A DNA stretch of 53,610 nucleotides, taken from contig LBZL01000002.1 in the NCBI GenBank assembly GCA_000994705.1, positions 536 through 54,145 on the forward strand. Direction: 5' to 3'. The stretch is from Candidatus Nomurabacteria bacterium GW2011_GWB1_40_7 (GTDB taxonomy: Bacteria > Patescibacteriota > Minisyncoccia > Phycocordibacterales > UBA9973). A program made the translations under genes and the position numbers. Below, piece after piece: positions 1-53,610 of the stretch (its first letter is position 1; every line of letters begins with the position of its first letter). The notes beneath the pieces were generated by a model. It was not told the DNA's origin and made no database searches. It saw only the letters and a program-made list of their open reading frames with translations.

Positions 1-929
1 AAATCTTCCACTGTGCCAAGAGTGCCATTTACAAATCTTTCTTTCGGATTGTTCTTGGTGCACATAACCACGGCACCTTTTTTCAGACAAAGAACTTCTG
101 GCGAAAGACAGCCCTTTTTGAGACCAAAAACAAGGGATTCTTTGCCACTCGATGTCATGGTAAATTTTTTGGATTCTGCCCCTATTTTGTTGAGCATTTC
201 CATATTCACCTCATCCACATTCACATTGCGTGAAAAAAGCTTCGTTGTATTTTCCGGAAATTTGCTTGAGTCTCCCATGCGAGAATGAATGTGTTTTAAA
301 TGACTATCTTCCATTTTGCCAAGACGAATAGCCGAAAGCACAGAGAGAAAATCTGCATCGTCTTGCCGATGTTGTTCGGTAAGATAACAAGTGACTGGAG
401 CGAGCTTGCGCCACGCTTCGGATTCAAAAGCGAAATAAATTTTTACTTCGTTGATCAATTTGTCTTGCACGTTACTAACAGAATTTTTCTTTTCTATTGG
501 TGGAAGTTGAAAAAAATCTCCGACAAAAACAATCTGCATCCCGCCGAAAGGCTCCTCATTTTGCTTTATCTCCCGACAAATCGCGTCAAGCATGGATAAA
601 GTCTCGCTCCGAAGCATGGATATTTCATCTATAATAAGCACGCGAGTTTTTAATACGCGCTTATGAATATATTCATTGCTCGTAATTCGATCTAAATCAT
701 AGTCATTCAAACTTTCTTTTATGCCTATGCCACTCCATGAATGTATAGTCATACCGCCAATATGTGTAGCGGCAATGCCAGTCGACGCAGTAATAGCGGG
801 TTCTATATCACGCTCCCGCAAATAGGAAACGAATTTATTTATCGTGTAAGTCTTGCCGGCGCCGGGCTCGCCCGTAAGAAAAACATTCGCGCCTGTTTTA
901 AGTATTGAAAGCGCTTCGTTTTGAGTCAT
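1..929 (-). CDS. PIF1-like ATP-dependent DNA helicase (3' end beyond window)
   Basis: Translating the minus strand from the ATG at 929 gives 309 open codons up to the window edge. A Walker A motif GEPGAGKT lies near residue 20, Walker B LIIDEISML near 90, a GDFFQLPP motif near 130, and QHRQ near 175. This order is typical of PIF1/RecD-like superfamily 1B 5'-3' helicases, which unwind G-quadruplexes and stalled replication intermediates. The C-terminal motifs and any accessory domain are outside the window, so PIF1 versus another RecD-like helicase is inferred from the N-terminal half. An extended -10 box sits just upstream, implying a nearly leaderless transcript. The gene is separate from the deoxyhypusine-synthase-like gene behind it. 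Confidence 0.88.
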   Translation of the reverse strand, partial: MTQNEALSILKTGANVFLTGEPGAGKTYTINKFVSYLRERDIEPAITASTGIAATHIGGMTIHSWSGIGIKESLNDYDLDRITSNEYIHKRVLKTRVLIIDEISMLRSETLSMLDAICREIKQNEEPFGGMQIVFVGDFFQLPPIEKKNSVSNVQDKLINEVKIYFAFESEAWRKLAPVTCYLTEQHRQDDADFLSVLSAIRLGKMEDSHLKHIHSRMGDSSKFPENTTKLFSRNVNVDEVNMEMLNKIGAESKKFTMTSSGKESLVFGLKKGCLSPEVLCLKKGAVVMCTKNNPKERFVNGTLGTVED

Positions 930-935
930 AATTTT

Positions 936-944
936 ATTCTATCA
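936..944 (-). promoter_or_regulatory. extended -10 promoter of the PIF1-like helicase
   Basis: On the minus strand TGATAGAAT ends seven bases before the ATG at 929. This is a TGn extended -10 element, and initiation about 7 nt downstream would fall on or next to the start codon. The rest of the 930-1032 gap shows nothing else I can support. Confidence 0.5.
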
Positions 945-1032
945 CAAGCAACTTAGAAGTGTCAGAGCGGACGGGTCTTATCAATTCTTTTTTCGCGCTG
1001 GCTGTGATTTTAACATAAATGTACATCCCTTT

Positions 1033-2028
1033 TTACTTTTCGTTTAGAGTATAGCGATCCAAAATAGCTTCAAACATAAGCGGAGCAACGATAGTCGCGT
1101 CAGACTCTATCACAAACATCGGAGTTTCTTTGGTAAGTTTATCCCAAGTAATTTTTTCATTTGGGGTCGCGCCAGAGTATGAGCCATAAGAAGTGGTGCT
1201 GTCGGAAATCTGGCAGAAATACCCCCAAGGTCGAACCGACTTCTTCAAATCGTATTTTATAGAAGGCACAACACAAATCGGGAAGTCTCCGGAAATGCCT
1301 CCGCCGATTTGGAAAAATCCTAAACCTGCGCCCTCCGAGGAGAGTTCTGTATATTTATCATAAAGATACATCATGTATTCCACGCCAGTTTTCATCACAC
1401 TCGGTTTTATTTCACCTGCCTTACAGTATCCTGCAAAAATATTTCCCAAGGTAGAATCCTCCCAACCAGGCACCACTATCGGTAAATTATTTTTCGCCGC
1501 TTCTAGAAGCCAGCAATGTTCTGGATCACCTTCATATTTACCCTTTAGTTCATCAGACAATAAGATTTGATAAAAATATTCATGTGGAAAAAAACGCTCG
1601 CCATTTTTTTTCGCTTCTTTCCATCGCTTTAAAATAATCGGCTCTATAACGCGGAAAGCTTCTTCTTCCGGAATAGAGGTATCGGTTACTCTTCGTTCTC
1701 CTCTGTTTAAAATGGCTTCGTCGTCTTCCTTCGTAAAATATCTGTAGTCGGGATAATCTTTATAACTATTGTGCGCCACCAATCTAAAAATTGATTCCTC
1801 TAAATTTGCGCCAGTGCAAGAGATCGCATGGATTTTGTTCTCTTTTATCATTGCCGCCAAAGTAACACCGAGCTGAGCGGAAGACATCGCGCCCCCCATG
1901 GCGAGAAGCATTTTCCCTCCCTCGTCCAAGTGTTTCTTGAAAGCGAGTGTCGCGTCCTTCATCTGGCGAGCGTTAAAATTATGGAATAATTTTTGAAACA
2001 AACCTAAAATTGATATTTCTTTTTTCAT
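1033..2028 (-). CDS. deoxyhypusine synthase-like protein
   Basis: This 331-residue protein belongs to the deoxyhypusine synthase family, whose eukaryotic and archaeal members use NAD and spermidine to modify a lysine of translation factor eIF5A. Visible family features are the glycine-rich N-terminal segment AMGGAMSSAQLG (about residues 43-54), the SCTGANLEES motif near 70, the GWEDSTLGN segment near 190, FFQIGGGISGDFP near 240 and a C-terminal ITWDKL segment that keeps the lysine matching the catalytic lysine of the family. Bacteria lack eIF5A, so bacterial members probably act on a free polyamine or another acceptor. Homospermidine synthase-like activity is one possibility, but the substrate cannot be read from sequence. 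The gene is monocistronic with its own promoter. Confidence 0.85.
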   Translation of the reverse strand: MKKEISILGLFQKLFHNFNARQMKDATLAFKKHLDEGGKMLLAMGGAMSSAQLGVTLAAMIKENKIHAISCTGANLEESIFRLVAHNSYKDYPDYRYFTKEDDEAILNRGERRVTDTSIPEEEAFRVIEPIILKRWKEAKKNGERFFPHEYFYQILLSDELKGKYEGDPEHCWLLEAAKNNLPIVVPGWEDSTLGNIFAGYCKAGEIKPSVMKTGVEYMMYLYDKYTELSSEGAGLGFFQIGGGISGDFPICVVPSIKYDLKKSVRPWGYFCQISDSTTSYGSYSGATPNEKITWDKLTKETPMFVIESDATIVAPLMFEAILDRYTLNEK

Positions 2029-2034
2029 GCTTAT

Positions 2035-2064
2035 ATTATATTAAAAAACAGACAAAAAAGACAA
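2035..2064 (-). promoter_or_regulatory. promoter of the deoxyhypusine synthase-like gene
   Basis: The minus strand has TTGTCT (2064-2059), an 18-base spacer and TATAAT (2040-2035). The -10 box ends six bases before the ATG at 2028, so the transcript should begin at or beside the start codon. Confidence 0.6.
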
Positions 2065-2082
2065 TATCAAGATAGAGATAAT

Positions 2083-2111
2083 TTGCTTTTCAAAATAAAA
2101 TATGCAATAAT
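2083..2111 (+). promoter_or_regulatory. promoter of secG
   Basis: TTGCTT (2083-2088), a 17-base spacer and AATAAT (2106-2111) preceded by TGC. The ATG at 2118 is seven bases from the -10 box, again predicting a leaderless message. It is divergent from the promoter of the preceding minus-strand gene. Confidence 0.5.
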
Positions 2112-2117
2112 TGCATT

Positions 2118-2360
2118 ATGAATTTAGTAGCAAAGATTCTGCCCTACGCGCAGATTATTCTTTCCGTAATATTGGTAGCGGCCGTTTTACTCCAGCAATC
2201 GGCGGCCGGACTCGGAGGCGCTTTGGGCGGAAGCGATAGCACGTCCTTTCACCACACCCGACGGGGCTTTGAGAGATTTCTTTTTTATTTGTCCCTCGTT
2301 TGTGGAATTCTCTTTGCTTTATTGGCGCTTCTCAGTATAATAATAAAAGCGAATAGTTAA
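2118..2360 (+). CDS. secG: preprotein translocase subunit SecG
   Basis: An 80-residue protein with two transmembrane segments (about residues 8-27 and 54-76) and the SecG signature between them: VAAVLLQQSAAGLGGALGG followed by a GFERFLFYLS stretch. SecG is the small third subunit of the SecYEG protein-conducting channel in the cytoplasmic membrane and assists SecA-driven export. Length and topology match the family. It starts a plus-strand run with the solute-binding protein, RNase J and the MFS gene, with short spacers that suggest co-transcription. Confidence 0.93.
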   Translation: MNLVAKILPYAQIILSVILVAAVLLQQSAAGLGGALGGSDSTSFHHTRRGFERFLFYLSLVCGILFALLALLSIIIKANS

Positions 2361-2383
2361 TATCTTGCTTTGAATTTCTTAAA

Positions 2384-4147
2384 ATGAATCTTTATAATTG
2401 GATACGCCGGTTAAAAATTGCTGGCAAATTGCCTAAAAAAGACGAAATAAATTCAATTTTTGCCTCCTTTTCAAAAAAAGAATGGATTATTTTTGTTGTG
2501 CTGTTAATAATACTTTTAGCAAGTACCCTATCAATTCTTGAGAGTATAAATAAATCCTTAATGGTAAGCGTGCCGGCCTACGGAGGTTCTGTTTCTGAAG
2601 GCATCATTGGCGCTCCGCGTTTTATAAATCCGATACTGGCAAATTCTCCCGTCGACCAGGACCTTGTCTCGCTCATTTATTCCGGCCTAATGAGAAAAAA
2701 TCCGGACGGAACTCTTTCCCCGGATTTGGCCGAAAAATACGAAATGTCTAAAAACGGCCTAATCTACACTTTTACGCTAAAAGATAAAATATATTTTCAA
2801 GACGGAGAACCGGTCACCGCGGATGATGTGATTTTTACCATAAATAAAGTCAAGGACTCAATCATCAAAAGCCCGCGCAAAGCGGACTGGGACGGTGTAA
2901 CGGCTACAAAAATAAACGACAAGACGATAGAGTTTACCTTGAGACAGCCCTATCCATCTTTTTTGAAGAACGCGACGATTGGCGTAATGCCGCGGTCTTT
3001 ATGGGACAATTCCCCCATAGAGCTTAATGAAGCGAACATTTCCCCAATCGGCTCCGGACCTTATATGATAAAAAGCGTCGCTAAAGAATCATCGGGAGTC
3101 ATAAATTCTTACGAGCTTATTTCGTTTAAAAAATTCATACTGGGCGAACCATACATAAAGACGATTAGCCTGCATTTTTATTCAAACGAAGACGACTTAA
3201 TCAAAGCGCTTGGGAACAACGAGGTGGACCAAATAAGCTCTGTCACTCCTTTAAATGCGGATATTTTAAAGGAAAGAAATTATCAGATAGATTCTTCGGT
3301 GCTTCCGCGAGTGTTCGGGCTTTTTTTCAATCAAAATCAAAATCAGCTTTTTACCGACAAAATAATCACCCAAGCCATTGATCAAGTGATAGATAAAGAT
3401 AAAATAGTCCGCGAAGTGCTTTTCGGATACGGAGTCGCGATTGATAACCCGATACCGCCGAACATGATTGCTTATCAGAAATTAAATGAAAAAGATGATA
3501 TTTCGCGCGAGGAAATATTGAAAAATGCGCAAAATATTTTAGCCAAAGACGGCTGGTCAAAAGGTTCGGATGGTTTTTTGCAAAAAACCACAACGGATAA
3601 AAATAAAAAGAAAAAAAATACTGCGCTGGAATTCTCCATTTCGACCGGGAATTCTCCCGAGCTCGTAAAGACAGCCGAGCTGATACAGCGGGATTTAGCG
3701 GCCGTAGGCATAAAAGTCAATATAAAAACTTTTGAGGTCGGCAATTTAAATCAAAACATAATTCGCCCGCGCAATTATGATTCTCTTCTGTTCGGACAAA
3801 TCATAAATCATGAATCCGACTTATTCGCCTTTTGGCATTCATCCCAAAGAAAAGATCCGGGGCTTAATATCGCTTTATATACCAATGCCAAAGTGGACAA
3901 AATTTTGGAAGACGCCTCCATTATCGTTGATGAACAACAGAGAATTAAAAAATACGCCCAATTTGAAGATGAAATTAAAAAAGATATGCCAGTCGTTTTT
4001 TTGTATAGCCCCAATTTCATATACGTAGTGTCTCCCAAGATAAAGGGGTTTTCTTTTGACCGCATTATTTCATCCACAGATCGTTTTTCAAATGTATATT
4101 CATGGTACACCGAAACGGAAAATGTTTGGAAAATATTTAGCAAATAA
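2384..4147 (+). CDS. membrane-anchored oligopeptide-binding-type protein (SBP family 5)
   Basis: This 587-residue protein has a cytoplasmic N-terminus of about 32 residues, one transmembrane helix (about 33-52) and an extracellular family-5 solute-binding domain. Family hallmarks are SGLMRKNPDGTLSPDLAEKY (near residue 98), the FTLKDKIYFQDGEPVTADDV region (near 130) and the C-terminal ligand lobe. Such proteins capture peptides, nickel or other solutes for ABC permeases. No permease or ATPase gene is next to it, and it is anchored by a helix rather than a lipobox cysteine, so it may partner with a distant permease or act as a sensor or chaperone. It lies between secG and RNase J. Confidence 0.85.
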   Translation: MNLYNWIRRLKIAGKLPKKDEINSIFASFSKKEWIIFVVLLIILLASTLSILESINKSLMVSVPAYGGSVSEGIIGAPRFINPILANSPVDQDLVSLIYSGLMRKNPDGTLSPDLAEKYEMSKNGLIYTFTLKDKIYFQDGEPVTADDVIFTINKVKDSIIKSPRKADWDGVTATKINDKTIEFTLRQPYPSFLKNATIGVMPRSLWDNSPIELNEANISPIGSGPYMIKSVAKESSGVINSYELISFKKFILGEPYIKTISLHFYSNEDDLIKALGNNEVDQISSVTPLNADILKERNYQIDSSVLPRVFGLFFNQNQNQLFTDKIITQAIDQVIDKDKIVREVLFGYGVAIDNPIPPNMIAYQKLNEKDDISREEILKNAQNILAKDGWSKGSDGFLQKTTTDKNKKKKNTALEFSISTGNSPELVKTAELIQRDLAAVGIKVNIKTFEVGNLNQNIIRPRNYDSLLFGQIINHESDLFAFWHSSQRKDPGLNIALYTNAKVDKILEDASIIVDEQQRIKKYAQFEDEIKKDMPVVFLYSPNFIYVVSPKIKGFSFDRIISSTDRFSNVYSWYTETENVWKIFSK

Positions 4148-4156
4148 CATAAAAAA

Positions 4157-6100
4157 ATGACAAAAAAAACAAGATTGCCATTCAGTGCTCTGACTATTGA
4201 ACATGAAAAGCCTAAATCAGACGCTCCACGCCCAGAACTTAGACGTGGGATATCTTCCCTTGGCCGTAGACTTTCGGGTGAGGCCGAAAGAAAAAGAACG
4301 ACTAAAAGTTCTACTTATCAATACACCCAAAAAAGATACGGCCAAAACAAAGCATCTAGCCCGTTTAACCCTAAAAATCAATACAAAAACATTGAGGGCG
4401 CAAAAATCCCTTCAATAGAGCCGGGGGTAATTCGTGTTATTCCTTTGGGCGGAGTGGAAGAAATCGGAAAAAATATGACTGCCGTAGAAATAGGCGACGA
4501 TATTATCGTAATAGATGCCGGCATGCATTTTTCCAACGAAACAACGCCCGGGGTTGATTATGTTATTCCCAATACGACTTATTTGGAAGAACATAAAGAT
4601 AAAATCCGCGCTCTCTTTATAACACATGGACACTTAGACCATATCGGTGGTGTCCCCTTGGTACTTTCCCGCATTGGCAATCCTCCAGTATATTCTAGAA
4701 ATCTTTCTATCCTAATGATGAAAAAACGCCAGGCGGAATTCCCCCACTTCCCTGCCATGAAGGAAAATATTGTGGAGAAAGATTCTGTGATAACTTGCGG
4801 AAAAATAAAAATTCGATTTTTTGGCGTAACACATACTATCCCAGATGCTATGGGAATAATTATAGAAACCGAAAATGGATGGATTGTAACTCCGGGAGAT
4901 TATAAGCTCGACCAAATAGATGGCATTGTCTCTAAGGAAGAAGAAAAAGAATATTCTATTTTTGACAAAGCGAAAGTACTGCTTCTCATGACTGACTCCA
5001 CCAACATTGAAAACGAGGGCTTTTCTTTGCCGGAAATAAAAGTGCATCAGGGATTGGAAAACTTATTAAAAAAAATAAATGGCAGAATAATTATAGCCGC
5101 TTTCTCTTCCAGTATCACTCGCTTAGCCCATGTGGTTAAAACTGCTGAAAATTTGGGTAAAAAGGTAGCCCTAGATGGACGCTCAATGAAGACAAATATT
5201 GATGTTGCTATTGAAGCCGGTTTTTTCCAGCCTAAAAAGGGAACCATTATACCTATTGAGGAAGCATCTAGTTATCCACCCAATAAGGTTGTTGTCTTAA
5301 TGACCGGCGCCCAAGGCGAAGAATTTGCTTCTTTAAATCGCGCTGCCAATAAATCGCACAGAAAATTCTCCTTAAGTAAGGGAGACACGATAATACTTTC
5401 TGCTTCCATTATCCCCGGCAATGAGCTACAAGTACAAAAAATGAAAGATGCTCTGTCGCGTCAGGGAGTAAAAATAATTAGTTATCGTACCCCGGGTGAA
5501 GATTTTGTACACGCAACCGGACACGGCAATAAAGAAGATGTAAAATGGTTGCATCAAAAAATACACCCAAAATTTTTTGTACCGATTCACGGACATCATT
5601 ATCACCTTGAACTGCACAAAGAGCTCGCAATGGAACTCGGCATGCCTGAAGAGAATATCGTCGTTCCAGACAATGGATCGGTTATTGAAATCTCTGCGAA
5701 CGGACAAAAAATAACAACTCGCAAAGAACATGCTCCTAGTGGGGCTATGATGGTAGATGGAACTTCTATTAGCGACACTCAAGATGTCGTCATTCGCGAC
5801 CGAGTTATGCTCGCCCAGGACGGAATGTTTGTGATTATCGCGCTCGTTGACCAAAAAACGGGAAAATTAAAAAAATCGCCGGATTTGATTTCCCGCGGTT
5901 TCGTCTACTTGAAAGAAAACCAGGAACTTTTGCGTCAAGTAAGAATGATGATTAAAAAGGGGGTTGAAGACGCTACGGCTAAAAACCACATGGCGGATTT
6001 TGATTACATCAAGCAGGGATTGGGAGAAAATATTTCAAAATTCCTATATCAAAAAACCGCCAAACGACCGCTCGTTATACCGGTAATATTGAGCGTTTAA
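4157..6100 (+). CDS. rnj: ribonuclease J
   Basis: This 647-residue protein is an RNase J metallo-beta-lactamase/beta-CASP ribonuclease, the main 5'-3' exonuclease and endonuclease for mRNA decay and rRNA maturation in many bacteria lacking RNase E. The zinc-binding motif FITHGHLDHIGG lies near residue 155, the ligand motif VTPGDYKLD near 245, the beta-CASP section carries GAQGEEFASLNR near 385, and the histidine-rich PIHGHHYHLE motif lies near 475. The first 85 or so residues are basic, low in complexity and absent from most relatives. They contain a possible palindromic insertion (see repeat at 4226-4290). The start lacks an obvious Shine-Dalgarno sequence. The stop is six bases before the MFS gene start. 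Confidence 0.94.
   Translation: MTKKTRLPFSALTIEHEKPKSDAPRPELRRGISSLGRRLSGEAERKRTTKSSTYQYTQKRYGQNKASSPFNPKNQYKNIEGAKIPSIEPGVIRVIPLGGVEEIGKNMTAVEIGDDIIVIDAGMHFSNETTPGVDYVIPNTTYLEEHKDKIRALFITHGHLDHIGGVPLVLSRIGNPPVYSRNLSILMMKKRQAEFPHFPAMKENIVEKDSVITCGKIKIRFFGVTHTIPDAMGIIIETENGWIVTPGDYKLDQIDGIVSKEEEKEYSIFDKAKVLLLMTDSTNIENEGFSLPEIKVHQGLENLLKKINGRIIIAAFSSSITRLAHVVKTAENLGKKVALDGRSMKTNIDVAIEAGFFQPKKGTIIPIEEASSYPPNKVVVLMTGAQGEEFASLNRAANKSHRKFSLSKGDTIILSASIIPGNELQVQKMKDALSRQGVKIISYRTPGEDFVHATGHGNKEDVKWLHQKIHPKFFVPIHGHHYHLELHKELAMELGMPEENIVVPDNGSVIEISANGQKITTRKEHAPSGAMMVDGTSISDTQDVVIRDRVMLAQDGMFVIIALVDQKTGKLKKSPDLISRGFVYLKENQELLRQVRMMIKKGVEDATAKNHMADFDYIKQGLGENISKFLYQKTAKRPLVIPVILSV
4226..4290. repeat. 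possible in-frame palindromic insertion in the RNase J tail
   Basis: Two short hairpins follow each other in the disordered RNase J tail: CCACG (4226-4230) with CGTGG (4244-4248), and CTTTCGG (4271-4277) with CCGAAAG (4284-4290). They are in frame and in the least conserved part of the protein, as expected for a tolerated palindromic insertion, but no second copy is visible in the window. Confidence 0.3.
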
Positions 6101-6105
6101 AAAAT

Positions 6106-7266
6106 ATGTTTAAAGACAATCCAAAATTAAAAAACATTTTCTTTCTGGGTTTTTTATTCTCTTTGCATTTAGCTATCGTTTCCTATTTTAATTCTAGTTT
6201 TCTCTCTTTTTTTTCTTCTGAAAAAAATGTCAGCTTAATATACATATTAAGTTCTATTTTTTCTTTACTGGTGCTTTTCTTTGTACCTACAATATTAAAA
6301 AAAATTAGAGAATGCAGATTTTTGCTTTGGGTCTCCGGGTTAAGCGCTCTATCTTTACTTCTATTAGCCACTCTTAAAATCCCCGCGATCGTTATAATAA
6401 TATTTATTTTTTATTTTGCATTAAATTATTTAATTATTTTCGCGCTAGATGAATTAGTAGAAATATTCTCTAAAAATTCTTCCACGGGAAGAGTTCGTGG
6501 CTTATATCTAACTTTTGTTAATTTAGCTTGGGTAATCTCGCAAGCCTTCTCGGGAAAGATTTTATCAAAATACTCTTTCGTCGCATTATATTTCATTGCC
6601 TTCGCAATAATGATAATTTTTCTATTTGTCGCATTTTTCAGTTTCAAAAACTTAAAGGACCCAAAATACGACAAGGTATTGGGATGGCAATCTTTTAAAA
6701 ATTTTTTCGCAAACAAAAACCTTGCCCGCGCTTATAAAATAAATTTTCTTTTACAATTTTTCTATGCTTGGATGGTAATTTACACTCCAATATATTTGTA
6801 TGCGCACCTGGGTTTTAACTGGAAAGAAATCGGCACTATATTTATGGTAATGCTTTTGCCGTTCATTTTAATTCAATTTCCATTAGGAAAATATTCGGAC
6901 AAGATTGGAGAAAGGAAAATGCTAATTTATGGATTCCTGGTGGCTTCGCTCGCGACTTTGTCTCTTTTCTTTATAAAAAAACATGAAGTCTGGATTTGGG
7001 CCATAATGCTTTTCAGTACAAGGCTTGGCGTCGCAACGATAGAAGTAATGAGCGATGTTTATTTTTTTAAACACATCAATAAAGAAAACGATGAATTTAT
7101 CGCTGTCTATCGTAACACTGCTCCGGTATCTTATATTTTCGCCCCATTAATTGCTTTCGTCGCCTTTTACTTTATACCATCCTTTAATTTCATTTTTCTT
7201 ATCATGGGAACAATCATGCTTTATGGAGTCTATCTCGCTTCAACTATAAAAAATAGCGACATTTAA
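6106..7266 (+). CDS. major facilitator superfamily transporter-like protein
   Basis: This 386-residue, very hydrophobic protein has about 12 predicted transmembrane segments, typical for MFS carriers. Between the two halves is a cytoplasmic loop containing FKNLKDPKYDKVLGWQSFKN. The MFS-like loop motif GKYSDKIGERKMLIYG (about residue 263) resembles the conserved G-x3-D-R/K-x-G-R/K-R/K motif between helices 2-3 or 8-9. The substrate cannot be read. It follows RNase J by six bases and ends before the B12 riboswitch promoter, so it is not obviously under riboswitch control, although read-through is possible because no clear terminator separates them. Confidence 0.78.
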   Translation: MFKDNPKLKNIFFLGFLFSLHLAIVSYFNSSFLSFFSSEKNVSLIYILSSIFSLLVLFFVPTILKKIRECRFLLWVSGLSALSLLLLATLKIPAIVIIIFIFYFALNYLIIFALDELVEIFSKNSSTGRVRGLYLTFVNLAWVISQAFSGKILSKYSFVALYFIAFAIMIIFLFVAFFSFKNLKDPKYDKVLGWQSFKNFFANKNLARAYKINFLLQFFYAWMVIYTPIYLYAHLGFNWKEIGTIFMVMLLPFILIQFPLGKYSDKIGERKMLIYGFLVASLATLSLFFIKKHEVWIWAIMLFSTRLGVATIEVMSDVYFFKHINKENDEFIAVYRNTAPVSYIFAPLIAFVAFYFIPSFNFIFLIMGTIMLYGVYLASTIKNSDI

Positions 7267-7275
7267 TTATTTTTG

Positions 7276-7284
7276 TTATCCACA
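7276..7284 (+). promoter_or_regulatory. DnaA-box-like 9-mer
   Basis: An exact TTATCCACA lies between the MFS stop and the riboswitch promoter. It matches the consensus DnaA-binding 9-mer. Single boxes can regulate nearby promoters, but one 9-mer alone is weak evidence. Confidence 0.35.
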
Positions 7285-7291
7285 ATCCTAA

Positions 7292-7319
7292 TTGACAGAA
7301 TTTTTAGAAAATATAGAAT
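7292..7319 (+). promoter_or_regulatory. promoter of the cobalamin-riboswitch operon
   Basis: A consensus -35 box TTGACA (7292-7297), a 16-base spacer and TAGAAT (7314-7319). It is the best -35/-10 pair in the window. Transcription would begin near 7326, about 25 bases before the riboswitch aptamer, giving an unusually long leader for this genome. Confidence 0.75.
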
Positions 7320-7349
7320 AAGTGAGTTCGTTTGATAATTAAAAAGAAG

Positions 7350-7508
7350 TGATTGGGGAAACTGGTTAGATTCCAGTACAGTGCCGCTACGGTAAGCCTC
7401 GACTTTATGTCGTGGACAAGTCCGACTACCAATCATTTTATTAGTCCCGAGCAGGATCCCCTTCTTTTTTGAAGGCCCATAAATTCTGCTCTAATGCAGG
7501 ATTTTTTT
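7350..7508 (+). promoter_or_regulatory. cobalamin (B12) riboswitch with expression platform
   Basis: The aptamer is closed by TGATTGG (7350-7356) pairing with CCAATCA (7429-7435). Inside are the conserved cobalamin-riboswitch blocks: GGGAA then GGTTAGATTCC (7356-7374), the B12-box-like core GCCGCTACGGTAA (7383-7395), a hairpin around 7399-7413 and CAAGTCCGACTACC (7417-7430). Downstream, ATTCTGC (7483-7489) can pair with GCAGGAT (7496-7502), which holds the AGGA ribosome-binding site for the ATG at 7509 and is followed by a run of Ts. An identical GCAGGAT at 7451-7457 offers an alternative partner around a CCTTC/GAAGG hairpin. The switch could therefore act on translation, termination or both. 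Compact variants differ in preferring adenosyl- or aquo/methyl-cobalamin; the class cannot be assigned by eye. Confidence 0.85.
7483..7508 (+). terminator. riboswitch hairpin: ribosome-site sequester and possible terminator
   Basis: A seven-pair stem ATTCTGC/GCAGGAT (one G-U pair) with a six-base loop is followed directly by seven Ts (7502-7508). It hides the AGGA at 7498-7501, seven bases before the ATG at 7509. The stem is short for an efficient intrinsic terminator, so sequestration of the ribosome-binding site is at least as likely. Confidence 0.55.
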
Positions 7509-7988
7509 ATGCTTAAAAATAAAAAAATATTAATAATTGTTGGAGTACTTGTATTGGTTTTTCTCTGGGGAGGGCAAAATATTCTCGAGCGAACCCTTGG
7601 GATCAGAAATGTGCTGGGGACACATTTTCTGAACGGCGACGGACAGAGAAAATTTTCAACAGAAAATTTTCGTGGTGAGTCAGAGAATGTTTTGCCCGAA
7701 ACAGCAATTTTGGAAATTAACAAAACCCGCCATGAAACAGAACTTGCGGGCAGTGAAACTGTCTATGACTTTATGGATAAACTTCGCGATGAGGGAAAAA
7801 TAAATTTTACCGAAAAAACTTACGCGGGAATGGGAAAATTTATCGTTTCCATCAACGGAGTCAAGAGCAACGGAGCGGAAAATTGGATCTATTATGTGAA
7901 TGGCAAAGAAGCGCAAGTCGGCGTTTCAAATTATAAGATAAAAGCTGGAGACCTTGTCTCTTGGAAATATGAAAAAACAAATTATTAG
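7509..7988 (+). CDS. secreted DUF4430 (transcobalamin beta-domain-like) protein
   Basis: The chosen ATG at 7509 follows an AGGA ribosome-binding site by seven bases, giving 159 residues. An upstream in-frame ATG at 7494 lies in the riboswitch loop. The protein has a basic N-terminus and one membrane segment (about residues 6-24), a linker, then a DUF4430 domain from about residue 70: an ETVYDFMDKL helix, the NWIYYVNGKEAQVG core and the closing IKAGDLVSWKYE motif. DUF4430 is the bacterial relative of the C-terminal beta domain of transcobalamin and intrinsic factor. The gene is first in the cobalamin-riboswitch operon and overlaps the next gene by 20 bases. A role in cobalamin capture at the cell surface is inferred from domain plus riboswitch; DUF4430 alone does not prove B12 binding. 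Confidence 0.85.
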   Translation: MLKNKKILIIVGVLVLVFLWGGQNILERTLGIRNVLGTHFLNGDGQRKFSTENFRGESENVLPETAILEINKTRHETELAGSETVYDFMDKLRDEGKINFTEKTYAGMGKFIVSINGVKSNGAENWIYYVNGKEAQVGVSNYKIKAGDLVSWKYEKTNY

Positions 7989-9750
7989 GACAATATTAAT
8001 AGTGGGATTATTTTTATCAGCTAGGGGGATTGTTTTAGCAGCGGATGTAAATTTAACAATACGAGACGGTGCTAATATTATTTATACTAGTTCTATTCCG
8101 CTTCAACCAACAGGAACAATCCAAATTCAAGGTCATGATTTAGACGCAAATAGCGTTCTTTCTGTTTTAAATGATGCAGATATTTTGAGCGATAGTTTTA
8201 CAATTACAGATTTACAATATTATGATTCCATGGGGTCGTTTTATTTAAAATGTATAAATAGTTCTTGTGATAATTGGCAATATACAGTAAATAATTCTTA
8301 TCCGTGGGAAAGTATTGATCAAAAAATCCTCTCTGGTGGAGAAAATATTTACGTATATTTCGGACCTCAGAATAAAGTTGTATTGAGTCCCGAAAACATA
8401 AATACAAATGAGACTTTGACGGTTACTGCGCAAAAATATGATTACGAGAATAATACTTGGACCACGAGAACTGGAGTAACAATAGGGGTAACACAGCCAA
8501 ACCCGGATGATCCCTGGACGCCGATAGAAATACAAACAGGCAGTGTAGACGGAAACGGTCAGGCTGTTTTTTCTTCAATCCCTGTTGGCTCTTATGATGT
8601 CGGGATTAAGGAAGATTTTTATTTTCCAACCGAGGCTTTGACGGTAACGGAGGCTTCCTCAGGCGAGGGAGGCGGAGGATCTTCGGGAGGAGGTTCCAGT
8701 AGTGGCAGTCGTAGCAAGAAAATCGAGGGCAGCGTCCTGGGCGCTGAAACTAAGATAAAATTTGATTTGGAAAAAGCTTTTGAATTTTTAATTTCCCAAC
8801 AAAAAGAAGACGGTTCTTTTGGTGAGAATCTTTACACCGATTGGACTGCTTTAGCGCTTGCCTCAGGAAATTATCAAAACCAAGTCATAAAATTAATTAA
8901 ATACTTTGAGGAATCAAAAATAGAAAGCGCACTCTTGACCGATTATGAAAGGCGCGCTTTGGCTTTAATGTCACTCGGACTTAATCCATACAATACGAAT
9001 GGCGTGAATTATATTGGAAAAATAATTTCCAGTTTTGATGGCAAGCAGTTCGGCGATCCGCAAGAAAATAATGATGATGTTTTTGCCTTAATTGTTCTCC
9101 AAAATGCGGGCTTCTCGGCTGACGAAAAAATGCTGGCTAGCAGCGTGGATTTTATTTTAAGCGCGCAAGGTGAAAACGGCTCTTGGAATGAAAGTGCGGA
9201 TATGACCGGCGCCACGATTGAAGCATTTTCTCCTTTTACTTTAAATTTAACAGTAAAAGACGCTTTAATTAAAGCAAAAGATTATTTAAAACAAAAACAA
9301 AAAGATAATGGCGGTTGGAATGATAGCGCGTCTTCCACTGCTTGGGTCATAGAGGGCATTCTTGCAATGAATGAAAAAATAGAAGATTGGAAAAAATCTG
9401 AAAACACTCCGCTTGATTTTTTAGCTACTATGCAAGACATAGACGGCGGGATAAAAAACGATAATGTAAAAAACAAACTCTGGGAAACTGCTTATGTTGC
9501 CTCTGCATTATCCGGCAAAACTTGGAATGAGATAATGCAAAAATTTAATAAGCATGAAGAAGGAGTCGTTGTTATAGAAAAGAAGATACTCCCCAAAAAA
9601 CAGACAGCTAAAAAAATAGTAGAGAAAACTGAAAACTTAAACACTGGTCCAATTACCCTCCCTCTAAATACAACACAACCGCAACCAGAACTCGAGCAGA
9701 AGAAAGGCTGGTTCAGTAGATTCTGGGACAGTATTTTTAGCGTTTTTTAA
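7969..9750 (+). CDS. secreted DUF4430 plus alpha/alpha-toroid protein, transcobalamin-like
   Basis: Starting at the ATG at 7969 (MKKQ) the protein has 593 residues. Order: signal peptide (about 1-25), DUF4430-like beta domain (about 30-135, with the NWQYTVN core and SGGENIYVYFG), a beta-sandwich of carboxypeptidase-regulatory type (to about 225), a Gly/Ser linker (about 230-250), then an alpha/alpha-toroid of prenyltransferase/squalene-cyclase-type repeats (about 265-525). Repeats carry QQKEDGSFGENLYTDWTALA, AQGENGSWNES, QKDNGGWNDSASSTAW and MQDIDGGI. A proline-rich, charged tail ends in GWFSRFWDSIFSVF. Animal transcobalamin joins an alpha6/alpha6 barrel to a beta domain in the opposite order. 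Position behind a cobalamin riboswitch makes extracellular B12 binding the best inference. The 3' end overlaps the convergent gene by 14 bases. Confidence 0.85.
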   Translation: MKKQIIRTILIVGLFLSARGIVLAADVNLTIRDGANIIYTSSIPLQPTGTIQIQGHDLDANSVLSVLNDADILSDSFTITDLQYYDSMGSFYLKCINSSCDNWQYTVNNSYPWESIDQKILSGGENIYVYFGPQNKVVLSPENINTNETLTVTAQKYDYENNTWTTRTGVTIGVTQPNPDDPWTPIEIQTGSVDGNGQAVFSSIPVGSYDVGIKEDFYFPTEALTVTEASSGEGGGGSSGGGSSSGSRSKKIEGSVLGAETKIKFDLEKAFEFLISQQKEDGSFGENLYTDWTALALASGNYQNQVIKLIKYFEESKIESALLTDYERRALALMSLGLNPYNTNGVNYIGKIISSFDGKQFGDPQENNDDVFALIVLQNAGFSADEKMLASSVDFILSAQGENGSWNESADMTGATIEAFSPFTLNLTVKDALIKAKDYLKQKQKDNGGWNDSASSTAWVIEGILAMNEKIEDWKKSENTPLDFLATMQDIDGGIKNDNVKNKLWETAYVASALSGKTWNEIMQKFNKHEEGVVVIEKKILPKKQTAKKIVEKTENLNTGPITLPLNTTQPQPELEQKKGWFSRFWDSIFSVF

Positions 9751-10348
9751 ATTCCACTATTTTCCCTGCTTTAATTTCTATCTTATCTGCTTTTCTTAAT
9801 TTTTTTACGCAAGCTTTCGACATAATGTCGTAGTGTTTTATTTTGTCTAATTTTTTATCTATATACCAAAGATTTTTTCCTGACGTTGCCCAATCATTTC
9901 TTAGGGTATTCAAGTTAAATAATTCAGAATATTGCCGTAAAGTTTTCTCGCCATTGTCTAAAAAATATTCATGAAAATAAGACAATGCGAGCTCGCGAAT
10001 ATTTTTATAAATCGGTTCCCTGTACCGTAAAACTGCGTGATTGGTCTTGGATAATGCGCCCCAAAAATTCCCTATTTTAAATGGAGCAATCACATGGTCA
10101 TAATCATGCTTAGTCGCTTTCAAATGCATCAAAAAGGGAGTAGAACCGCGCAAAAACAATATATAAGCTCCGAGCAAAGCTCCTTCAAAACAATGCGCTT
10201 TTTTCTCCCGGAGAGCGAAAAGAGGAGATTTTAGAGTTTCTCCTCCCTCTTCAAAATTAAACTCCAAACTGTTCAAAAAATCTTGAACTTTTGCCGGAGT
10301 ATCCAATTTCCGCATTAACGTTATTTCTTTTTTGGAAAAACCCGGCAT
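9737..10348 (-). CDS. conserved protein, possibly transglutaminase-like
   Basis: This 203-residue soluble protein has a pattern seen in a conserved uncharacterised family: a cysteine in KKAHCFEGALLGAYIL (near residue 53), then HLKATKHDYDHVIAPF (near 75) and NFWGALSKTNHAVLRYREP (near 95), with RELALSYFHEYF near 120. The Cys followed by an Asp-His pair is compatible with a transglutaminase/papain-like catalytic arrangement, but that assignment is tentative. It is last in the minus-strand run and starts four bases after a 21-codon lysine-rich ORF. Its 3' end overlaps the transcobalamin-like gene on the other strand by 14 bases. Confidence 0.6.
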   Translation of the reverse strand: MPGFSKKEITLMRKLDTPAKVQDFLNSLEFNFEEGGETLKSPLFALREKKAHCFEGALLGAYILFLRGSTPFLMHLKATKHDYDHVIAPFKIGNFWGALSKTNHAVLRYREPIYKNIRELALSYFHEYFLDNGEKTLRQYSELFNLNTLRNDWATSGKNLWYIDKKLDKIKHYDIMSKACVKKLRKADKIEIKAGKIVEFKKR

Positions 10349-10351
10349 TCT

Positions 10352-10417
10352 TTATTTCTTTTTTGCCTTTTTCGGTTTTTTTACGTCTTTTCTATACGCG
10401 TTATTTCCTTTTCCCAT
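10352..10417 (-). CDS. 21-residue lysine-rich small protein
   Basis: On the minus strand an ATG at 10417 opens a 21-codon frame, MGKGNNAYRKDVKKPKKAKK plus one lysine, with its stop three bases before the ATG of the following gene. Similar very short MGKGN...KKPKK proteins are annotated in other bacteria, but I rely on memory for that. The fit between two genes, the near-coupled spacing and a composition resembling small ribosome-associated basic proteins argue that it is real. No Shine-Dalgarno sequence is visible. Confidence 0.5.
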   Translation of the reverse strand: MGKGNNAYRKDVKKPKKAKKK

Positions 10418-10446
10418 ATATTTTTTAGTTATCTAATAATAGTTAA

Positions 10447-10836
10447 CTACTGGGGCAAAACGCAAGAAGTTTTTTCCGCCAATTGTTCCAGCGGAATTGC
10501 GCCCGTGAGCCTGGAACCGTCGACAAATTCCCAAGTCGGATAACCGGTAATGTTTTTGTCCTTGCAAATTTGCAATTGCTCTCGGCCATCTGCCGTGGAA
10601 CATTCGGCATAGGGCAACAATTTAACGGACGAACCGAATAATTCTTTTTGGGCTTTGCAATACTTGCACCAAAAAGTCCCGTAAAAAACCGCGCCTTTCT
10701 CTTTCAGACAAATCGCGAACGCATCGTATTTGCCGGGTTCCGGAGACGTACTGTTTGACCTAATCAGCACCGTGCCAATCGTCCCCAAAACCAGCAAACC
10801 GATTATTGAAACAAAGATTTTTATATTTTTATTCAT
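10447..10836 (-). CDS. membrane-anchored thioredoxin-fold protein
   Basis: A 129-residue protein with an N-terminal membrane anchor (about residues 6-24) and an extracytoplasmic thioredoxin-like domain. The redox motif CKYC lies in VFYGTFWCKYCKAQKELFG (near residue 55), and the cis-proline motif GYPTWEF is near 98. Extra cysteines occur at about 79, 91 and 125. The domain resembles the thioredoxin module found fused to or near VKOR-type proteins, so a role in oxidative folding or reduction of secreted proteins is likely. No VKOR/DsbB partner is present in the window. A second thioredoxin-fold membrane protein lies at 26655-27596. Confidence 0.82.
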   Translation of the reverse strand: MNKNIKIFVSIIGLLVLGTIGTVLIRSNSTSPEPGKYDAFAICLKEKGAVFYGTFWCKYCKAQKELFGSSVKLLPYAECSTADGREQLQICKDKNITGYPTWEFVDGSRLTGAIPLEQLAEKTSCVLPQ

Positions 10837-10853
10837 AATTAAAGTTTATCAAT

Positions 10854-11234
10854 TTAAAAAACTTTTGGCAAGAAAATAATAAGCCCAACGATTATTGCTA
10901 CGAATACAGACAACAGCACTGCGGCAGCGGCTACGTCTTTTGTGTCTTTAGCATATGGATGATATTCCGGAGAAGTTAAATCTATATCAATTTCAATGGC
11001 AGTATTAAAAACTTCTGAAACCAAGACAAAACCAATAGCAAAGATTAAAACAATCCATTCAAGATTAGAAACTTTAAAATAAAATCCACAAACTATTACA
11101 ATTAATGTTGCAAAAATAAGAATAGGTGCGTGCCTTGTGACCTTAAAAGCTACGTAGATTCCCCGAAATGCATTTGAGAATTTCTCACTATATTTTACTT
11201 CCCGCCACGCTTTTTGTTCTTTTTGAGAATTCAT
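10854..11234 (-). CDS. dgkA: DgkA-family membrane lipid kinase (undecaprenol or diacylglycerol kinase)
   Basis: A small integral membrane kinase of 126 residues from the ATG at 11234; an upstream in-frame TTG (11255) is a weaker start. Family features are the amphipathic start KFSNAFRGIYVAFK, three membrane segments and the catalytic signature EVFNTAIEIDIDL (near residue 75) followed by YAKDTKDVAAAAV (near 95), which hold the acidic and lysine/aspartate residues of the DgkA active site. In monoderm lineages this family usually phosphorylates undecaprenol for cell-envelope carrier recycling, so undecaprenol kinase is as likely as diacylglycerol kinase. It follows a small unknown gene and precedes the thioredoxin-like gene by 17 bases. 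Confidence 0.88.
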   Translation of the reverse strand: MNSQKEQKAWREVKYSEKFSNAFRGIYVAFKVTRHAPILIFATLIVIVCGFYFKVSNLEWIVLIFAIGFVLVSEVFNTAIEIDIDLTSPEYHPYAKDTKDVAAAAVLLSVFVAIIVGLIIFLPKVF

Positions 11235-11261
11235 AATATCTATGTTCGCGGGCAAGCAAAA

Positions 11262-11486
11262 CTATTGCCCGCTGAGTGCTTTGTCTCTTGCTTCCAAATA
11301 ATCTAGCTCATCTTGATCGAGTCGCTTTCCTGGATCCCTCTTTTTTCTAGCTAGCCTTTTTTCAAACCCCAATTTTTGCTGGGTTGTATATTCAGCAAAA
11401 GTTTTGGGTCTTTGGATTCTTGCCTCGCCCGAATTCTCACCAAAATCAAGACCGGGTTGTTCTATTTTTTGTCTCATTTTTTCCAC
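11262..11486 (-). CDS. small charged protein of unknown function
   Basis: A 74-residue highly charged protein starting at a GTG (11486), or 71 residues from the ATG at 11477. It has no membrane segment and no motif I recognise; lysine-, arginine- and glutamate-rich stretches such as QKLGFEKRLARKKRDPGKR suggest a disordered or coiled nucleic-acid- or ribosome-associated protein. An extended -10 promoter lies directly upstream, so it starts the transcript that continues into the DgkA-type and thioredoxin-like genes. Confidence 0.55.
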   Translation of the reverse strand: MEKMRQKIEQPGLDFGENSGEARIQRPKTFAEYTTQQKLGFEKRLARKKRDPGKRLDQDELDYLEARDKALSGQ

Positions 11487-11492
11487 GGTTAT

Positions 11493-11501
11493 ATTATACC
11501 A
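11493..11501 (-). promoter_or_regulatory. extended -10 promoter
   Basis: On the minus strand TGGTATAAT, a perfect TGn extended -10 element, ends seven bases before the GTG at 11486. The region 11487-11507 between genes is otherwise too short to hold anything else. Confidence 0.6.
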
Positions 11502-11507
11502 TATATT

Positions 11508-12623
11508 CTACTGATATTGTATATAAACCGGCCGGGGGTTTAATTTCAAAAGGGTTTCCGGCGTCATCAGAACCGTTCCTTTTTCCCAAATATCATTTTT
11601 GTAAAATAATTTGAAGCCGGTAAATTGCACAGGCTCTTTGTAAATAAACTGCTGATAGGTATTTATTTTTTTGGCCTGCCCTCCCCAGCCGTCCATATTC
11701 ATTACAATCTGCACTTCGGGCAAGGTTTTAATTTGTTTGTAATTGGTTACCATTTTTTGCGTATATCGATGAACCATCAAAATTTTTGGGGTAAGATTAT
11801 TTTCCCGCACAAGATTAGCTAAATAATTTGAGGCAAAATTTATGTCCACCGCGTCTAAGGTGCCAACAACTTTCCCCGGCCGGATAGTTCCTTTCATGGA
11901 AAATTCCGGATCAATAGCCAAATGCACGTTTGGCATTTTTAAATATTTTTCCAATAATGGAATCTCTGTTTCCACCTTGGAAAAACCGACTTGCAAGTCA
12001 AGAAAAACAATCGCGTCTATTTTTGCCGCCATCGCCAGCACTTTGTCTATCTCCGTGCCGGGCATTCTGAATCGGTGCTTTCCGTCTTTCCCCGCGCTGT
12101 TCTGCGCCACAATGGCAATATAATGAAGCGCGGGAATTACTGGAGTGGCTGGGTCGGCATTCTCCCACTTCTTTACCTCTGCGTCTAATTTTGCCAACAT
12201 TTCGTCTTCCGGATATTCCCCCAGCACTCCCATTTTCGTGGAATATAAATTTCCGTAATAAGCGACAATGCGATTAAAAGGCAAAATCGCTCCAGCATTA
12301 GGATAAACAGTTTTCACCGGCCAAAGATAGATCGGGGGTGGCGCGAATGGAACAGGAATCTCATTGCCCTCCTTGTCTTTTTTGGGAATAACAACTTTGG
12401 GGGGAGGATTATTGGCTATTTCTTCCAATTTATTATCGTAAGCCGCGATATCAAGCGGTGGGATAACTGGCGCAGCCGGCTTGTTTTCAGTCTGCGCGGT
12501 ATTCATAATTCCATTGCTTTTGCTATAAGTTATGACACTGCCAAAAAACTCCGGAAATAAGAAAAACAGGACAAAAAGCAAAAATAGAAAAATTATTAAA
12601 AAAATCCAAAATCTTTTGCTCAT
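11508..12623 (-). CDS. secreted or anchored TIM-barrel-like protein of unknown function
   Basis: A 371-residue protein with an N-terminal membrane helix (about residues 5-25), a proline-rich linker with PVIPPLD and a PKKDKEGNEIPVPFAPPPIY stretch, and a C-terminal domain with alternating strand-helix pattern: IVAYYGNLYSTKMGVLG (about 120), IDAIVFLDLQVG (about 200), VHLAIDPEFSM (about 235), LDAVDINFASNYL (about 260), KILMVHRYTQ (about 285) and VQIVMNMDGWGG (about 305). This resembles the beta/alpha rhythm and acidic strand ends of glycoside-hydrolase TIM barrels, but no named family is recognised. An extracellular envelope role is likely. It follows the P-type ATPase gene with no gap. Confidence 0.6.
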   Translation of the reverse strand: MSKRFWIFLIIFLFLLFVLFFLFPEFFGSVITYSKSNGIMNTAQTENKPAAPVIPPLDIAAYDNKLEEIANNPPPKVVIPKKDKEGNEIPVPFAPPPIYLWPVKTVYPNAGAILPFNRIVAYYGNLYSTKMGVLGEYPEDEMLAKLDAEVKKWENADPATPVIPALHYIAIVAQNSAGKDGKHRFRMPGTEIDKVLAMAAKIDAIVFLDLQVGFSKVETEIPLLEKYLKMPNVHLAIDPEFSMKGTIRPGKVVGTLDAVDINFASNYLANLVRENNLTPKILMVHRYTQKMVTNYKQIKTLPEVQIVMNMDGWGGQAKKINTYQQFIYKEPVQFTGFKLFYKNDIWEKGTVLMTPETLLKLNPRPVYIQYQ

Positions 12624-15290
12624 TTAAGTGAGTATAGCACGAGAAAAGAATTTTCTTATTTCCTCAATAATTACGATAGACAAAGCAATCGGAACAATCA
12701 TGAACCAGTCGGAGCGCTCCAAAGGAACCGTATGCAGCACTTTTTGCAAAATCGGCGCGTAGACCGCCAATAATTGCAAAACAATGACTAATCCTGTCGC
12801 TCCGAGTAAAAACTTATTGGAGAAAGGATTTGACTGAAAAATTGATTTTGAATCGGAACGGCAATTCCAGGCGTTAAACCACTGAAATACCGCCAGCGTT
12901 GTAAGGGAAATGGTCCAGGCCTTTTCTATGTTTGTATCGGCATATTTTTGGAAGAGAAAAAGCGTGCCGATCATCATTGGAATAGCCATAATAATCATCC
13001 TCTGCAACATTAGTTTATCAATAAGATATTTTTTGGGCCGTTCAAACTTACCCAATAAAAGTCCTTCTTCTTTTGGTTCCATAGCCAGCGACACATCTAG
13101 AAAGCCGTCGGTCACAAAATTAAGCCAAATAATTTGAGCGGCCAGAATTGGCAGAGGCAGACCCAAAAGCAGGGCCGTAATTATCGTGAAAGCTTCGCCG
13201 AGGCTGGTTGAGAAAAGATACAGTATCACTTTTTTTATAGTTTTATAAATACTTCTTCCTTCTTCAACGGCAGAAACAATGCTACCGAAATTATCGTCTA
13301 ACAGCACGATGTCAGCCGCTTCTTTCGCCACTTCCGTGCCAATTCGGCCCATCGCAACACCCAAGTCAGCGGCCACCAGCGATGGCGCGTCATTAACCCC
13401 GTCCCCGGTCATAGCGATAATTTCTCCGCGCTTCTTGAACGCCTTGATAATTTTTAATTTATGTTCGGGCGTCACGCGCGCAAAGACGGTCGTTCGAGAC
13501 AATTTCTCTGAAAGCTCATGGTCAGACAACGCCTCAATTTCCACTCCAGTAAGCAATTCGTCGCCCTCATTATATATATCCGCTTCGCGGGCAATTGCCT
13601 GGGCGGTAATCTTATGGTCGCCCGTAATCATAATGACTCTTATCCCCGCTTCTCGGGCTCGAGCCATGGCCTCTCTGACTTCCGGGCGTAGCACATCTTT
13701 CATTCCCAGAAAACCGACAAAAGTAAGATCTGAAATTAATTGAGAATCCGTGTGTTTAAAGTTCTCCCGAAGGCCGACAGCGATAACACGCCGTCCCAGT
13801 TTAGACATATTCACTAACGCTTCCTCTATTTTTTTTCTCTCTTGTTCCGACAGCGCCTGGGCACCCTCAGCGCCGATTATATTTTTTGAAAACCCGATAA
13901 TAACCTCGGGGGCGCCGATTACGGTCATCAAATTTTTACCCTCAAAAGAATTAACAGTCGCGCGATACTTGAGCTTGTAATCAAATGGCTTTTCCGACAA
14001 AACTGGCATCTCTGCCAGCAAATCTTCCTTATTAAATCCGATTTTCTTGGCAAAAACCGCCAAGGCCGCTTCCGTCGGATCACCCGCTATAGACCAATGT
14101 TTTTCAGTATCAGAAAATAAGAGCCGAGCGCCGGCGCCCAAAGCGACGGCTTTGCCGACCCTGAGCAATTCGGGATGATTAGCCACATCCACAATATTAT
14201 TTTCAAATATAATATTCCCCGCCGGCTCATAGCCGACGCCGCTCACCTCGAATAATTTTCCCGCCGTCCATACTTGCCTGACCACCAATTCGTTTTTTGT
14301 AATGGTGCCGGTCTTATCCACCGCGATAACCTGCGCTTGTCCCAATGCCTCAACCGCTTGAAGCTTTTTCACCAAAGCGTTGCGTTTGGACATTCGCCAA
14401 ACTCCAGTCGCCAGCACCAAGGTCATAACAATCGGCAATCCTTCCGGAATAATGGAAACTGAAAGCGAGACGATAACAGCAAACATCGTTTGGATTGATT
14501 CACCGGTCGCCAGACCAATGCCAAACAGCGCAAGACAAATTATTCCCACAATAATAATAATGGCTCGGGATAAATATCGGATATTCGCTTTTAAGGGAAT
14601 TTCCGTATCAATGGAAGAAATTTCTTTGGCGATCCGGCCGATAACGGTCCTAGCTCCGGTCGATACGACAACCGCTCTTCCGTTTCCGGCAACAATATGC
14701 GTGCCCTTGAATAACATATTTTTCTGGTCAGCCGTAAGAACCTCTTGTTTGAGAACATCCGTTATTTTATAAATGGGTTCTGATTCTCCCGTAAGCGACG
14801 CCTCGTCCGCTTTAAGATTTTGCGAGAAAATAACTCGCGCGTCGGCCGGCACTTTTTCTCCTTCCTCCAATCCTATGATATCTCCGGGCGCCACTTCCCT
14901 ATCTGAAATAATAAATTCCGTGCCTGCGCGCAATACCGTCGCTTTTGTCTCAACAAATTTTTTGAGAGCGTTAAGAGTATTTTGGGCCTTTCCTTCCTGA
15001 ATTGTTCCCACTATAGCGTTAAAAACAAGCACAGCTAAAATAATATACGCGTCAGAAGCGTTGCCTATTGCATAAGTGATAACACTCGCCGTCAGCAATA
15101 TAAAAATAAGCGGGCTGTTGAATTGGTTGAAAAATAAAAATATCAAAGGTGTCGGCTTTTTTTCAGGCAAACTATTGGGACCATATTGTTCTATCCTGTT
15201 TTGAGCCTCCTCGGGAGAAAGCCCGCGCAACGAAGTATTAAGCTTTTCAAATATTTGTTCCCGGGATAACGAATGCCATTTTGTTTCCAT
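12624..15290 (-). CDS. P-type Ca2+-transporting ATPase (P2A-like)
   Basis: From the ATG at 15290 the protein has 888 residues; an upstream in-frame TTG adds eight. It has the N-terminal cation-ATPase domain, the actuator TGES motif near residue 167, IPEGLPIVMT in helix M4 near 282, the phosphorylated DKTGTIT near 325 and the hinge TGDGVNDAPS near 610. Metal-binding positions can be compared with SERCA: PEGLP keeps the M4 glutamate, M5 keeps the GE pair but has Ser where SERCA has Asn768, and M6 keeps LNFVTDG with its Asn and Asp. This leaves a complete site II and resembles single-site Ca2+/Mn2+ pumps of PMR1 type. It probably exports Ca2+ across the cytoplasmic membrane. Confidence 0.9.
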   Translation of the reverse strand: METKWHSLSREQIFEKLNTSLRGLSPEEAQNRIEQYGPNSLPEKKPTPLIFLFFNQFNSPLIFILLTASVITYAIGNASDAYIILAVLVFNAIVGTIQEGKAQNTLNALKKFVETKATVLRAGTEFIISDREVAPGDIIGLEEGEKVPADARVIFSQNLKADEASLTGESEPIYKITDVLKQEVLTADQKNMLFKGTHIVAGNGRAVVVSTGARTVIGRIAKEISSIDTEIPLKANIRYLSRAIIIIVGIICLALFGIGLATGESIQTMFAVIVSLSVSIIPEGLPIVMTLVLATGVWRMSKRNALVKKLQAVEALGQAQVIAVDKTGTITKNELVVRQVWTAGKLFEVSGVGYEPAGNIIFENNIVDVANHPELLRVGKAVALGAGARLLFSDTEKHWSIAGDPTEAALAVFAKKIGFNKEDLLAEMPVLSEKPFDYKLKYRATVNSFEGKNLMTVIGAPEVIIGFSKNIIGAEGAQALSEQERKKIEEALVNMSKLGRRVIAVGLRENFKHTDSQLISDLTFVGFLGMKDVLRPEVREAMARAREAGIRVIMITGDHKITAQAIAREADIYNEGDELLTGVEIEALSDHELSEKLSRTTVFARVTPEHKLKIIKAFKKRGEIIAMTGDGVNDAPSLVAADLGVAMGRIGTEVAKEAADIVLLDDNFGSIVSAVEEGRSIYKTIKKVILYLFSTSLGEAFTIITALLLGLPLPILAAQIIWLNFVTDGFLDVSLAMEPKEEGLLLGKFERPKKYLIDKLMLQRMIIMAIPMMIGTLFLFQKYADTNIEKAWTISLTTLAVFQWFNAWNCRSDSKSIFQSNPFSNKFLLGATGLVIVLQLLAVYAPILQKVLHTVPLERSDWFMIVPIALSIVIIEEIRKFFSRAILT

Positions 15291-15362
15291 AGTAAATTTT
15301 CTAATTTGGTTCAATATTCATAATTTTTTCATTCCAATGTTCTATAGAATATTAAAACGACT

Positions 15363-15972
15363 TTAATCCAGCCAATTTTTTACTTTTAATGCGACTAGCG
15401 CGGCAGACTGCTCGGCTTCCTGTTTGCTCTTGCCTTTTCCTTCGGCAATTAAGTTAGCTCCAAAATAAATGCCTACCGTAAAATGTTTGTCGTGATCTGG
15501 ACCAGTTTGACTTAAAACTTTGTAAGCCGGAGTTACAGACACAAACTCCTGCGCTTTTTCTTGCACTAATGATTTTGCATCACGCCAAAGTTTTTTATTT
15601 ACAATTTCTTCTGTTTTCGGCAAAAGGGTTTTAGCCACGAATTTGTCCGCCGCGTGCCTCGCCTTTGGATAAAAGCAGATAGTCATTCATACCAATATCC
15701 CCCGCCACTTCGGAAATGATAACCGCGTTCACCAGAGCGGAACGAAGCGATGTTAATTCTCCTTCGGTATATTGCGGATATTTTTTATAGAGAAAATTGG
15801 TAACGACAAGTTCCAGCACCGCATCGCCTAAAAATTCCAAGCGTTCATTGTGAGAGAGAGCGGTGCGCGGATTTTCGTTTATATAAGAACGGTGCGTGAA
15901 AGATTGTTTCAGCAAATCCTTGTCCTTAAACACCACTTTTATTTTTTTCTCAAAATCTGAAAACTGTATCAT
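15363..15972 (-). pseudogene. rnc: ribonuclease III, broken by an internal deletion and frameshift
   Basis: Two overlapping frames make up one RNase III gene. The 5' frame (ATG at 15972, stop at 15631) has the signature HNERLEFLGDAVLELV and runs to LSKGEARGG. The 3' frame (used from about 15650 to 15363) continues with HAADKFVAKTLLPKTEEIV and a complete dsRNA-binding domain ending AALVALKVKNWLD. Intact relatives have about 20-25 residues between these segments, including the DAFEA motif with the second set of metal ligands. That stretch is absent, and the frame shifts at the junction. The overlap contains GCGGCGGA, which is compatible with deletion between short direct repeats. It may be a true pseudogene, a population variant or an assembly error. 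The gene follows nusB-nudix by ten bases. Confidence 0.8.
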
Positions 15973-15982
15973 TTTATTTAAA

Positions 15983-16903
15983 TTATTTTTTACTGATAAT
16001 CTCAATCGCCTTACTGATAAGTGGAATTATGTCATTATAAATGCGAAGTTCTGGAATCGCAGAGAGCGGAAACCATCTTGCTCCATCTAGGCCACCTGAT
16101 TTTTCAAGCTCGAGTTCTTTGTCTTCGCTCTTAGCCAAAAAATAAACCACTTTTTTCAAGCTTTTTCCTTTCTCCGGATGTGAAGCGACATATTCATTCT
16201 CCCCCAATTTTTCTTCTATTTCAATATCCAGCCCGATTTCTTTTTTTATTGCCCTCTTCGTTCCATCCATTTCATTTTCTCCAGCTTCAATCTTTCCTTT
16301 AGAGAGTGTCCAATAACCGAAAACATCATGCACAAAAGCAAATAAAACTTCATCGTTTTTTTTCTTATAAACAAGAGCCCCGCCCAACATTTCAACTGGC
16401 AGTTTTGTGATATCTATAATTTCTTCTTGTTTTTTCTTTTTACTGATTTGTTCCTTGCCCGGTTCGCCTATCTCTTTATAAACAGCGCCGAGCACTCCAT
16501 TTACGAACTTGCCGGAATTTTCTCCACCGAAAGTTTTGGCCAGTTCTATGGCTTCGTTGATGGCAACTTTTGGAGGCACTTCTTTTCTGTCCCCAAAAAG
16601 CAACTCCGTTAATCCAATTCTCAAAATATTTCTATCAATTACCGAAATTTTATCTATCGGCCAGTCCGGCGCCGCTTTTTCAATGATCTCGTCAATCGTT
16701 ACGTGCTTCTTAAATATTTTTTCTAAAAGTGAAAACACAAAACCATCATCCTCGAAACCGGGAGCGAATTCTTTAATATTTCTTTTTAAAATTTCTTTAA
16801 CCTCTTCATCGTCGAGATTTTTTCTTTTCTTTTCCTCGGATTGAAAATCCCACTCGAAAAGCGTCTGGAGCACTATTGATCTTGAAAGGTGCCTATTTGC
16901 CAT
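15983..16903 (-). CDS. nusB: NusB transcription antitermination factor fused to a Nudix domain
   Basis: A 306-residue protein. Residues 1-145 are NusB: MANRHLSRSIVLQTLFEWDF at the start, PIDKISVIDRNILRIGLTEL near 82 and AINEAIELAKTFGGENSGKF near 115. NusB binds boxA RNA with S10 during rRNA transcription. After a lysine-rich linker (about 150-165), residues 170-306 form a Nudix domain with the box GKIEAGENEMDGTKRAIKKE. Against G-x5-E-x7-REUxEExGU the box reads RAIKKEIGL, so two metal-binding glutamates are replaced (by Ala and Lys), which questions catalysis. The gene lies between rpmF and rnc. A 117-base palindromic element fills the entire gap to rpmF and touches the ATG. Confidence 0.9.
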   Translation of the reverse strand: MANRHLSRSIVLQTLFEWDFQSEEKKRKNLDDEEVKEILKRNIKEFAPGFEDDGFVFSLLEKIFKKHVTIDEIIEKAAPDWPIDKISVIDRNILRIGLTELLFGDRKEVPPKVAINEAIELAKTFGGENSGKFVNGVLGAVYKEIGEPGKEQISKKKKQEEIIDITKLPVEMLGGALVYKKKNDEVLFAFVHDVFGYWTLSKGKIEAGENEMDGTKRAIKKEIGLDIEIEEKLGENEYVASHPEKGKSLKKVVYFLAKSEDKELELEKSGGLDGARWFPLSAIPELRIYNDIIPLISKAIEIISKK

Positions 16904-17020
16904 CCCGTTAGAGGCAGGTCGCGGTCTTTATTTTAAAAACCAAATCCTGCATTTCTATTAATTTTCTTTTGTTAAAAATCATCTTCAATTCACCCGTTTG
17001 CGACCGCGGCCTCTAACGGG
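16904..17020. repeat. start-abutting palindromic element, copy 1
   Basis: Left arm 16904-16926 begins CCCGTTAGAGGCAGG and ends GCGGTC; right arm 17002-17020 reads GACCGCGGCCTCTAACGGG. The arms pair over about 19 bases with a small indel, around a 75-base AT-rich centre. The element occupies the whole space between the rpmF stop codon and the nusB ATG, so it must be transcribed within this operon. The same arms recur at 26533-26645 and 42553-42665, and in short form inside gyrB. Confidence 0.85.
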
Positions 17021-17021
17021 A

Positions 17022-17252
17022 CTACTTGCCCTCTTCCGCTTTTTTTGCCTTTGCTTTCTTTTGCTTCTTTTCGGTCTTTTTTATCAAATCTAAAACTTTT
17101 TTACCACGATAAAATCCGCAAGCAGAGCAGACAGTGTGTCGTCTTTTTAAAGCTTTGCAATTCTCGCACTTAGAAAAACTCGTACTCTCCAATGCGTGGT
17201 GAGAACGGCGGTTTGCTGTATGCGATTTTGTATGTCTCATTCGTACTACCAT
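17022..17252 (-). CDS. rpmF: 50S ribosomal protein L32
   Basis: A 76-residue protein. The L32 core is MRHTKSHTANRRSHHAL at the start and a zinc-binding segment with CENCKALKRRHTVCSACGFY: two C-x2-C pairs (near residues 29-32 and 42-45), so it is the zinc-binding form. The C-terminal 20 residues are a lysine/glutamate-rich tail. The ATG at 17252 gives an MVVR extension before the canonical start, commonly annotated in related genomes; the internal ATG at 17240 is an alternative. It heads a minus-strand run with nusB-nudix and rnc. Confidence 0.94.
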   Translation of the reverse strand: MVVRMRHTKSHTANRRSHHALESTSFSKCENCKALKRRHTVCSACGFYRGKKVLDLIKKTEKKQKKAKAKKAEEGK

Positions 17253-17261
17253 AATGTTTCT

Positions 17262-17289
17262 ATCCTAGCATATTAAAGATGAAATGCAA
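17262..17289 (-). promoter_or_regulatory. promoter of rpmF
   Basis: On the minus strand TTGCAT (17289-17284), a 16-base spacer and TAGGAT (17267-17262) preceded by TGC. The -10 box is ten bases from the ATG at 17252, predicting a leader of only a few bases. Confidence 0.5.
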
Positions 17290-17298
17290 AATAAAACG

Positions 17299-17307
17299 TG
17301 ATATTAT
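17299..17307 (+). promoter_or_regulatory. extended -10 promoter of the thrS transcript
   Basis: TGATATTAT, a TGn extended -10 element, lies about 80 bases before the leader ORF at 17388 and just before the inverted repeats at 17319-17387. Transcription from here would carry both hairpins and the leader ORF into thrS. Confidence 0.4.
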
Positions 17308-17318
17308 GGAGATATACC

Positions 17319-17387
17319 TGTCCCGTACTAAATTTTTGATTACGGGACATAACGATAAACATTATTAGTTAAAATTTTAGTACTGGG
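17319..17387. repeat. inverted repeats abutting the thrS leader ORF
   Basis: Two overlapping foldings are visible. TGTCCCGTA (17319-17327) pairs perfectly with TACGGGACA (17341-17349). Alternatively CCCGTACTAAATTTT (17322-17336) pairs imperfectly with AAAATTTTAGTACTGGG (17371-17387), which directly touches the ATG at 17388. The GGG-ATG junction matches the start-abutting elements at nusB, the cupin, the pilin and ligA. The two foldings exclude each other, so a conformational switch is conceivable. Confidence 0.6.
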
Positions 17388-17510
17388 ATGGAAAACACGG
17401 ATAAATTGCACAATTTGAGACATTCTTTAGCACACCCCGAAGGAGATCAAAACGTCGAATGCACATTTTGCTCCCTACGGGGCAGGAAGTGCTTTTATAA
17501 TATTCAGTAA
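17388..17510 (+). CDS. 40-codon leader ORF copying the ThrRS N-terminus
   Basis: The frame from the ATG at 17388 to the stop at 17510 begins MENTDKLHNLRHSLAH. The real ThrRS begins MDNNNLHNLRHSLAH, so LHNLRHSLAH is shared exactly while at least seven codons differ only synonymously. The remaining residues (PEGDQ through CFYNIQ) have no ThrRS resemblance and are encoded by an inverted-repeat insertion (17435-17482). The stop lies five bases before the thrS ATG, an arrangement suited to translational coupling. It has only two threonine codons, so classical threonine attenuation is unlikely. It could be a real leader peptide, or the remnant of an earlier thrS start split by a palindrome. Confidence 0.5.
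   Translation: MENTDKLHNLRHSLAHPEGDQNVECTFCSLRGRKCFYNIQ
17435..17482. repeat. palindromic insertion inside the thrS leader ORF
   Basis: CCCCGAAGGAG (17435-17445) pairs with CTCCCTACGGGG (17471-17482) with small mismatches, and inside it CAAAA pairs with TTTTG, giving a 15-17 bp hairpin. It starts exactly where the leader ORF stops resembling ThrRS. Confidence 0.65.
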
Positions 17511-17515
17511 TCTAT

Positions 17516-19261
17516 ATGGATAATAACAATTTACACAACCTTAGACACTCCCTCGCTCACCTTTTGGCGGCCGCAGTTTTAGAGATTTACACTGATGCTA
17601 AAAATACTATTGGCCCTTCAATAGAAGATGGCTTTTATTATGACTTTGACTTCTCCTCCCCTATTTCTGACAAAGATTTACCCAAAATAGAAAAGAAAAT
17701 GCGCGAACTTCTCAAAACTTGGAAAGAATTTCAAAGTGAAGAAAAGACAGGAGAAGAATCGAAAAAATATTTTTCTGATAACCCTTACAAACTAGAAATT
17801 ATTAATGAAATCGTAGAAAAAGGTGAGAAAATTACTCTATACACTTGTGGCAACTTTACCGACCTCTGCCGAGGAGGACATTTGGAGAATCCGGCAAAAG
17901 AAATTGATTCGGGTTCCTTTAAGCTGGACCGCATCGCCGGCGCATATTGGCGCGGAAATGAAAAGAACAAAATGCTCACGCGTATTTATGGGCTCGCTTT
18001 TGAAACCAAAGAAGAATTGGAAGCTTACATCAAACAGCGCGAAGAAGCCCAAAAAAGAGACCACAAGAAACTTGGTAAGGAACTTGGACTATTCACTATT
18101 TCAGAGTTAGTCGGGAAAGGATTACCCATGCTAATGCCAAAAGGCAACATAATTAAAACAGAATTAGAAAATTTTATAAGAAAGGAAAAAGAAAAATTGG
18201 GCTATTCTTTTGTAACCATTCCACACATCGCACGAAAAGAATTATATATAAAAAGTGGTCACATGGGGAAATATGATGCCATGATGCCAACCATGACAGA
18301 TGAAAATGGTGAAGAGTTTGTGATGAAGGCGATGAATTGTCCGCACCATTTTGAAATATACAACGCCGAACCACACAGCTATCGTGACTTACCTTTGCGC
18401 ATCGCTGAAAATACTACTGTCTATCGCAATGAAAAAAGCGGAGAACTCGCCGGACTTTTGCGCGTTAAAAATTTAACTCAAGATGATACACATCATTTTA
18501 TAAGAGCGGACCAAATCGAAACTGAAATTGAAATGATCTTCGGCCTAATGCAAAGAGTTTATGCTCTGTTTAATTTTAATGATTATAAGGTAGAAATATC
18601 TGTCCGGGATCCAAAAAATAAAGAAAAATATTTCGGAAGCGACGAGGTCTGGGAAAAAGCCGAAGGGATTTTAATTAATTCCGCAAAAAAAATGGATTTG
18701 AAATACAGCGTGGAGGAGGGCGAAGCTGCTTTTTATGGACCTAAAATTGACATAAAAGTAAAAGATTCAATCGGCCGAGAATGGCAATTAACCACCGTTC
18801 AATTAGACTTTAATCAACCGGAAAATTTTGAAATGGATTACACAGGAGAAGATGGTAAAAAACATCGTGTGGTTGTTCTGCACGTTGCCATCTTTGGCTC
18901 TTTTGAAAGATTTATGGGGGTATTGATAGAACACTATGCCGGCGCCTTCCCTCTCTGGCTCTCGCCGGTGCAAGTGAAAGTGATTCCGGTACGCGAAAAT
19001 CATAATGAATATGCAAAAAAAGTTTTTGAATTGTTAAAAGAAAATGGTATTCGTGCAGAACTCGACGATGAAGATAAAAATCTCGGCGGAAAAGTCCGTG
19101 ATGCTAAAAATAACAAAATCCCTTATTGGGTAGTCATCGGTGATAAAGAGATTGAAGCAAACAAAATTACCCTAGAATCCCGCGATGCCGGCCAGCTCGG
19201 TCAAATTGGAAAAGAAGAGCTCGTGACAAAACTTTTGGGAGAAATTAGGAATAAAAAATAA
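17516..19261 (+). CDS. thrS: threonyl-tRNA synthetase (no TGS domain)
   Basis: A 581-residue class II synthetase that charges tRNA-Thr. It lacks the N-terminal TGS domain and begins directly with the editing domain, whose metal/catalytic residues appear in LRHSLAHLLAAAV (start), YYDFDF and the TLYTCGNFTDLCRGGH segment near 110-125. The catalytic core has motif 2 TVYRNEKSGEL (near 300), zinc ligands in VMKAMNCPHHFEIYN (near 265) and motif 3 VLHVAIFGSFERFMGVLIEH (near 445). A C-terminal anticodon-binding domain (about 480-581) follows. The 3' end is convergent with, and three bases from, the next gene. A leader ORF with the same first residues lies upstream. Confidence 0.96.
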   Translation: MDNNNLHNLRHSLAHLLAAAVLEIYTDAKNTIGPSIEDGFYYDFDFSSPISDKDLPKIEKKMRELLKTWKEFQSEEKTGEESKKYFSDNPYKLEIINEIVEKGEKITLYTCGNFTDLCRGGHLENPAKEIDSGSFKLDRIAGAYWRGNEKNKMLTRIYGLAFETKEELEAYIKQREEAQKRDHKKLGKELGLFTISELVGKGLPMLMPKGNIIKTELENFIRKEKEKLGYSFVTIPHIARKELYIKSGHMGKYDAMMPTMTDENGEEFVMKAMNCPHHFEIYNAEPHSYRDLPLRIAENTTVYRNEKSGELAGLLRVKNLTQDDTHHFIRADQIETEIEMIFGLMQRVYALFNFNDYKVEISVRDPKNKEKYFGSDEVWEKAEGILINSAKKMDLKYSVEEGEAAFYGPKIDIKVKDSIGREWQLTTVQLDFNQPENFEMDYTGEDGKKHRVVVLHVAIFGSFERFMGVLIEHYAGAFPLWLSPVQVKVIPVRENHNEYAKKVFELLKENGIRAELDDEDKNLGGKVRDAKNNKIPYWVVIGDKEIEANKITLESRDAGQLGQIGKEELVTKLLGEIRNKK

Positions 19262-19263
19262 TA

Positions 19264-19722
19264 TTATTCTAGATAAACTATCTCTATTCCGAATTCTTTG
19301 GCTTTTTTGTGTTCCCATTTTGAACCACTTGATGACTCCCAGTTAGGTATAAAATAATAGGTCGAAGCCATTTTTGACTCAATAATCGGTATATAAAAAT
19401 CATTTAGCATCTCTTTGAGAATTTTTTCTTTTGAAAATTTATTTTTCAAAATCTGCATAGGTATCTCAAAAGGCATCTGATCAAACACAACCAGCCCATT
19501 ATTTTGTAACTGCGTTATGGTGTTATTGAAAAGATCTAGATTTTTTTCAATAGACCCTGCGCCTCCAGTTGTAATTGGCCCACAAACCTGCACAAAAGGT
19601 TTTGGCATTCGATCTATTATACGTTTAGCTATATTATATAAGTCCTTCACTGACTCTACTTTTTCCAAATCTTTCCAATCCTTTTCTTCCCAGTATTTTT
19701 TTGTTTCTTTACTAAATTCCAT
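19264..19722 (-). CDS. nucleoside 2-deoxyribosyltransferase-like protein
   Basis: A 152-residue soluble protein starting at the ATG at 19722, directly after the gyrB stop; the longer frame would start at TTG. The pattern VCGPITTGGAGSIEKNLDLF near residue 45, a central QMPFEIP near 80 and SKMASTYYFIPNWESSSGSK near 120 followed by HKKAKEFGIEIVYL resembles the Rossmann-like nucleoside 2-deoxyribosyltransferase/DUF4406 fold, in which a GP-x-T loop and a late SxGS...E motif bind the nucleotide. Function is inferred only at fold level. Its proximity to gyrB suggests co-transcription without implying a functional link. Confidence 0.6.
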   Translation of the reverse strand: MEFSKETKKYWEEKDWKDLEKVESVKDLYNIAKRIIDRMPKPFVQVCGPITTGGAGSIEKNLDLFNNTITQLQNNGLVVFDQMPFEIPMQILKNKFSKEKILKEMLNDFYIPIIESKMASTYYFIPNWESSSGSKWEHKKAKEFGIEIVYLE

Positions 19723-19723
19723 T

Positions 19724-21844
19724 TTATATATCAATCTCGGCTAATTTGGCGTTAGATTGGATGAAAGATTTGCGAGGGGGAACTTCGGAACCCATGAGAA
19801 TATCAAAAATTTCATTGGCTTCTTCGGCGTCGCTGATGTCTACTCTTTTCAATACGCGGTGTGCTGGATCCATCGTTGTTTCCCAGAGTTCCTCCGGATT
19901 CATTTCTCCAAGACCTTTAAAACGTTGAATGTGAATTCTCGCCCCGTTAGAAGCAGACTTCTCCCCTGAAGTCTCAGCTTCTAATGGGGTTGTTTCGTCT
20001 CCTGTAGGTTGTTCGATTTCTTCTATTTCTTTTACATCAGCATTTTTACCAACAATTTTTAATTTTTCATCGTCTGTGTAAGCGTACAAAATTTCTTTAC
20101 CTTTTTTAATTTTATAAAGTGGCGGTTGAGCAATATAAATATACCCGGCATCAATAACCTCTCTAAAATATCGGTAGAAAAGAGTAAGCAAAAGTGTGCG
20201 AATGTGTGAACCGTCCACGTCGGCATCTGTCGCGATAATTATTTTATGATAACGCATTTTTTCTAAATCAAAAGTGTCCCCGATAGACGTGCCCATAGCG
20301 ATAACGAGAGATTTCACTTCTTTGGAAGCAAGCATTTTATCAATACGCGCACGTTCAACATTTAAAATCTTTCCGCGGAGTGGCAAAATCGCCTGCGTAC
20401 GGCGGTCACGTCCTTGTTTGGCCGAGCCTCCTGCCGAATCTCCTTCCACCAAGAACAATTCCGATTCAGAAGCATTTTTTGTTTGGCAATCTGCGAGCTT
20501 GCCGGGTAAAGTCATCCCTTCTAGCGCACCCTTTCGTAGCACAGAATCCTTCGCTGCCTTTGCAGCCTTACGAGCCTTAAGAGCGAGAATCGATTTGTTA
20601 ATTATACTTTTTGCTTCATCAGGATTTTCCTCCAAAAAGTTTGCAAAAGCTTCTCCAAAAACTGTGGCAACTGCACCCTGAGCTTCCATACTCCCTAACT
20701 TTCCTTTTGTTTGTCCTTCAAATTGTATTTCACGAAGTTTAACAGAAATAACTGCCGTTAACCCTTCCAAAACGTCATCTCCTGTGAATCCCCCTTCGGA
20801 CTCTTTCATCATTTCATTTTTCTTGCAGTAGGTGTTAAGGGTTCTCGTTAGTGCAGTTTTAAAACCAGTCACATGCGTTCCGCCTTCTTGGTTGTAAATG
20901 TTGTTAGCAAAAGGAAAAATTCTATCTACGATGTCATCTACGTATTGAAGGGCCACTTCAACGCCAACACCATCCAATTCTTTTTCAACGTAAAAAATAT
21001 TGCTTTGAATTGGCTTTTGAAATTTATTGTAATATTTTACAAGGGATATAAGTCCTCCTTCAAAATAAAAAGACACAGACGGAAGTTCTTCTTCCAGTTT
21101 TCTAAAATAGAAAACATCTTCTTCGTTTAATCCTTTTTTGCCTGCCTGCGCAGGCAGGTTGTCAAAATTTCGCGCATCAATTATTGAGATTCTTAACTTC
21201 TTTACCAAATATGCCTGCTGACGAATATGGTTCACAACCGTGTGCCAATCAAATTTTATATCACCGAAAATTTCTGTGTCTGGCTCAAAAGTGATAATTG
21301 TGCCGTGCAGTTTTGAAGCGCTAATTTTTTTCACGGCAGATTTTTTCTTGCCTTTAGAATATTCCTGCAAATATTTGCCCCCGTCCCGATAGACTTCCGC
21401 CTTGCAATAGACAGAAAGAGCATTCACCACTGATGCCCCTACTCCGTGCAAACCTCCAGAAACTTTGTATCCTTCCCCGCCAAATTTTCCTCCAGCGTGG
21501 AGTGTGGTCATGACAGTTTCCAGCGCAGAAACTTTTGTCTTTTTATGTATATCTACCGGAATACCTCGGCCATTGTCCGCCACTCGCACCTTATTTTCTG
21601 GCAAAAGGACAATTTCAATTTCGTCACAAAAACCACCCATAGCCTCATCGCGGGAATTATCAAAAATCTCCCAAACAAGGTGATGTAAGCCCTCAGGACC
21701 TGTGGTGCCAATATACATGCCTGGACGGCGCCTGACAGGCTCCAAGCCCTCTAAAACAGAAATGTCAGAGGCATCATAATGGTGCGCCCCGCCATAGGCG
21801 AGCAAGCTTTTCCCATCATTTTTTTTGGTTTCCTTTTTAGCCAT
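19724..21844 (-). CDS. gyrB: DNA gyrase subunit B
   Basis: A 706-residue type IIA topoisomerase ATPase subunit. Seen in order: GHKL ATPase motifs EIFDNSRDEAMGGF near residue 55 and DNGRGIPVD near 97, YKVSGGLHGVGASVVNALS near 128, the TOPRIM signature LFLVEGDSAGGSAKQGRDR near 460, PLRGKILNVERA near 490, DADVDGSHIRTLLLT near 540 and the C-terminal RFKGLGEMNPEELWETTMDP near 645. At roughly 60 residues longer than common GyrB, its excess includes an in-frame palindrome encoding EAETSGEKSASNGA before the GLGEMN motif (19942-19989) and a shorter palindrome encoding NLPAQAGK (21141-21158). A ParE assignment cannot be fully excluded without gyrA context. Confidence 0.94.
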   Translation of the reverse strand: MAKKETKKNDGKSLLAYGGAHHYDASDISVLEGLEPVRRRPGMYIGTTGPEGLHHLVWEIFDNSRDEAMGGFCDEIEIVLLPENKVRVADNGRGIPVDIHKKTKVSALETVMTTLHAGGKFGGEGYKVSGGLHGVGASVVNALSVYCKAEVYRDGGKYLQEYSKGKKKSAVKKISASKLHGTIITFEPDTEIFGDIKFDWHTVVNHIRQQAYLVKKLRISIIDARNFDNLPAQAGKKGLNEEDVFYFRKLEEELPSVSFYFEGGLISLVKYYNKFQKPIQSNIFYVEKELDGVGVEVALQYVDDIVDRIFPFANNIYNQEGGTHVTGFKTALTRTLNTYCKKNEMMKESEGGFTGDDVLEGLTAVISVKLREIQFEGQTKGKLGSMEAQGAVATVFGEAFANFLEENPDEAKSIINKSILALKARKAAKAAKDSVLRKGALEGMTLPGKLADCQTKNASESELFLVEGDSAGGSAKQGRDRRTQAILPLRGKILNVERARIDKMLASKEVKSLVIAMGTSIGDTFDLEKMRYHKIIIATDADVDGSHIRTLLLTLFYRYFREVIDAGYIYIAQPPLYKIKKGKEILYAYTDDEKLKIVGKNADVKEIEEIEQPTGDETTPLEAETSGEKSASNGARIHIQRFKGLGEMNPEELWETTMDPAHRVLKRVDISDAEEANEIFDILMGSEVPPRKSFIQSNAKLAEIDI
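19942..19989. repeat. in-frame palindromic element inside gyrB
   Basis: CCCCGTTAGAAGCAGACTTC (19942-19961) pairs with GAAGTCTCAGC then TTCTAATGGGG (19968-19989). The block from arm to arm is 48 bases, exactly 16 codons, so the frame is kept. The outer arm CCCGTTAGAAGCAG is the same as in the intergenic elements at 26533 and 42553. Confidence 0.85.
21141..21158. repeat. perfect 18-bp palindrome inside gyrB
   Basis: CCTGCCTGCGCAGGCAGG is its own reverse complement and codes for part of NLPAQAGKKG in GyrB. It lies between two conserved stretches of the ATPase/transducer region, as expected for a tolerated insertion in a surface loop. Confidence 0.6.
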
Positions 21845-21854
21845 GTATACAGAT

Positions 21855-21863
21855 ATTATAGCA
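21855..21863 (-). promoter_or_regulatory. extended -10 promoter of gyrB
   Basis: On the minus strand TGCTATAAT, a perfect TGn extended -10 element, ends 11 bases before the ATG at 21844, giving a leader of about four bases. It is divergent from the pheS-type promoter. Confidence 0.6.
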
Positions 21864-21904
21864 AAAAACTATTCAAAATACTAGTCTTTTTTCCCCAAAA
21901 AACC

Positions 21905-21933
21905 TTTACTTTTTGGTTATTTTTCTTTATATT
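21905..21933 (+). promoter_or_regulatory. promoter of the PheRS gene
   Basis: TTTACT (21905-21910), a 17-base spacer and TATATT (21928-21933). The ATG at 21940 is seven bases from the -10 box, so the mRNA should be leaderless. Confidence 0.5.
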
Positions 21934-21939
21934 GGATAA

Positions 21940-23079
21940 ATGCAAAATATCACAATAGACTCAAAAGAAGGGGCGACAATCAAAAGAGAATTGGACAATA
22001 AAAATGATACCTATTCTGAAAGATTAAAACGCTACTTAGGTATGCCGGACTTGTCCAGAACTCTAGGCAGTCCAATCAAGGAAATAGTGGACAGAATATT
22101 AGCTAACCAATATTTCAAGGATTTAGATATTATACAAATTCCGGAAATCGTTCCGGCTGATATTAGTTTTGATCTATTTGATTTTCCGATGGACCATCCG
22201 GCCAGAAGCAAGTCGGATACTTATTACCTTGATGACAAAAATATCTTGCGCACTCATACGACCGTAATGTGGTATTACTATTTGGACAACGAGGAAGTAA
22301 AAAAACGAATTGCGAAAAATAAACCGGTTGGTTGTTTCAGTTTTGGTAAAGTTTATCGCAAGGATGAAGTTGATAGAAAACACATGAATGTCTTTCATCA
22401 AATTGACGGCTGGTATTTGGCCCCGAAATCTCTTAAAACCATCGGTCGACAGGATTTGGAAGAGGCCTTGGGAAATATTGCCAAAGCCGTGTTCGGACCC
22501 AGCGTAAAATATCGCTTAAACAAAGACACCTTCCCCTATACGGACCCTTCACTTGAAATGGAAGTTGATATAAACGGCAATTGGGTGGAAGTGGTAGGTT
22601 GTGGCGTGGTAAAAGGAAGCGTCCTTGAAAAATTGGGGGTTGATTCGTCCAATTATACCGGGTGGGCTTTTGGATTCGGCCTGGAAAGACTTGCCATTGT
22701 CAGCATGGACTTGCCCGACATTCGCCTCCTTTGGAGCGAGAACGAAAGAGTGAAAAAACAATTGAAACTAGGCCAAAAATTCGTGGAAGTAAGCAAATAC
22801 CCGCCAATTGTCAGAGATATTTCTTTTGTGGTAAAAAATGATTTTATTCCGAATGATTATTTTGATTTTGTCAGAGAAACCGCTCCGGGATTAGTGGAAG
22901 AAGTGGAATTGCTTGATAAATATGAAAATGCCGAAAAATTTGGCGAAGGTAAGATAAGCTATGCTTTTCGCATCACCTATCGCTCGCTGGAGAGAACACT
23001 AACAAGCGCTGAAATTGACAAAATCCATAAGAATATTGAAGACATAACAACTAAAGTTTTTGGCGGAATGATTCGCTAG
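21940..23079 (+). CDS. pheS: single-chain phenylalanyl-tRNA synthetase, mitochondrial-like
   Basis: A 379-residue class II synthetase. The catalytic domain (about 30-275) has DFPMDHPARSKSDTYYL near 80, the LRTHTT motif near 105, motif-2-like GKVYRKDEVDRKHMNVFHQ near 135, the GCGVVKGSVLEKLG segment near 220 and motif 3 GWAFGFGLERLAI near 240. Residues about 285-379 form an FDX-ACB anticodon-binding domain: KYPPIVRDISFVV at its start and SYAFRITYRSLERTLTSAEI near its end. In ordinary bacterial PheRS this domain sits at the end of the beta subunit (PheT). Fusion to the alpha catalytic core is the layout of monomeric mitochondrial PheRS. No pheT is adjacent. It is a free-standing plus-strand gene, divergent from gyrB. 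Confidence 0.9.
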   Translation: MQNITIDSKEGATIKRELDNKNDTYSERLKRYLGMPDLSRTLGSPIKEIVDRILANQYFKDLDIIQIPEIVPADISFDLFDFPMDHPARSKSDTYYLDDKNILRTHTTVMWYYYLDNEEVKKRIAKNKPVGCFSFGKVYRKDEVDRKHMNVFHQIDGWYLAPKSLKTIGRQDLEEALGNIAKAVFGPSVKYRLNKDTFPYTDPSLEMEVDINGNWVEVVGCGVVKGSVLEKLGVDSSNYTGWAFGFGLERLAIVSMDLPDIRLLWSENERVKKQLKLGQKFVEVSKYPPIVRDISFVVKNDFIPNDYFDFVRETAPGLVEEVELLDKYENAEKFGEGKISYAFRITYRSLERTLTSAEIDKIHKNIEDITTKVFGGMIR

Positions 23080-23092
23080 AAAACTTAAAAGT

Positions 23093-23115
23093 GATAGATC
23101 GGCTATCTTGTTTTA
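23093..23115 (+). terminator. weak hairpin between convergent genes
   Basis: GATAG (23093-23097) pairs with CTATC (23103-23107) around a five-base loop, followed by TTGTTTT. The stem is short. It lies between the stop codons of the PheRS gene and the convergent helicase gene, so a modest bidirectional terminator is plausible. Confidence 0.3.
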
Positions 23116-23116
23116 A

Positions 23117-26100
23117 CTACCGCCCAAATTGGCACCACTCACAATCCTTTTTGTTGCATCCTTTTTTTAGAAATTCCATAGATAACACATCCTCTGCGCA
23201 AGTATTAATTTCTTTCTTTAGTTCCTCTAAATGTTCTTTCGTCACGTCAAAAGAATATTGTTCAAACTTTCCCTTTTTATTTTTTTCCACAAAATCAAGA
23301 ATACTTTTTTTTATTTTGAAATCCTTTTTGTCATAATTTGTAAGCAGTAATTTATAAAAGATCAATTGTCTTTCATAATCGGCTTTTTGTTCTTTTGTTT
23401 TTTCCGAAAAAGATTTCCCGGTCTTATGATCAATAATATTGATATTAGATGAAAATACATTGCCTACATATTCTATTTTATCTAATGTACCGCTGATTTT
23501 AAGAATTTCCTTATTGTCAAGCTCAAAATCCCTTTCAATATGAAATTGAGTTTCTGTTTTATCTGTCCACTCATTTGAATATTCGTCATAATATTCAGAC
23601 AAAGCGCGTTCGCCTCTTTCCCTGAATTTTTCTTCGTCCTTTTCAGATAAATTAAATCTATTTAATCCTTTATCAAATTCTTCCAGAAGAACTTTTTTGG
23701 GCAGAATTTTAGATTCTTTTTTGGATTTCTCAAAAAACTTATTTAGGGCGAAATCCACGATACTTCCGAACTTCATACTTACAGAATAAATATCAGGAAT
23801 TCTAATCAGGTTCTTATATAAGTATTTTTTGGGACAATTTAAATAATTGTTTAGCGCGGAAACATTGAGCCCGCGCTTGAAAAAAAGATGGCGCAAGTAT
23901 TCCGGATCAAATAAAGAAGCGGAATATTTTTCAAAATTCATAAAAGAAGCGAGCCCGTCAATGTTTTTTTCTTCATAACTTTTCATGTTTTCTTCTTTTT
24001 TAAAAGTTCCGTTGATTTCTTTTACAAATTCCGATTCTTCGTGTTCTCTGCCGTCGTTATCGGTTCTCGCAAAAGAAATATTCAAACTATTTTTTGCACG
24101 GGTCATCGCGACATAAAACAACCTTCTTTCGTCTTCAATGCTTCCGTCGTATTGATAAATAGGCAAAGAGATACTGTTTCCTCCATTGCGGCCCTCCCAT
24201 GATTTTCTTGTGGTATTTATTATATAAACATATTCAAATTCCCTTCCCTTTGAACCATGCGCGGTCATTAGAGATACCCCTTCGATAATTTCCGGATCGG
24301 TGCTTTTAATGTCTAAATTGTATTTGATAAAAGAATCAACAAAATAAATAAAATCTGCGATGCCATAATTCTTTTTCGTCTCATTTTGTCTTTTTATCTC
24401 GTCTAAAAATTTATCCAGTTTGACAAGCTGGGCTCGGCTATTAACCGACCCGATCATGTATTTGAGATATCCGATTTTTTCCAAAAATGTTTTGAAAAAA
24501 TCGGGGAAATTTTGATTATTGGATTCAATCTTCAATTCTTTTACGGTTTTTGCAAACTCAAAAAAATCATCTGAATTTTTCACTTCAATTTCCTTAAGAA
24601 CTTTTTTGTCTTCCATAATCGCAAAAAGGTGTTTCCTCTCTTCTTTGCGCAGGGATTTGAGTTTATCCAATATCCTCACTGAATCATAGGCATCAAACTT
24701 CAAAAAGTTTGCAAAAAATACTTTTCCCAGATGATGGTCATCGTTCGGATTATAAATAACCCTTAAAATATTTATTAAATTCGCAATATTCGGGTCATCC
24801 AGTATCTTATCTTTTGAAAAAATAGTGTACGGAATCCGGTAAAAATCAAAAATCGTCTTTATGTCGGAAACATTCTTGTTGGCGCGATACAGAACAGCAA
24901 TTTCACTAGGCGCGATTCCATTTTCAATTTTTGCTTTTATCCCTTCTGCCAAATATAAAAGCTCGAATTTGTAATTTGAAAATTTGCGAATGTTTATCTT
25001 CTCATTTTTTACCTTAGCGTTTGAATGCAGTTCTGCGCTTTTTTCTAGATCTTTTATTTTAATGACCAAGCTGTGCGCGCCGTCCAAAATGTTTTGCGCA
25101 GAACGATAGTTTTCAGAAAGAGTAATTGAACGTATATTTTTATACAAATTTTGAAAACGCGAAAAGGTTTCTGCGCTTGCGCCTTGAAATCGATAAATAG
25201 ACTGTTTTTCGTCTCCCACGGTAAATAAATTGGGCTTACCCTCTAGGTGCGGGGCGTCAGTCAGAAGTTCTATCAGCTCGTTTTGGCCCTCGTTTGTATC
25301 TTGGTGTTCGTCCACGAGAATATATTGGTATTTCTCTTGAACATCGGCTTTCAGATTTTTATTTTTTGAAAGTTCTTCCAGCGCATAAAGAATCATGTCG
25401 GAAAAATCATACAGACCGCGCTTTTTCAGTTCCATTTGATAAAGTGAAAATATTTCTCCCAATTCTTTCGCCTTATCAATTTTTTTATTTATTTTTTCCT
25501 TCTCGGCCGGTTTGATTGCCCCCTTTTTATATTCACCGTAATCTTTTTTATAGTATAGGTCTTCGTTCGCGAGAAGCTCTTTTTCCCAAATCGGCAATTT
25601 TTTGATAAACTCTTTCGGCAATAGTCCTTCTTTTTTTATTGCCAGAATACTATCCACTATTTTATTTAGAAAGGAAAATTCGTCATGAAAAGAAATGAGG
25701 TGTTCAAATTTATTTTTCTTAATGATAGATTCTATGATTTCTACCCTGTCTAAATCCCCGATTACCCTAAAACCCTCAAGATTTTCAAAATAAAAAGAAA
25801 ATTCTTTTATAATGTGTTCACAAAAAGCGTGAAAAGTAAAAATATTTACCCTATACGCCCTATCCCCTATTATTTCAAGAAGTTTCTCGCGCATAGAGAT
25901 AACTCCGGCCGTAGTGTAAGTAAGGGCTAAAATGCTCTCCGGGGCCGTGTCTGTTTTTAGCAAAATATTGGCAATGCGGAAAGTTAAAATCTTGGTTTTG
26001 CCCGTCCCCGGACCTGCCACGACCATTACCGGCCCATCTATGGCTTCCACCGCCTCTTTTTGGGCTTTATTTAGTTTTTTATATTCATTCTTATATTCTC

Positions 26101-26119
26101 CTTCAACCCTAAGTGTCAT
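23117..26119 (-). CDS. UvrD/PcrA-type helicase with PD-(D/E)XK nuclease and probable Fe-S cluster
   Basis: A 1000-residue protein. The helicase half has VVAGPGTGKTKIL (Walker A, near residue 33), LALTYTTAGVISMREK near 65, ILVDEHQDTNEGQNELI (Walker B, near 270), GDEKQSIYRFQGA near 300 and VSLMTAHGSKGREFEYVYI near 625. The C-terminal half (about 765-1000) has a PD-(D/E)XK nuclease core, SGTLDKIEYV followed by INIIDHKTGKSF, and four cysteines: one in NCPKKYLYK and a cluster C-x5-C-x2-C at the extreme end (GCNKKDCEWCQF). This is the Fe-S nuclease layout of AddB, AdnB or RecB-like proteins. A single-chain break-resection or recombination enzyme is likely; no partner subunit is adjacent. Confidence 0.9.
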   Translation of the reverse strand: MTLRVEGEYKNEYKKLNKAQKEAVEAIDGPVMVVAGPGTGKTKILTFRIANILLKTDTAPESILALTYTTAGVISMREKLLEIIGDRAYRVNIFTFHAFCEHIIKEFSFYFENLEGFRVIGDLDRVEIIESIIKKNKFEHLISFHDEFSFLNKIVDSILAIKKEGLLPKEFIKKLPIWEKELLANEDLYYKKDYGEYKKGAIKPAEKEKINKKIDKAKELGEIFSLYQMELKKRGLYDFSDMILYALEELSKNKNLKADVQEKYQYILVDEHQDTNEGQNELIELLTDAPHLEGKPNLFTVGDEKQSIYRFQGASAETFSRFQNLYKNIRSITLSENYRSAQNILDGAHSLVIKIKDLEKSAELHSNAKVKNEKINIRKFSNYKFELLYLAEGIKAKIENGIAPSEIAVLYRANKNVSDIKTIFDFYRIPYTIFSKDKILDDPNIANLINILRVIYNPNDDHHLGKVFFANFLKFDAYDSVRILDKLKSLRKEERKHLFAIMEDKKVLKEIEVKNSDDFFEFAKTVKELKIESNNQNFPDFFKTFLEKIGYLKYMIGSVNSRAQLVKLDKFLDEIKRQNETKKNYGIADFIYFVDSFIKYNLDIKSTDPEIIEGVSLMTAHGSKGREFEYVYIINTTRKSWEGRNGGNSISLPIYQYDGSIEDERRLFYVAMTRAKNSLNISFARTDNDGREHEESEFVKEINGTFKKEENMKSYEEKNIDGLASFMNFEKYSASLFDPEYLRHLFFKRGLNVSALNNYLNCPKKYLYKNLIRIPDIYSVSMKFGSIVDFALNKFFEKSKKESKILPKKVLLEEFDKGLNRFNLSEKDEEKFRERGERALSEYYDEYSNEWTDKTETQFHIERDFELDNKEILKISGTLDKIEYVGNVFSSNINIIDHKTGKSFSEKTKEQKADYERQLIFYKLLLTNYDKKDFKIKKSILDFVEKNKKGKFEQYSFDVTKEHLEELKKEINTCAEDVLSMEFLKKGCNKKDCEWCQFGR

Positions 26120-26125
26120 TTTTAT

Positions 26126-26131
26126 ATTATA
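26126..26131 (-). promoter_or_regulatory. -10 box of the helicase-nuclease gene
   Basis: On the minus strand TATAAT ends six bases before the ATG at 26119, and the cupin stop codon lies just upstream. The spacing again predicts a leaderless message. Confidence 0.45.
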
Positions 26132-26133
26132 TC

Positions 26134-26532
26134 CTATTCTGTTGTCACTCCGTCAAATTCCGGACTGTCTTTTTCCGCTTCTTCCTTTGTGGCTCTTATT
26201 ATTCCATCTTTATGGTGGGCCGGAGAATAAATTGTGTAAAGTTTCAAATCATCTGCGCTGGAAGTATTGATAATGTTATGTTGCGCTCCGGCTGGAACAA
26301 TCATCACAGAACCGTCGCCGAGAACATATTCATTGCCATCAATAATGCATTTCCCCTGTCCTTTTTCAAAACGGAAAAATTGGTCGTTGTCCGGATGCGT
26401 TTCCATACCGATTTCTTCGTTCGGTTTCAAGCTCATCAAAACCAGCTGACTATGCTTGGCTGTATATAAAACCTTGCGAAAATTTTTATTCTCCAATGTC
26501 TCTTTTTCTATATTTGCGTTAAATCCTTTCAT
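26134..26532 (-). CDS. small cupin-domain protein
   Basis: A 132-residue single-domain cupin. The first metal motif is GMETHPDNDQFFRFEKGQGK near residue 42, followed by IDGNEYVLGDGSVMIVPAGA near 65 and QHNI, the second motif histidine. It resembles mannose-6-phosphate isomerase-like cupins of unknown enzymatic role. The C-terminus is acidic. A 113-base palindromic element begins immediately before its ATG and fills the gap to the upstream DsbA-like gene. Confidence 0.82.
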   Translation of the reverse strand: MKGFNANIEKETLENKNFRKVLYTAKHSQLVLMSLKPNEEIGMETHPDNDQFFRFEKGQGKCIIDGNEYVLGDGSVMIVPAGAQHNIINTSSADDLKLYTIYSPAHHKDGIIRATKEEAEKDSPEFDGVTTE

Positions 26533-26645
26533 CCCGTTAGAAGCAGGTCGCGATCTTAATATTTTTTATAAGAAAAGACCCGCTATGTTAATTTGTAATT
26601 AAATTTTTATCCCCTCGAATACTCGCGATCGCAGCTTCTAACGGG
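26533..26645. repeat. start-abutting palindromic element, copy 2
   Basis: Left arm 26533-26555 starts CCCGTTAGAAGCAGG and ends CGCGATC; right arm 26624-26645 reads CGCGATCGCAGC then TTCTAACGGG. It fills 113 of the 122 bases between the DsbA-like stop codon and the cupin ATG, and its left end touches that ATG. Length and arms match copies 1 and 3; the AT-rich centres do not. Confidence 0.88.
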
Positions 26646-26654
26646 ATCATATTC

Positions 26655-27596
26655 CTAAAAAAATATAAATTTATTTATGGCGCTTCTATAAACCCTGTAC
26701 GGCTTCGGCCCGACAAAAGCCTTGCCGTTTATAAATATAGTCGGTGTGCCATACATATTTGTTTTATCAAGCTCTTTTATTTGATTTTTCATCATAATTC
26801 TTGTTTCCGAACCATTGGCCAATTCATTTACCTTTTTAATATCAAAATTAAAACTATTTAGAATAGTACCTAAATTGGATTTGTCTAAGATGTAATTCTT
26901 GTCAGCAATAAATAGATAGTCATTTAATTTCCAAAATGCTTCATCTCCATAAAGCTTCCGGACTGCATATCCCGCATCTCCCAAAAACATAGTATCTCCC
27001 TTCGCCGGATAGTGGGCAAAAATATAATTCGCTTTTTTATTTTTTATCAATTTTTGAATGTCCGGATAAGCTTTCCGGCTGTAGTCGCAGGCATAACAGC
27101 CGATGAACACAACAGTATCTTTGGAGCCGATATTTTGAGCTGGGAAACCGGAAAGGTCAACGTCTTCAAGAGTCACATTTTCTTCTATTTTCTGCGTAAT
27201 ACCGCAAGAATTATCCCCCTCTAGTGAAGTCACTTTGTTGTTTTCTCCGCTTGGGTCAAAAGCGCAAAATCCGCTTTCGTTCAGACCGTTGCAACTTCCA
27301 AAAACATAAAAATTATACACTCCGCGCATAACCCAAACGGTGCTCCCAAGCATTAAAATAAAAAATATCCAGGAAAGAATTTCATAATGTTTATTTACCA
27401 TCTTTGCAAAAAATTCTGAACGAGTGATTATTTTCGATAAAATTTTTCCTTTTATCTTGTCCGCAAAACCGGTATTGCAGGGGCGAAGAGTGATTCTTCT
27501 AAAAACACAGCTAAAGGCTTCTTTTGCCAAGGCGCGGTGTGAAGCGCTGAATATTCCCAATATTCCAAATATAATTAAAGCTAATATGCAAGGCAT
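26655..27596 (-). CDS. membrane-anchored DsbA-like thiol-disulfide oxidoreductase
   Basis: A 313-residue protein with two N-terminal membrane segments (about residues 1-18 and 70-92) separated by a basic, cysteine-containing loop, then an extracytoplasmic thioredoxin-fold domain (about 150-313). The redox motif CYAC lies in FIGCYACDYSRKAYPDI near residue 165, and the cis-proline motif TNMYGTPTIFINGKAF near 285. The helical insert between them is typical of the DsbA/Fe-S-cluster-associated DSBA family. It probably oxidises or isomerises exported proteins, such as the cysteine-containing pilins. Several additional cysteines (SCNGLNESGFC, NSCGI) lie between membrane and catalytic domain. Confidence 0.82.
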   Translation of the reverse strand: MPCILALIIFGILGIFSASHRALAKEAFSCVFRRITLRPCNTGFADKIKGKILSKIITRSEFFAKMVNKHYEILSWIFFILMLGSTVWVMRGVYNFYVFGSCNGLNESGFCAFDPSGENNKVTSLEGDNSCGITQKIEENVTLEDVDLSGFPAQNIGSKDTVVFIGCYACDYSRKAYPDIQKLIKNKKANYIFAHYPAKGDTMFLGDAGYAVRKLYGDEAFWKLNDYLFIADKNYILDKSNLGTILNSFNFDIKKVNELANGSETRIMMKNQIKELDKTNMYGTPTIFINGKAFVGPKPYRVYRSAINKFIFF

Positions 27597-27671
27597 AAAT
27601 TTATCCGCCTAAACTTTTTTAATAATATATACTATCATTTTATTCAAGCTTTGTAAAAAATTTTGGCGGAT

Positions 27672-28880
27672 TTATAAAATTTTTATAATTTTGTTTAAAT
27701 TGGCAATAAATGCTTCCGCCTCTTCCATCGTATTATACAAATATAAAGAAACACGGGCAGAATTGTAAATCTTTTTACTGTTAAACCAAGAATGCACGCA
27801 GTGCTGTCCGGAACGAATGGAAATATCCGCCATTTCATCAAGCATAACAGCAAATTTATGCATATCAGTTCCGTCTATATAAAAATTGATAATTCCGGAT
27901 CTTTCTTTCGGGTCTTCCGGTCCAATAATTTTTATTTGCAGAATTTTTTTCAGCTCCCCCGTAATATACGTATTCAATCTTAATTCATGTTCGGCAATAT
28001 CTTTAAAATTAAATTGACTTAGATATTTTGCCGCCTCACCCAACCCGATAATGCCAGCGTAATCTTGTAATCCAGCTTCAAATTTCTCCGGAACCGGAAG
28101 TAGTTTATAATTTTCATAAGTGGAAAATTCAACGGTATCTCCGCCGACGAGAAAAGGAGATAGTTTTTCCAGCAATTCGGATTTGCCGTAAAAAACTCCG
28201 GTGCCGGTCGGACCGAGCATTTTGTGTCCGGAAAACGCCAGAAAATCAACATCTAAATCTTGCACGTCAATTTTTTTATGTGGAATACTTTGCGCGGCAT
28301 CCAGAAAAACCAAAATATTATTTTTATGCGCAATTTCTATTATTTTCTTAGCCGGGTTCGTTACCCCATCCAGATTTGAAGTGTGCACGACTGAAACTAA
28401 TTTCGCTCCCGTAATCAATTTAGATAAATTATCCAAATTAAAACTGCCGTCTTCGTTGGATGGAATTATTTTTACCGTAATCCCTATTTTATCCCGAAGC
28501 TGGAGCCATGGAATTAAGTTTGAGTTGTGTTCTTTGTCGGAAATCAGAACAATGTCTCCTTTCTGCAGGCCAAGTGAATTTGCAAGCAAATTTATACCTT
28601 CGGTTGTGTTGCGAGTAAAAATTATTTCATCTTCATTTCTTGCATTTATAAATTTTGCAATAATTTGCCTCGCTTCTTTTACCTTTTTAGTAACCTTATC
28701 TCCCAGTTTGTGAGAACTTCTGCCAGCGCAGGCGGGGTAATTAAAATAATAATCGTTCATCGCTTCAATCACTTGATTTGGTTTTAAGCTCATACAGGCG
28801 CTGTCCAAATATACCGGAGCGGAACCGTTTCTTGAGCTCAAAATATTAAAGTCGGCTCTTATTTTGCTTGTATTTAACAT
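27672..28880 (-). CDS. sufS: cysteine desulfurase, SufS type
   Basis: A 402-residue PLP enzyme that removes sulfur from cysteine for Fe-S cluster assembly. The PLP lysine lies in LAFSGHKMLGPTGTGVFYG near residue 222, an aspartate in FLDAAQSIPH near 197, and the catalytic cysteine in ISIRSGQHCVHSWF near 362. The short loop around this cysteine is typical of class II (SufS/CsdA) enzymes. No SufU, SufE or SufBCD gene is adjacent; an Fe-S cluster is predicted for the helicase-nuclease at 23117-26119. It overlaps the upstream receiver gene by seven bases, so the two are translationally coupled. Confidence 0.92.
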   Translation of the reverse strand: MLNTSKIRADFNILSSRNGSAPVYLDSACMSLKPNQVIEAMNDYYFNYPACAGRSSHKLGDKVTKKVKEARQIIAKFINARNEDEIIFTRNTTEGINLLANSLGLQKGDIVLISDKEHNSNLIPWLQLRDKIGITVKIIPSNEDGSFNLDNLSKLITGAKLVSVVHTSNLDGVTNPAKKIIEIAHKNNILVFLDAAQSIPHKKIDVQDLDVDFLAFSGHKMLGPTGTGVFYGKSELLEKLSPFLVGGDTVEFSTYENYKLLPVPEKFEAGLQDYAGIIGLGEAAKYLSQFNFKDIAEHELRLNTYITGELKKILQIKIIGPEDPKERSGIINFYIDGTDMHKFAVMLDEMADISIRSGQHCVHSWFNSKKIYNSARVSLYLYNTMEEAEAFIANLNKIIKIL

Positions 28881-29251
28881 TCTAAAATCCGTTTCACTTT
28901 TTCCACAACTTGATCAATCCTAACATCATTTTTGATGATATATTCATAAACTGAATTTTCTAGCTCCCGTTTTACTTTTTCCTCTTCTGTGAGATTGGTT
29001 AAAATAATAATTTTAACATTTTTACCCCATTCCTCTTCTCTTAATTTTTTTGCCATTTCGGTACCACTCATTTTGGGCATAAGAAGATCAAGTAAAATAA
29101 GCCCCGGACGCACTTTTCGGGACATTTCCAACCCTTCTTCCCCGTCCTTGGCTTCAAACACGGTGAAACCTTCTCTTGTCAATTTATCATTGAGAGCTTC
29201 TCGCAGACTTTTCTCGTCTTCTACTATTAAAATAATTTTATCATTCTCCAT
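28874..29251 (-). CDS. single-domain response regulator (CheY-like)
   Basis: From the ATG at 29251 this is a 125-residue receiver-only protein. It has the acidic pocket in LIVEDEKSLREAL (near residue 8), the phospho-acceptor aspartate in LILLDLLMPKMSGTEM (near 54), the switch threonine in IIILTNLTEEEK (near 82) and the lysine in YIIKNDVR (near 104). There is no output domain, so it acts by protein contact or in a phosphorelay. It begins 14 bases after the histidine kinase stop codon and its stop overlaps the sufS start. Confidence 0.92.
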   Translation of the reverse strand: MENDKIILIVEDEKSLREALNDKLTREGFTVFEAKDGEEGLEMSRKVRPGLILLDLLMPKMSGTEMAKKLREEEWGKNVKIIILTNLTEEEKVKRELENSVYEYIIKNDVRIDQVVEKVKRILEC

Positions 29252-29264
29252 ATATTTTATTATA

Positions 29265-30935
29265 TCATTTAAATGGGAGAGATACATAAAACTCGGTTCC
29301 TTTTCCCTCTTCCGACTTAAGCCATATTTTCCCGCCCAATTGATCAATTATAGTTTTGACAACATAAAGTCCAAGTCCCGTTCCGCTAGTGTTATAATTT
29401 CGGATATTGTCCGCCCGAAAAGACTTGGTGAATATTTTATCCTGCTGATTTTGGGGTATGCCATAGCCGTTGTCGGACACGGTAATCAGAATATTCTTTT
29501 TTGCGGAATCAAAGGCGACTTTCAAGTCAATCGCGCCTTTTTCGGGGGTATATTCCACGGCATTGTCTAATAAATTCTGAAAAACCATGCGCAAGAGACT
29601 TGGGTCGGTTGAAAATGCCGGAATGTCCGAACCGAAATTTTCTTTGAACACAAGCTTCTTTTTTTCAATTTTCGGTTTTTCTTCAGCCAAAACATATCGC
29701 GCAAGCGCGATTATATTGGTCGGCTTGAGATTAACCTTAAATGTTCCGAGTTCAAGACGGGAAATATCCAGCAGGGTATCCACTAATTTAATCATTCGCT
29801 TATTGCCGTAATAGATTTCTTCAAGGTATTTTTTTTGACCGGGAACGACTTGGCCAACATCGCCGCTTAAAATCATTTCGGTATACCAGCTGACAGCAGT
29901 CAGCGGAGTGCGCAATTGGTGCGAGGCCAGCGAGACAAATTCCGTTTTAGCCCTGTCAATTTCTTTTTCTTTGGTAATGTCGCGAAAATTATCAATGGCG
30001 CCGATAATCTTTCCTTCAAAAAATATCGGGGCAACAACCATCGAAACCGGAAAACTAGTGTCATCCTTTCTAACATAAGAGTATGTAGTAGTAGTAGTAG
30101 TAGTGATGCCAGCAGTCAGGGCAAGATACATAGGCAGTTTCTCTTTAGCGATAATTTCCCCTCGTTCGTCAATAACCGGAACAACATCGCGCAGATTTTT
30201 GCCTTTTACCTCGTCAAATCGCCAGCCAATCATCTTTTCAGTTTTTTCGCTCATGGCAATAATGCGTCCATCCTTGTCAACCGCAATCATACCATCGCCT
30301 ATGCTGATCAGCATGGCTTTCTCCTTAGCGTCTTTTTCCGCAAGTTTTCTTATAATTTTTTGAATCCAAGTAAAATCAGCGAGGATGATAAAAAATAACA
30401 GGGTGACAATCATTCCAACGCGTATGTTTAATTTTTGCCGTAAAACGGCGACTTTCTCGCGAATCACGATTTCCAGCTGGTTCACCTGATCTATCATCCG
30501 ACTTCTCGCTATTACCAGCTGATCCATCAGCTGCATTTCTATTTTGCGCGAAAACTTTGCCGTGTCGGGCTCTGTTGAAAAATTCGCGAAAAGTTGCTCA
30601 CCGGTTTGCTTGATAATTTTGTTGCTTTCCTCAATTGAAACAAGGATTTTGCGTTCGTCGGATTTATTGAAAATTTTTTCCGCTTCTCCGATAAATCCGT
30701 CAATCATCCGTCCACTTAAAGCCCATTGCGCTCTGGAACTCTCCGTCCGATACAATAGATATTCGTCAAGCAAATTCGCCCGGCGAAAAATTTCTTTATT
30801 AAGGCCGCTGACAATTACCGATTTTGCGGCATTTTCTTTCGTCTGGGTTATCGCAATGTAAATAAAAACGCCGGCAAAGATGGAGGCGGCAAAAGCAACA
30901 ATAAAAACAATAAGGGTTTTTGTTTGGATTTTCAT
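29265..30935 (-). CDS. membrane histidine kinase with PAS domain
   Basis: A 556-residue sensor kinase: membrane segment 1 (about residues 9-29), an extracytoplasmic helical region of about 150 residues, membrane segment 2 (about 180-197), a PAS domain (about 205-325), HisKA with the phosphorylated histidine in SLASHQLRTPLTAVSWY (near 335) and an ATPase domain with N-box NLLDNAVEYTPEKG (near 455), DNGYGIP (near 490) and GTGLGLYVV (near 523). A run of seven threonines in the PAS loop comes from a trinucleotide repeat (30085-30105). The gene lies between a solute-binding protein and a receiver gene, with a second receiver one gene further upstream. Confidence 0.93.
   Translation of the reverse strand: MKIQTKTLIVFIVAFAASIFAGVFIYIAITQTKENAAKSVIVSGLNKEIFRRANLLDEYLLYRTESSRAQWALSGRMIDGFIGEAEKIFNKSDERKILVSIEESNKIIKQTGEQLFANFSTEPDTAKFSRKIEMQLMDQLVIARSRMIDQVNQLEIVIREKVAVLRQKLNIRVGMIVTLLFFIILADFTWIQKIIRKLAEKDAKEKAMLISIGDGMIAVDKDGRIIAMSEKTEKMIGWRFDEVKGKNLRDVVPVIDERGEIIAKEKLPMYLALTAGITTTTTTTYSYVRKDDTSFPVSMVVAPIFFEGKIIGAIDNFRDITKEKEIDRAKTEFVSLASHQLRTPLTAVSWYTEMILSGDVGQVVPGQKKYLEEIYYGNKRMIKLVDTLLDISRLELGTFKVNLKPTNIIALARYVLAEEKPKIEKKKLVFKENFGSDIPAFSTDPSLLRMVFQNLLDNAVEYTPEKGAIDLKVAFDSAKKNILITVSDNGYGIPQNQQDKIFTKSFRADNIRNYNTSGTGLGLYVVKTIIDQLGGKIWLKSEEGKGTEFYVSLPFK
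30085..30105. repeat. GTA trinucleotide repeat in the histidine kinase gene
   Basis: Six GTA units and one GTG (plus strand) encode seven consecutive threonines in the PAS domain. A unit change would alter loop length without shifting frame. Confidence 0.75.
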
Positions 30936-30940
30936 AGTGA

Positions 30941-31954
30941 TTATTTATGGATAATCGTAATCATTTCCGGCCTCGCTTTTTCTAGCGCGTCAAAATAAAT
31001 ATAATCAAGATAGTTGGGAATTGCGGTTTTGTCGGTTAGCTTATTTTGAATCGCCCAATGGGCTTCATTCTCCATCGTTAGCACCAATTCCTGCTCTAAG
31101 GCGAGATGCGGAGCGACTTTTGGCCAAATATATTCAATATACGGTTCGTCGTAATGCAATATCCTAGCGACAATATTCCTCGCCTCTCTGTCATAATCTT
31201 TCACATATTGCTCCGCTTCCATTAAAGACCGGAGGTAACGTTCCACGATTTGCGGATGGCTTTTGATGAATTCATCCGTGCTATATAAGAGAGCGAATGT
31301 ATCCTGGTTGCCTTGAGCGGACCAAACAACAGCATTGTCCCCCAGTCTTTTTGCTATCTTGTACGGATTGGGCTCATAACTCGCCACGGCATCAATTTGG
31401 CCATCCGCTATCCGTTTGGTCATTTCGGCGGGAGACAAATCAATTATGCTAACGTCCGAAAAAGCAAGATTGTTAAAAGTCAAAAAACGGCCCAGAAAAA
31501 ATTCTCCGGCGCTCTTTCTCGTAACGCCGATTTTTTTTCCTTTTAAATCTCCGGGATTATTAATCCCTTTATCCTTCCTGGCCACAACCTGCACAACTTT
31601 TTGCTTGCTTGTTTCCGTCAAAATCCTCAAATTATCCTTCTGAAATATATAATTCACTCCCGGGAATTCCCCCGCCACGGCAAAATTGAGCCTGCCCGCC
31701 AGAAGATCCGCAATCATGGGGGGACCCGCCTGATATTCCTGAATTTCCGCATCAAGACCATTTGCCACAAAATATCCCCTATCTTTGGCTATAAGATTGA
31801 GAATGGAATATTCCCCCAGATTGCCTATGGCGATTTTCTCAACCGGACCAGCGTATTTTCCCGGCTGTTTTTGGCCAAGCCGAAAATAGCCGCCCGCCAA
31901 GAGAGCGACAATGACAAGCCCAAAACCGACAATAAAGACATTTTTTTTATTCAT
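30941..31954 (-). CDS. anchored NMT1/THI5-like solute-binding protein
   Basis: A 337-residue protein with an N-terminal membrane anchor (about residues 5-24) and an SsuA/TauA/THI5-type periplasmic binding domain. Visible features are IAIGNLGEYSILNLIAKDRG near residue 42, YFVANGLDAEIQEY, PPMIADLLAGRLNFAVAGEF near 80, KDLKGKKIGVTRKSAGEF-type segment near 140 and QIDAVASYEPNPYKIAKRLG near 190. Relatives feed ABC importers of sulfonates, pyrimidine precursors or nitrate. No permease or ATPase is nearby. Its stop is five bases before the histidine kinase start, so a sensory partnership is an inference worth testing. The upstream receiver gene stops three bases before it. Confidence 0.85.
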   Translation of the reverse strand: MNKKNVFIVGFGLVIVALLAGGYFRLGQKQPGKYAGPVEKIAIGNLGEYSILNLIAKDRGYFVANGLDAEIQEYQAGPPMIADLLAGRLNFAVAGEFPGVNYIFQKDNLRILTETSKQKVVQVVARKDKGINNPGDLKGKKIGVTRKSAGEFFLGRFLTFNNLAFSDVSIIDLSPAEMTKRIADGQIDAVASYEPNPYKIAKRLGDNAVVWSAQGNQDTFALLYSTDEFIKSHPQIVERYLRSLMEAEQYVKDYDREARNIVARILHYDEPYIEYIWPKVAPHLALEQELVLTMENEAHWAIQNKLTDKTAIPNYLDYIYFDALEKARPEMITIIHK

Positions 31955-31957
31955 GTA

Positions 31958-32344
31958 TTATTTTCGCATTTCCAGAATTTCCTCTATCTTTTTTACCACA
32001 TCATGAAGCTTCCAGTCCGATTTGATCAAATAATGCATCGGCTTGTGCGTTACCATATCTTCCACCAGCTGTTCATTGGTCGCGCTCAAGTTTGTGAGGA
32101 TAACAACGGGAACTTTTTCTCCCCAAGAATCCTCCCTAATTTTCTTCAAAGCGGTCATCCCATCCATTACGGGCATGAGAAGGTCAAGCAGAATAAGGTC
32201 CGGGTGTTTGGAAAGCGCCAACTCCACCGCCTCTTCCCCGTCTTTCGCTTCAAATGACAGAAAATTTTTAAGGCGAAGAATATCCACTATGGCTTCGCGG
32301 AGGCTTTCCTCGTCTTCCACCACCAATATTGTTTTTTGCGGCAT
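31958..32344 (-). CDS. single-domain response regulator (CheY-like)
   Basis: From the ATG at 32344, 128 residues. Receiver motifs: ILVVEDEESLREAI near residue 6, phospho-acceptor aspartate in LILLDLLMPVMDGMTALK near 52, switch residue in VVILTNLSATNEQ near 82 and lysine in YLIKSDWK near 105. It is a close paralogue of the receiver at 28874-29251 and has no output domain. It is the first gene of the receiver, binding protein, kinase, receiver set. Confidence 0.92.
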   Translation of the reverse strand: MPQKTILVVEDEESLREAIVDILRLKNFLSFEAKDGEEAVELALSKHPDLILLDLLMPVMDGMTALKKIREDSWGEKVPVVILTNLSATNEQLVEDMVTHKPMHYLIKSDWKLHDVVKKIEEILEMRK

Positions 32345-32367
32345 ATTTTTATTATACATCATAAAAT

Positions 32368-33168
32368 TTATAAATTCGGATTCTCTCGACGAAGCGAGAA
32401 AGACACTTTTTTGCCAAGAATCTTTTCGTATCCAGACACAAGAGTAGCAATAATTTTTGACGGATTCTCGCTAATATTGTGCACTTTCCCAGTTTCTTTG
32501 TCAATCTTTAGCCCATCAATATTCGCCGCGATGAGAAGCGCGTCGTCGCCGACCCGTTCACGCATTTGCATGATTGTGTCGCTTAAAATTTCGTAGAAAA
32601 TGCGCTTGTCGCGGGGAATGTCAGAGTAATCAAGGGGTGTGGACCTTCCTCTGCGACGTTTAATCAAAGCGTGCCCGAGCGCAAACATAAGAATGCCAGA
32701 GAGAAGAGTGATCCCTCCATAGAGGAAGAAATCGTCCCGAAAAAGCCCCAGAATTTTTCGCTCTATCGTAAAAGAAAACTGAGTGGTAGCGGGAACCAGC
32801 TGTCCGTCGTAGATGACAAAAGTCTTCGCCATATAAACGCCTCCCGCCACGCCGAAGGGAATTTGGATTGTTTTTATAAAATTATTCGTCGTTTCTACTG
32901 CCACTGTCTCGTTGCTGGAATATATTTTTTCTCCCGCGCCGGAAAAAATCGAGTACTCAACGAGAACATCCACTCTCCGCCCTCCGCCAAAATTTGACAG
33001 TTTGACAGAAATGGGTAAAAGTTCTCCCGGCGCCACTTTTATCGCTCCGGCATCAGCGGTATCAACCTGAGCGTTGACAACTTCTTGGGCGAAAATGGCG
33101 GATAATGCCAAAATTAACCCCGCCGACACAACAAGCACGCGAACAAACGTAATTCTAAATGATTTCAT
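32368..33168 (-). CDS. secreted/membrane protein with Ig-like ectodomain
   Basis: From the ATG at 33168 (MKSFRITF), 266 residues. A signal peptide or first membrane helix (about 6-28), an all-beta extracellular domain (about 40-130: GELLPISVKLSNFGGGRRVD, then alternating short strands), a membrane segment (about 138-162, YGGITLLSGILMFALGHALI) and a cytoplasmic basic region with RRRGRSTPLDYSDIP and RDKRIFYEILSDTI. It overlaps the preceding surface-protein gene by 14 bases. The cytoplasmic tail next to two-component genes makes an envelope-sensing role possible, but no family is recognised. Confidence 0.6.
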   Translation of the reverse strand: MKSFRITFVRVLVVSAGLILALSAIFAQEVVNAQVDTADAGAIKVAPGELLPISVKLSNFGGGRRVDVLVEYSIFSGAGEKIYSSNETVAVETTNNFIKTIQIPFGVAGGVYMAKTFVIYDGQLVPATTQFSFTIERKILGLFRDDFFLYGGITLLSGILMFALGHALIKRRRGRSTPLDYSDIPRDKRIFYEILSDTIMQMRERVGDDALLIAANIDGLKIDKETGKVHNISENPSKIIATLVSGYEKILGKKVSFSLRRENPNL

Positions 33169-33919
33169 TTTTTGTTTTCGTCTTCGCGATTCTATAAACT
33201 CTGATTTTTTTCGCGACAAACAGCGCAAGCATTGAAATTATCGCCCCCGCAACAACAGACAAGGCAATGGGCGCAGAATTTTCTCGCGTTGATGGAACCG
33301 GAGCCGAGACAATATCAAAAAGAGGAGGAATATTGTTATTTGCTATTGGCGCACTTTGCCGCGGATTTACTGCGGTAAAAAATTCTGTATTGAGAGAAGC
33401 ATTAGGAATAGTAATATTGCTTAGGGTGGCCGGTGTTATGCTGACATTGGGAAAACTCCCACTACCGTTTCCGCTTGACGATTCATCTGAAGCATCCGCT
33501 TCTCGCCAGTCGGTTTCCACATCGCAAAAACCGCAATCAAATGTCAGAGTGCCGATGAGAGTGCCGGTAGCCGTGCCGGAAAATTTTCCCGTCGTTCCGT
33601 CTATTGAAACGTTATCAAAATCAATCCAACCAAGCTGTTCCCCCCAAGCGGAACCGGACAAGTTGCCGGCGCCGTCATTTGAAACTCCGCCCAAGGCCGG
33701 ATTGAATTTTATAAATCCCTTATTCGCCGACCAAGCATGCCCAGAGAGCGCGCTGTCGTTCACAATCACATTTTCAAAGTTTATATAGCCGACATTATTG
33801 CTCCAGGCGTATTTGTGGGAATCTAAAACAACGCCGGCGAAAGCATAAGATAAAGGGAAAAAGAGACCAAGACAACAAAGGAGAATTATTGGTTTTTGTT
33901 TTAATTTTTGTTTTGGCAT
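33155..33919 (-). CDS. surface protein with W-x-G-[FWY]-I-x-F repeats
   Basis: A 254-residue exported protein. Signal peptide about 1-28. Three repeats of about 30 residues follow: YAWSNNVGYINFENV, HAWSANKGFIKFNPA and SAWGEQLGWIDFDNV, in each case with a tryptophan before and an aromatic-Ile-x-Phe after a glycine. Then come a cysteine pair (DCGFCDVET), a serine/asparagine-rich stalk and a C-terminal membrane helix (about 220-238) with a basic tail ending in the cytoplasm. This is the build of a wall- or membrane-tethered adhesin-like protein. The repeat type is frequent in candidate phyla surface proteins from memory. Function is unknown. Confidence 0.65.
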   Translation of the reverse strand: MPKQKLKQKPIILLCCLGLFFPLSYAFAGVVLDSHKYAWSNNVGYINFENVIVNDSALSGHAWSANKGFIKFNPALGGVSNDGAGNLSGSAWGEQLGWIDFDNVSIDGTTGKFSGTATGTLIGTLTFDCGFCDVETDWREADASDESSSGNGSGSFPNVSITPATLSNITIPNASLNTEFFTAVNPRQSAPIANNNIPPLFDIVSAPVPSTRENSAPIALSVVAGAIISMLALFVAKKIRVYRIAKTKTKNEII

Positions 33920-33930
33920 GACATAAAAAA

Positions 33931-34458
33931 TTATTGCGGACTATTCGGAGTTTTATTTTCTTCTTTTGCCTCCTCCGCCAAATCCTGCGGTTGATTGACG
34001 GAAATTTGCGTAATGTTGACGATTTTGTTGGTTGACGGCCGGTAGAGAATCGCAATCATCGCCTTGTTGTAGGTAAAAAGCCTGTCGCCGTTTTCGGCCG
34101 CTTGAAAAAAGGGCTGGTCTTTCAATTTTTCCTTGTCCAAAATCGCGGCAATGCTCGGCGTTTCACCTGAAGGCAGTTCCATCAGCCTGCCGAGAGCGAG
34201 AACCAGCCTCTCGCTTTCTTTTTGCGCTTCTAAATTCGGATTGGCTTTTATCGCGGTATATTTCGTGTAAAAATAATACGATCCGTAAATACCGCCAGCG
34301 GCCAAAATAACAAGAATAATTACGGAAAGTTTTTTATATCCGACTCTCCCCAAAAACTTTGATATTTTTTGTTTGGGCTGAATGCCGTCATTAGCATCTT
34401 TGACTGCCGTTTGAATTACATTATTTACCGTATCTTCTGTTGTGTTTTTTTTGGGCAT
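33931..34458 (-). CDS. membrane-anchored protein of unknown function
   Basis: A 175-residue protein with a charged cytoplasmic N-terminus (about 1-43), one membrane helix (about 44-65: LSVIILVILAAGGIYGSYYF) and an extracellular domain of about 100 residues (RLVLALGRLMELPSGETPSI, then QPFFQAAENGDRLFTYNKA). The tail is glutamate- and asparagine-rich. No known family is recognised. Its position between the giant surface protein and the repeat protein suggests an accessory to surface-layer assembly. Confidence 0.6.
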   Translation of the reverse strand: MPKKNTTEDTVNNVIQTAVKDANDGIQPKQKISKFLGRVGYKKLSVIILVILAAGGIYGSYYFYTKYTAIKANPNLEAQKESERLVLALGRLMELPSGETPSIAAILDKEKLKDQPFFQAAENGDRLFTYNKAMIAILYRPSTNKIVNITQISVNQPQDLAEEAKEENKTPNSPQ

Positions 34459-34479
34459 ATTATTGTATTTTGGATTAAT

Positions 34480-37400
34480 TTATAATTGTTCCGGCGCGGA
34501 CGAAGTTTCGGTCGGAGACGAATCGGTTTCCGGCGGAGATTCCGGTTCGGGAGTTGGTTCGGGAGTTGGTTCGGGAGTTGGTTCGGGAGTTGGTTCGGGA
34601 GTTGGTTCGGGAGTTGGTTCGGGTTCAGGAATTGGGGTCGGGGTCGAATCTGGTTGCGGGACTGGTTCTGGAGTGGGTTCTGGTTCGGAAATTAGGTCGG
34701 GTATTGGTTCTGGTTCAGAAATCGGGTCTGGTTCTTCGATTATTATCGGATCAATACCCGCATTCTGCAAAAGCTCGTCAAATTGATCGCCATTCACGCA
34801 CGCCTCGCTTCCATCGGATCTTTTGACACAAAGTTGTTCTGTATGGACTTTCTTAGAAAATACTTCATCAAAATATCCCCGGATTGCCGTTACACGCGCA
34901 GTTATAAAATCAGTCAGAAACTGCTTGCCGTCCGCAATTTTCTGAACAATTATCGCTACCGGGTCGCGCGCGATTTCGGCTTGAATGACGGCGACAAGAG
35001 TTGAAAGCCCATTGTCCGTGCCGTCGGCGTTAATTTTAGGCGATATATCGCCCAAAAGCGCGGACCCCCCGTTAAAGTCAAAATTCTTTACAAAAGCCAA
35101 TACGATACCGGTTCCTTCTCCGCCATAAGCCGACATTGCTTGTCCGATTACCGGACCTGCGCCATTGGATTTCATAGCTACGCCAGACATGGAGGAAGGG
35201 GTAAGATAATCGCCAACTTCTATGTTCCCATTTTCCGCCACAACTTTAACCGGCACGCGTCCGGAGAGAGCTACGGGAACAGCCTTTACTCCTTCTTTAC
35301 TTACCCCGCCAATTACCATTCCGGGCCTGGTTGAAACAATACCTAGCACATTTTGATCGTTAGTGTTTGTGCTTTTTTGAACTCCTGTTTCCAAACTTGG
35401 ATCTATTGAAACAACATCTCCCGCTTCAATGCTCTCATCATTGGTTGTATATATTTCCGCCAAGTCGGCTCCGGTATCCAAAACCATTGCGACCGCGATA
35501 CCTCCCAAACTCACACCGCTAGCCGTGCCGGAATAAGCGCAAACAACATAAGTCTGTGCTGAGACTCCCGGGTCAACTACTATTCCTGTTACAAATACTG
35601 ACGGTCCGTTAGAATTGTTTGCGGATGTTAAGCTTGTCGCTTCATCATTTACAAGACTTCCGGCATTACACGTTGAGCCAGTTCTTATTTCAACTGTAAC
35701 AGTTTGATCCGCGTTATTTAGAGAGTTAGACCATAGATTAGTATATACATAAATATCTCCGGTCGCCGTGCTTGGCGTTACGGCAACCGTGCCAAGCGAT
35801 GTGGCGCCAGCCGATGTTGTTCCAGTAATTGTTGTTGCCGCGATTGAAGTAGTGGACTGTTGAAGATCTGTCCCCGCTCCTCCCGCATCCGATGCGCAGT
35901 CCCAAGTATCCGTGCTTTCCACCCATTTCAAAACCTGTCCATCGGTACATCCCTGAAGCAAACCAATACCATCACTACGTGCGATTAATCCTGACCCAGA
36001 TGAAGTGCCAGTACCTCCGTCAGCCGCAGTGATTAGGGTTAAAGCGTCCGCATCAATTAAACCAGTAGCGAGGGTAACAGCAGTATTGGAAGAACCGGCC
36101 GTAATCGTGCCGCCAATGTCAGTGTTTCCGGACGCATCAACATCAAAATTTGTGTAATCAATAATTCCGGTAGTGCCGGTAAGAGCATTAGTTGCGATTG
36201 ATATCCCGCCATTGGCGGCAAGCGCTCCGGATACCGTGAATCCGCCCGTTGCTGACGCGACAGTAATATTTGCCGTGCCGTCAAAAGATACACCGCCGAT
36301 AGTTCGCGCAGTTTGGAGCGCGGTAGCCGTGCCTGCATTTCCAGAGACAGAACCGGTCGCGCTTCCGATATTCGGAGTTGTGAAAACTGGCGAGGTGGCA
36401 AACACCACAAGTCCGCTACCCGTCTCGTCTGTTAGCGCTCCCGACAAGTTCGCGGAACTGAATGAACCCAAAGAAGTTGCATTACCCACAGAAGTAATTG
36501 CTCCTGTCAAGTTCGCGTTCGTCGTAACATTTCCGGCAGTCAATCCTGCGGCTGTTCCTGTAATATTTGTTCCGACTAATGCGGATGGAGTGCCTAAGTT
36601 TGGCGTTACCAATATCGGTGAAGTAGAAAAGACAGCGAGTCCAGTTCCAGTTTCATCAGATAAAGCGGCTAAAAGTCCAGCCGAATTAGACAAATCTTCT
36701 TCAAAATCTGTACAAGATTCTACTACTCCACTTGCATCTACCCCGAGAGGCGCCAAACCAGCAGAACAGTTGGCGCCATTGGCTACTAAAGCGGTCGCTG
36801 TTCCCGCATTGCCGGTAATTGTGGTTTGGTCGCCAGTGTTCGTGCCGGAGAGATTAAGGGCAGAAATATTGCCACTAAAAAAAGCGCCCCCTCTTTCATT
36901 AATATACGCTTTTTCCGAACCACCATTTAAGAAACTTACAATCTTTGATCCTGCATCAAGAAAAGTATTAAGAGTACCAAAAGTATATGCCGTGGCAGGA
37001 ATACCATCGCTATCGATCACATCTGGATTTAAAACCGCGTTTTGATTGGAACCTATCTGGAAACTTCCCCCGCCAACATTGGCATAGATTATTCCCGAAG
37101 AATAGTAATTAAAATACAAATCGCCGAAAGAGGAAAAATCATTATTGGCGTCAACAGTAATGCCCTCAAGCGTGGCGGGACCCTGCCAGATTCCGTAACC
37201 GCTGGCGGGGTCGCCTATAACAATTCCCCCGTCCGTAACGGGATCGCTTCCCGAATCGGAAGCGAAAATTCGCAGTAAGGAAGTGTCGGAACCGTTGCTC
37301 AAATCAAGATTCCCCGTCATTGTATCGCCCGTTTTCAAAAGGTAGCCGGACAAATCCTGGTCGCCGGTATTCGTGCCGGAAATAGCTGACGCGCCCGTAA

Positions 37401-37965
37401 CTTCAAGCGTTGGGGTTGATGAACCGGAAAGAGTGATACCATTAACTGTTGTAGGAGTAATCGCGCCAAGAGTTAGCGTAATTGCCGGAGTAGTAGTTGA
37501 AGTCGCGACCGAGCCAGACACTCCATTGGCTGTGACAACTGAAACATCGGTAACCGTGCCGGTTCCTCCAACTGCGATATCCCCGCTCCCCAGCAAAGAA
37601 ACTCCTCCCACTGTTTTTATATTCGTGCCTGAAACCAGAGCATCTTGCTTGCCATTGAAAATCAGCCAATCGGCGGCCGTCAAAAGCCCGCGGGCAATCG
37701 CGGATGCCGAGGGAAGATTGAAAGAATGGACATTGCCAGCGGAAGAAATGGAAAAATCAGCGCCAGCACTGCCGGCAACTAATGTTTGTACGGCGGCAAT
37801 TTGGTCATTTAAGCTGAACGCCGCCACGCCACAGTCAACGGATTCGGGAGGACAATCCGGCTCTAGGGTTTCGCCCGGCTCATATATGGTCGCGCTGGCT
37901 GTTTGCGAAAAAGTCAGACCAAATAGAAGAAGAAAAAATACAAATTTTACTTTTATTTTACCCAT
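34480..37965 (-). CDS. giant surface protein with tail-fibre-like repeats and PEPT stalk
   Basis: A 1161-residue exported protein with a signal peptide (about 1-26, cut after ASA), then hundreds of residues of Thr/Ser/Gly/Ala-rich, beta-predicted repeats such as LSGTNTGDQ, GNAGTATAL and IGGVSFDGTANITV, like phage tail-fibre shafts. A conserved domain near 850-980 contains DLAEIYTTNDESIEAGDVV and VPVALSGRVPVKVVAENG. The C-terminus has a coiled region (KKVHTEQLCVKRSDGSEAC) and a Pro/Glu/Thr stalk from the 12-base repeat at 34548-34619. There is no membrane anchor or LPxTG at the end. It may mediate attachment to a host cell or form the surface layer. It heads the minus-strand set of surface genes and has its own extended -10 promoter. 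Confidence 0.8.
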   Translation of the reverse strand: MGKIKVKFVFFLLLFGLTFSQTASATIYEPGETLEPDCPPESVDCGVAAFSLNDQIAAVQTLVAGSAGADFSISSAGNVHSFNLPSASAIARGLLTAADWLIFNGKQDALVSGTNIKTVGGVSLLGSGDIAVGGTGTVTDVSVVTANGVSGSVATSTTTPAITLTLGAITPTTVNGITLSGSSTPTLEVTGASAISGTNTGDQDLSGYLLKTGDTMTGNLDLSNGSDTSLLRIFASDSGSDPVTDGGIVIGDPASGYGIWQGPATLEGITVDANNDFSSFGDLYFNYYSSGIIYANVGGGSFQIGSNQNAVLNPDVIDSDGIPATAYTFGTLNTFLDAGSKIVSFLNGGSEKAYINERGGAFFSGNISALNLSGTNTGDQTTITGNAGTATALVANGANCSAGLAPLGVDASGVVESCTDFEEDLSNSAGLLAALSDETGTGLAVFSTSPILVTPNLGTPSALVGTNITGTAAGLTAGNVTTNANLTGAITSVGNATSLGSFSSANLSGALTDETGSGLVVFATSPVFTTPNIGSATGSVSGNAGTATALQTARTIGGVSFDGTANITVASATGGFTVSGALAANGGISIATNALTGTTGIIDYTNFDVDASGNTDIGGTITAGSSNTAVTLATGLIDADALTLITAADGGTGTSSGSGLIARSDGIGLLQGCTDGQVLKWVESTDTWDCASDAGGAGTDLQQSTTSIAATTITGTTSAGATSLGTVAVTPSTATGDIYVYTNLWSNSLNNADQTVTVEIRTGSTCNAGSLVNDEATSLTSANNSNGPSVFVTGIVVDPGVSAQTYVVCAYSGTASGVSLGGIAVAMVLDTGADLAEIYTTNDESIEAGDVVSIDPSLETGVQKSTNTNDQNVLGIVSTRPGMVIGGVSKEGVKAVPVALSGRVPVKVVAENGNIEVGDYLTPSSMSGVAMKSNGAGPVIGQAMSAYGGEGTGIVLAFVKNFDFNGGSALLGDISPKINADGTDNGLSTLVAVIQAEIARDPVAIIVQKIADGKQFLTDFITARVTAIRGYFDEVFSKKVHTEQLCVKRSDGSEACVNGDQFDELLQNAGIDPIIIEEPDPISEPEPIPDLISEPEPTPEPVPQPDSTPTPIPEPEPTPEPTPEPTPEPTPEPTPEPTPEPESPPETDSSPTETSSAPEQL
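34548..34619. repeat. 12-base tandem repeat encoding the PEPT stalk
   Basis: Six perfect units of GGTTCGGGAGTT (plus strand) are flanked by decayed units on both sides. They encode TPEP repeats in the surface protein. Such arrays readily change copy number without shifting frame. Confidence 0.85.
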
Positions 37966-37981
37966 GAAATTAGATATTTAT

Positions 37982-37990
37982 ATTATAACA
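37982..37990 (-). promoter_or_regulatory. extended -10 promoter of the giant surface protein
   Basis: On the minus strand TGTTATAAT, a TGn extended -10 element, lies 17 bases from the ATG at 37965, giving a leader of about ten bases. A TTTACA lies 19 bases upstream of the -10 hexamer. The 37991-38091 gap otherwise holds a DnaA-box-like 9-mer and the tRNA-Ser leader region. Confidence 0.5.
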
Positions 37991-38022
37991 AATTTTTCAA
38001 GTAAAGTGTAAAAAACGCCCGG

Positions 38023-38031
38023 TTATCCACA
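38023..38031 (+). promoter_or_regulatory. DnaA-box-like 9-mer
   Basis: Exact TTATCCACA between the surface-protein promoter and tRNA-Ser. Identical 9-mers occur in two other intergenic gaps (7276 and 44709). Confidence 0.35.
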
Positions 38032-38091
38032 GGTTTAAGAAACCATAGAATACTCTTTCTTTTTGTCTAAAATAATGTAAATTGAGGAGAT

Positions 38092-40525
<2,434 letters not shown>

Positions 40526-40538
40526 AGCCATAAAGAAA

Positions 40539-40964
40539 CTAATATCTTACTACAAGCTGGCGTTCAACAACATTGGAACCGGAAGAACATGAATCATCTA
40601 TTGTCCTGCTGTGGCCTTTGGAAATGATAATGGTCCCGCCAACGCTGTTTTTGGTGATAGTTACTGAAGCACAGCTTGCATCTGTACTACCTAAACCAAA
40701 AAATAATTCTTTCCATGACTCATCCTCCTGTCCTGGCCCTGGTAGGGGATATTTATTTGGGTCTTTATCGTTAAAAAGTACTTGTTCCACGCCTGTATCC
40801 GCGGCAAAAAAGGCGTCGTTGGAATCTCTCGCCGAGGTGCCAAACTTAATTTCTTTCAGAGCAACACTGGAAACGCCCAAGGCGATAGATAAAAGAATAG
40901 CGGCGAGCGTAACGGCAAAAAGAAGAACGAATCCCCTATTGTTTTTTTTGATTTCTTTTTTCAT
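40539..40964 (-). CDS. PilX-like minor pilin
   Basis: From the ATG at 40964 (MKKEIKKNNRG), 141 residues. The prepilin site is NNRG|FVLLFAVTLAAILLS, with glycine at -1 but no glutamate at +5, which is usual for PilX/GspK-like subunits at the tip. The remainder has AFFAADTGVEQVLFN typical of PilX-family pilins and two late cysteines (DASCASVT, DDSCSSG). It is the last pilin-type gene before ligA, two bases after the preceding stop codon. Confidence 0.75.
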   Translation of the reverse strand: MKKEIKKNNRGFVLLFAVTLAAILLSIALGVSSVALKEIKFGTSARDSNDAFFAADTGVEQVLFNDKDPNKYPLPGPGQEDESWKELFFGLGSTDASCASVTITKNSVGGTIIISKGHSRTIDDSCSSGSNVVERQLVVRY

Positions 40965-40965
40965 G

Positions 40966-41400
40966 CTATTCAATCCAATTAAATAAATTTTCCGAAAAAG
41001 TAATCTCATAATCTCCCGAACCTTGAGTCCAAGAAACAGTTGAGATTATTTTTGCTTCATCAGCATTAATTTTGTTTTTTGTAACTGTTCGATCAAAAAT
41101 AAAAGAAAAAGCAGAGTTATCTATCGGCGAATCATTTATCGTGTCATCAACATTAAAACTATCCCACCCGGCGCCAGACAAAACAGCGTTGTCTCTTAAA
41201 TTCCTCGCATACTCAATCCCCTCTTGCGCCAAATAAGTGGCGGTCATTTTCTTTTTGGCATAGCCGGTATCGGAAATGCTTTGAGCCAAAACCGAAAACA
41301 TCGCCAAAATGGACATAGTAAAAATTGAAATGGCAACAAGAGTTTCTATCAACGTGAAACCTTTACTTAATTTATTAACTTTTTTAAAAAATAATTTCAT
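40966..41400 (-). CDS. PilV/GspI-like minor pilin
   Basis: A 144-residue prepilin with basic leader MKLFFKKVNKLSKG, cleavage before FTLIETLVAISIFTMSILAM, glutamate at +5, and a globular domain with YLAQEGIEYARNLRDNA, the signature region of PilV/GspI-type minor pilins. It lies in a set of four consecutive pilin-like genes, coupled to the PilX-like gene. Confidence 0.82.
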   Translation of the reverse strand: MKLFFKKVNKLSKGFTLIETLVAISIFTMSILAMFSVLAQSISDTGYAKKKMTATYLAQEGIEYARNLRDNAVLSGAGWDSFNVDDTINDSPIDNSAFSFIFDRTVTKNKINADEAKIISTVSWTQGSGDYEITFSENLFNWIE

Positions 41401-41438
41401 CTCTTTATGACTTTATGAACTTTCAACTTTATGACTAA

Positions 41439-42002
41439 TTATCTATCTATCATCCTTTGGGACACGGAAGTCTGCAAAGAAAAAGGCGTTTCAATATCTT
41501 TGTAAGTTATCGTCCCGGCCAATTTAATGGTCACAAAAGGTTGATTGGGATCCGGTGGTGACTCAGCGCCCGTCACAATAAAAGAAAGATTCTCAATGTC
41601 AATTTCTTCGGGAGTCATCTGAATAGAATCAGCATCATCAATTTTTCTAAAAATTTTATCGTTATTCCAATAATAAACCCACTGGCTATCATCATAACCA
41701 GATTTAAAAGAAATTCCGGCCCCTCCTCCTGGACAATTATTTGTGTCAACAACATCATCGGGAATTTGTCCACCTAAAATGCAATAATAATTAGACCCAA
41801 CTCTTAAATTCTTAGACATATCCTCCAGCACAAAACTTAAATTATCTATGATAGAGCGCATATTTTGGGATTTATTGTGAAGCAAATTGGCATTCAAAAG
41901 AGCCCCCATGCCCGCCATAACAATAATTATAAAGAGAGAAACAGCAATCATTGTCTCTATAATCGTATAACCTGATTCTTTTTTAATATATTTTTTTGAC
42001 AT
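41439..42002 (-). CDS. PilW/GspJ-like minor pilin
   Basis: A 187-residue prepilin with leader MSKKYIKKESG, cleavage before YTIIETMIAVSLFIIIVMAG and glutamate at +5. The globular part contains IIDNLSFVLEDMSKNLRVGS, as in PilW/GspJ-like subunits, and two cysteines (NYYCILGG, NNCPGGG). Its ATG overlaps closely with the stop of the preceding pilin gene, suggesting translational coupling. Confidence 0.8.
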   Translation of the reverse strand: MSKKYIKKESGYTIIETMIAVSLFIIIVMAGMGALLNANLLHNKSQNMRSIIDNLSFVLEDMSKNLRVGSNYYCILGGQIPDDVVDTNNCPGGGAGISFKSGYDDSQWVYYWNNDKIFRKIDDADSIQMTPEEIDIENLSFIVTGAESPPDPNQPFVTIKLAGTITYKDIETPFSLQTSVSQRMIDR

Positions 42003-42003
42003 A

Positions 42004-42636
42004 TTAATTTACTTGAATTCTACCAGAAGGATATATTTTTATAAAAGCCGTTTTGCCCTGCGGTGAAATGATGGTAATTTGAACATATCCAGAACCAGGA
42101 ACATCTAAATCTGCAAAAATCGCGCTGGAATCAGGTCTTTTAAAAATGATAGCTAAAGAATTAATTGAATTATTTGAATCACAAGGAGTAGTGGTGCATT
42201 TATTTATGCTGGATATATAATTGCCTTTGGTGATAGATATCGTATCTAATTCTTCCAACGGCTCATCATAGTCACCCGCATTGACTAAATCAACAAAATA
42301 AATAAATTGTTTTTGCGTGTCAGAGTCAGTGGTATTAAAATAAACTCCATAAGACGGCTTCCAGTTAGGGTCTGCGGAAACATTCCACTTGCCGTCCAAG
42401 GATGACTTCTGCGCTTCCACTATTTTTGAAGCGATATCGCTGGCTAAATTTCTGATATCAACATTCGCTTGGAATTCTCTATAACTAAACATTGAAACGG
42501 CGGACAAAATGGCGAAAATGGATAGAACAACGATAAGCTCCACATAGCTCATCCCGTTAGAAGCAGATCGCGATCGTAAAAGTGCCTTTGTTATTTTTAT
42601 TTCCTTTTTTAATTTTTCTAAATATTTATTTATCAT
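42004..42636 (-). CDS. GspH-like prepilin whose leader is encoded by a palindromic element
   Basis: From the ATG at 42636 the protein has 210 residues: a basic leader of 28 residues ending RSRSASNG, then MSYVELIVVLSIFAILSAVS. Cleavage after Gly28 would leave glutamate at +5, as prepilin peptidase requires. The globular part has LASDIASKIVEAQKSS, as in GspH/FimT-type pilins, and a cysteine pair (INKCTTTPCDSN). The alternative ATG at 42552 would remove the leader and the glycine. The bases coding for the leader (42553-42636) are the palindromic element at 42553-42665, so the sorting signal derives from the repeat. This start choice is the main uncertainty. Confidence 0.8.
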   Translation of the reverse strand: MINKYLEKLKKEIKITKALLRSRSASNGMSYVELIVVLSIFAILSAVSMFSYREFQANVDIRNLASDIASKIVEAQKSSLDGKWNVSADPNWKPSYGVYFNTTDSDTQKQFIYFVDLVNAGDYDEPLEELDTISITKGNYISSINKCTTTPCDSNNSINSLAIIFKRPDSSAIFADLDVPGSGYVQITIISPQGKTAFIKIYPSGRIQVN

Positions 42637-42665
42637 AGGATATCGCGATCGCGGCTTCTAACGGG
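42553..42665. repeat. start-abutting palindromic element, copy 3
   Basis: Left arm 42553-42576 starts CCCGTTAGAAGCAGATCGCG; right arm 42644-42665 reads CGCGATCGCGGC then TTCTAACGGG. Total 113 bases, identical in length to copy 2. Its left end touches an ATG at 42552, and it also supplies an in-frame upstream start and prepilin leader. Confidence 0.88.
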
Positions 42666-42673
42666 ATCATTCC

Positions 42674-43468
42674 CTAAATTCCAAAAAGATGCAATTTAAA
42701 AAAGAAAACCAGCAACGCGCCTAAAACCAAATACGGGGCAAAAGGAATCTCGCTTTTAATTTTATACTTTTTTGAAAAAATAACCAGCGCAAGGCCGACA
42801 AGAGCCCCAATCCAAAAAGCAAAGACAATACCGGAAATAGCGCGCGACAGGCCAAGCATCCACCCCAAACCAATTGCCAGTTTGGCATCCCCCAGCCCCA
42901 TCCATTTTCCGGAAGACACAAGCCACAACAAAGCAAAGGGGGCCGCAATCAATAATCCCGATAAAAATTCCAAAAGAGCGGGAAGGTGGGGATAAAATTC
43001 AAAAGAGCCGTCAGTCTTAAATAGAAACAATCCGATAAAAGCCAAAATGCCCAAAATTAAAGCGAGCGAATCCGGAATTATTTTGTGTCTAAGATCGTAG
43101 ACAGTGATGATTATTAAGAGCGAAAATATAAAAGCATAATAAAAATAAGTAAAACTAAAAACAAACGTATTGGCAAAGAAAACATCCTGAAACTTTAAAA
43201 ACAGGGCCCCAAAAATTATACCCGTCGCCAGTTCCACGAGCGGGTATTGAATAGATATTTTAGTCTGGCAATTTCGGCATCTTCCGCCAAGGCCCAAAAA
43301 ACTGAAAATGGGGATGAGTTCGTACCAAACAAGTTTATTCTGACACGACATACAGGCGCTCCTTCCACCCAAAGAACGACCGCTGTTAAGTCTAAGTATA
43401 ACAACATTCAAAAAGCTTCCGATAATTAGGCCGAGAATAAGAAAAATGATTGTAAGAATAAAAATCAC
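42674..43468 (-). CDS. pilD: prepilin peptidase
   Basis: A 264-residue integral membrane GxGD aspartic protease that cleaves prepilin leaders and methylates the new N-terminus. It starts at GTG 43468. The N-terminal domain has IIGSFLNVVILRL near 17 and zinc-binding pairs CMSCQNK and CRNCQTK (near 40 and 64). Catalytic aspartates lie in VYDLRHKIIPD near 130 and GLGDAKLAIGLG near 195. It has about eight membrane segments. It is embedded between the major-pilin and minor-pilin genes of the type IV pilus cluster, whose prepilins it should process. Confidence 0.95.
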   Translation of the reverse strand: MIFILTIIFLILGLIIGSFLNVVILRLNSGRSLGGRSACMSCQNKLVWYELIPIFSFLGLGGRCRNCQTKISIQYPLVELATGIIFGALFLKFQDVFFANTFVFSFTYFYYAFIFSLLIIITVYDLRHKIIPDSLALILGILAFIGLFLFKTDGSFEFYPHLPALLEFLSGLLIAAPFALLWLVSSGKWMGLGDAKLAIGLGWMLGLSRAISGIVFAFWIGALVGLALVIFSKKYKIKSEIPFAPYLVLGALLVFFFKLHLFGI

Positions 43469-43486
43469 GGCTCTTTTTGCTTATTT

Positions 43487-44092
43487 CTATTGCTCTACTG
43501 GTTTTGCCGGTTTTGCTGGTTTTGCCGGGGGACGAAGAGGATTGGGGGGGTTTGGGAGGGGAACAGAATTAATTTGACTGCAAGCAAAAGTACTTTCATC
43601 AATGGCCAAAGAAGGAACGGAGTCCACTTGCGTAGATGCGCCTTCGCTGTCCACGCACCAAGAAGCGCCGGCATCCGTTTTTAAGCCGACAGCCACGGCC
43701 CAGCCGTTCGTGGAAGCGTAACAATAACTGCCATTGCCCCTTTTGGTCGCTTCCGCTACCGCGTCAAACATAACCTTGTCTTTGGAAAACATGCTCCCCG
43801 CGGATGAATCATCAACGGGGCAAACGCCGTAAAATTCCTCGCCGCTAGCCTCGGCCGGCAGATATGAATTGCCGTTATCAAGATAGAAAAGCTCGGCTTG
43901 ATTTTTTATGGTTTGCAAATTTGTTTTTACTGCCGCGTCATCGCCTTTTGCTCTGATGTCAGTCAATAAAACCGAAACAATCGCGATTAAAATGCCAATA
44001 ATGGCAACAACCACTAAAAGTTCAATAAGAGTGAAACCCTCGGTCGTAGACTTATTGGCGAGACCTTTTTTAAATATTTTTATATTTTTCAT
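43487..44092 (-). CDS. type IV pilin with proline-rich tail
   Basis: A 201-residue prepilin: leader ending STTEG, then FTLIELLVVVAIIGILIAIV with glutamate at +5. The globular part has four cysteines (YGVCPVD, SYCYAST, ASWCVDSEG, FACSQIN) that correspond in spacing to those of the neighbouring pilin at 44182-44616, so two disulfides are likely. The C-terminal tail NPPNPLRPPAKPAKPAKPVEQ is absent from the neighbour. It starts after a strong terminator and has its own extended -10 promoter, so expression is separated from the other pilin. Confidence 0.9.
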   Translation of the reverse strand: MKNIKIFKKGLANKSTTEGFTLIELLVVVAIIGILIAIVSVLLTDIRAKGDDAAVKTNLQTIKNQAELFYLDNGNSYLPAEASGEEFYGVCPVDDSSAGSMFSKDKVMFDAVAEATKRGNGSYCYASTNGWAVAVGLKTDAGASWCVDSEGASTQVDSVPSLAIDESTFACSQINSVPLPNPPNPLRPPAKPAKPAKPVEQ

Positions 44093-44097
44093 ACCAT

Positions 44098-44106
44098 TAT
44101 TGTATC
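44098..44106 (-). promoter_or_regulatory. extended -10 promoter of the proline-tailed pilin operon
   Basis: On the minus strand TGATACAAT ends five bases before the ATG at 44092. TGn plus TACAAT forms an extended -10 element placed directly behind the terminator hairpin. Initiation would fall within or just before the start codon region. Confidence 0.45.
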
Positions 44107-44115
44107 ACATGTCAA

Positions 44116-44154
44116 AATAAACAAAAACCACCTAAAAGGTGGTTTTTGTTTATT
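44116..44154 (-). terminator. strong intrinsic terminator behind the pilin gene
   Basis: An 18-bp perfect stem, AATAAACAAAAACCACCT (44116-44133) with AGGTGGTTTTTGTTTATT (44137-44154), and a three-base loop. GC-rich tip and A/T-rich base give a U-tract in either direction. It lies just after the stop codon of the pilin at 44182-44616 and separates two pilin transcription units. Confidence 0.88.
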
Positions 44155-44181
44155 AACTTAGCCAACAAATGTCAACTATTA

Positions 44182-44616
44182 TTAAGGACAAACTGTAACT
44201 GCTCCAGCTGGATTAGTTGTCAACAACCTTGATACACCTGTACTATCAACGCACCATGAATCAGTTGCCTCTGTTTTAAGTTCTGACCACGCAGCCCATG
44301 CAGTAGTGGAATCCGCGCATCGAGTAGCAACTGTGGCAGAGGTACCAGCAGCCAAGATAGCTGCGTTAACCGCACTTATAATATTGGAATTCGCACAGAC
44401 TCCATCATAACCGACGAGATCAGTGGGAGTTTCTACCGTATCATACACAAGCTCGGCTTGCGCACGTGTGTTTGCCAAGTTTGCCTTAATGGCCGCATCG
44501 GCACCCTTACCTCGCGCAGTGTTCAGCGATGCCAAAACGACTGACGCCAAAATACCGATAATGGCCACAACCACCAAAAGTTCAATCAATGTAAAACCTT
44601 TTTTAAAATTCTTCAT
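44182..44616 (-). CDS. pilA: type IV pilin (candidate major pilin)
   Basis: A 144-residue prepilin: short basic leader MKNFKKG, then FTLIELLVVVAIIGILASVV with glutamate at +5. The globular part has four cysteines (DGVCANS, TRCADSTT, DSWCVDSTG, VTVCP), allowing two disulfides, and the DSWCVDSTGVSR block matching ASWCVDSEG in the neighbouring pilin. It has the best promoter of the pilus cluster and a strong terminator behind it, both fitting an abundant major subunit. The gene symbol is by role. Confidence 0.9.
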   Translation of the reverse strand: MKNFKKGFTLIELLVVVAIIGILASVVLASLNTARGKGADAAIKANLANTRAQAELVYDTVETPTDLVGYDGVCANSNIISAVNAAILAAGTSATVATRCADSTTAWAAWSELKTEATDSWCVDSTGVSRLLTTNPAGAVTVCP

Positions 44617-44671
44617 AAAAATTATAATTGTTAATAATAAAATTTCGACTTATTTTTAATACACTCACTAA

Positions 44672-44680
44672 ATTATAGCA
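44672..44680 (-). promoter_or_regulatory. extended -10 promoter of the candidate major pilin
   Basis: On the minus strand TGCTATAAT, a perfect TGn extended -10, lies 55 bases before the ATG at 44616. The leader of about 50 bases is long for this genome and may hold regulatory structure. A DnaA-box-like 9-mer lies just upstream. Confidence 0.7.
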
Positions 44681-44708
44681 TAAATACGATAGTGAATAAG
44701 CAATGAAG

Positions 44709-44717
44709 TTATCCACA
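44709..44717 (+). promoter_or_regulatory. DnaA-box-like 9-mer upstream of the pilin promoter
   Basis: Exact TTATCCACA, about 30 bases upstream of the pilin -10 box. It is the third exact copy in intergenic DNA of this window. Confidence 0.35.
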
Positions 44718-44719
44718 GC

Positions 44720-44950
44720 CTACTTAGCCTTTTCCAGAGCATTCACTCTTTTTACCAACGGTTTAAAATTATCATAACTGACTTTTGTATCAGCATAATA
44801 GTCGAGTCTCTTGTCGATCTTTTCAATTTTATTTTTTAATTCCTCCATATCCGACTTGGTTGCCATTTTTTCTTCCATCTTTGAAAAACTTCTATTTATG
44901 GAATCCAGAAGTTCTAAATTTGTTATTTTTTTTTCTTTAGTATTTTTCAT
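44720..44950 (-). CDS. small coiled-coil protein
   Basis: A 76-residue soluble protein, mostly charged helix with heptad-like spacing: LLDSINRSFSKMEEK, KSDMEELKNKIEKIDKRLDY and FKPLVKRVNALEKAK. It looks like a coiled-coil adaptor. It lies between the zinc-ribbon protein and the major pilin in the pilus cluster. No family is recognised. Confidence 0.6.
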   Translation of the reverse strand: MKNTKEKKITNLELLDSINRSFSKMEEKMATKSDMEELKNKIEKIDKRLDYYADTKVSYDNFKPLVKRVNALEKAK

Positions 44951-44951
44951 A

Positions 44952-45113
44952 TTATTCTTTTTCTTTGTTTATAAACTTATGTTTCTTTAAAAAATCTATC
45001 AACGGCTTGCCACATTTTGAACAAAAGTCATTTCCAACAAAATAACCGAAGCCAGCTCTTATTGGATCATCTTTTAATTTCTTTTTACAAATGTCACATT
45101 TCATAACATACAT
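44952..45113 (-). CDS. small zinc-ribbon protein
   Basis: From the ATG at 45113, 53 residues; a promoter-like TGCTATCAT ends 11 bases upstream, and another ATG lies at 45104. Two C-x2-C pairs (KCDICKKK near residue 5 and DFCSKCGKP near 33) suggest a treble-clef or zinc ribbon. The rest is basic. It is next to pilC, with a stop at the start of the coiled-coil gene. Function is unknown. Confidence 0.65.
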   Translation of the reverse strand: MYVMKCDICKKKLKDDPIRAGFGYFVGNDFCSKCGKPLIDFLKKHKFINKEKE

Positions 45114-45159
45114 AGTTCCATGATAGCACAAAACCAAAGAAGTTATCTGCACGCCCCCT

Positions 45160-46368
45160 TTAGCTAATACTGCCTGCCATATTGTAAATCGGCATCAAAA
45201 CGGAAACCAAAAGAATACCCACTCCCAAGCCCAAAACCACAATCATCACCGGCTCAATAAGACCCACCAAGGTGTCCACCGCGTCATCCACTTCCCGCCT
45301 GTAAAAATCGGTCAAAGTTTTCAAAATGTTGCCGAGGGAGCCAGTTTCTTCACCGACCTGAATCATTTGTATGGTGATTGCGGGAATATGTTCCGAATGT
45401 TTTTCAAAAGCCGCTGAAAGAGACAATCCCGATTTCACGCCGTCGGCCACTTCCGTTAAAATGCCTTTATATACACGGCTACCCACGGTTTCGGCGGAAA
45501 TATCTATGGACCGGACGATGGGAACGCCCGAAGAAAGCATTGTATTTAAGTTGTCCGTTATTCTGGAAAGATAAAGTTTTTTATACAAGTTGCCTATGGC
45601 CGGAACACTAAGTTTTAATGTATCAAGATATATTTTCCCTTTCTCCGTAACGGACAATCGCCAAAGCCAGACCCCTAAAAGCACCAGGAAAATCAGAACA
45701 AAAAACCCGTAATGGACAAATAAATCTGAAATCCAGATTACTATCCGGGTAAAAACCGGTATTGCCTGGCCGGAATCCAAAAGAATCGACGAGAGCTTTG
45801 GAATCACTACCGCGAACATCAGGGTCATCACTACGAAAAAAGTGATAACGACGAAAGCCGGATAAATAAGCGCATTTCTGGTTTTAGAGGTAATGGAATA
45901 CTGGCGGTCTAGATAGTCCGCCAGGTGCGCGAATACTTGGTTGAGTTTTCCCGTTTCTTCACCCACCTTGACCATATTTATGTAAAAATCGGAAAATACG
46001 TCCGGATGACGGGCGAGCGAGCCGGAAATGGAAATTCCCGATTGGAGATCTTCGCAAACTTTCACGAGCTTGCTTCCCAAAAGCTTGTTTTCGGTGTTAA
46101 CGGAAAGCATAGTGAAAGCTTTCAGGGCGGAAACCTGCGCCTCAAACAAGGTGGCGATTTGACGGGAAAGAATCACCACGTCTTTCGGCTTCACTCTTTC
46201 AAAAAAAGAAATTTTTAAAAATGATTTCTTCTCCCCTTCTTCTTCAATAGTGATAATGACTAAGCCACGGCGCTGAAGCGCACTGATCGCCACATCACGA
46301 TTCGGAGCGTCAATCTCTCCTTCTTTATTTACTCCCTTGTCATCTACAGATTTATATTTAAAAAGCAT
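45160..46368 (-). CDS. pilC: type IV pilus inner-membrane platform protein PilC
   Basis: A 402-residue GspF-family protein that couples the assembly and retraction ATPases to pilin movement. It has the typical internal duplication: two cytoplasmic helical domains with GEETGKLNQVFAHLADYLDR (near residue 135) and GEETGSLGNILKTLTDFYRR (near 340), separated by two membrane segments, and a third at the C-terminus. The N-terminal FKYKSVDDKGVNKEGEIDA is the usual start. It follows pilT by six bases. Confidence 0.95.
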   Translation of the reverse strand: MLFKYKSVDDKGVNKEGEIDAPNRDVAISALQRRGLVIITIEEEGEKKSFLKISFFERVKPKDVVILSRQIATLFEAQVSALKAFTMLSVNTENKLLGSKLVKVCEDLQSGISISGSLARHPDVFSDFYINMVKVGEETGKLNQVFAHLADYLDRQYSITSKTRNALIYPAFVVITFFVVMTLMFAVVIPKLSSILLDSGQAIPVFTRIVIWISDLFVHYGFFVLIFLVLLGVWLWRLSVTEKGKIYLDTLKLSVPAIGNLYKKLYLSRITDNLNTMLSSGVPIVRSIDISAETVGSRVYKGILTEVADGVKSGLSLSAAFEKHSEHIPAITIQMIQVGEETGSLGNILKTLTDFYRREVDDAVDTLVGLIEPVMIVVLGLGVGILLVSVLMPIYNMAGSIS

Positions 46369-46374
46369 ATTAAA

Positions 46375-47433
46375 TTACGTTAAGCGCTCAAGACCTTTTG
46401 GATTAAGCGAATACTGGTAAGCGTTTTCAATGGAAATTTCTCCGGTGCGCACAAGTTCCAGCAAGGAATGATTCAAATCCACCATTCCTTGTTCCATGCC
46501 CGTTTCTATGACCACGTCTATTTCGTGTGTGCGTTTCTCGCGGATTAAATTGGCGACAGCGTTATTGTTCAAAAGAAGCTCATAGGCCGGAATAAGCCCG
46601 CCGGCAATTCGGGGAATAAGCCTCTGGGAAAAAATACCGAGCAAAGATGACGCCAGCTGGGCGCGAATTTGGTCCTGCTGGTTGCCCGGGAAAGAATCAA
46701 TTATGCGATCAATGGTCTGGGAAGCGTTGTTCGTGTGCAGGGTGGAAAGCACAAGATGCCCCGTCTCCGCCGCCGTTACCGCCGTGGAAATGGTTTCCGG
46801 CGTGCGCATCTCGCCGACCATGATTACGTTCACGTCCTCGCGAAAAACTTCTTTCAAGGCCACATGAAAATCTTTGGTATCAATACCGACTTCGCGCTGG
46901 TTAATTATGGACTTGTTGGGAACATACACATGTTCAATCGGGTCCTCAATGGTTATTATATTGCGCGCTTGTTCGTTGTTAATCACATTAATCATGGCCG
47001 ACAGCGTGGTGGATTTGCCTTGTCCGACGGGCCCAACCACCAGGAAAAATCCCTGTTTCCTGCGGGCCAAGTCGGCCAAAATGGAGGGCAGTTTCAGCTC
47101 TTCCATGGTTTGCACTTTCGGCACCAGCCGAAAAACCAGATTGATCAGTCCTTTTTGGAAAAAAGCATTGCCGCGCAGTCTCGCTTCTCCGCGAAAATCA
47201 TAGGAAAAGTCGGCTTCCTGTTCTTCTTTGAATTTGTCAATTTTTGTTTTCTCCAGCACCTCGCTCAAAAATCCCAGCATATCTTCCTTCGTTAAAACCG
47301 AATGTTTCGTGAGAAAAATAAGTTCTCCCGACACGCGAATGACCGGCACCCGGCCGGCGCCCAGATGCAGGTCCGAACCGTCTTCGCGGATAACGGTCAA
47401 AATAAGTTCCTCAAGTTCTTTTTTGTAATCCAT
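46375..47433 (-). CDS. pilT: type IV pilus retraction ATPase PilT
   Basis: A 352-residue hexameric ATPase that drives pilus retraction. Walker A GPVGQGKSTTLSAMI lies near residue 133, Asp box IITIEDPIEHVY near 160, Walker B VIMVGEMRTPETISTAVTAA near 205 and His box ETGHLVLSTLHTNNA near 228. The C-terminal helix with QGMVDLNHSLLELV fits PilT rather than PilB. Its presence implies dynamic pili used for twitching or DNA uptake. Confidence 0.95.
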   Translation of the reverse strand: MDYKKELEELILTVIREDGSDLHLGAGRVPVIRVSGELIFLTKHSVLTKEDMLGFLSEVLEKTKIDKFKEEQEADFSYDFRGEARLRGNAFFQKGLINLVFRLVPKVQTMEELKLPSILADLARRKQGFFLVVGPVGQGKSTTLSAMINVINNEQARNIITIEDPIEHVYVPNKSIINQREVGIDTKDFHVALKEVFREDVNVIMVGEMRTPETISTAVTAAETGHLVLSTLHTNNASQTIDRIIDSFPGNQQDQIRAQLASSLLGIFSQRLIPRIAGGLIPAYELLLNNNAVANLIREKRTHEIDVVIETGMEQGMVDLNHSLLELVRTGEISIENAYQYSLNPKGLERLT

Positions 47434-47439
47434 AATTCT

Positions 47440-47841
47440 TTATTTGGAAACGCCGGTATTTTTTTCTAAAATTTTTATCACTTGGTCTATCACTTCCGCC
47501 GGAGTGGAATTCGCTTTCACAATATACCCCGCCACGCCCAATCGATTGCCTTCGTCTATATCTTTTTGCTCGCTCTTGTTGGACAAAATTATTTTTACGC
47601 CGTTCGGACACAATTTTTGCTCGTTTATTTGAGCCAGCGTCTTGAAGCCGTCCAGCTCCGGCATAATGATGTCCATCAAAATGACATCGGGGGAAAGCCC
47701 GCTCTTGAGTTTTTCCAGGGCCTGAACACCGCTTGGAACCGTATGAACTTCAAAATTATTTTGGCTGAATTTAAGCGCATACATGTCCAAAAGAAAACTG
47801 TCATCGTCCACTATTAGAATTTTTCTTTTTTCTTTTTCCAT
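47440..47841 (-). CDS. single-domain response regulator in the pilus cluster
   Basis: A 133-residue receiver-only protein: acidic pocket ILIVDDDSFLLDMYAL near residue 8, phospho-acceptor aspartate in VILMDIIMPELDGFKTL near 55, switch residue in KIILSNKSEQKD near 86 and lysine in YIVKANSTP near 108. It lies between pilB and pilT, a position similar to PilG/PilH-type regulators, so it may switch between extension and retraction. Its stop is seven bases before the pilT start. Confidence 0.9.
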   Translation of the reverse strand: MEKEKRKILIVDDDSFLLDMYALKFSQNNFEVHTVPSGVQALEKLKSGLSPDVILMDIIMPELDGFKTLAQINEQKLCPNGVKIILSNKSEQKDIDEGNRLGVAGYIVKANSTPAEVIDQVIKILEKNTGVSK

Positions 47842-47923
47842 AAATTTTTTCTAAAGCTAATAATCTCAATTATTAATTATACTACAAAATGACTTAAAAC
47901 AACCCTGTGGACAACTCGACGTT

Positions 47924-47960
47924 CGCAAGGCGAAATCGGAGTCCGACCTTGCGTCGGACT
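47924..47960. repeat. nested palindrome behind pilB
   Basis: AGTCCGAC (47940-47947) pairs perfectly with GTCGGACT (47953-47960); alternatively CGCAAGG (47924-47930) pairs with CCTTGCG (47947-47953). It starts one base after the pilB stop codon and lacks a U-tract, so it looks like a palindromic repeat rather than an intrinsic terminator. Confidence 0.55.
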
Positions 47961-47961
47961 A

Positions 47962-49701
47962 TTACTCATTCTCGCTGCTGAAATTATACACTTCCGTAAA
48001 GGGAATTACGCCCTGGAGGGATTTTAACATGGCATCCTCTTTCATCATCAGCATGCCTTTGCTGCGGGCTAATTTATAAATTGCCGCATTCGTGGGATTT
48101 TTTAATATTACGGCCTGCATATCTTTGTCAATTTTGAACATTTCAAAAACCGCGATGCGGCCTTTGGTGCCGGAAGGACATTCGGGGGACGGCACGGTAT
48201 CGTACATCTTGTTTCCTATCTTCAATTTAAACTCATCCGGCAAATCTTTCATTTGTTCTTCAATCTGCGTTTTGACGCTCTCATCCATCGGCACTTCTTT
48301 GCGCGAAGTCGGATAGGTCATTCGGGCAAGACGTTGCGCGATGGAAACAATCAGGGTCGGCGCGATTAAATACGGGTCAACTCCCATATCCACCAGACGG
48401 GGAATTGCGCCGATGGCGTTATTGGTGTGCAGAGTGGATAGCACAAGATGTCCGGTCAAGGCCGCTTGGATCGCGAGCTGGGCCGTTTCTTTATCCCTGA
48501 TTTCTCCAACCATTATAATGTCCGGATCCTGGCGAAGGATTGAACGAAGTCCGGTGGCAAATGTGTAGCCGATCTCAGGCATCATTTGCGACTGATTAAT
48601 GTCCGGCATATGATATTCCACCGGATCTTCCAGGGATACAATGTTGCTTTTTTCCTTGTCCAGTTCGTTCATCATGGAATATAATGTCGTGGATTTCCCG
48701 GAGCCTGTCGGGCCGGTAATTAAAATAAGCCCGTATGGCTTCTTGATCGCTTCTCTAATTATATTTAAGTTTATTTTTGACAAACCCAATTGGTCAAGCG
48801 GTTTAACCCCTTTTTCAGAGTCCAGTATGCGCATAACCACTTTCTCCCCGTAGTATGCCGGCATAGTGGAAACGCGAAAATCAATTTTGCGCCCGTCAAT
48901 GTTCGCGCTGAAAGACCCGTCTTGGGGCTTGCGTTTTTCGTCCAAGCGCAATTTGGCAAGAATTTTCACTCGCGCCACAATCCCGCCATAAACGTTCGGT
49001 GGCAATATTATAGTGGTGTGAAGCACTCCGTCCACCCGAAAACGCACTTTCACTTTTTCCCCCGTGTATTCAATATGGATATCGGAAGCGTTTCCTTCAA
49101 TGGCATTGCGCAATATAACAGCCACAATTTTTATAACCGGCGCGTCTTCCACGATTTTTGTCTCTTCGCCCGGTTTTATTTTTTTAATCTCTTTGCTTAA
49201 ATCTGCTTCGCTTAGGCCCTTCGCGTCTATTTCTTCTTGGCTCAATTCCTTCAGAGCCTCTTCAACTTGAATTCCCAGGCCCTTATAAGATTGCATTACG
49301 CTTTCATAGTCGTTCTGGGAAATGAGAAAAACTTTGAAGGGGACGCCTATCCTGGCGGAAATAAATTGGAGCGCGTCCATCGCTTGAATATTCTCTGGAT
49401 CAATCACCCCCACTTCCAGCACCCCGTCTTTTAATTCGGTCGGAACAAAATGATAATGCCTCGCCGAATCTTCCGAAATATACCGAAAAACGTCAAAGGA
49501 CATTCCTTCCGGGTTTACTTTTTTTACCGGGATATTTAAATATATCCCTTTCATCTCAAGAATTTTTTCCTCTGGAACGCCGGATTCAATTAAAGCCTTA
49601 TCAATGTCTCCGTTATATTCTTCTTTCGCGCGAGTTTTAATTTCGCCTATTTGGCTTTCATTAATTACGCCCTTTTTGGCTAATTCTTCTAAAAAACTCA
49701 T
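47962..49701 (-). CDS. pilB: type IV pilus extension ATPase PilB
   Basis: A 579-residue GspE-family ATPase for pilus assembly. The N-terminal MshEN-type domain (about 1-150) has SFDVFRYISEDSARHYHFVP, then Walker A TGPTGSGKSTTLYSMMNELD near residue 350, Asp box NIVSLEDPVEYH near 375, Walker B DIIMVGEIRDKETAQLAIQA near 415 and His box TGHLVLSTLHTNNAIG near 440. The usual tetracysteine zinc motif is reduced to one visible cysteine (PSPECPSG), so metal binding there is doubtful. A receiver gene and pilT follow. Confidence 0.95.
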   Translation of the reverse strand: MSFLEELAKKGVINESQIGEIKTRAKEEYNGDIDKALIESGVPEEKILEMKGIYLNIPVKKVNPEGMSFDVFRYISEDSARHYHFVPTELKDGVLEVGVIDPENIQAMDALQFISARIGVPFKVFLISQNDYESVMQSYKGLGIQVEEALKELSQEEIDAKGLSEADLSKEIKKIKPGEETKIVEDAPVIKIVAVILRNAIEGNASDIHIEYTGEKVKVRFRVDGVLHTTIILPPNVYGGIVARVKILAKLRLDEKRKPQDGSFSANIDGRKIDFRVSTMPAYYGEKVVMRILDSEKGVKPLDQLGLSKINLNIIREAIKKPYGLILITGPTGSGKSTTLYSMMNELDKEKSNIVSLEDPVEYHMPDINQSQMMPEIGYTFATGLRSILRQDPDIIMVGEIRDKETAQLAIQAALTGHLVLSTLHTNNAIGAIPRLVDMGVDPYLIAPTLIVSIAQRLARMTYPTSRKEVPMDESVKTQIEEQMKDLPDEFKLKIGNKMYDTVPSPECPSGTKGRIAVFEMFKIDKDMQAVILKNPTNAAIYKLARSKGMLMMKEDAMLKSLQGVIPFTEVYNFSSENE

Positions 49702-49715
49702 AGTTAAAAAATTAA

Positions 49716-50099
49716 TTAAGGGATGACAACAGGCGCGATGATATTATCGCTACCAAATTGGGCAAACGGATTCGGCCTGCCTTCAGTGCCGTCCGGGATA
49801 AGCGTAATGCTGGAATCGCGCAAACTGCTAAAAGCCGGGTCGGAAAAAATAGAGTCGTCCAATGTAATATTTTTGACACTCGACAACAAAGCCAGAAAAT
49901 CTTCATTGACGGTTGCGGAAATATCGTTTGGAATATTTGCGGTCGCGGGAGAACCATCAATATTCGGCAGAGCAGTGCCAGACGGAGAGGAGACAAGGCT
50001 CGGTTCTTCGGGAGAAGGTTTTATAAAAAAAATATAAATCAAGACAAAAATCGCCGCGATACCCGTAAATATTATGATGTTTCTGATTTTAGGGGTCAT
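49716..50099 (-). CDS. small anchored pilus accessory protein (PilP-like position)
   Basis: A 127-residue protein with one N-terminal membrane segment (about 7-25), a proline/serine-rich linker and a short extracellular domain ending in RPNPFAQFGSDNIIAPVVIP. The RPNPF ending and its place after pilO resemble PilP-type pilus subcomplex proteins, but no outer-membrane secretin is expected in a monoderm, so a homologous role is only inferred. Confidence 0.55.
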   Translation of the reverse strand: MTPKIRNIIIFTGIAAIFVLIYIFFIKPSPEEPSLVSSPSGTALPNIDGSPATANIPNDISATVNEDFLALLSSVKNITLDDSIFSDPAFSSLRDSSITLIPDGTEGRPNPFAQFGSDNIIAPVVIP

Positions 50100-50100
50100 T

Positions 50101-50718
50101 TTAATTTTTTAGCCAATAAGTTTTAATTTTAAAATCATATTTATAAATTTCAGGGGAATCTGTTCTCGTGTTAACGCCCGCGCCCGCGCCAACCACGGCT
50201 AAATTGCTGGAGGAAAACAAGATTGAGGATATGTCCACAATTCTAAGATTTTTTTCCAGGTCTTTGGTAAAATTAACAAAATTGTCATAAGTTCCCGAAG
50301 TGGAAAATTCTAAATTGAAAACTCCATAATTTTTGGGCGCCGAATTAATTCCGCCTCCCCGCACCACTGGTCCTTCCGTCGCCACGGTTTTTGCATCAGC
50401 TACATTGTATTTCACGTCTTTCAAAACCATACCATAGGGCTTCGCTATTTCTCCTATTTCCAGAATCAGACGGACATTATCCACATTTCCCGGCAAAAGT
50501 TTCTCCAGCTTCAGCAAATTATCATAGCTTATGGAATTGCTTTTGGTCACCAATTTGTCTCGTTCATATTCAAGCGCCTTGGAATTATCCAGCGCGGCAT
50601 TATAAGAAGCCGCTTGAGCGTTTAAGGCGGATATTTCGCCATAAATAGGATTGGTGAGCATAAAAAAGAGAGTTATGGCTATTCCTATTAAAACAATTGG
50701 CATAATTAATCTCATCAT
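50101..50718 (-). CDS. pilO: PilO-like pilus alignment protein
   Basis: A 205-residue protein starting MMRL (ATG at 50718 or 50715). One membrane helix (about 5-23), a coiled region (EISALNAQAASYNAALDNSK to LVTKSNSI), then a ferredoxin-like domain with KLLPGNVDNVRLILEIGEIA near 75 and FSTSGTYDNFVNFTKDLEKN near 135, as in PilO. PilO dimerises with PilN at the inner membrane. It lies between pilN and the PilP-like gene. Confidence 0.88.
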   Translation of the reverse strand: MMRLIMPIVLIGIAITLFFMLTNPIYGEISALNAQAASYNAALDNSKALEYERDKLVTKSNSISYDNLLKLEKLLPGNVDNVRLILEIGEIAKPYGMVLKDVKYNVADAKTVATEGPVVRGGGINSAPKNYGVFNLEFSTSGTYDNFVNFTKDLEKNLRIVDISSILFSSSNLAVVGAGAGVNTRTDSPEIYKYDFKIKTYWLKN

Positions 50719-50742
50719 AAATTTAACTTGTTTTTTAACTTC

Positions 50743-51348
50743 TTAACTTTGCGTCAAAAGCGTCTGTTTATAATTGACAAAATCCGGGTCCACTGAAAAC
50801 TCCAAATCAAAGAGAACATTCCCACTGTTATCAAGCGTTAAATTGGAGAAAACGGGGTCAATGAAATTCTGACCGATATCTTTAGTGGCAAAAAGCTCGG
50901 ACTGAAGCGCCACCGCCAGATAGCCTATGGCGACGCCGGACATTTTGACATTTATGTTGGTATTTTTGTCTGTTCCCAAAGTATAGCTAAATTTAGTGTA
51001 ACGAACGGTTTTCATGGTAAGTTGTTCGAGCGCGTCAAAAACAGGAACGATGGTGAGGTGTTTGGATAAGATTTCGGTTGAGGCCTCCAAGCGCTTGTCC
51101 AAAATATTAAGTTCGGCTATTTTATCCGGTTCAAAGCGATTTTTCGCTTTATTGAGATTGTCTTGCAGGCCGGCAATATTTTTTGTTACAACCGTTTTAT
51201 AAAAATAAAGCCCGCCCGTGGCTAAAAGCACCGCAAACAGAATAAGCAGGGAAATAATAAGCAAAAAACCGACGGGCCGCGAGGAAATAGCGCGTTCTTT
51301 GACTATAGGTTTTTTAGGTATAAATGATGTTTGGAAATTTTGATCCAT
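50743..51348 (-). CDS. pilN: PilN-like pilus alignment protein
   Basis: From the ATG at 51348, 201 residues; a GTG six codons upstream lies too close to the -10 box. A cytoplasmic N-terminus with SFIPKKPIVKERAISSRPVG, one membrane helix (about 30-52) and an extracytoplasmic coiled and globular domain. It resembles PilN by position, size and topology (PilM, PilN, PilO order), with weak sequence signature. The short N-terminal segment is the expected binding site for PilM. Confidence 0.82.
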   Translation of the reverse strand: MDQNFQTSFIPKKPIVKERAISSRPVGFLLIISLLILFAVLLATGGLYFYKTVVTKNIAGLQDNLNKAKNRFEPDKIAELNILDKRLEASTEILSKHLTIVPVFDALEQLTMKTVRYTKFSYTLGTDKNTNINVKMSGVAIGYLAVALQSELFATKDIGQNFIDPVFSNLTLDNSGNVLFDLEFSVDPDFVNYKQTLLTQS

Positions 51349-51369
51349 TTTATTAGACTTACCCACTTT

Positions 51370-51375
51370 ATTATA
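51370..51375 (-). promoter_or_regulatory. -10 box of the pilN transcript
   Basis: On the minus strand TATAAT lies 21 bases before the ATG at 51348, in the 82-base gap between pilM and pilN. A DnaA-box variant TTATGCACA lies upstream at 51405-51413. Confidence 0.4.
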
Positions 51376-51404
51376 TTACAAAAACAACTTTTTATGAAGC
51401 AAAT

Positions 51405-51413
51405 TGTGCATAA
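51405..51413 (-). promoter_or_regulatory. DnaA-box variant (TTATGCACA)
   Basis: The minus strand reads TTATGCACA, matching the TTATNCACA consensus, in the gap between pilM and pilN. Confidence 0.25.
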
Positions 51414-51448
51414 CTTTGTCCCCAACGGGATAAATCTAATTATTTAGC

Positions 51449-52588
51449 TTACTGCAATTTTCGCAAAGCCAAGCCTAGCGCTACGGCAAACTCGGGGCCC
51501 ATGGTCAAAAGCACTTTTTCCAAAAATGCCGGCGCTCCGACTTTGGAAAAAGGATGCCCCATCTCTATTTCCGCTCGAAAATTATTTACCGCTACTTCTT
51601 TCAATCCTTTAAGAAGCGCCCCGCCACCCGTAAATATCACCTTGCTGATAGTTCTATTATGTTTCTTTTCATACCCCAACAACGCGCTATTCGTCTCCGA
51701 AAAGATATAATCAACGTGAACCCTGATAATGTCGGCCAAGCTTTTTTCCGCGGGATTTTCAAAAAGGCCGAATTCTTTTTTCATTTTCTCCGCTTCGCCG
51801 AAAGAGATGCTCAAAGATTTGGAAATGGAATTGGAAATATCCGCCCCTCCCCTTTCAATCGTGTGATAGCCATTAACCATGCCGAACTCAACGATAGAGA
51901 GCTTGGTGCGGGAGGCGCCGAAATCCATCAATAAAACCGGGGAAAGCTCGTGCTCAAAATTCGCCCGAACGGAAGAAAATATTTCAATTTCAAAAAAAGA
52001 AGCACTGAGATTGCACTGCGAAACAATTGAGCGATGTTTGGCAACTGCATCGTTTTGCGTCGCCACAACGAGCACGTTTATCTTGTCTCCGCCTTCTTTC
52101 GGCAAATCGGCGTTATCCGTGTCGACGTTCATTTCTGAAAAGGACGGTTCTTTTCCCGGCAAGACAAAATAATCAATTGAAACTTCGGTCATTGGCACCG
52201 GAATATATTTGCGGGCCTCAACGGGAACAATGTCCGCCATTTCGGCCTCTTTTATTTGGGAAGGAAGCTCAATGGTAAAAATTAAACTGGACTGGACAGG
52301 AATAGCCAAAGCAAGATCGGCGCCAGTCACGCCGGACTGTTTGAGAACTTCCCGTAAAGCGGGCACGATTTTTTCAACGGGAAGGTTGGTAACCCGCCCG
52401 GGATCAAGGTCGGCATAAGGACCGAGCGCGATGGCGCCATAAGTTTCCAGCACCGCTTTCCCCTTTTTTCTTTTAATTTCAACCACCTTAATCGCGGAAG
52501 AACCGATATCAATGCCGACAGCGCTGTCTTGAGACCCGCCCCCAATTTTGCCAAAACCGGAAAAAAGATTTTTCAATAAGTCTCCCAT
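51449..52588 (-). CDS. pilM: type IV pilus actin-like ATPase PilM
   Basis: A 379-residue actin/FtsA-fold protein. VGIDIGSSAIKVVEIK (phosphate 1, near residue 24), LLMDFGASRTKLSIVEFG (phosphate 2, near 218) and VIFTGGGALLKGLKE (adenosine motif, near 315) are visible. PilM binds ATP and the N-terminus of PilN on the cytoplasmic side and links the pilus machine to its motors. It is first in the pilus cluster and divergent from comF, with overlapping promoters between. Confidence 0.95.
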   Translation of the reverse strand: MGDLLKNLFSGFGKIGGGSQDSAVGIDIGSSAIKVVEIKRKKGKAVLETYGAIALGPYADLDPGRVTNLPVEKIVPALREVLKQSGVTGADLALAIPVQSSLIFTIELPSQIKEAEMADIVPVEARKYIPVPMTEVSIDYFVLPGKEPSFSEMNVDTDNADLPKEGGDKINVLVVATQNDAVAKHRSIVSQCNLSASFFEIEIFSSVRANFEHELSPVLLMDFGASRTKLSIVEFGMVNGYHTIERGGADISNSISKSLSISFGEAEKMKKEFGLFENPAEKSLADIIRVHVDYIFSETNSALLGYEKKHNRTISKVIFTGGGALLKGLKEVAVNNFRAEIEMGHPFSKVGAPAFLEKVLLTMGPEFAVALGLALRKLQ

Positions 52589-52597
52589 ATTATTTTA

Positions 52598-52606
52598 TGC
52601 TAAAAT
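52598..52606 (+). promoter_or_regulatory. extended -10 promoter of comF
   Basis: TGCTAAAAT, a TGn extended -10 element, ends 11 bases before the comF ATG at 52617. It overlaps the divergent pilM promoter. Confidence 0.5.
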
Positions 52607-52613
52607 TATATCA
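52598..52613 (-). promoter_or_regulatory. extended -10 promoter of pilM, overlapping that of comF
   Basis: On the minus strand TGATATAAT (52613-52605) is an extended -10 element 17 bases before the pilM ATG. The plus-strand -10 TAAAAT of comF (52601-52606) overlaps it by two bases, so the two polymerases cannot bind at once. Confidence 0.6.
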
Positions 52614-52616
52614 TAA

Positions 52617-53276
52617 ATGCGATTTTTAAACACTATCTTGAACATAATTTTTCCCGCAAAGTGCATCCTGTGCGACAAGGGCAAAGCGGACTTGTGTTTG
52701 GACTGCCTAAAAGACGCGCCGGCCGCGGAACGCGAGAGCGCAAAATGGATTTTCCCCCTGTATGACTATCGTTATCCTGCCATAAAAAAGTCGTTGTGGC
52801 TTCTTAAGTATAAAGGCAGAAAAAGACTGGCAAACGTATTCGCGGAAATTATCTACGACAAAATCCTGGAAGAACTTTCAGAATTGAGTATATTGGAAAA
52901 TTTTGTTGAGCCCATTTTAATTCCCATTCCCCTTTCGTCCAAAAGATACCGCGAGCGCGGTTTCAATCAGGCGGAGTTGATTTGCCGAGAATTAATAAAA
53001 ATAAATGATTCACGTCATAACACAAATCTAAAACTAGAAAATGATATTTTAATCAAACCGAAAAATACAGAACATCAGGCGCGCATCAAGGATAGGCGCA
53101 ATAGATTAAAAAATATAATCGGCTCGTTTGCGGTTAAAAACAGCGAAAAAATAAAAGGCAGAAATATAATTCTGATAGACGACATTCTCACCACCGGCGC
53201 GACTTTAAATGAAGCGAAAAAAACCCTCAAACAAGCGGGCGCCAGAAAAGTCATCGCTTTTACCGTGGCGCATTAA
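52617..53276 (+). CDS. comF: ComF-family phosphoribosyltransferase-like competence protein
   Basis: A 219-residue protein. An N-terminal zinc finger has CILCDKGKADLCLDC (near residue 18), and the phosphoribosyltransferase-type domain has IPIPLSSKRYRERGFNQAEL near 105 and the PRPP-binding loop NIILIDDILTTGATLNEAKK near 185. ComF proteins act in natural transformation, probably with helicase or PriA-related partners in handling incoming single strands. Its position divergent from the type IV pilus operon fits a competence role. Confidence 0.92.
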   Translation: MRFLNTILNIIFPAKCILCDKGKADLCLDCLKDAPAAERESAKWIFPLYDYRYPAIKKSLWLLKYKGRKRLANVFAEIIYDKILEELSELSILENFVEPILIPIPLSSKRYRERGFNQAELICRELIKINDSRHNTNLKLENDILIKPKNTEHQARIKDRRNRLKNIIGSFAVKNSEKIKGRNIILIDDILTTGATLNEAKKTLKQAGARKVIAFTVAH

Positions 53277-53286
53277 AATATATTTC

Positions 53287-53295
53287 TGCTATAAT
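53287..53295 (+). promoter_or_regulatory. extended -10 promoter of the last gene
   Basis: TGCTATAAT, a perfect TGn extended -10 element, ends seven bases before the ATG at 53302, predicting a leaderless message. It lies 11 bases after the comF stop. Confidence 0.6.
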
Positions 53296-53301
53296 CAAAA
53301 A

Positions 53302-53610
53302 ATGAAACATTGTAAAGATTGCGAACCGGCGCAAGAAATACACATTATTGCCTATTTGTCCGTTGTTCTTGGATGGCTGGACGGGCCATTTTTTGACATA
53401 ATGGAACTTATCTTCAAAAACACCGCCGAAAAAATCTCCAATAAAATATCTTTGCCTTTTTTAAAATTGATGGTTTTTTTGAAACTCGGGTATTGGAGCG
53501 ACAAGCCGGACGACAAAGACACTTGGCGGACAAAATGTTTTTGGGATGAAGCGATGCGCCGGGGAATAAAAATGCGCGAATTTCATCTCGGGCCGATTCG
53601 GGACGGTTTT
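53302..53610 (+). CDS. unknown protein, 3' end beyond window
   Basis: The frame is open for 103 codons from the ATG at 53302 to the window edge. It starts MKHCKDCEPAQEIHIIAYLS with a C-x2-C pair, followed by a hydrophobic region and WRTKCFWDEAMRRGIKMREF near residue 76. The last segment resembles the start of an ATP-grasp-like or amino-acid-ligase-like domain seen in candidate phyla genomes, but too little is present to name it. Confidence 0.7.
   Translation, partial: MKHCKDCEPAQEIHIIAYLSVVLGWLDGPFFDIMELIFKNTAEKISNKISLPFLKLMVFLKLGYWSDKPDDKDTWRTKCFWDEAMRRGIKMREFHLGPIRDGF

Follow-up and report, generated by a model that had tools for sequence, protein, structure and literature searches.

We found no account, in the literature that we searched, of how genome-reduced Patescibacteria are supplied with cobalamin, although many of these bacteria carry class II-type ribonucleotide reductases (RNRs). 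The locus studied here lies in a 53,610-nucleotide stretch of DNA (the window, G000:C2:536-54145), which belongs to a 93%-complete draft genome of 548.5 kb in 26 contigs. The locus comprises a riboswitch leader and two genes, P0001 and P0002, and the named relatives of P0001 are mostly from Candidatus Nomurabacteria and other Patescibacteria. We interpret it as a surface module with which a Patescibacterium related to Nomurabacteria and Paceibacterota scavenges corrinoids, with a seemingly solitary S-component route across the membrane and with PduO and an RNR acting after uptake, a reading to which we assign a probability of about 0.8.

A cobalamin riboswitch with a conserved expression platform precedes the module

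A sequence-only reading of the window had placed a promoter and a cobalamin riboswitch before the two genes, and both placements were confirmed by a consensus scan and by an Rfam scan, respectively. The leader contains the following features.

7292..7319, + strand: promoter-like TTGACA-16-TAGAAT (consensus scan, 11/12 matches)
7306..7451, + strand: cobalamin riboswitch aptamer RF00174 (cmscan 37.5 bits, gathering threshold 31.5, E 5.4e-6)
7449..7457, + strand: antiterminator strand GAGCAGGAU, pairing with AUUCUGCUC at 7483-7491 (RNAfold of 7440-7530)
7481..7504, + strand: intrinsic-terminator-like hairpin of 9 pairs with a U tract (T-rich tail)

The -35 element was present also in most sister leaders, and the RF00174 match was the sole one in the 548.5-kb genome. 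By the covariance model the leader RNA is a cobalamin riboswitch, whose binding of cobalamin is inferred from sequence alone. Its expression platform offers alternative pairings, in which the hairpin at 7481-7504 competes with the antiterminator (7449-7457/7483-7491), and these are conserved in relatives. The T tract of the hairpin reaches the P0001 start codon, and the hairpin also masks the AGGA Shine-Dalgarno sequence (7498-7501). In the leaders of 15 close relatives CCCGAGCAGGA was invariant and the terminator stem was mostly retained. A terminator was found in 34 of 42 distinct related leaders (1/42 after shuffling) and a CGAGCA-type motif in 27 of the 42 (none after shuffling), and the duplex between leader and terminator arm had a mean energy of -10.8 kcal/mol compared with -5.5 kcal/mol for shuffled sequences (duplex test, 34 of 42 leaders).

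OFF control is usual for this riboswitch class. At low cellular cobalamin, GAGCAGGAU would pair with AUUCUGCUC to form the antiterminator, and both genes would be made. With cobalamin bound to the aptamer, AUUCUGC would be freed to pair with GCAGGAU, so that the terminator forms, the Shine-Dalgarno sequence is hidden and expression is switched off. Switching in this direction by the ligand is inferred, and the effect of ligand on the pairing remains unresolved. A kissing loop between L5 and L13 (UUAGA with UCUAA in the hairpin loop, by eye) suits the window and not the sister locus L060, and it is left unclaimed because the pairing fails there.

The two proteins carry both halves of the animal B12-carrier fold

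The two genes and the domains of their products, taken from Pfam matches and predicted structures, are as follows.

7509..7988, + strand: P0001, membrane-anchored DUF4430 (transcobalamin beta-domain) protein, 159 aa (PF14478 54.9 bits; AlphaFold pLDDT 83.8)
7521..7598, + strand: P0001 N-terminal transmembrane/signal-anchor helix, residues 5-30 (model helix)
7695..7979, + strand: P0001 beta domain, residues 63-157 (Foldseek and VIA)
7969..9750, + strand: P0002, exported beta-domain and alpha/alpha-toroid protein, 593 aa (Pfam; model pLDDT 83.5)
8047..8361, + strand: P0002 N-terminal beta domain, residues 27-131 (family profile against intrinsic factor residues 291-391, E 6e-4)
8371..8658, + strand: P0002 Ig-like domain, residues 135-230 (beta-rich, pLDDT about 92)
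8665..8748, + strand: P0002 Gly/Ser linker, residues 233-260 (pLDDT below 50)
8764..9543, + strand: P0002 12-helix toroid, residues 266-525 (VIA structure comparison)
9709..9738, + strand: P0002 C-terminal aromatic helix, residues 581-590 (model helix beyond a disordered tail)

The open reading frame list starts P0001 at 7494; we replaced this start by the ATG at 7509, because the AGGA Shine-Dalgarno sequence lies before 7509. The ATG of P0002 (7969) falls within the end of P0001, and the resulting 20-nt overlap indicates that the two proteins are probably co-translated. Two overlapping genes for exported proteins had indeed been predicted from the sequence, the first with DUF4430 alone, and this description holds.

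In P0001, the Pfam match and the model show a membrane helix at the N terminus that a disordered segment separates from the DUF4430 domain. All 19 Foldseek matches of P0001 in the PDB at E up to 1e-3 were to transcobalamin, haptocorrin, intrinsic factor or the sole DUF4430 crystal structure, with E values of 8.6e-7 to 1e-4 for all structures of the three animal carriers. VIA gave Z scores of 13.6-16.1 for the carrier and DUF4430 structures; no other fold scored above 7.9. A single-sequence phmmer search with P0001 against the PDB returned no match, whereas the family profile does find PDB matches.

The P0002 model runs from a signal peptide through the beta domain, the Ig-like domain, the Gly/Ser linker and the 12-helix toroid into a disordered tail; the short helix that follows at the C terminus may attach to the membrane, which is inferred only. 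The sequence-only reading had described P0002 as DUF4430 plus a toroid. The toroid stands (SQHop_cyclase_C 31.6 bits, cut-off 26.1); the N-terminal domain stays below the Pfam cut-off for DUF4430 (PF14478, 14.4 vs 23.8 bits), yet the intrinsic factor beta domain is recovered with the family profile, as listed above. PF01122 gave no match in P0002 at E up to 1 and reached 20.2 bits (cut-off 25) in the related protein L075. In VIA comparisons the toroid scored Z 24 with terpene cyclases, 21.0 with human intrinsic factor (232 residues, 3.1 Å), 19.3-19.8 with transcobalamin and 18.8 with haptocorrin.

As the folds of P0001 and P0002 match those of the animal carriers (beta domain, Z 15-16; single 12-helix toroid, Z about 19-21), the locus encodes both halves of the carrier fold in reversed order together with a separate second beta domain. 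Unlike in the animal proteins, the beta domain of P0002 precedes the toroid, and the two are separated by an Ig-like domain and a Gly/Ser linker; the extra beta domain is membrane-anchored, and PF01122 is not matched. The transcobalamin-like interpretation put forward from the sequence is supported by the covariance match above threshold and by two predicted structures that resemble transcobalamin and intrinsic factor, and binding of B12 remains an inference.

Riboswitch, beta domain and S component are linked across genomes

Linkage of the riboswitch with DUF4430 was evaluated in a class survey of 238 genomes, which found the riboswitch in 18 and DUF4430 in 41; the covariance-model survey leaves out the same-genus genomes G001-G012. 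DUF4430 occurred in 15 of the 18 riboswitch genomes and in 26 of the 220 others (Fisher p 1.7e-10, uncorrected for relatedness), and lay within 3 kb in 14, which span several families. Among 56 loci picked in GTDB genomes by DUF4430 alone, a riboswitch core or Rfam match was found near DUF4430 in 36, and the core motif stood directly upstream in 31; these motif matches were not each confirmed by the covariance model, and one of the 31 (L092) counts only when its gene start is read as too long. Five Firmicutes loci carry RF00174 matches (84-136 bits) ahead of toroid/DUF4430 genes.

Of the 56 loci, 36 contained a toroid gene, and in 32 DUF4430 was accompanied by an S-component gene (DUF6580). 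DUF6580 and DUF4430 genes were at most 1.5 kb apart in 16/23 genomes, and DUF4430 and S-component genes adjoin, and even overlap, across many families. In one genome (G244, L061) the RNR, S component, riboswitch, DUF4430 and toroid are contiguous, and in Desulfallas one gene run encodes DUF4430, EcfT, EcfA, the toroid and the S component.

Three riboswitch genomes lack DUF4430 (G131, G211 and G231). In G231 (L074) the riboswitch stands directly before an S-component gene, and in G211 (L070) no B12 gene is evident beside it. In G131 (L067, C22:1-6624), by eye, it precedes a phosphatase/CobU/CobT/CobS-like salvage cluster with BtuF/BtuC-like genes; this contig is filed in a class member and could be a contaminant. 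L073 (G230:C127:1-3043), a contig of 3 kb in a Patescibacterium bin, has a TonB-dependent receptor preceded by two cobalamin riboswitches and is probably a contaminant. L092 and L099 bear GTDB labels of Burkholderiales and Bacteroidetes and have a Nomurabacteria-like gene order, and they are likely mis-binned contigs.

At L069 (G177, 7299-9815) the toroid chain ends in a dockerin and DUF4430 lies on a separate adjoining protein, whose N-terminal region is cohesin-like by eye, without a Pfam match; this arrangement suggests that the toroid and beta halves can join non-covalently. At seven other loci (L063, L064, L065, L066, L071, L072 and L076) the toroid-DUF4430 fusion is directly followed by a gene for a BACON/Ig-like protein that has a membrane helix at its C terminus, an unexplained third partner.

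A CbrT-like S component and B12 consumers are encoded beyond the window

The membrane protein that accompanies DUF4430 belongs to the Pfam family DUF6580 or ECF-ribofla_trS. A family profile that includes the protein of this genome matched CbrT (6FNP chain A) at E 4.3e-7, with the next S component at 0.023. The CbrT/DUF6580-like gene of this genome (C2:67052-67597) lies directly before a class II RNR gene (C2:64753-67050), and together with a gene for a PduO adenosyltransferase (C2:64138-64695; TIGR00636 122.5 bits, cut-off 108) the two form a cluster 10-13 kb beyond the window end. About 57 kb separate the riboswitch module from the S-component gene, which has no riboswitch before it.

TIGR02505 (RTPR) was by far the best family for the RNR at 271 bits and the only one to recognise it; the score with NrdJ_Z was weak. 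The curated cut-off of 340 bits is not met, and the enzyme is therefore called RTPR-like only. Its cysteines C463 (in NPCGEI), C474 and C758-x4-C763 are present and correspond to the catalytic and C-terminal cysteines of the L. leichmannii enzyme. The sequence-only reading had named a class II RNR as a plausible consumer that the window lacks; the RTPR-like gene lies just outside it. The genome also encodes one protein that is radical-SAM-like and contains a B12-binding domain. Since a B12-type carrier and B12-using enzymes are encoded, the bacterium probably lives on scavenged B12, with auxotrophy unproven.

No EcfT/CbiQ (PF02361) was found in 16 riboswitch genomes, this one and 15 relatives; the control for this search gave a match in 10 of 14. 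No FecCD-family permease (BtuC) was detected in this 93%-complete draft. FecCD matches in five relatives were weak (20-28 bits), mostly in frames of 262-301 aa, and were rejected as BtuC. The lack of EcfT and BtuC here rests on a single incomplete draft, although the 15 relatives are also without EcfT.

Proposed mechanism and alternatives

In the proposed mechanism, the toroid of P0002 and a beta domain would enclose captured cobalamin between them in the manner of transcobalamin, and the membrane-anchored beta domain of P0001 would assist by closing the site or handing the ligand on. The ligand may then cross the membrane on the CbrT/DUF6580-like protein without EcfT/EcfA, as in BtuM, and be adenosylated by PduO for the class II RNR. 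The narrower proposal, that a two-part surface trap loads a solitary CbrT-like carrier directly, without an ATP module, and that adenosylation by PduO pulls B12 in, is tentative and in our estimate falls just short of an even chance; hand-over and ATP-free transport are both inferred. BtuM is an S-component-like protein able to support B12 uptake alone (PMC6072759), whereas L. delbrueckii CbrT on its own, lacking the ECF module, did not sustain growth (PMC5997447). The transport step therefore stays open, and the latter result, like the distance of the S-component gene from the module and its lack of a riboswitch, counts against our reading.

The module could instead supply another route, for example the MFS protein of the gene at 6106-7266, pilus machinery or an ABC importer that went unrecognised. 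Besides the separate location of the S-component gene in this genome, such a route has in its favour that the MFS gene lies directly upstream of the module and is retained in sister genomes. However, that gene is upstream of the riboswitch and missing from most other loci, while the adjoining or overlapping DUF4430 and S-component genes of many families and the riboswitch directly before the S-component gene at L074 point to the S component, and we consider another route unlikely. The surface capture may also be as proposed while the natural ligand is a corrinoid other than B12 itself, either cobinamide or a different cobamide, a minority possibility that we keep in view: ECF-CbrT carries cobinamide too (PMC5997447), and Burroughs et al. 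wrote of 'B12 or its precursors' (PMC1796856), but the adenosyltransferase and class II RNR of the cluster are users of the finished cofactor.

There is no evidence of B12 binding, and the modelled P0002 toroid is nearer to terpene cyclases than to transcobalamin, lacks a PF01122 match and follows its beta domain, all of which also weigh against B12 capture. P0002 might be a secreted toroid enzyme, either terpene-cyclase-like or acting on polysaccharides, with a secondary riboswitch link, given that its top structural matches (Z 24) are drimenyl-diphosphate synthase and squalene-hopene cyclase. We regard this as very improbable: P0002 is exported, has a single toroid fused or paired with a transcobalamin beta domain and is riboswitch-linked across families, and Asp-Trp stands at the place of the DXDD acid motif of the cyclases (an alignment reading only, without structural test). 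Ig-like, SLH or dockerin domains in related proteins and a weak match to TED (thioester adhesin; 20.5 bits, below cut-off) would fit a surface adhesin for attachment to host or prey whose expression is merely tuned by B12. The beta domain is specifically of the transcobalamin type, and the linkage is to B12 S components and B12 enzymes, which leaves the adhesin explanation scarcely tenable.

Relation to known systems

The corrinoid-scavenging module is closest in outline to the SLBB transcobalamin-like clade, in which bacterial transcobalamin-like domains are fused to toroids in either order and occur as paired paralogues with CbiQ/CbiO neighbours (Burroughs et al., 2007; PMC1796856). That paper predicted surface B12 scavenging in Gram-positives and proposed that animals gained the protein from them, which would make these scavengers the ancestors of the animal B12 carriers; the word riboswitch is absent from it. 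Both systems have an exported beta-grasp domain, alone or toroid-fused, and a second paralogue in the operon. The present module differs in its Patescibacterial host, in its control by riboswitch and terminator and in the absence of CbiQ from the 16 genomes, CbiQ/CbiO being usual and not universal in the clade. As neither EcfT nor FecCD was found here and Desulfallas has EcfT and EcfA, the Patescibacterial version is seemingly the Gram-positive system without its energy module.

In Lactobacillus delbrueckii the gene order is nrdJ-cbrS-cbrT-pduO, CbrT being a vitamin B12 S component (PMC5997447). The system described here shares with ECF-CbrT the S-component family and the company of nrdJ and pduO, and differs in that no EcfT was detected and surface capture proteins are added. 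With BtuM it shares an S-component-type protein, a genome without an ECF module and an adjoining cobalamin adenosyltransferase; its own profile matched CbrT and not BtuM, and extracellular partners of BtuM are not described in the available parts of PMC6072759. Like BtuFCD, it would serve B12 import under a cobalamin riboswitch, without the FecCD-family permease.

We found no paper in the open-access literature that ties transcobalamin-like proteins to cobalamin riboswitches or to Patescibacteria; subscription papers were outside the search. As far as this search shows, the novelty lies in the link to the riboswitch, in the Patescibacterial variant and in its pairing with a seemingly solitary S component. 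The riboswitch gives an independent clue to the ligand and makes the context prediction of 2007 directly testable with small, soluble and well-predicted domains.

Other genes in the window

Three further genes lie on the - strand. The gene at 9737-10348 (203 aa) is convergent to P0002, an arrangement retained in the sister genomes L060 and L092, and has no confident Pfam match. A 1161-aa protein is encoded at 34480-37965, without a Pfam match at 1e-5. The gene at 1033-2028 encodes a deoxyhypusine-synthase family protein (PF01916, 124.8 bits) in this reduced bacterial genome.
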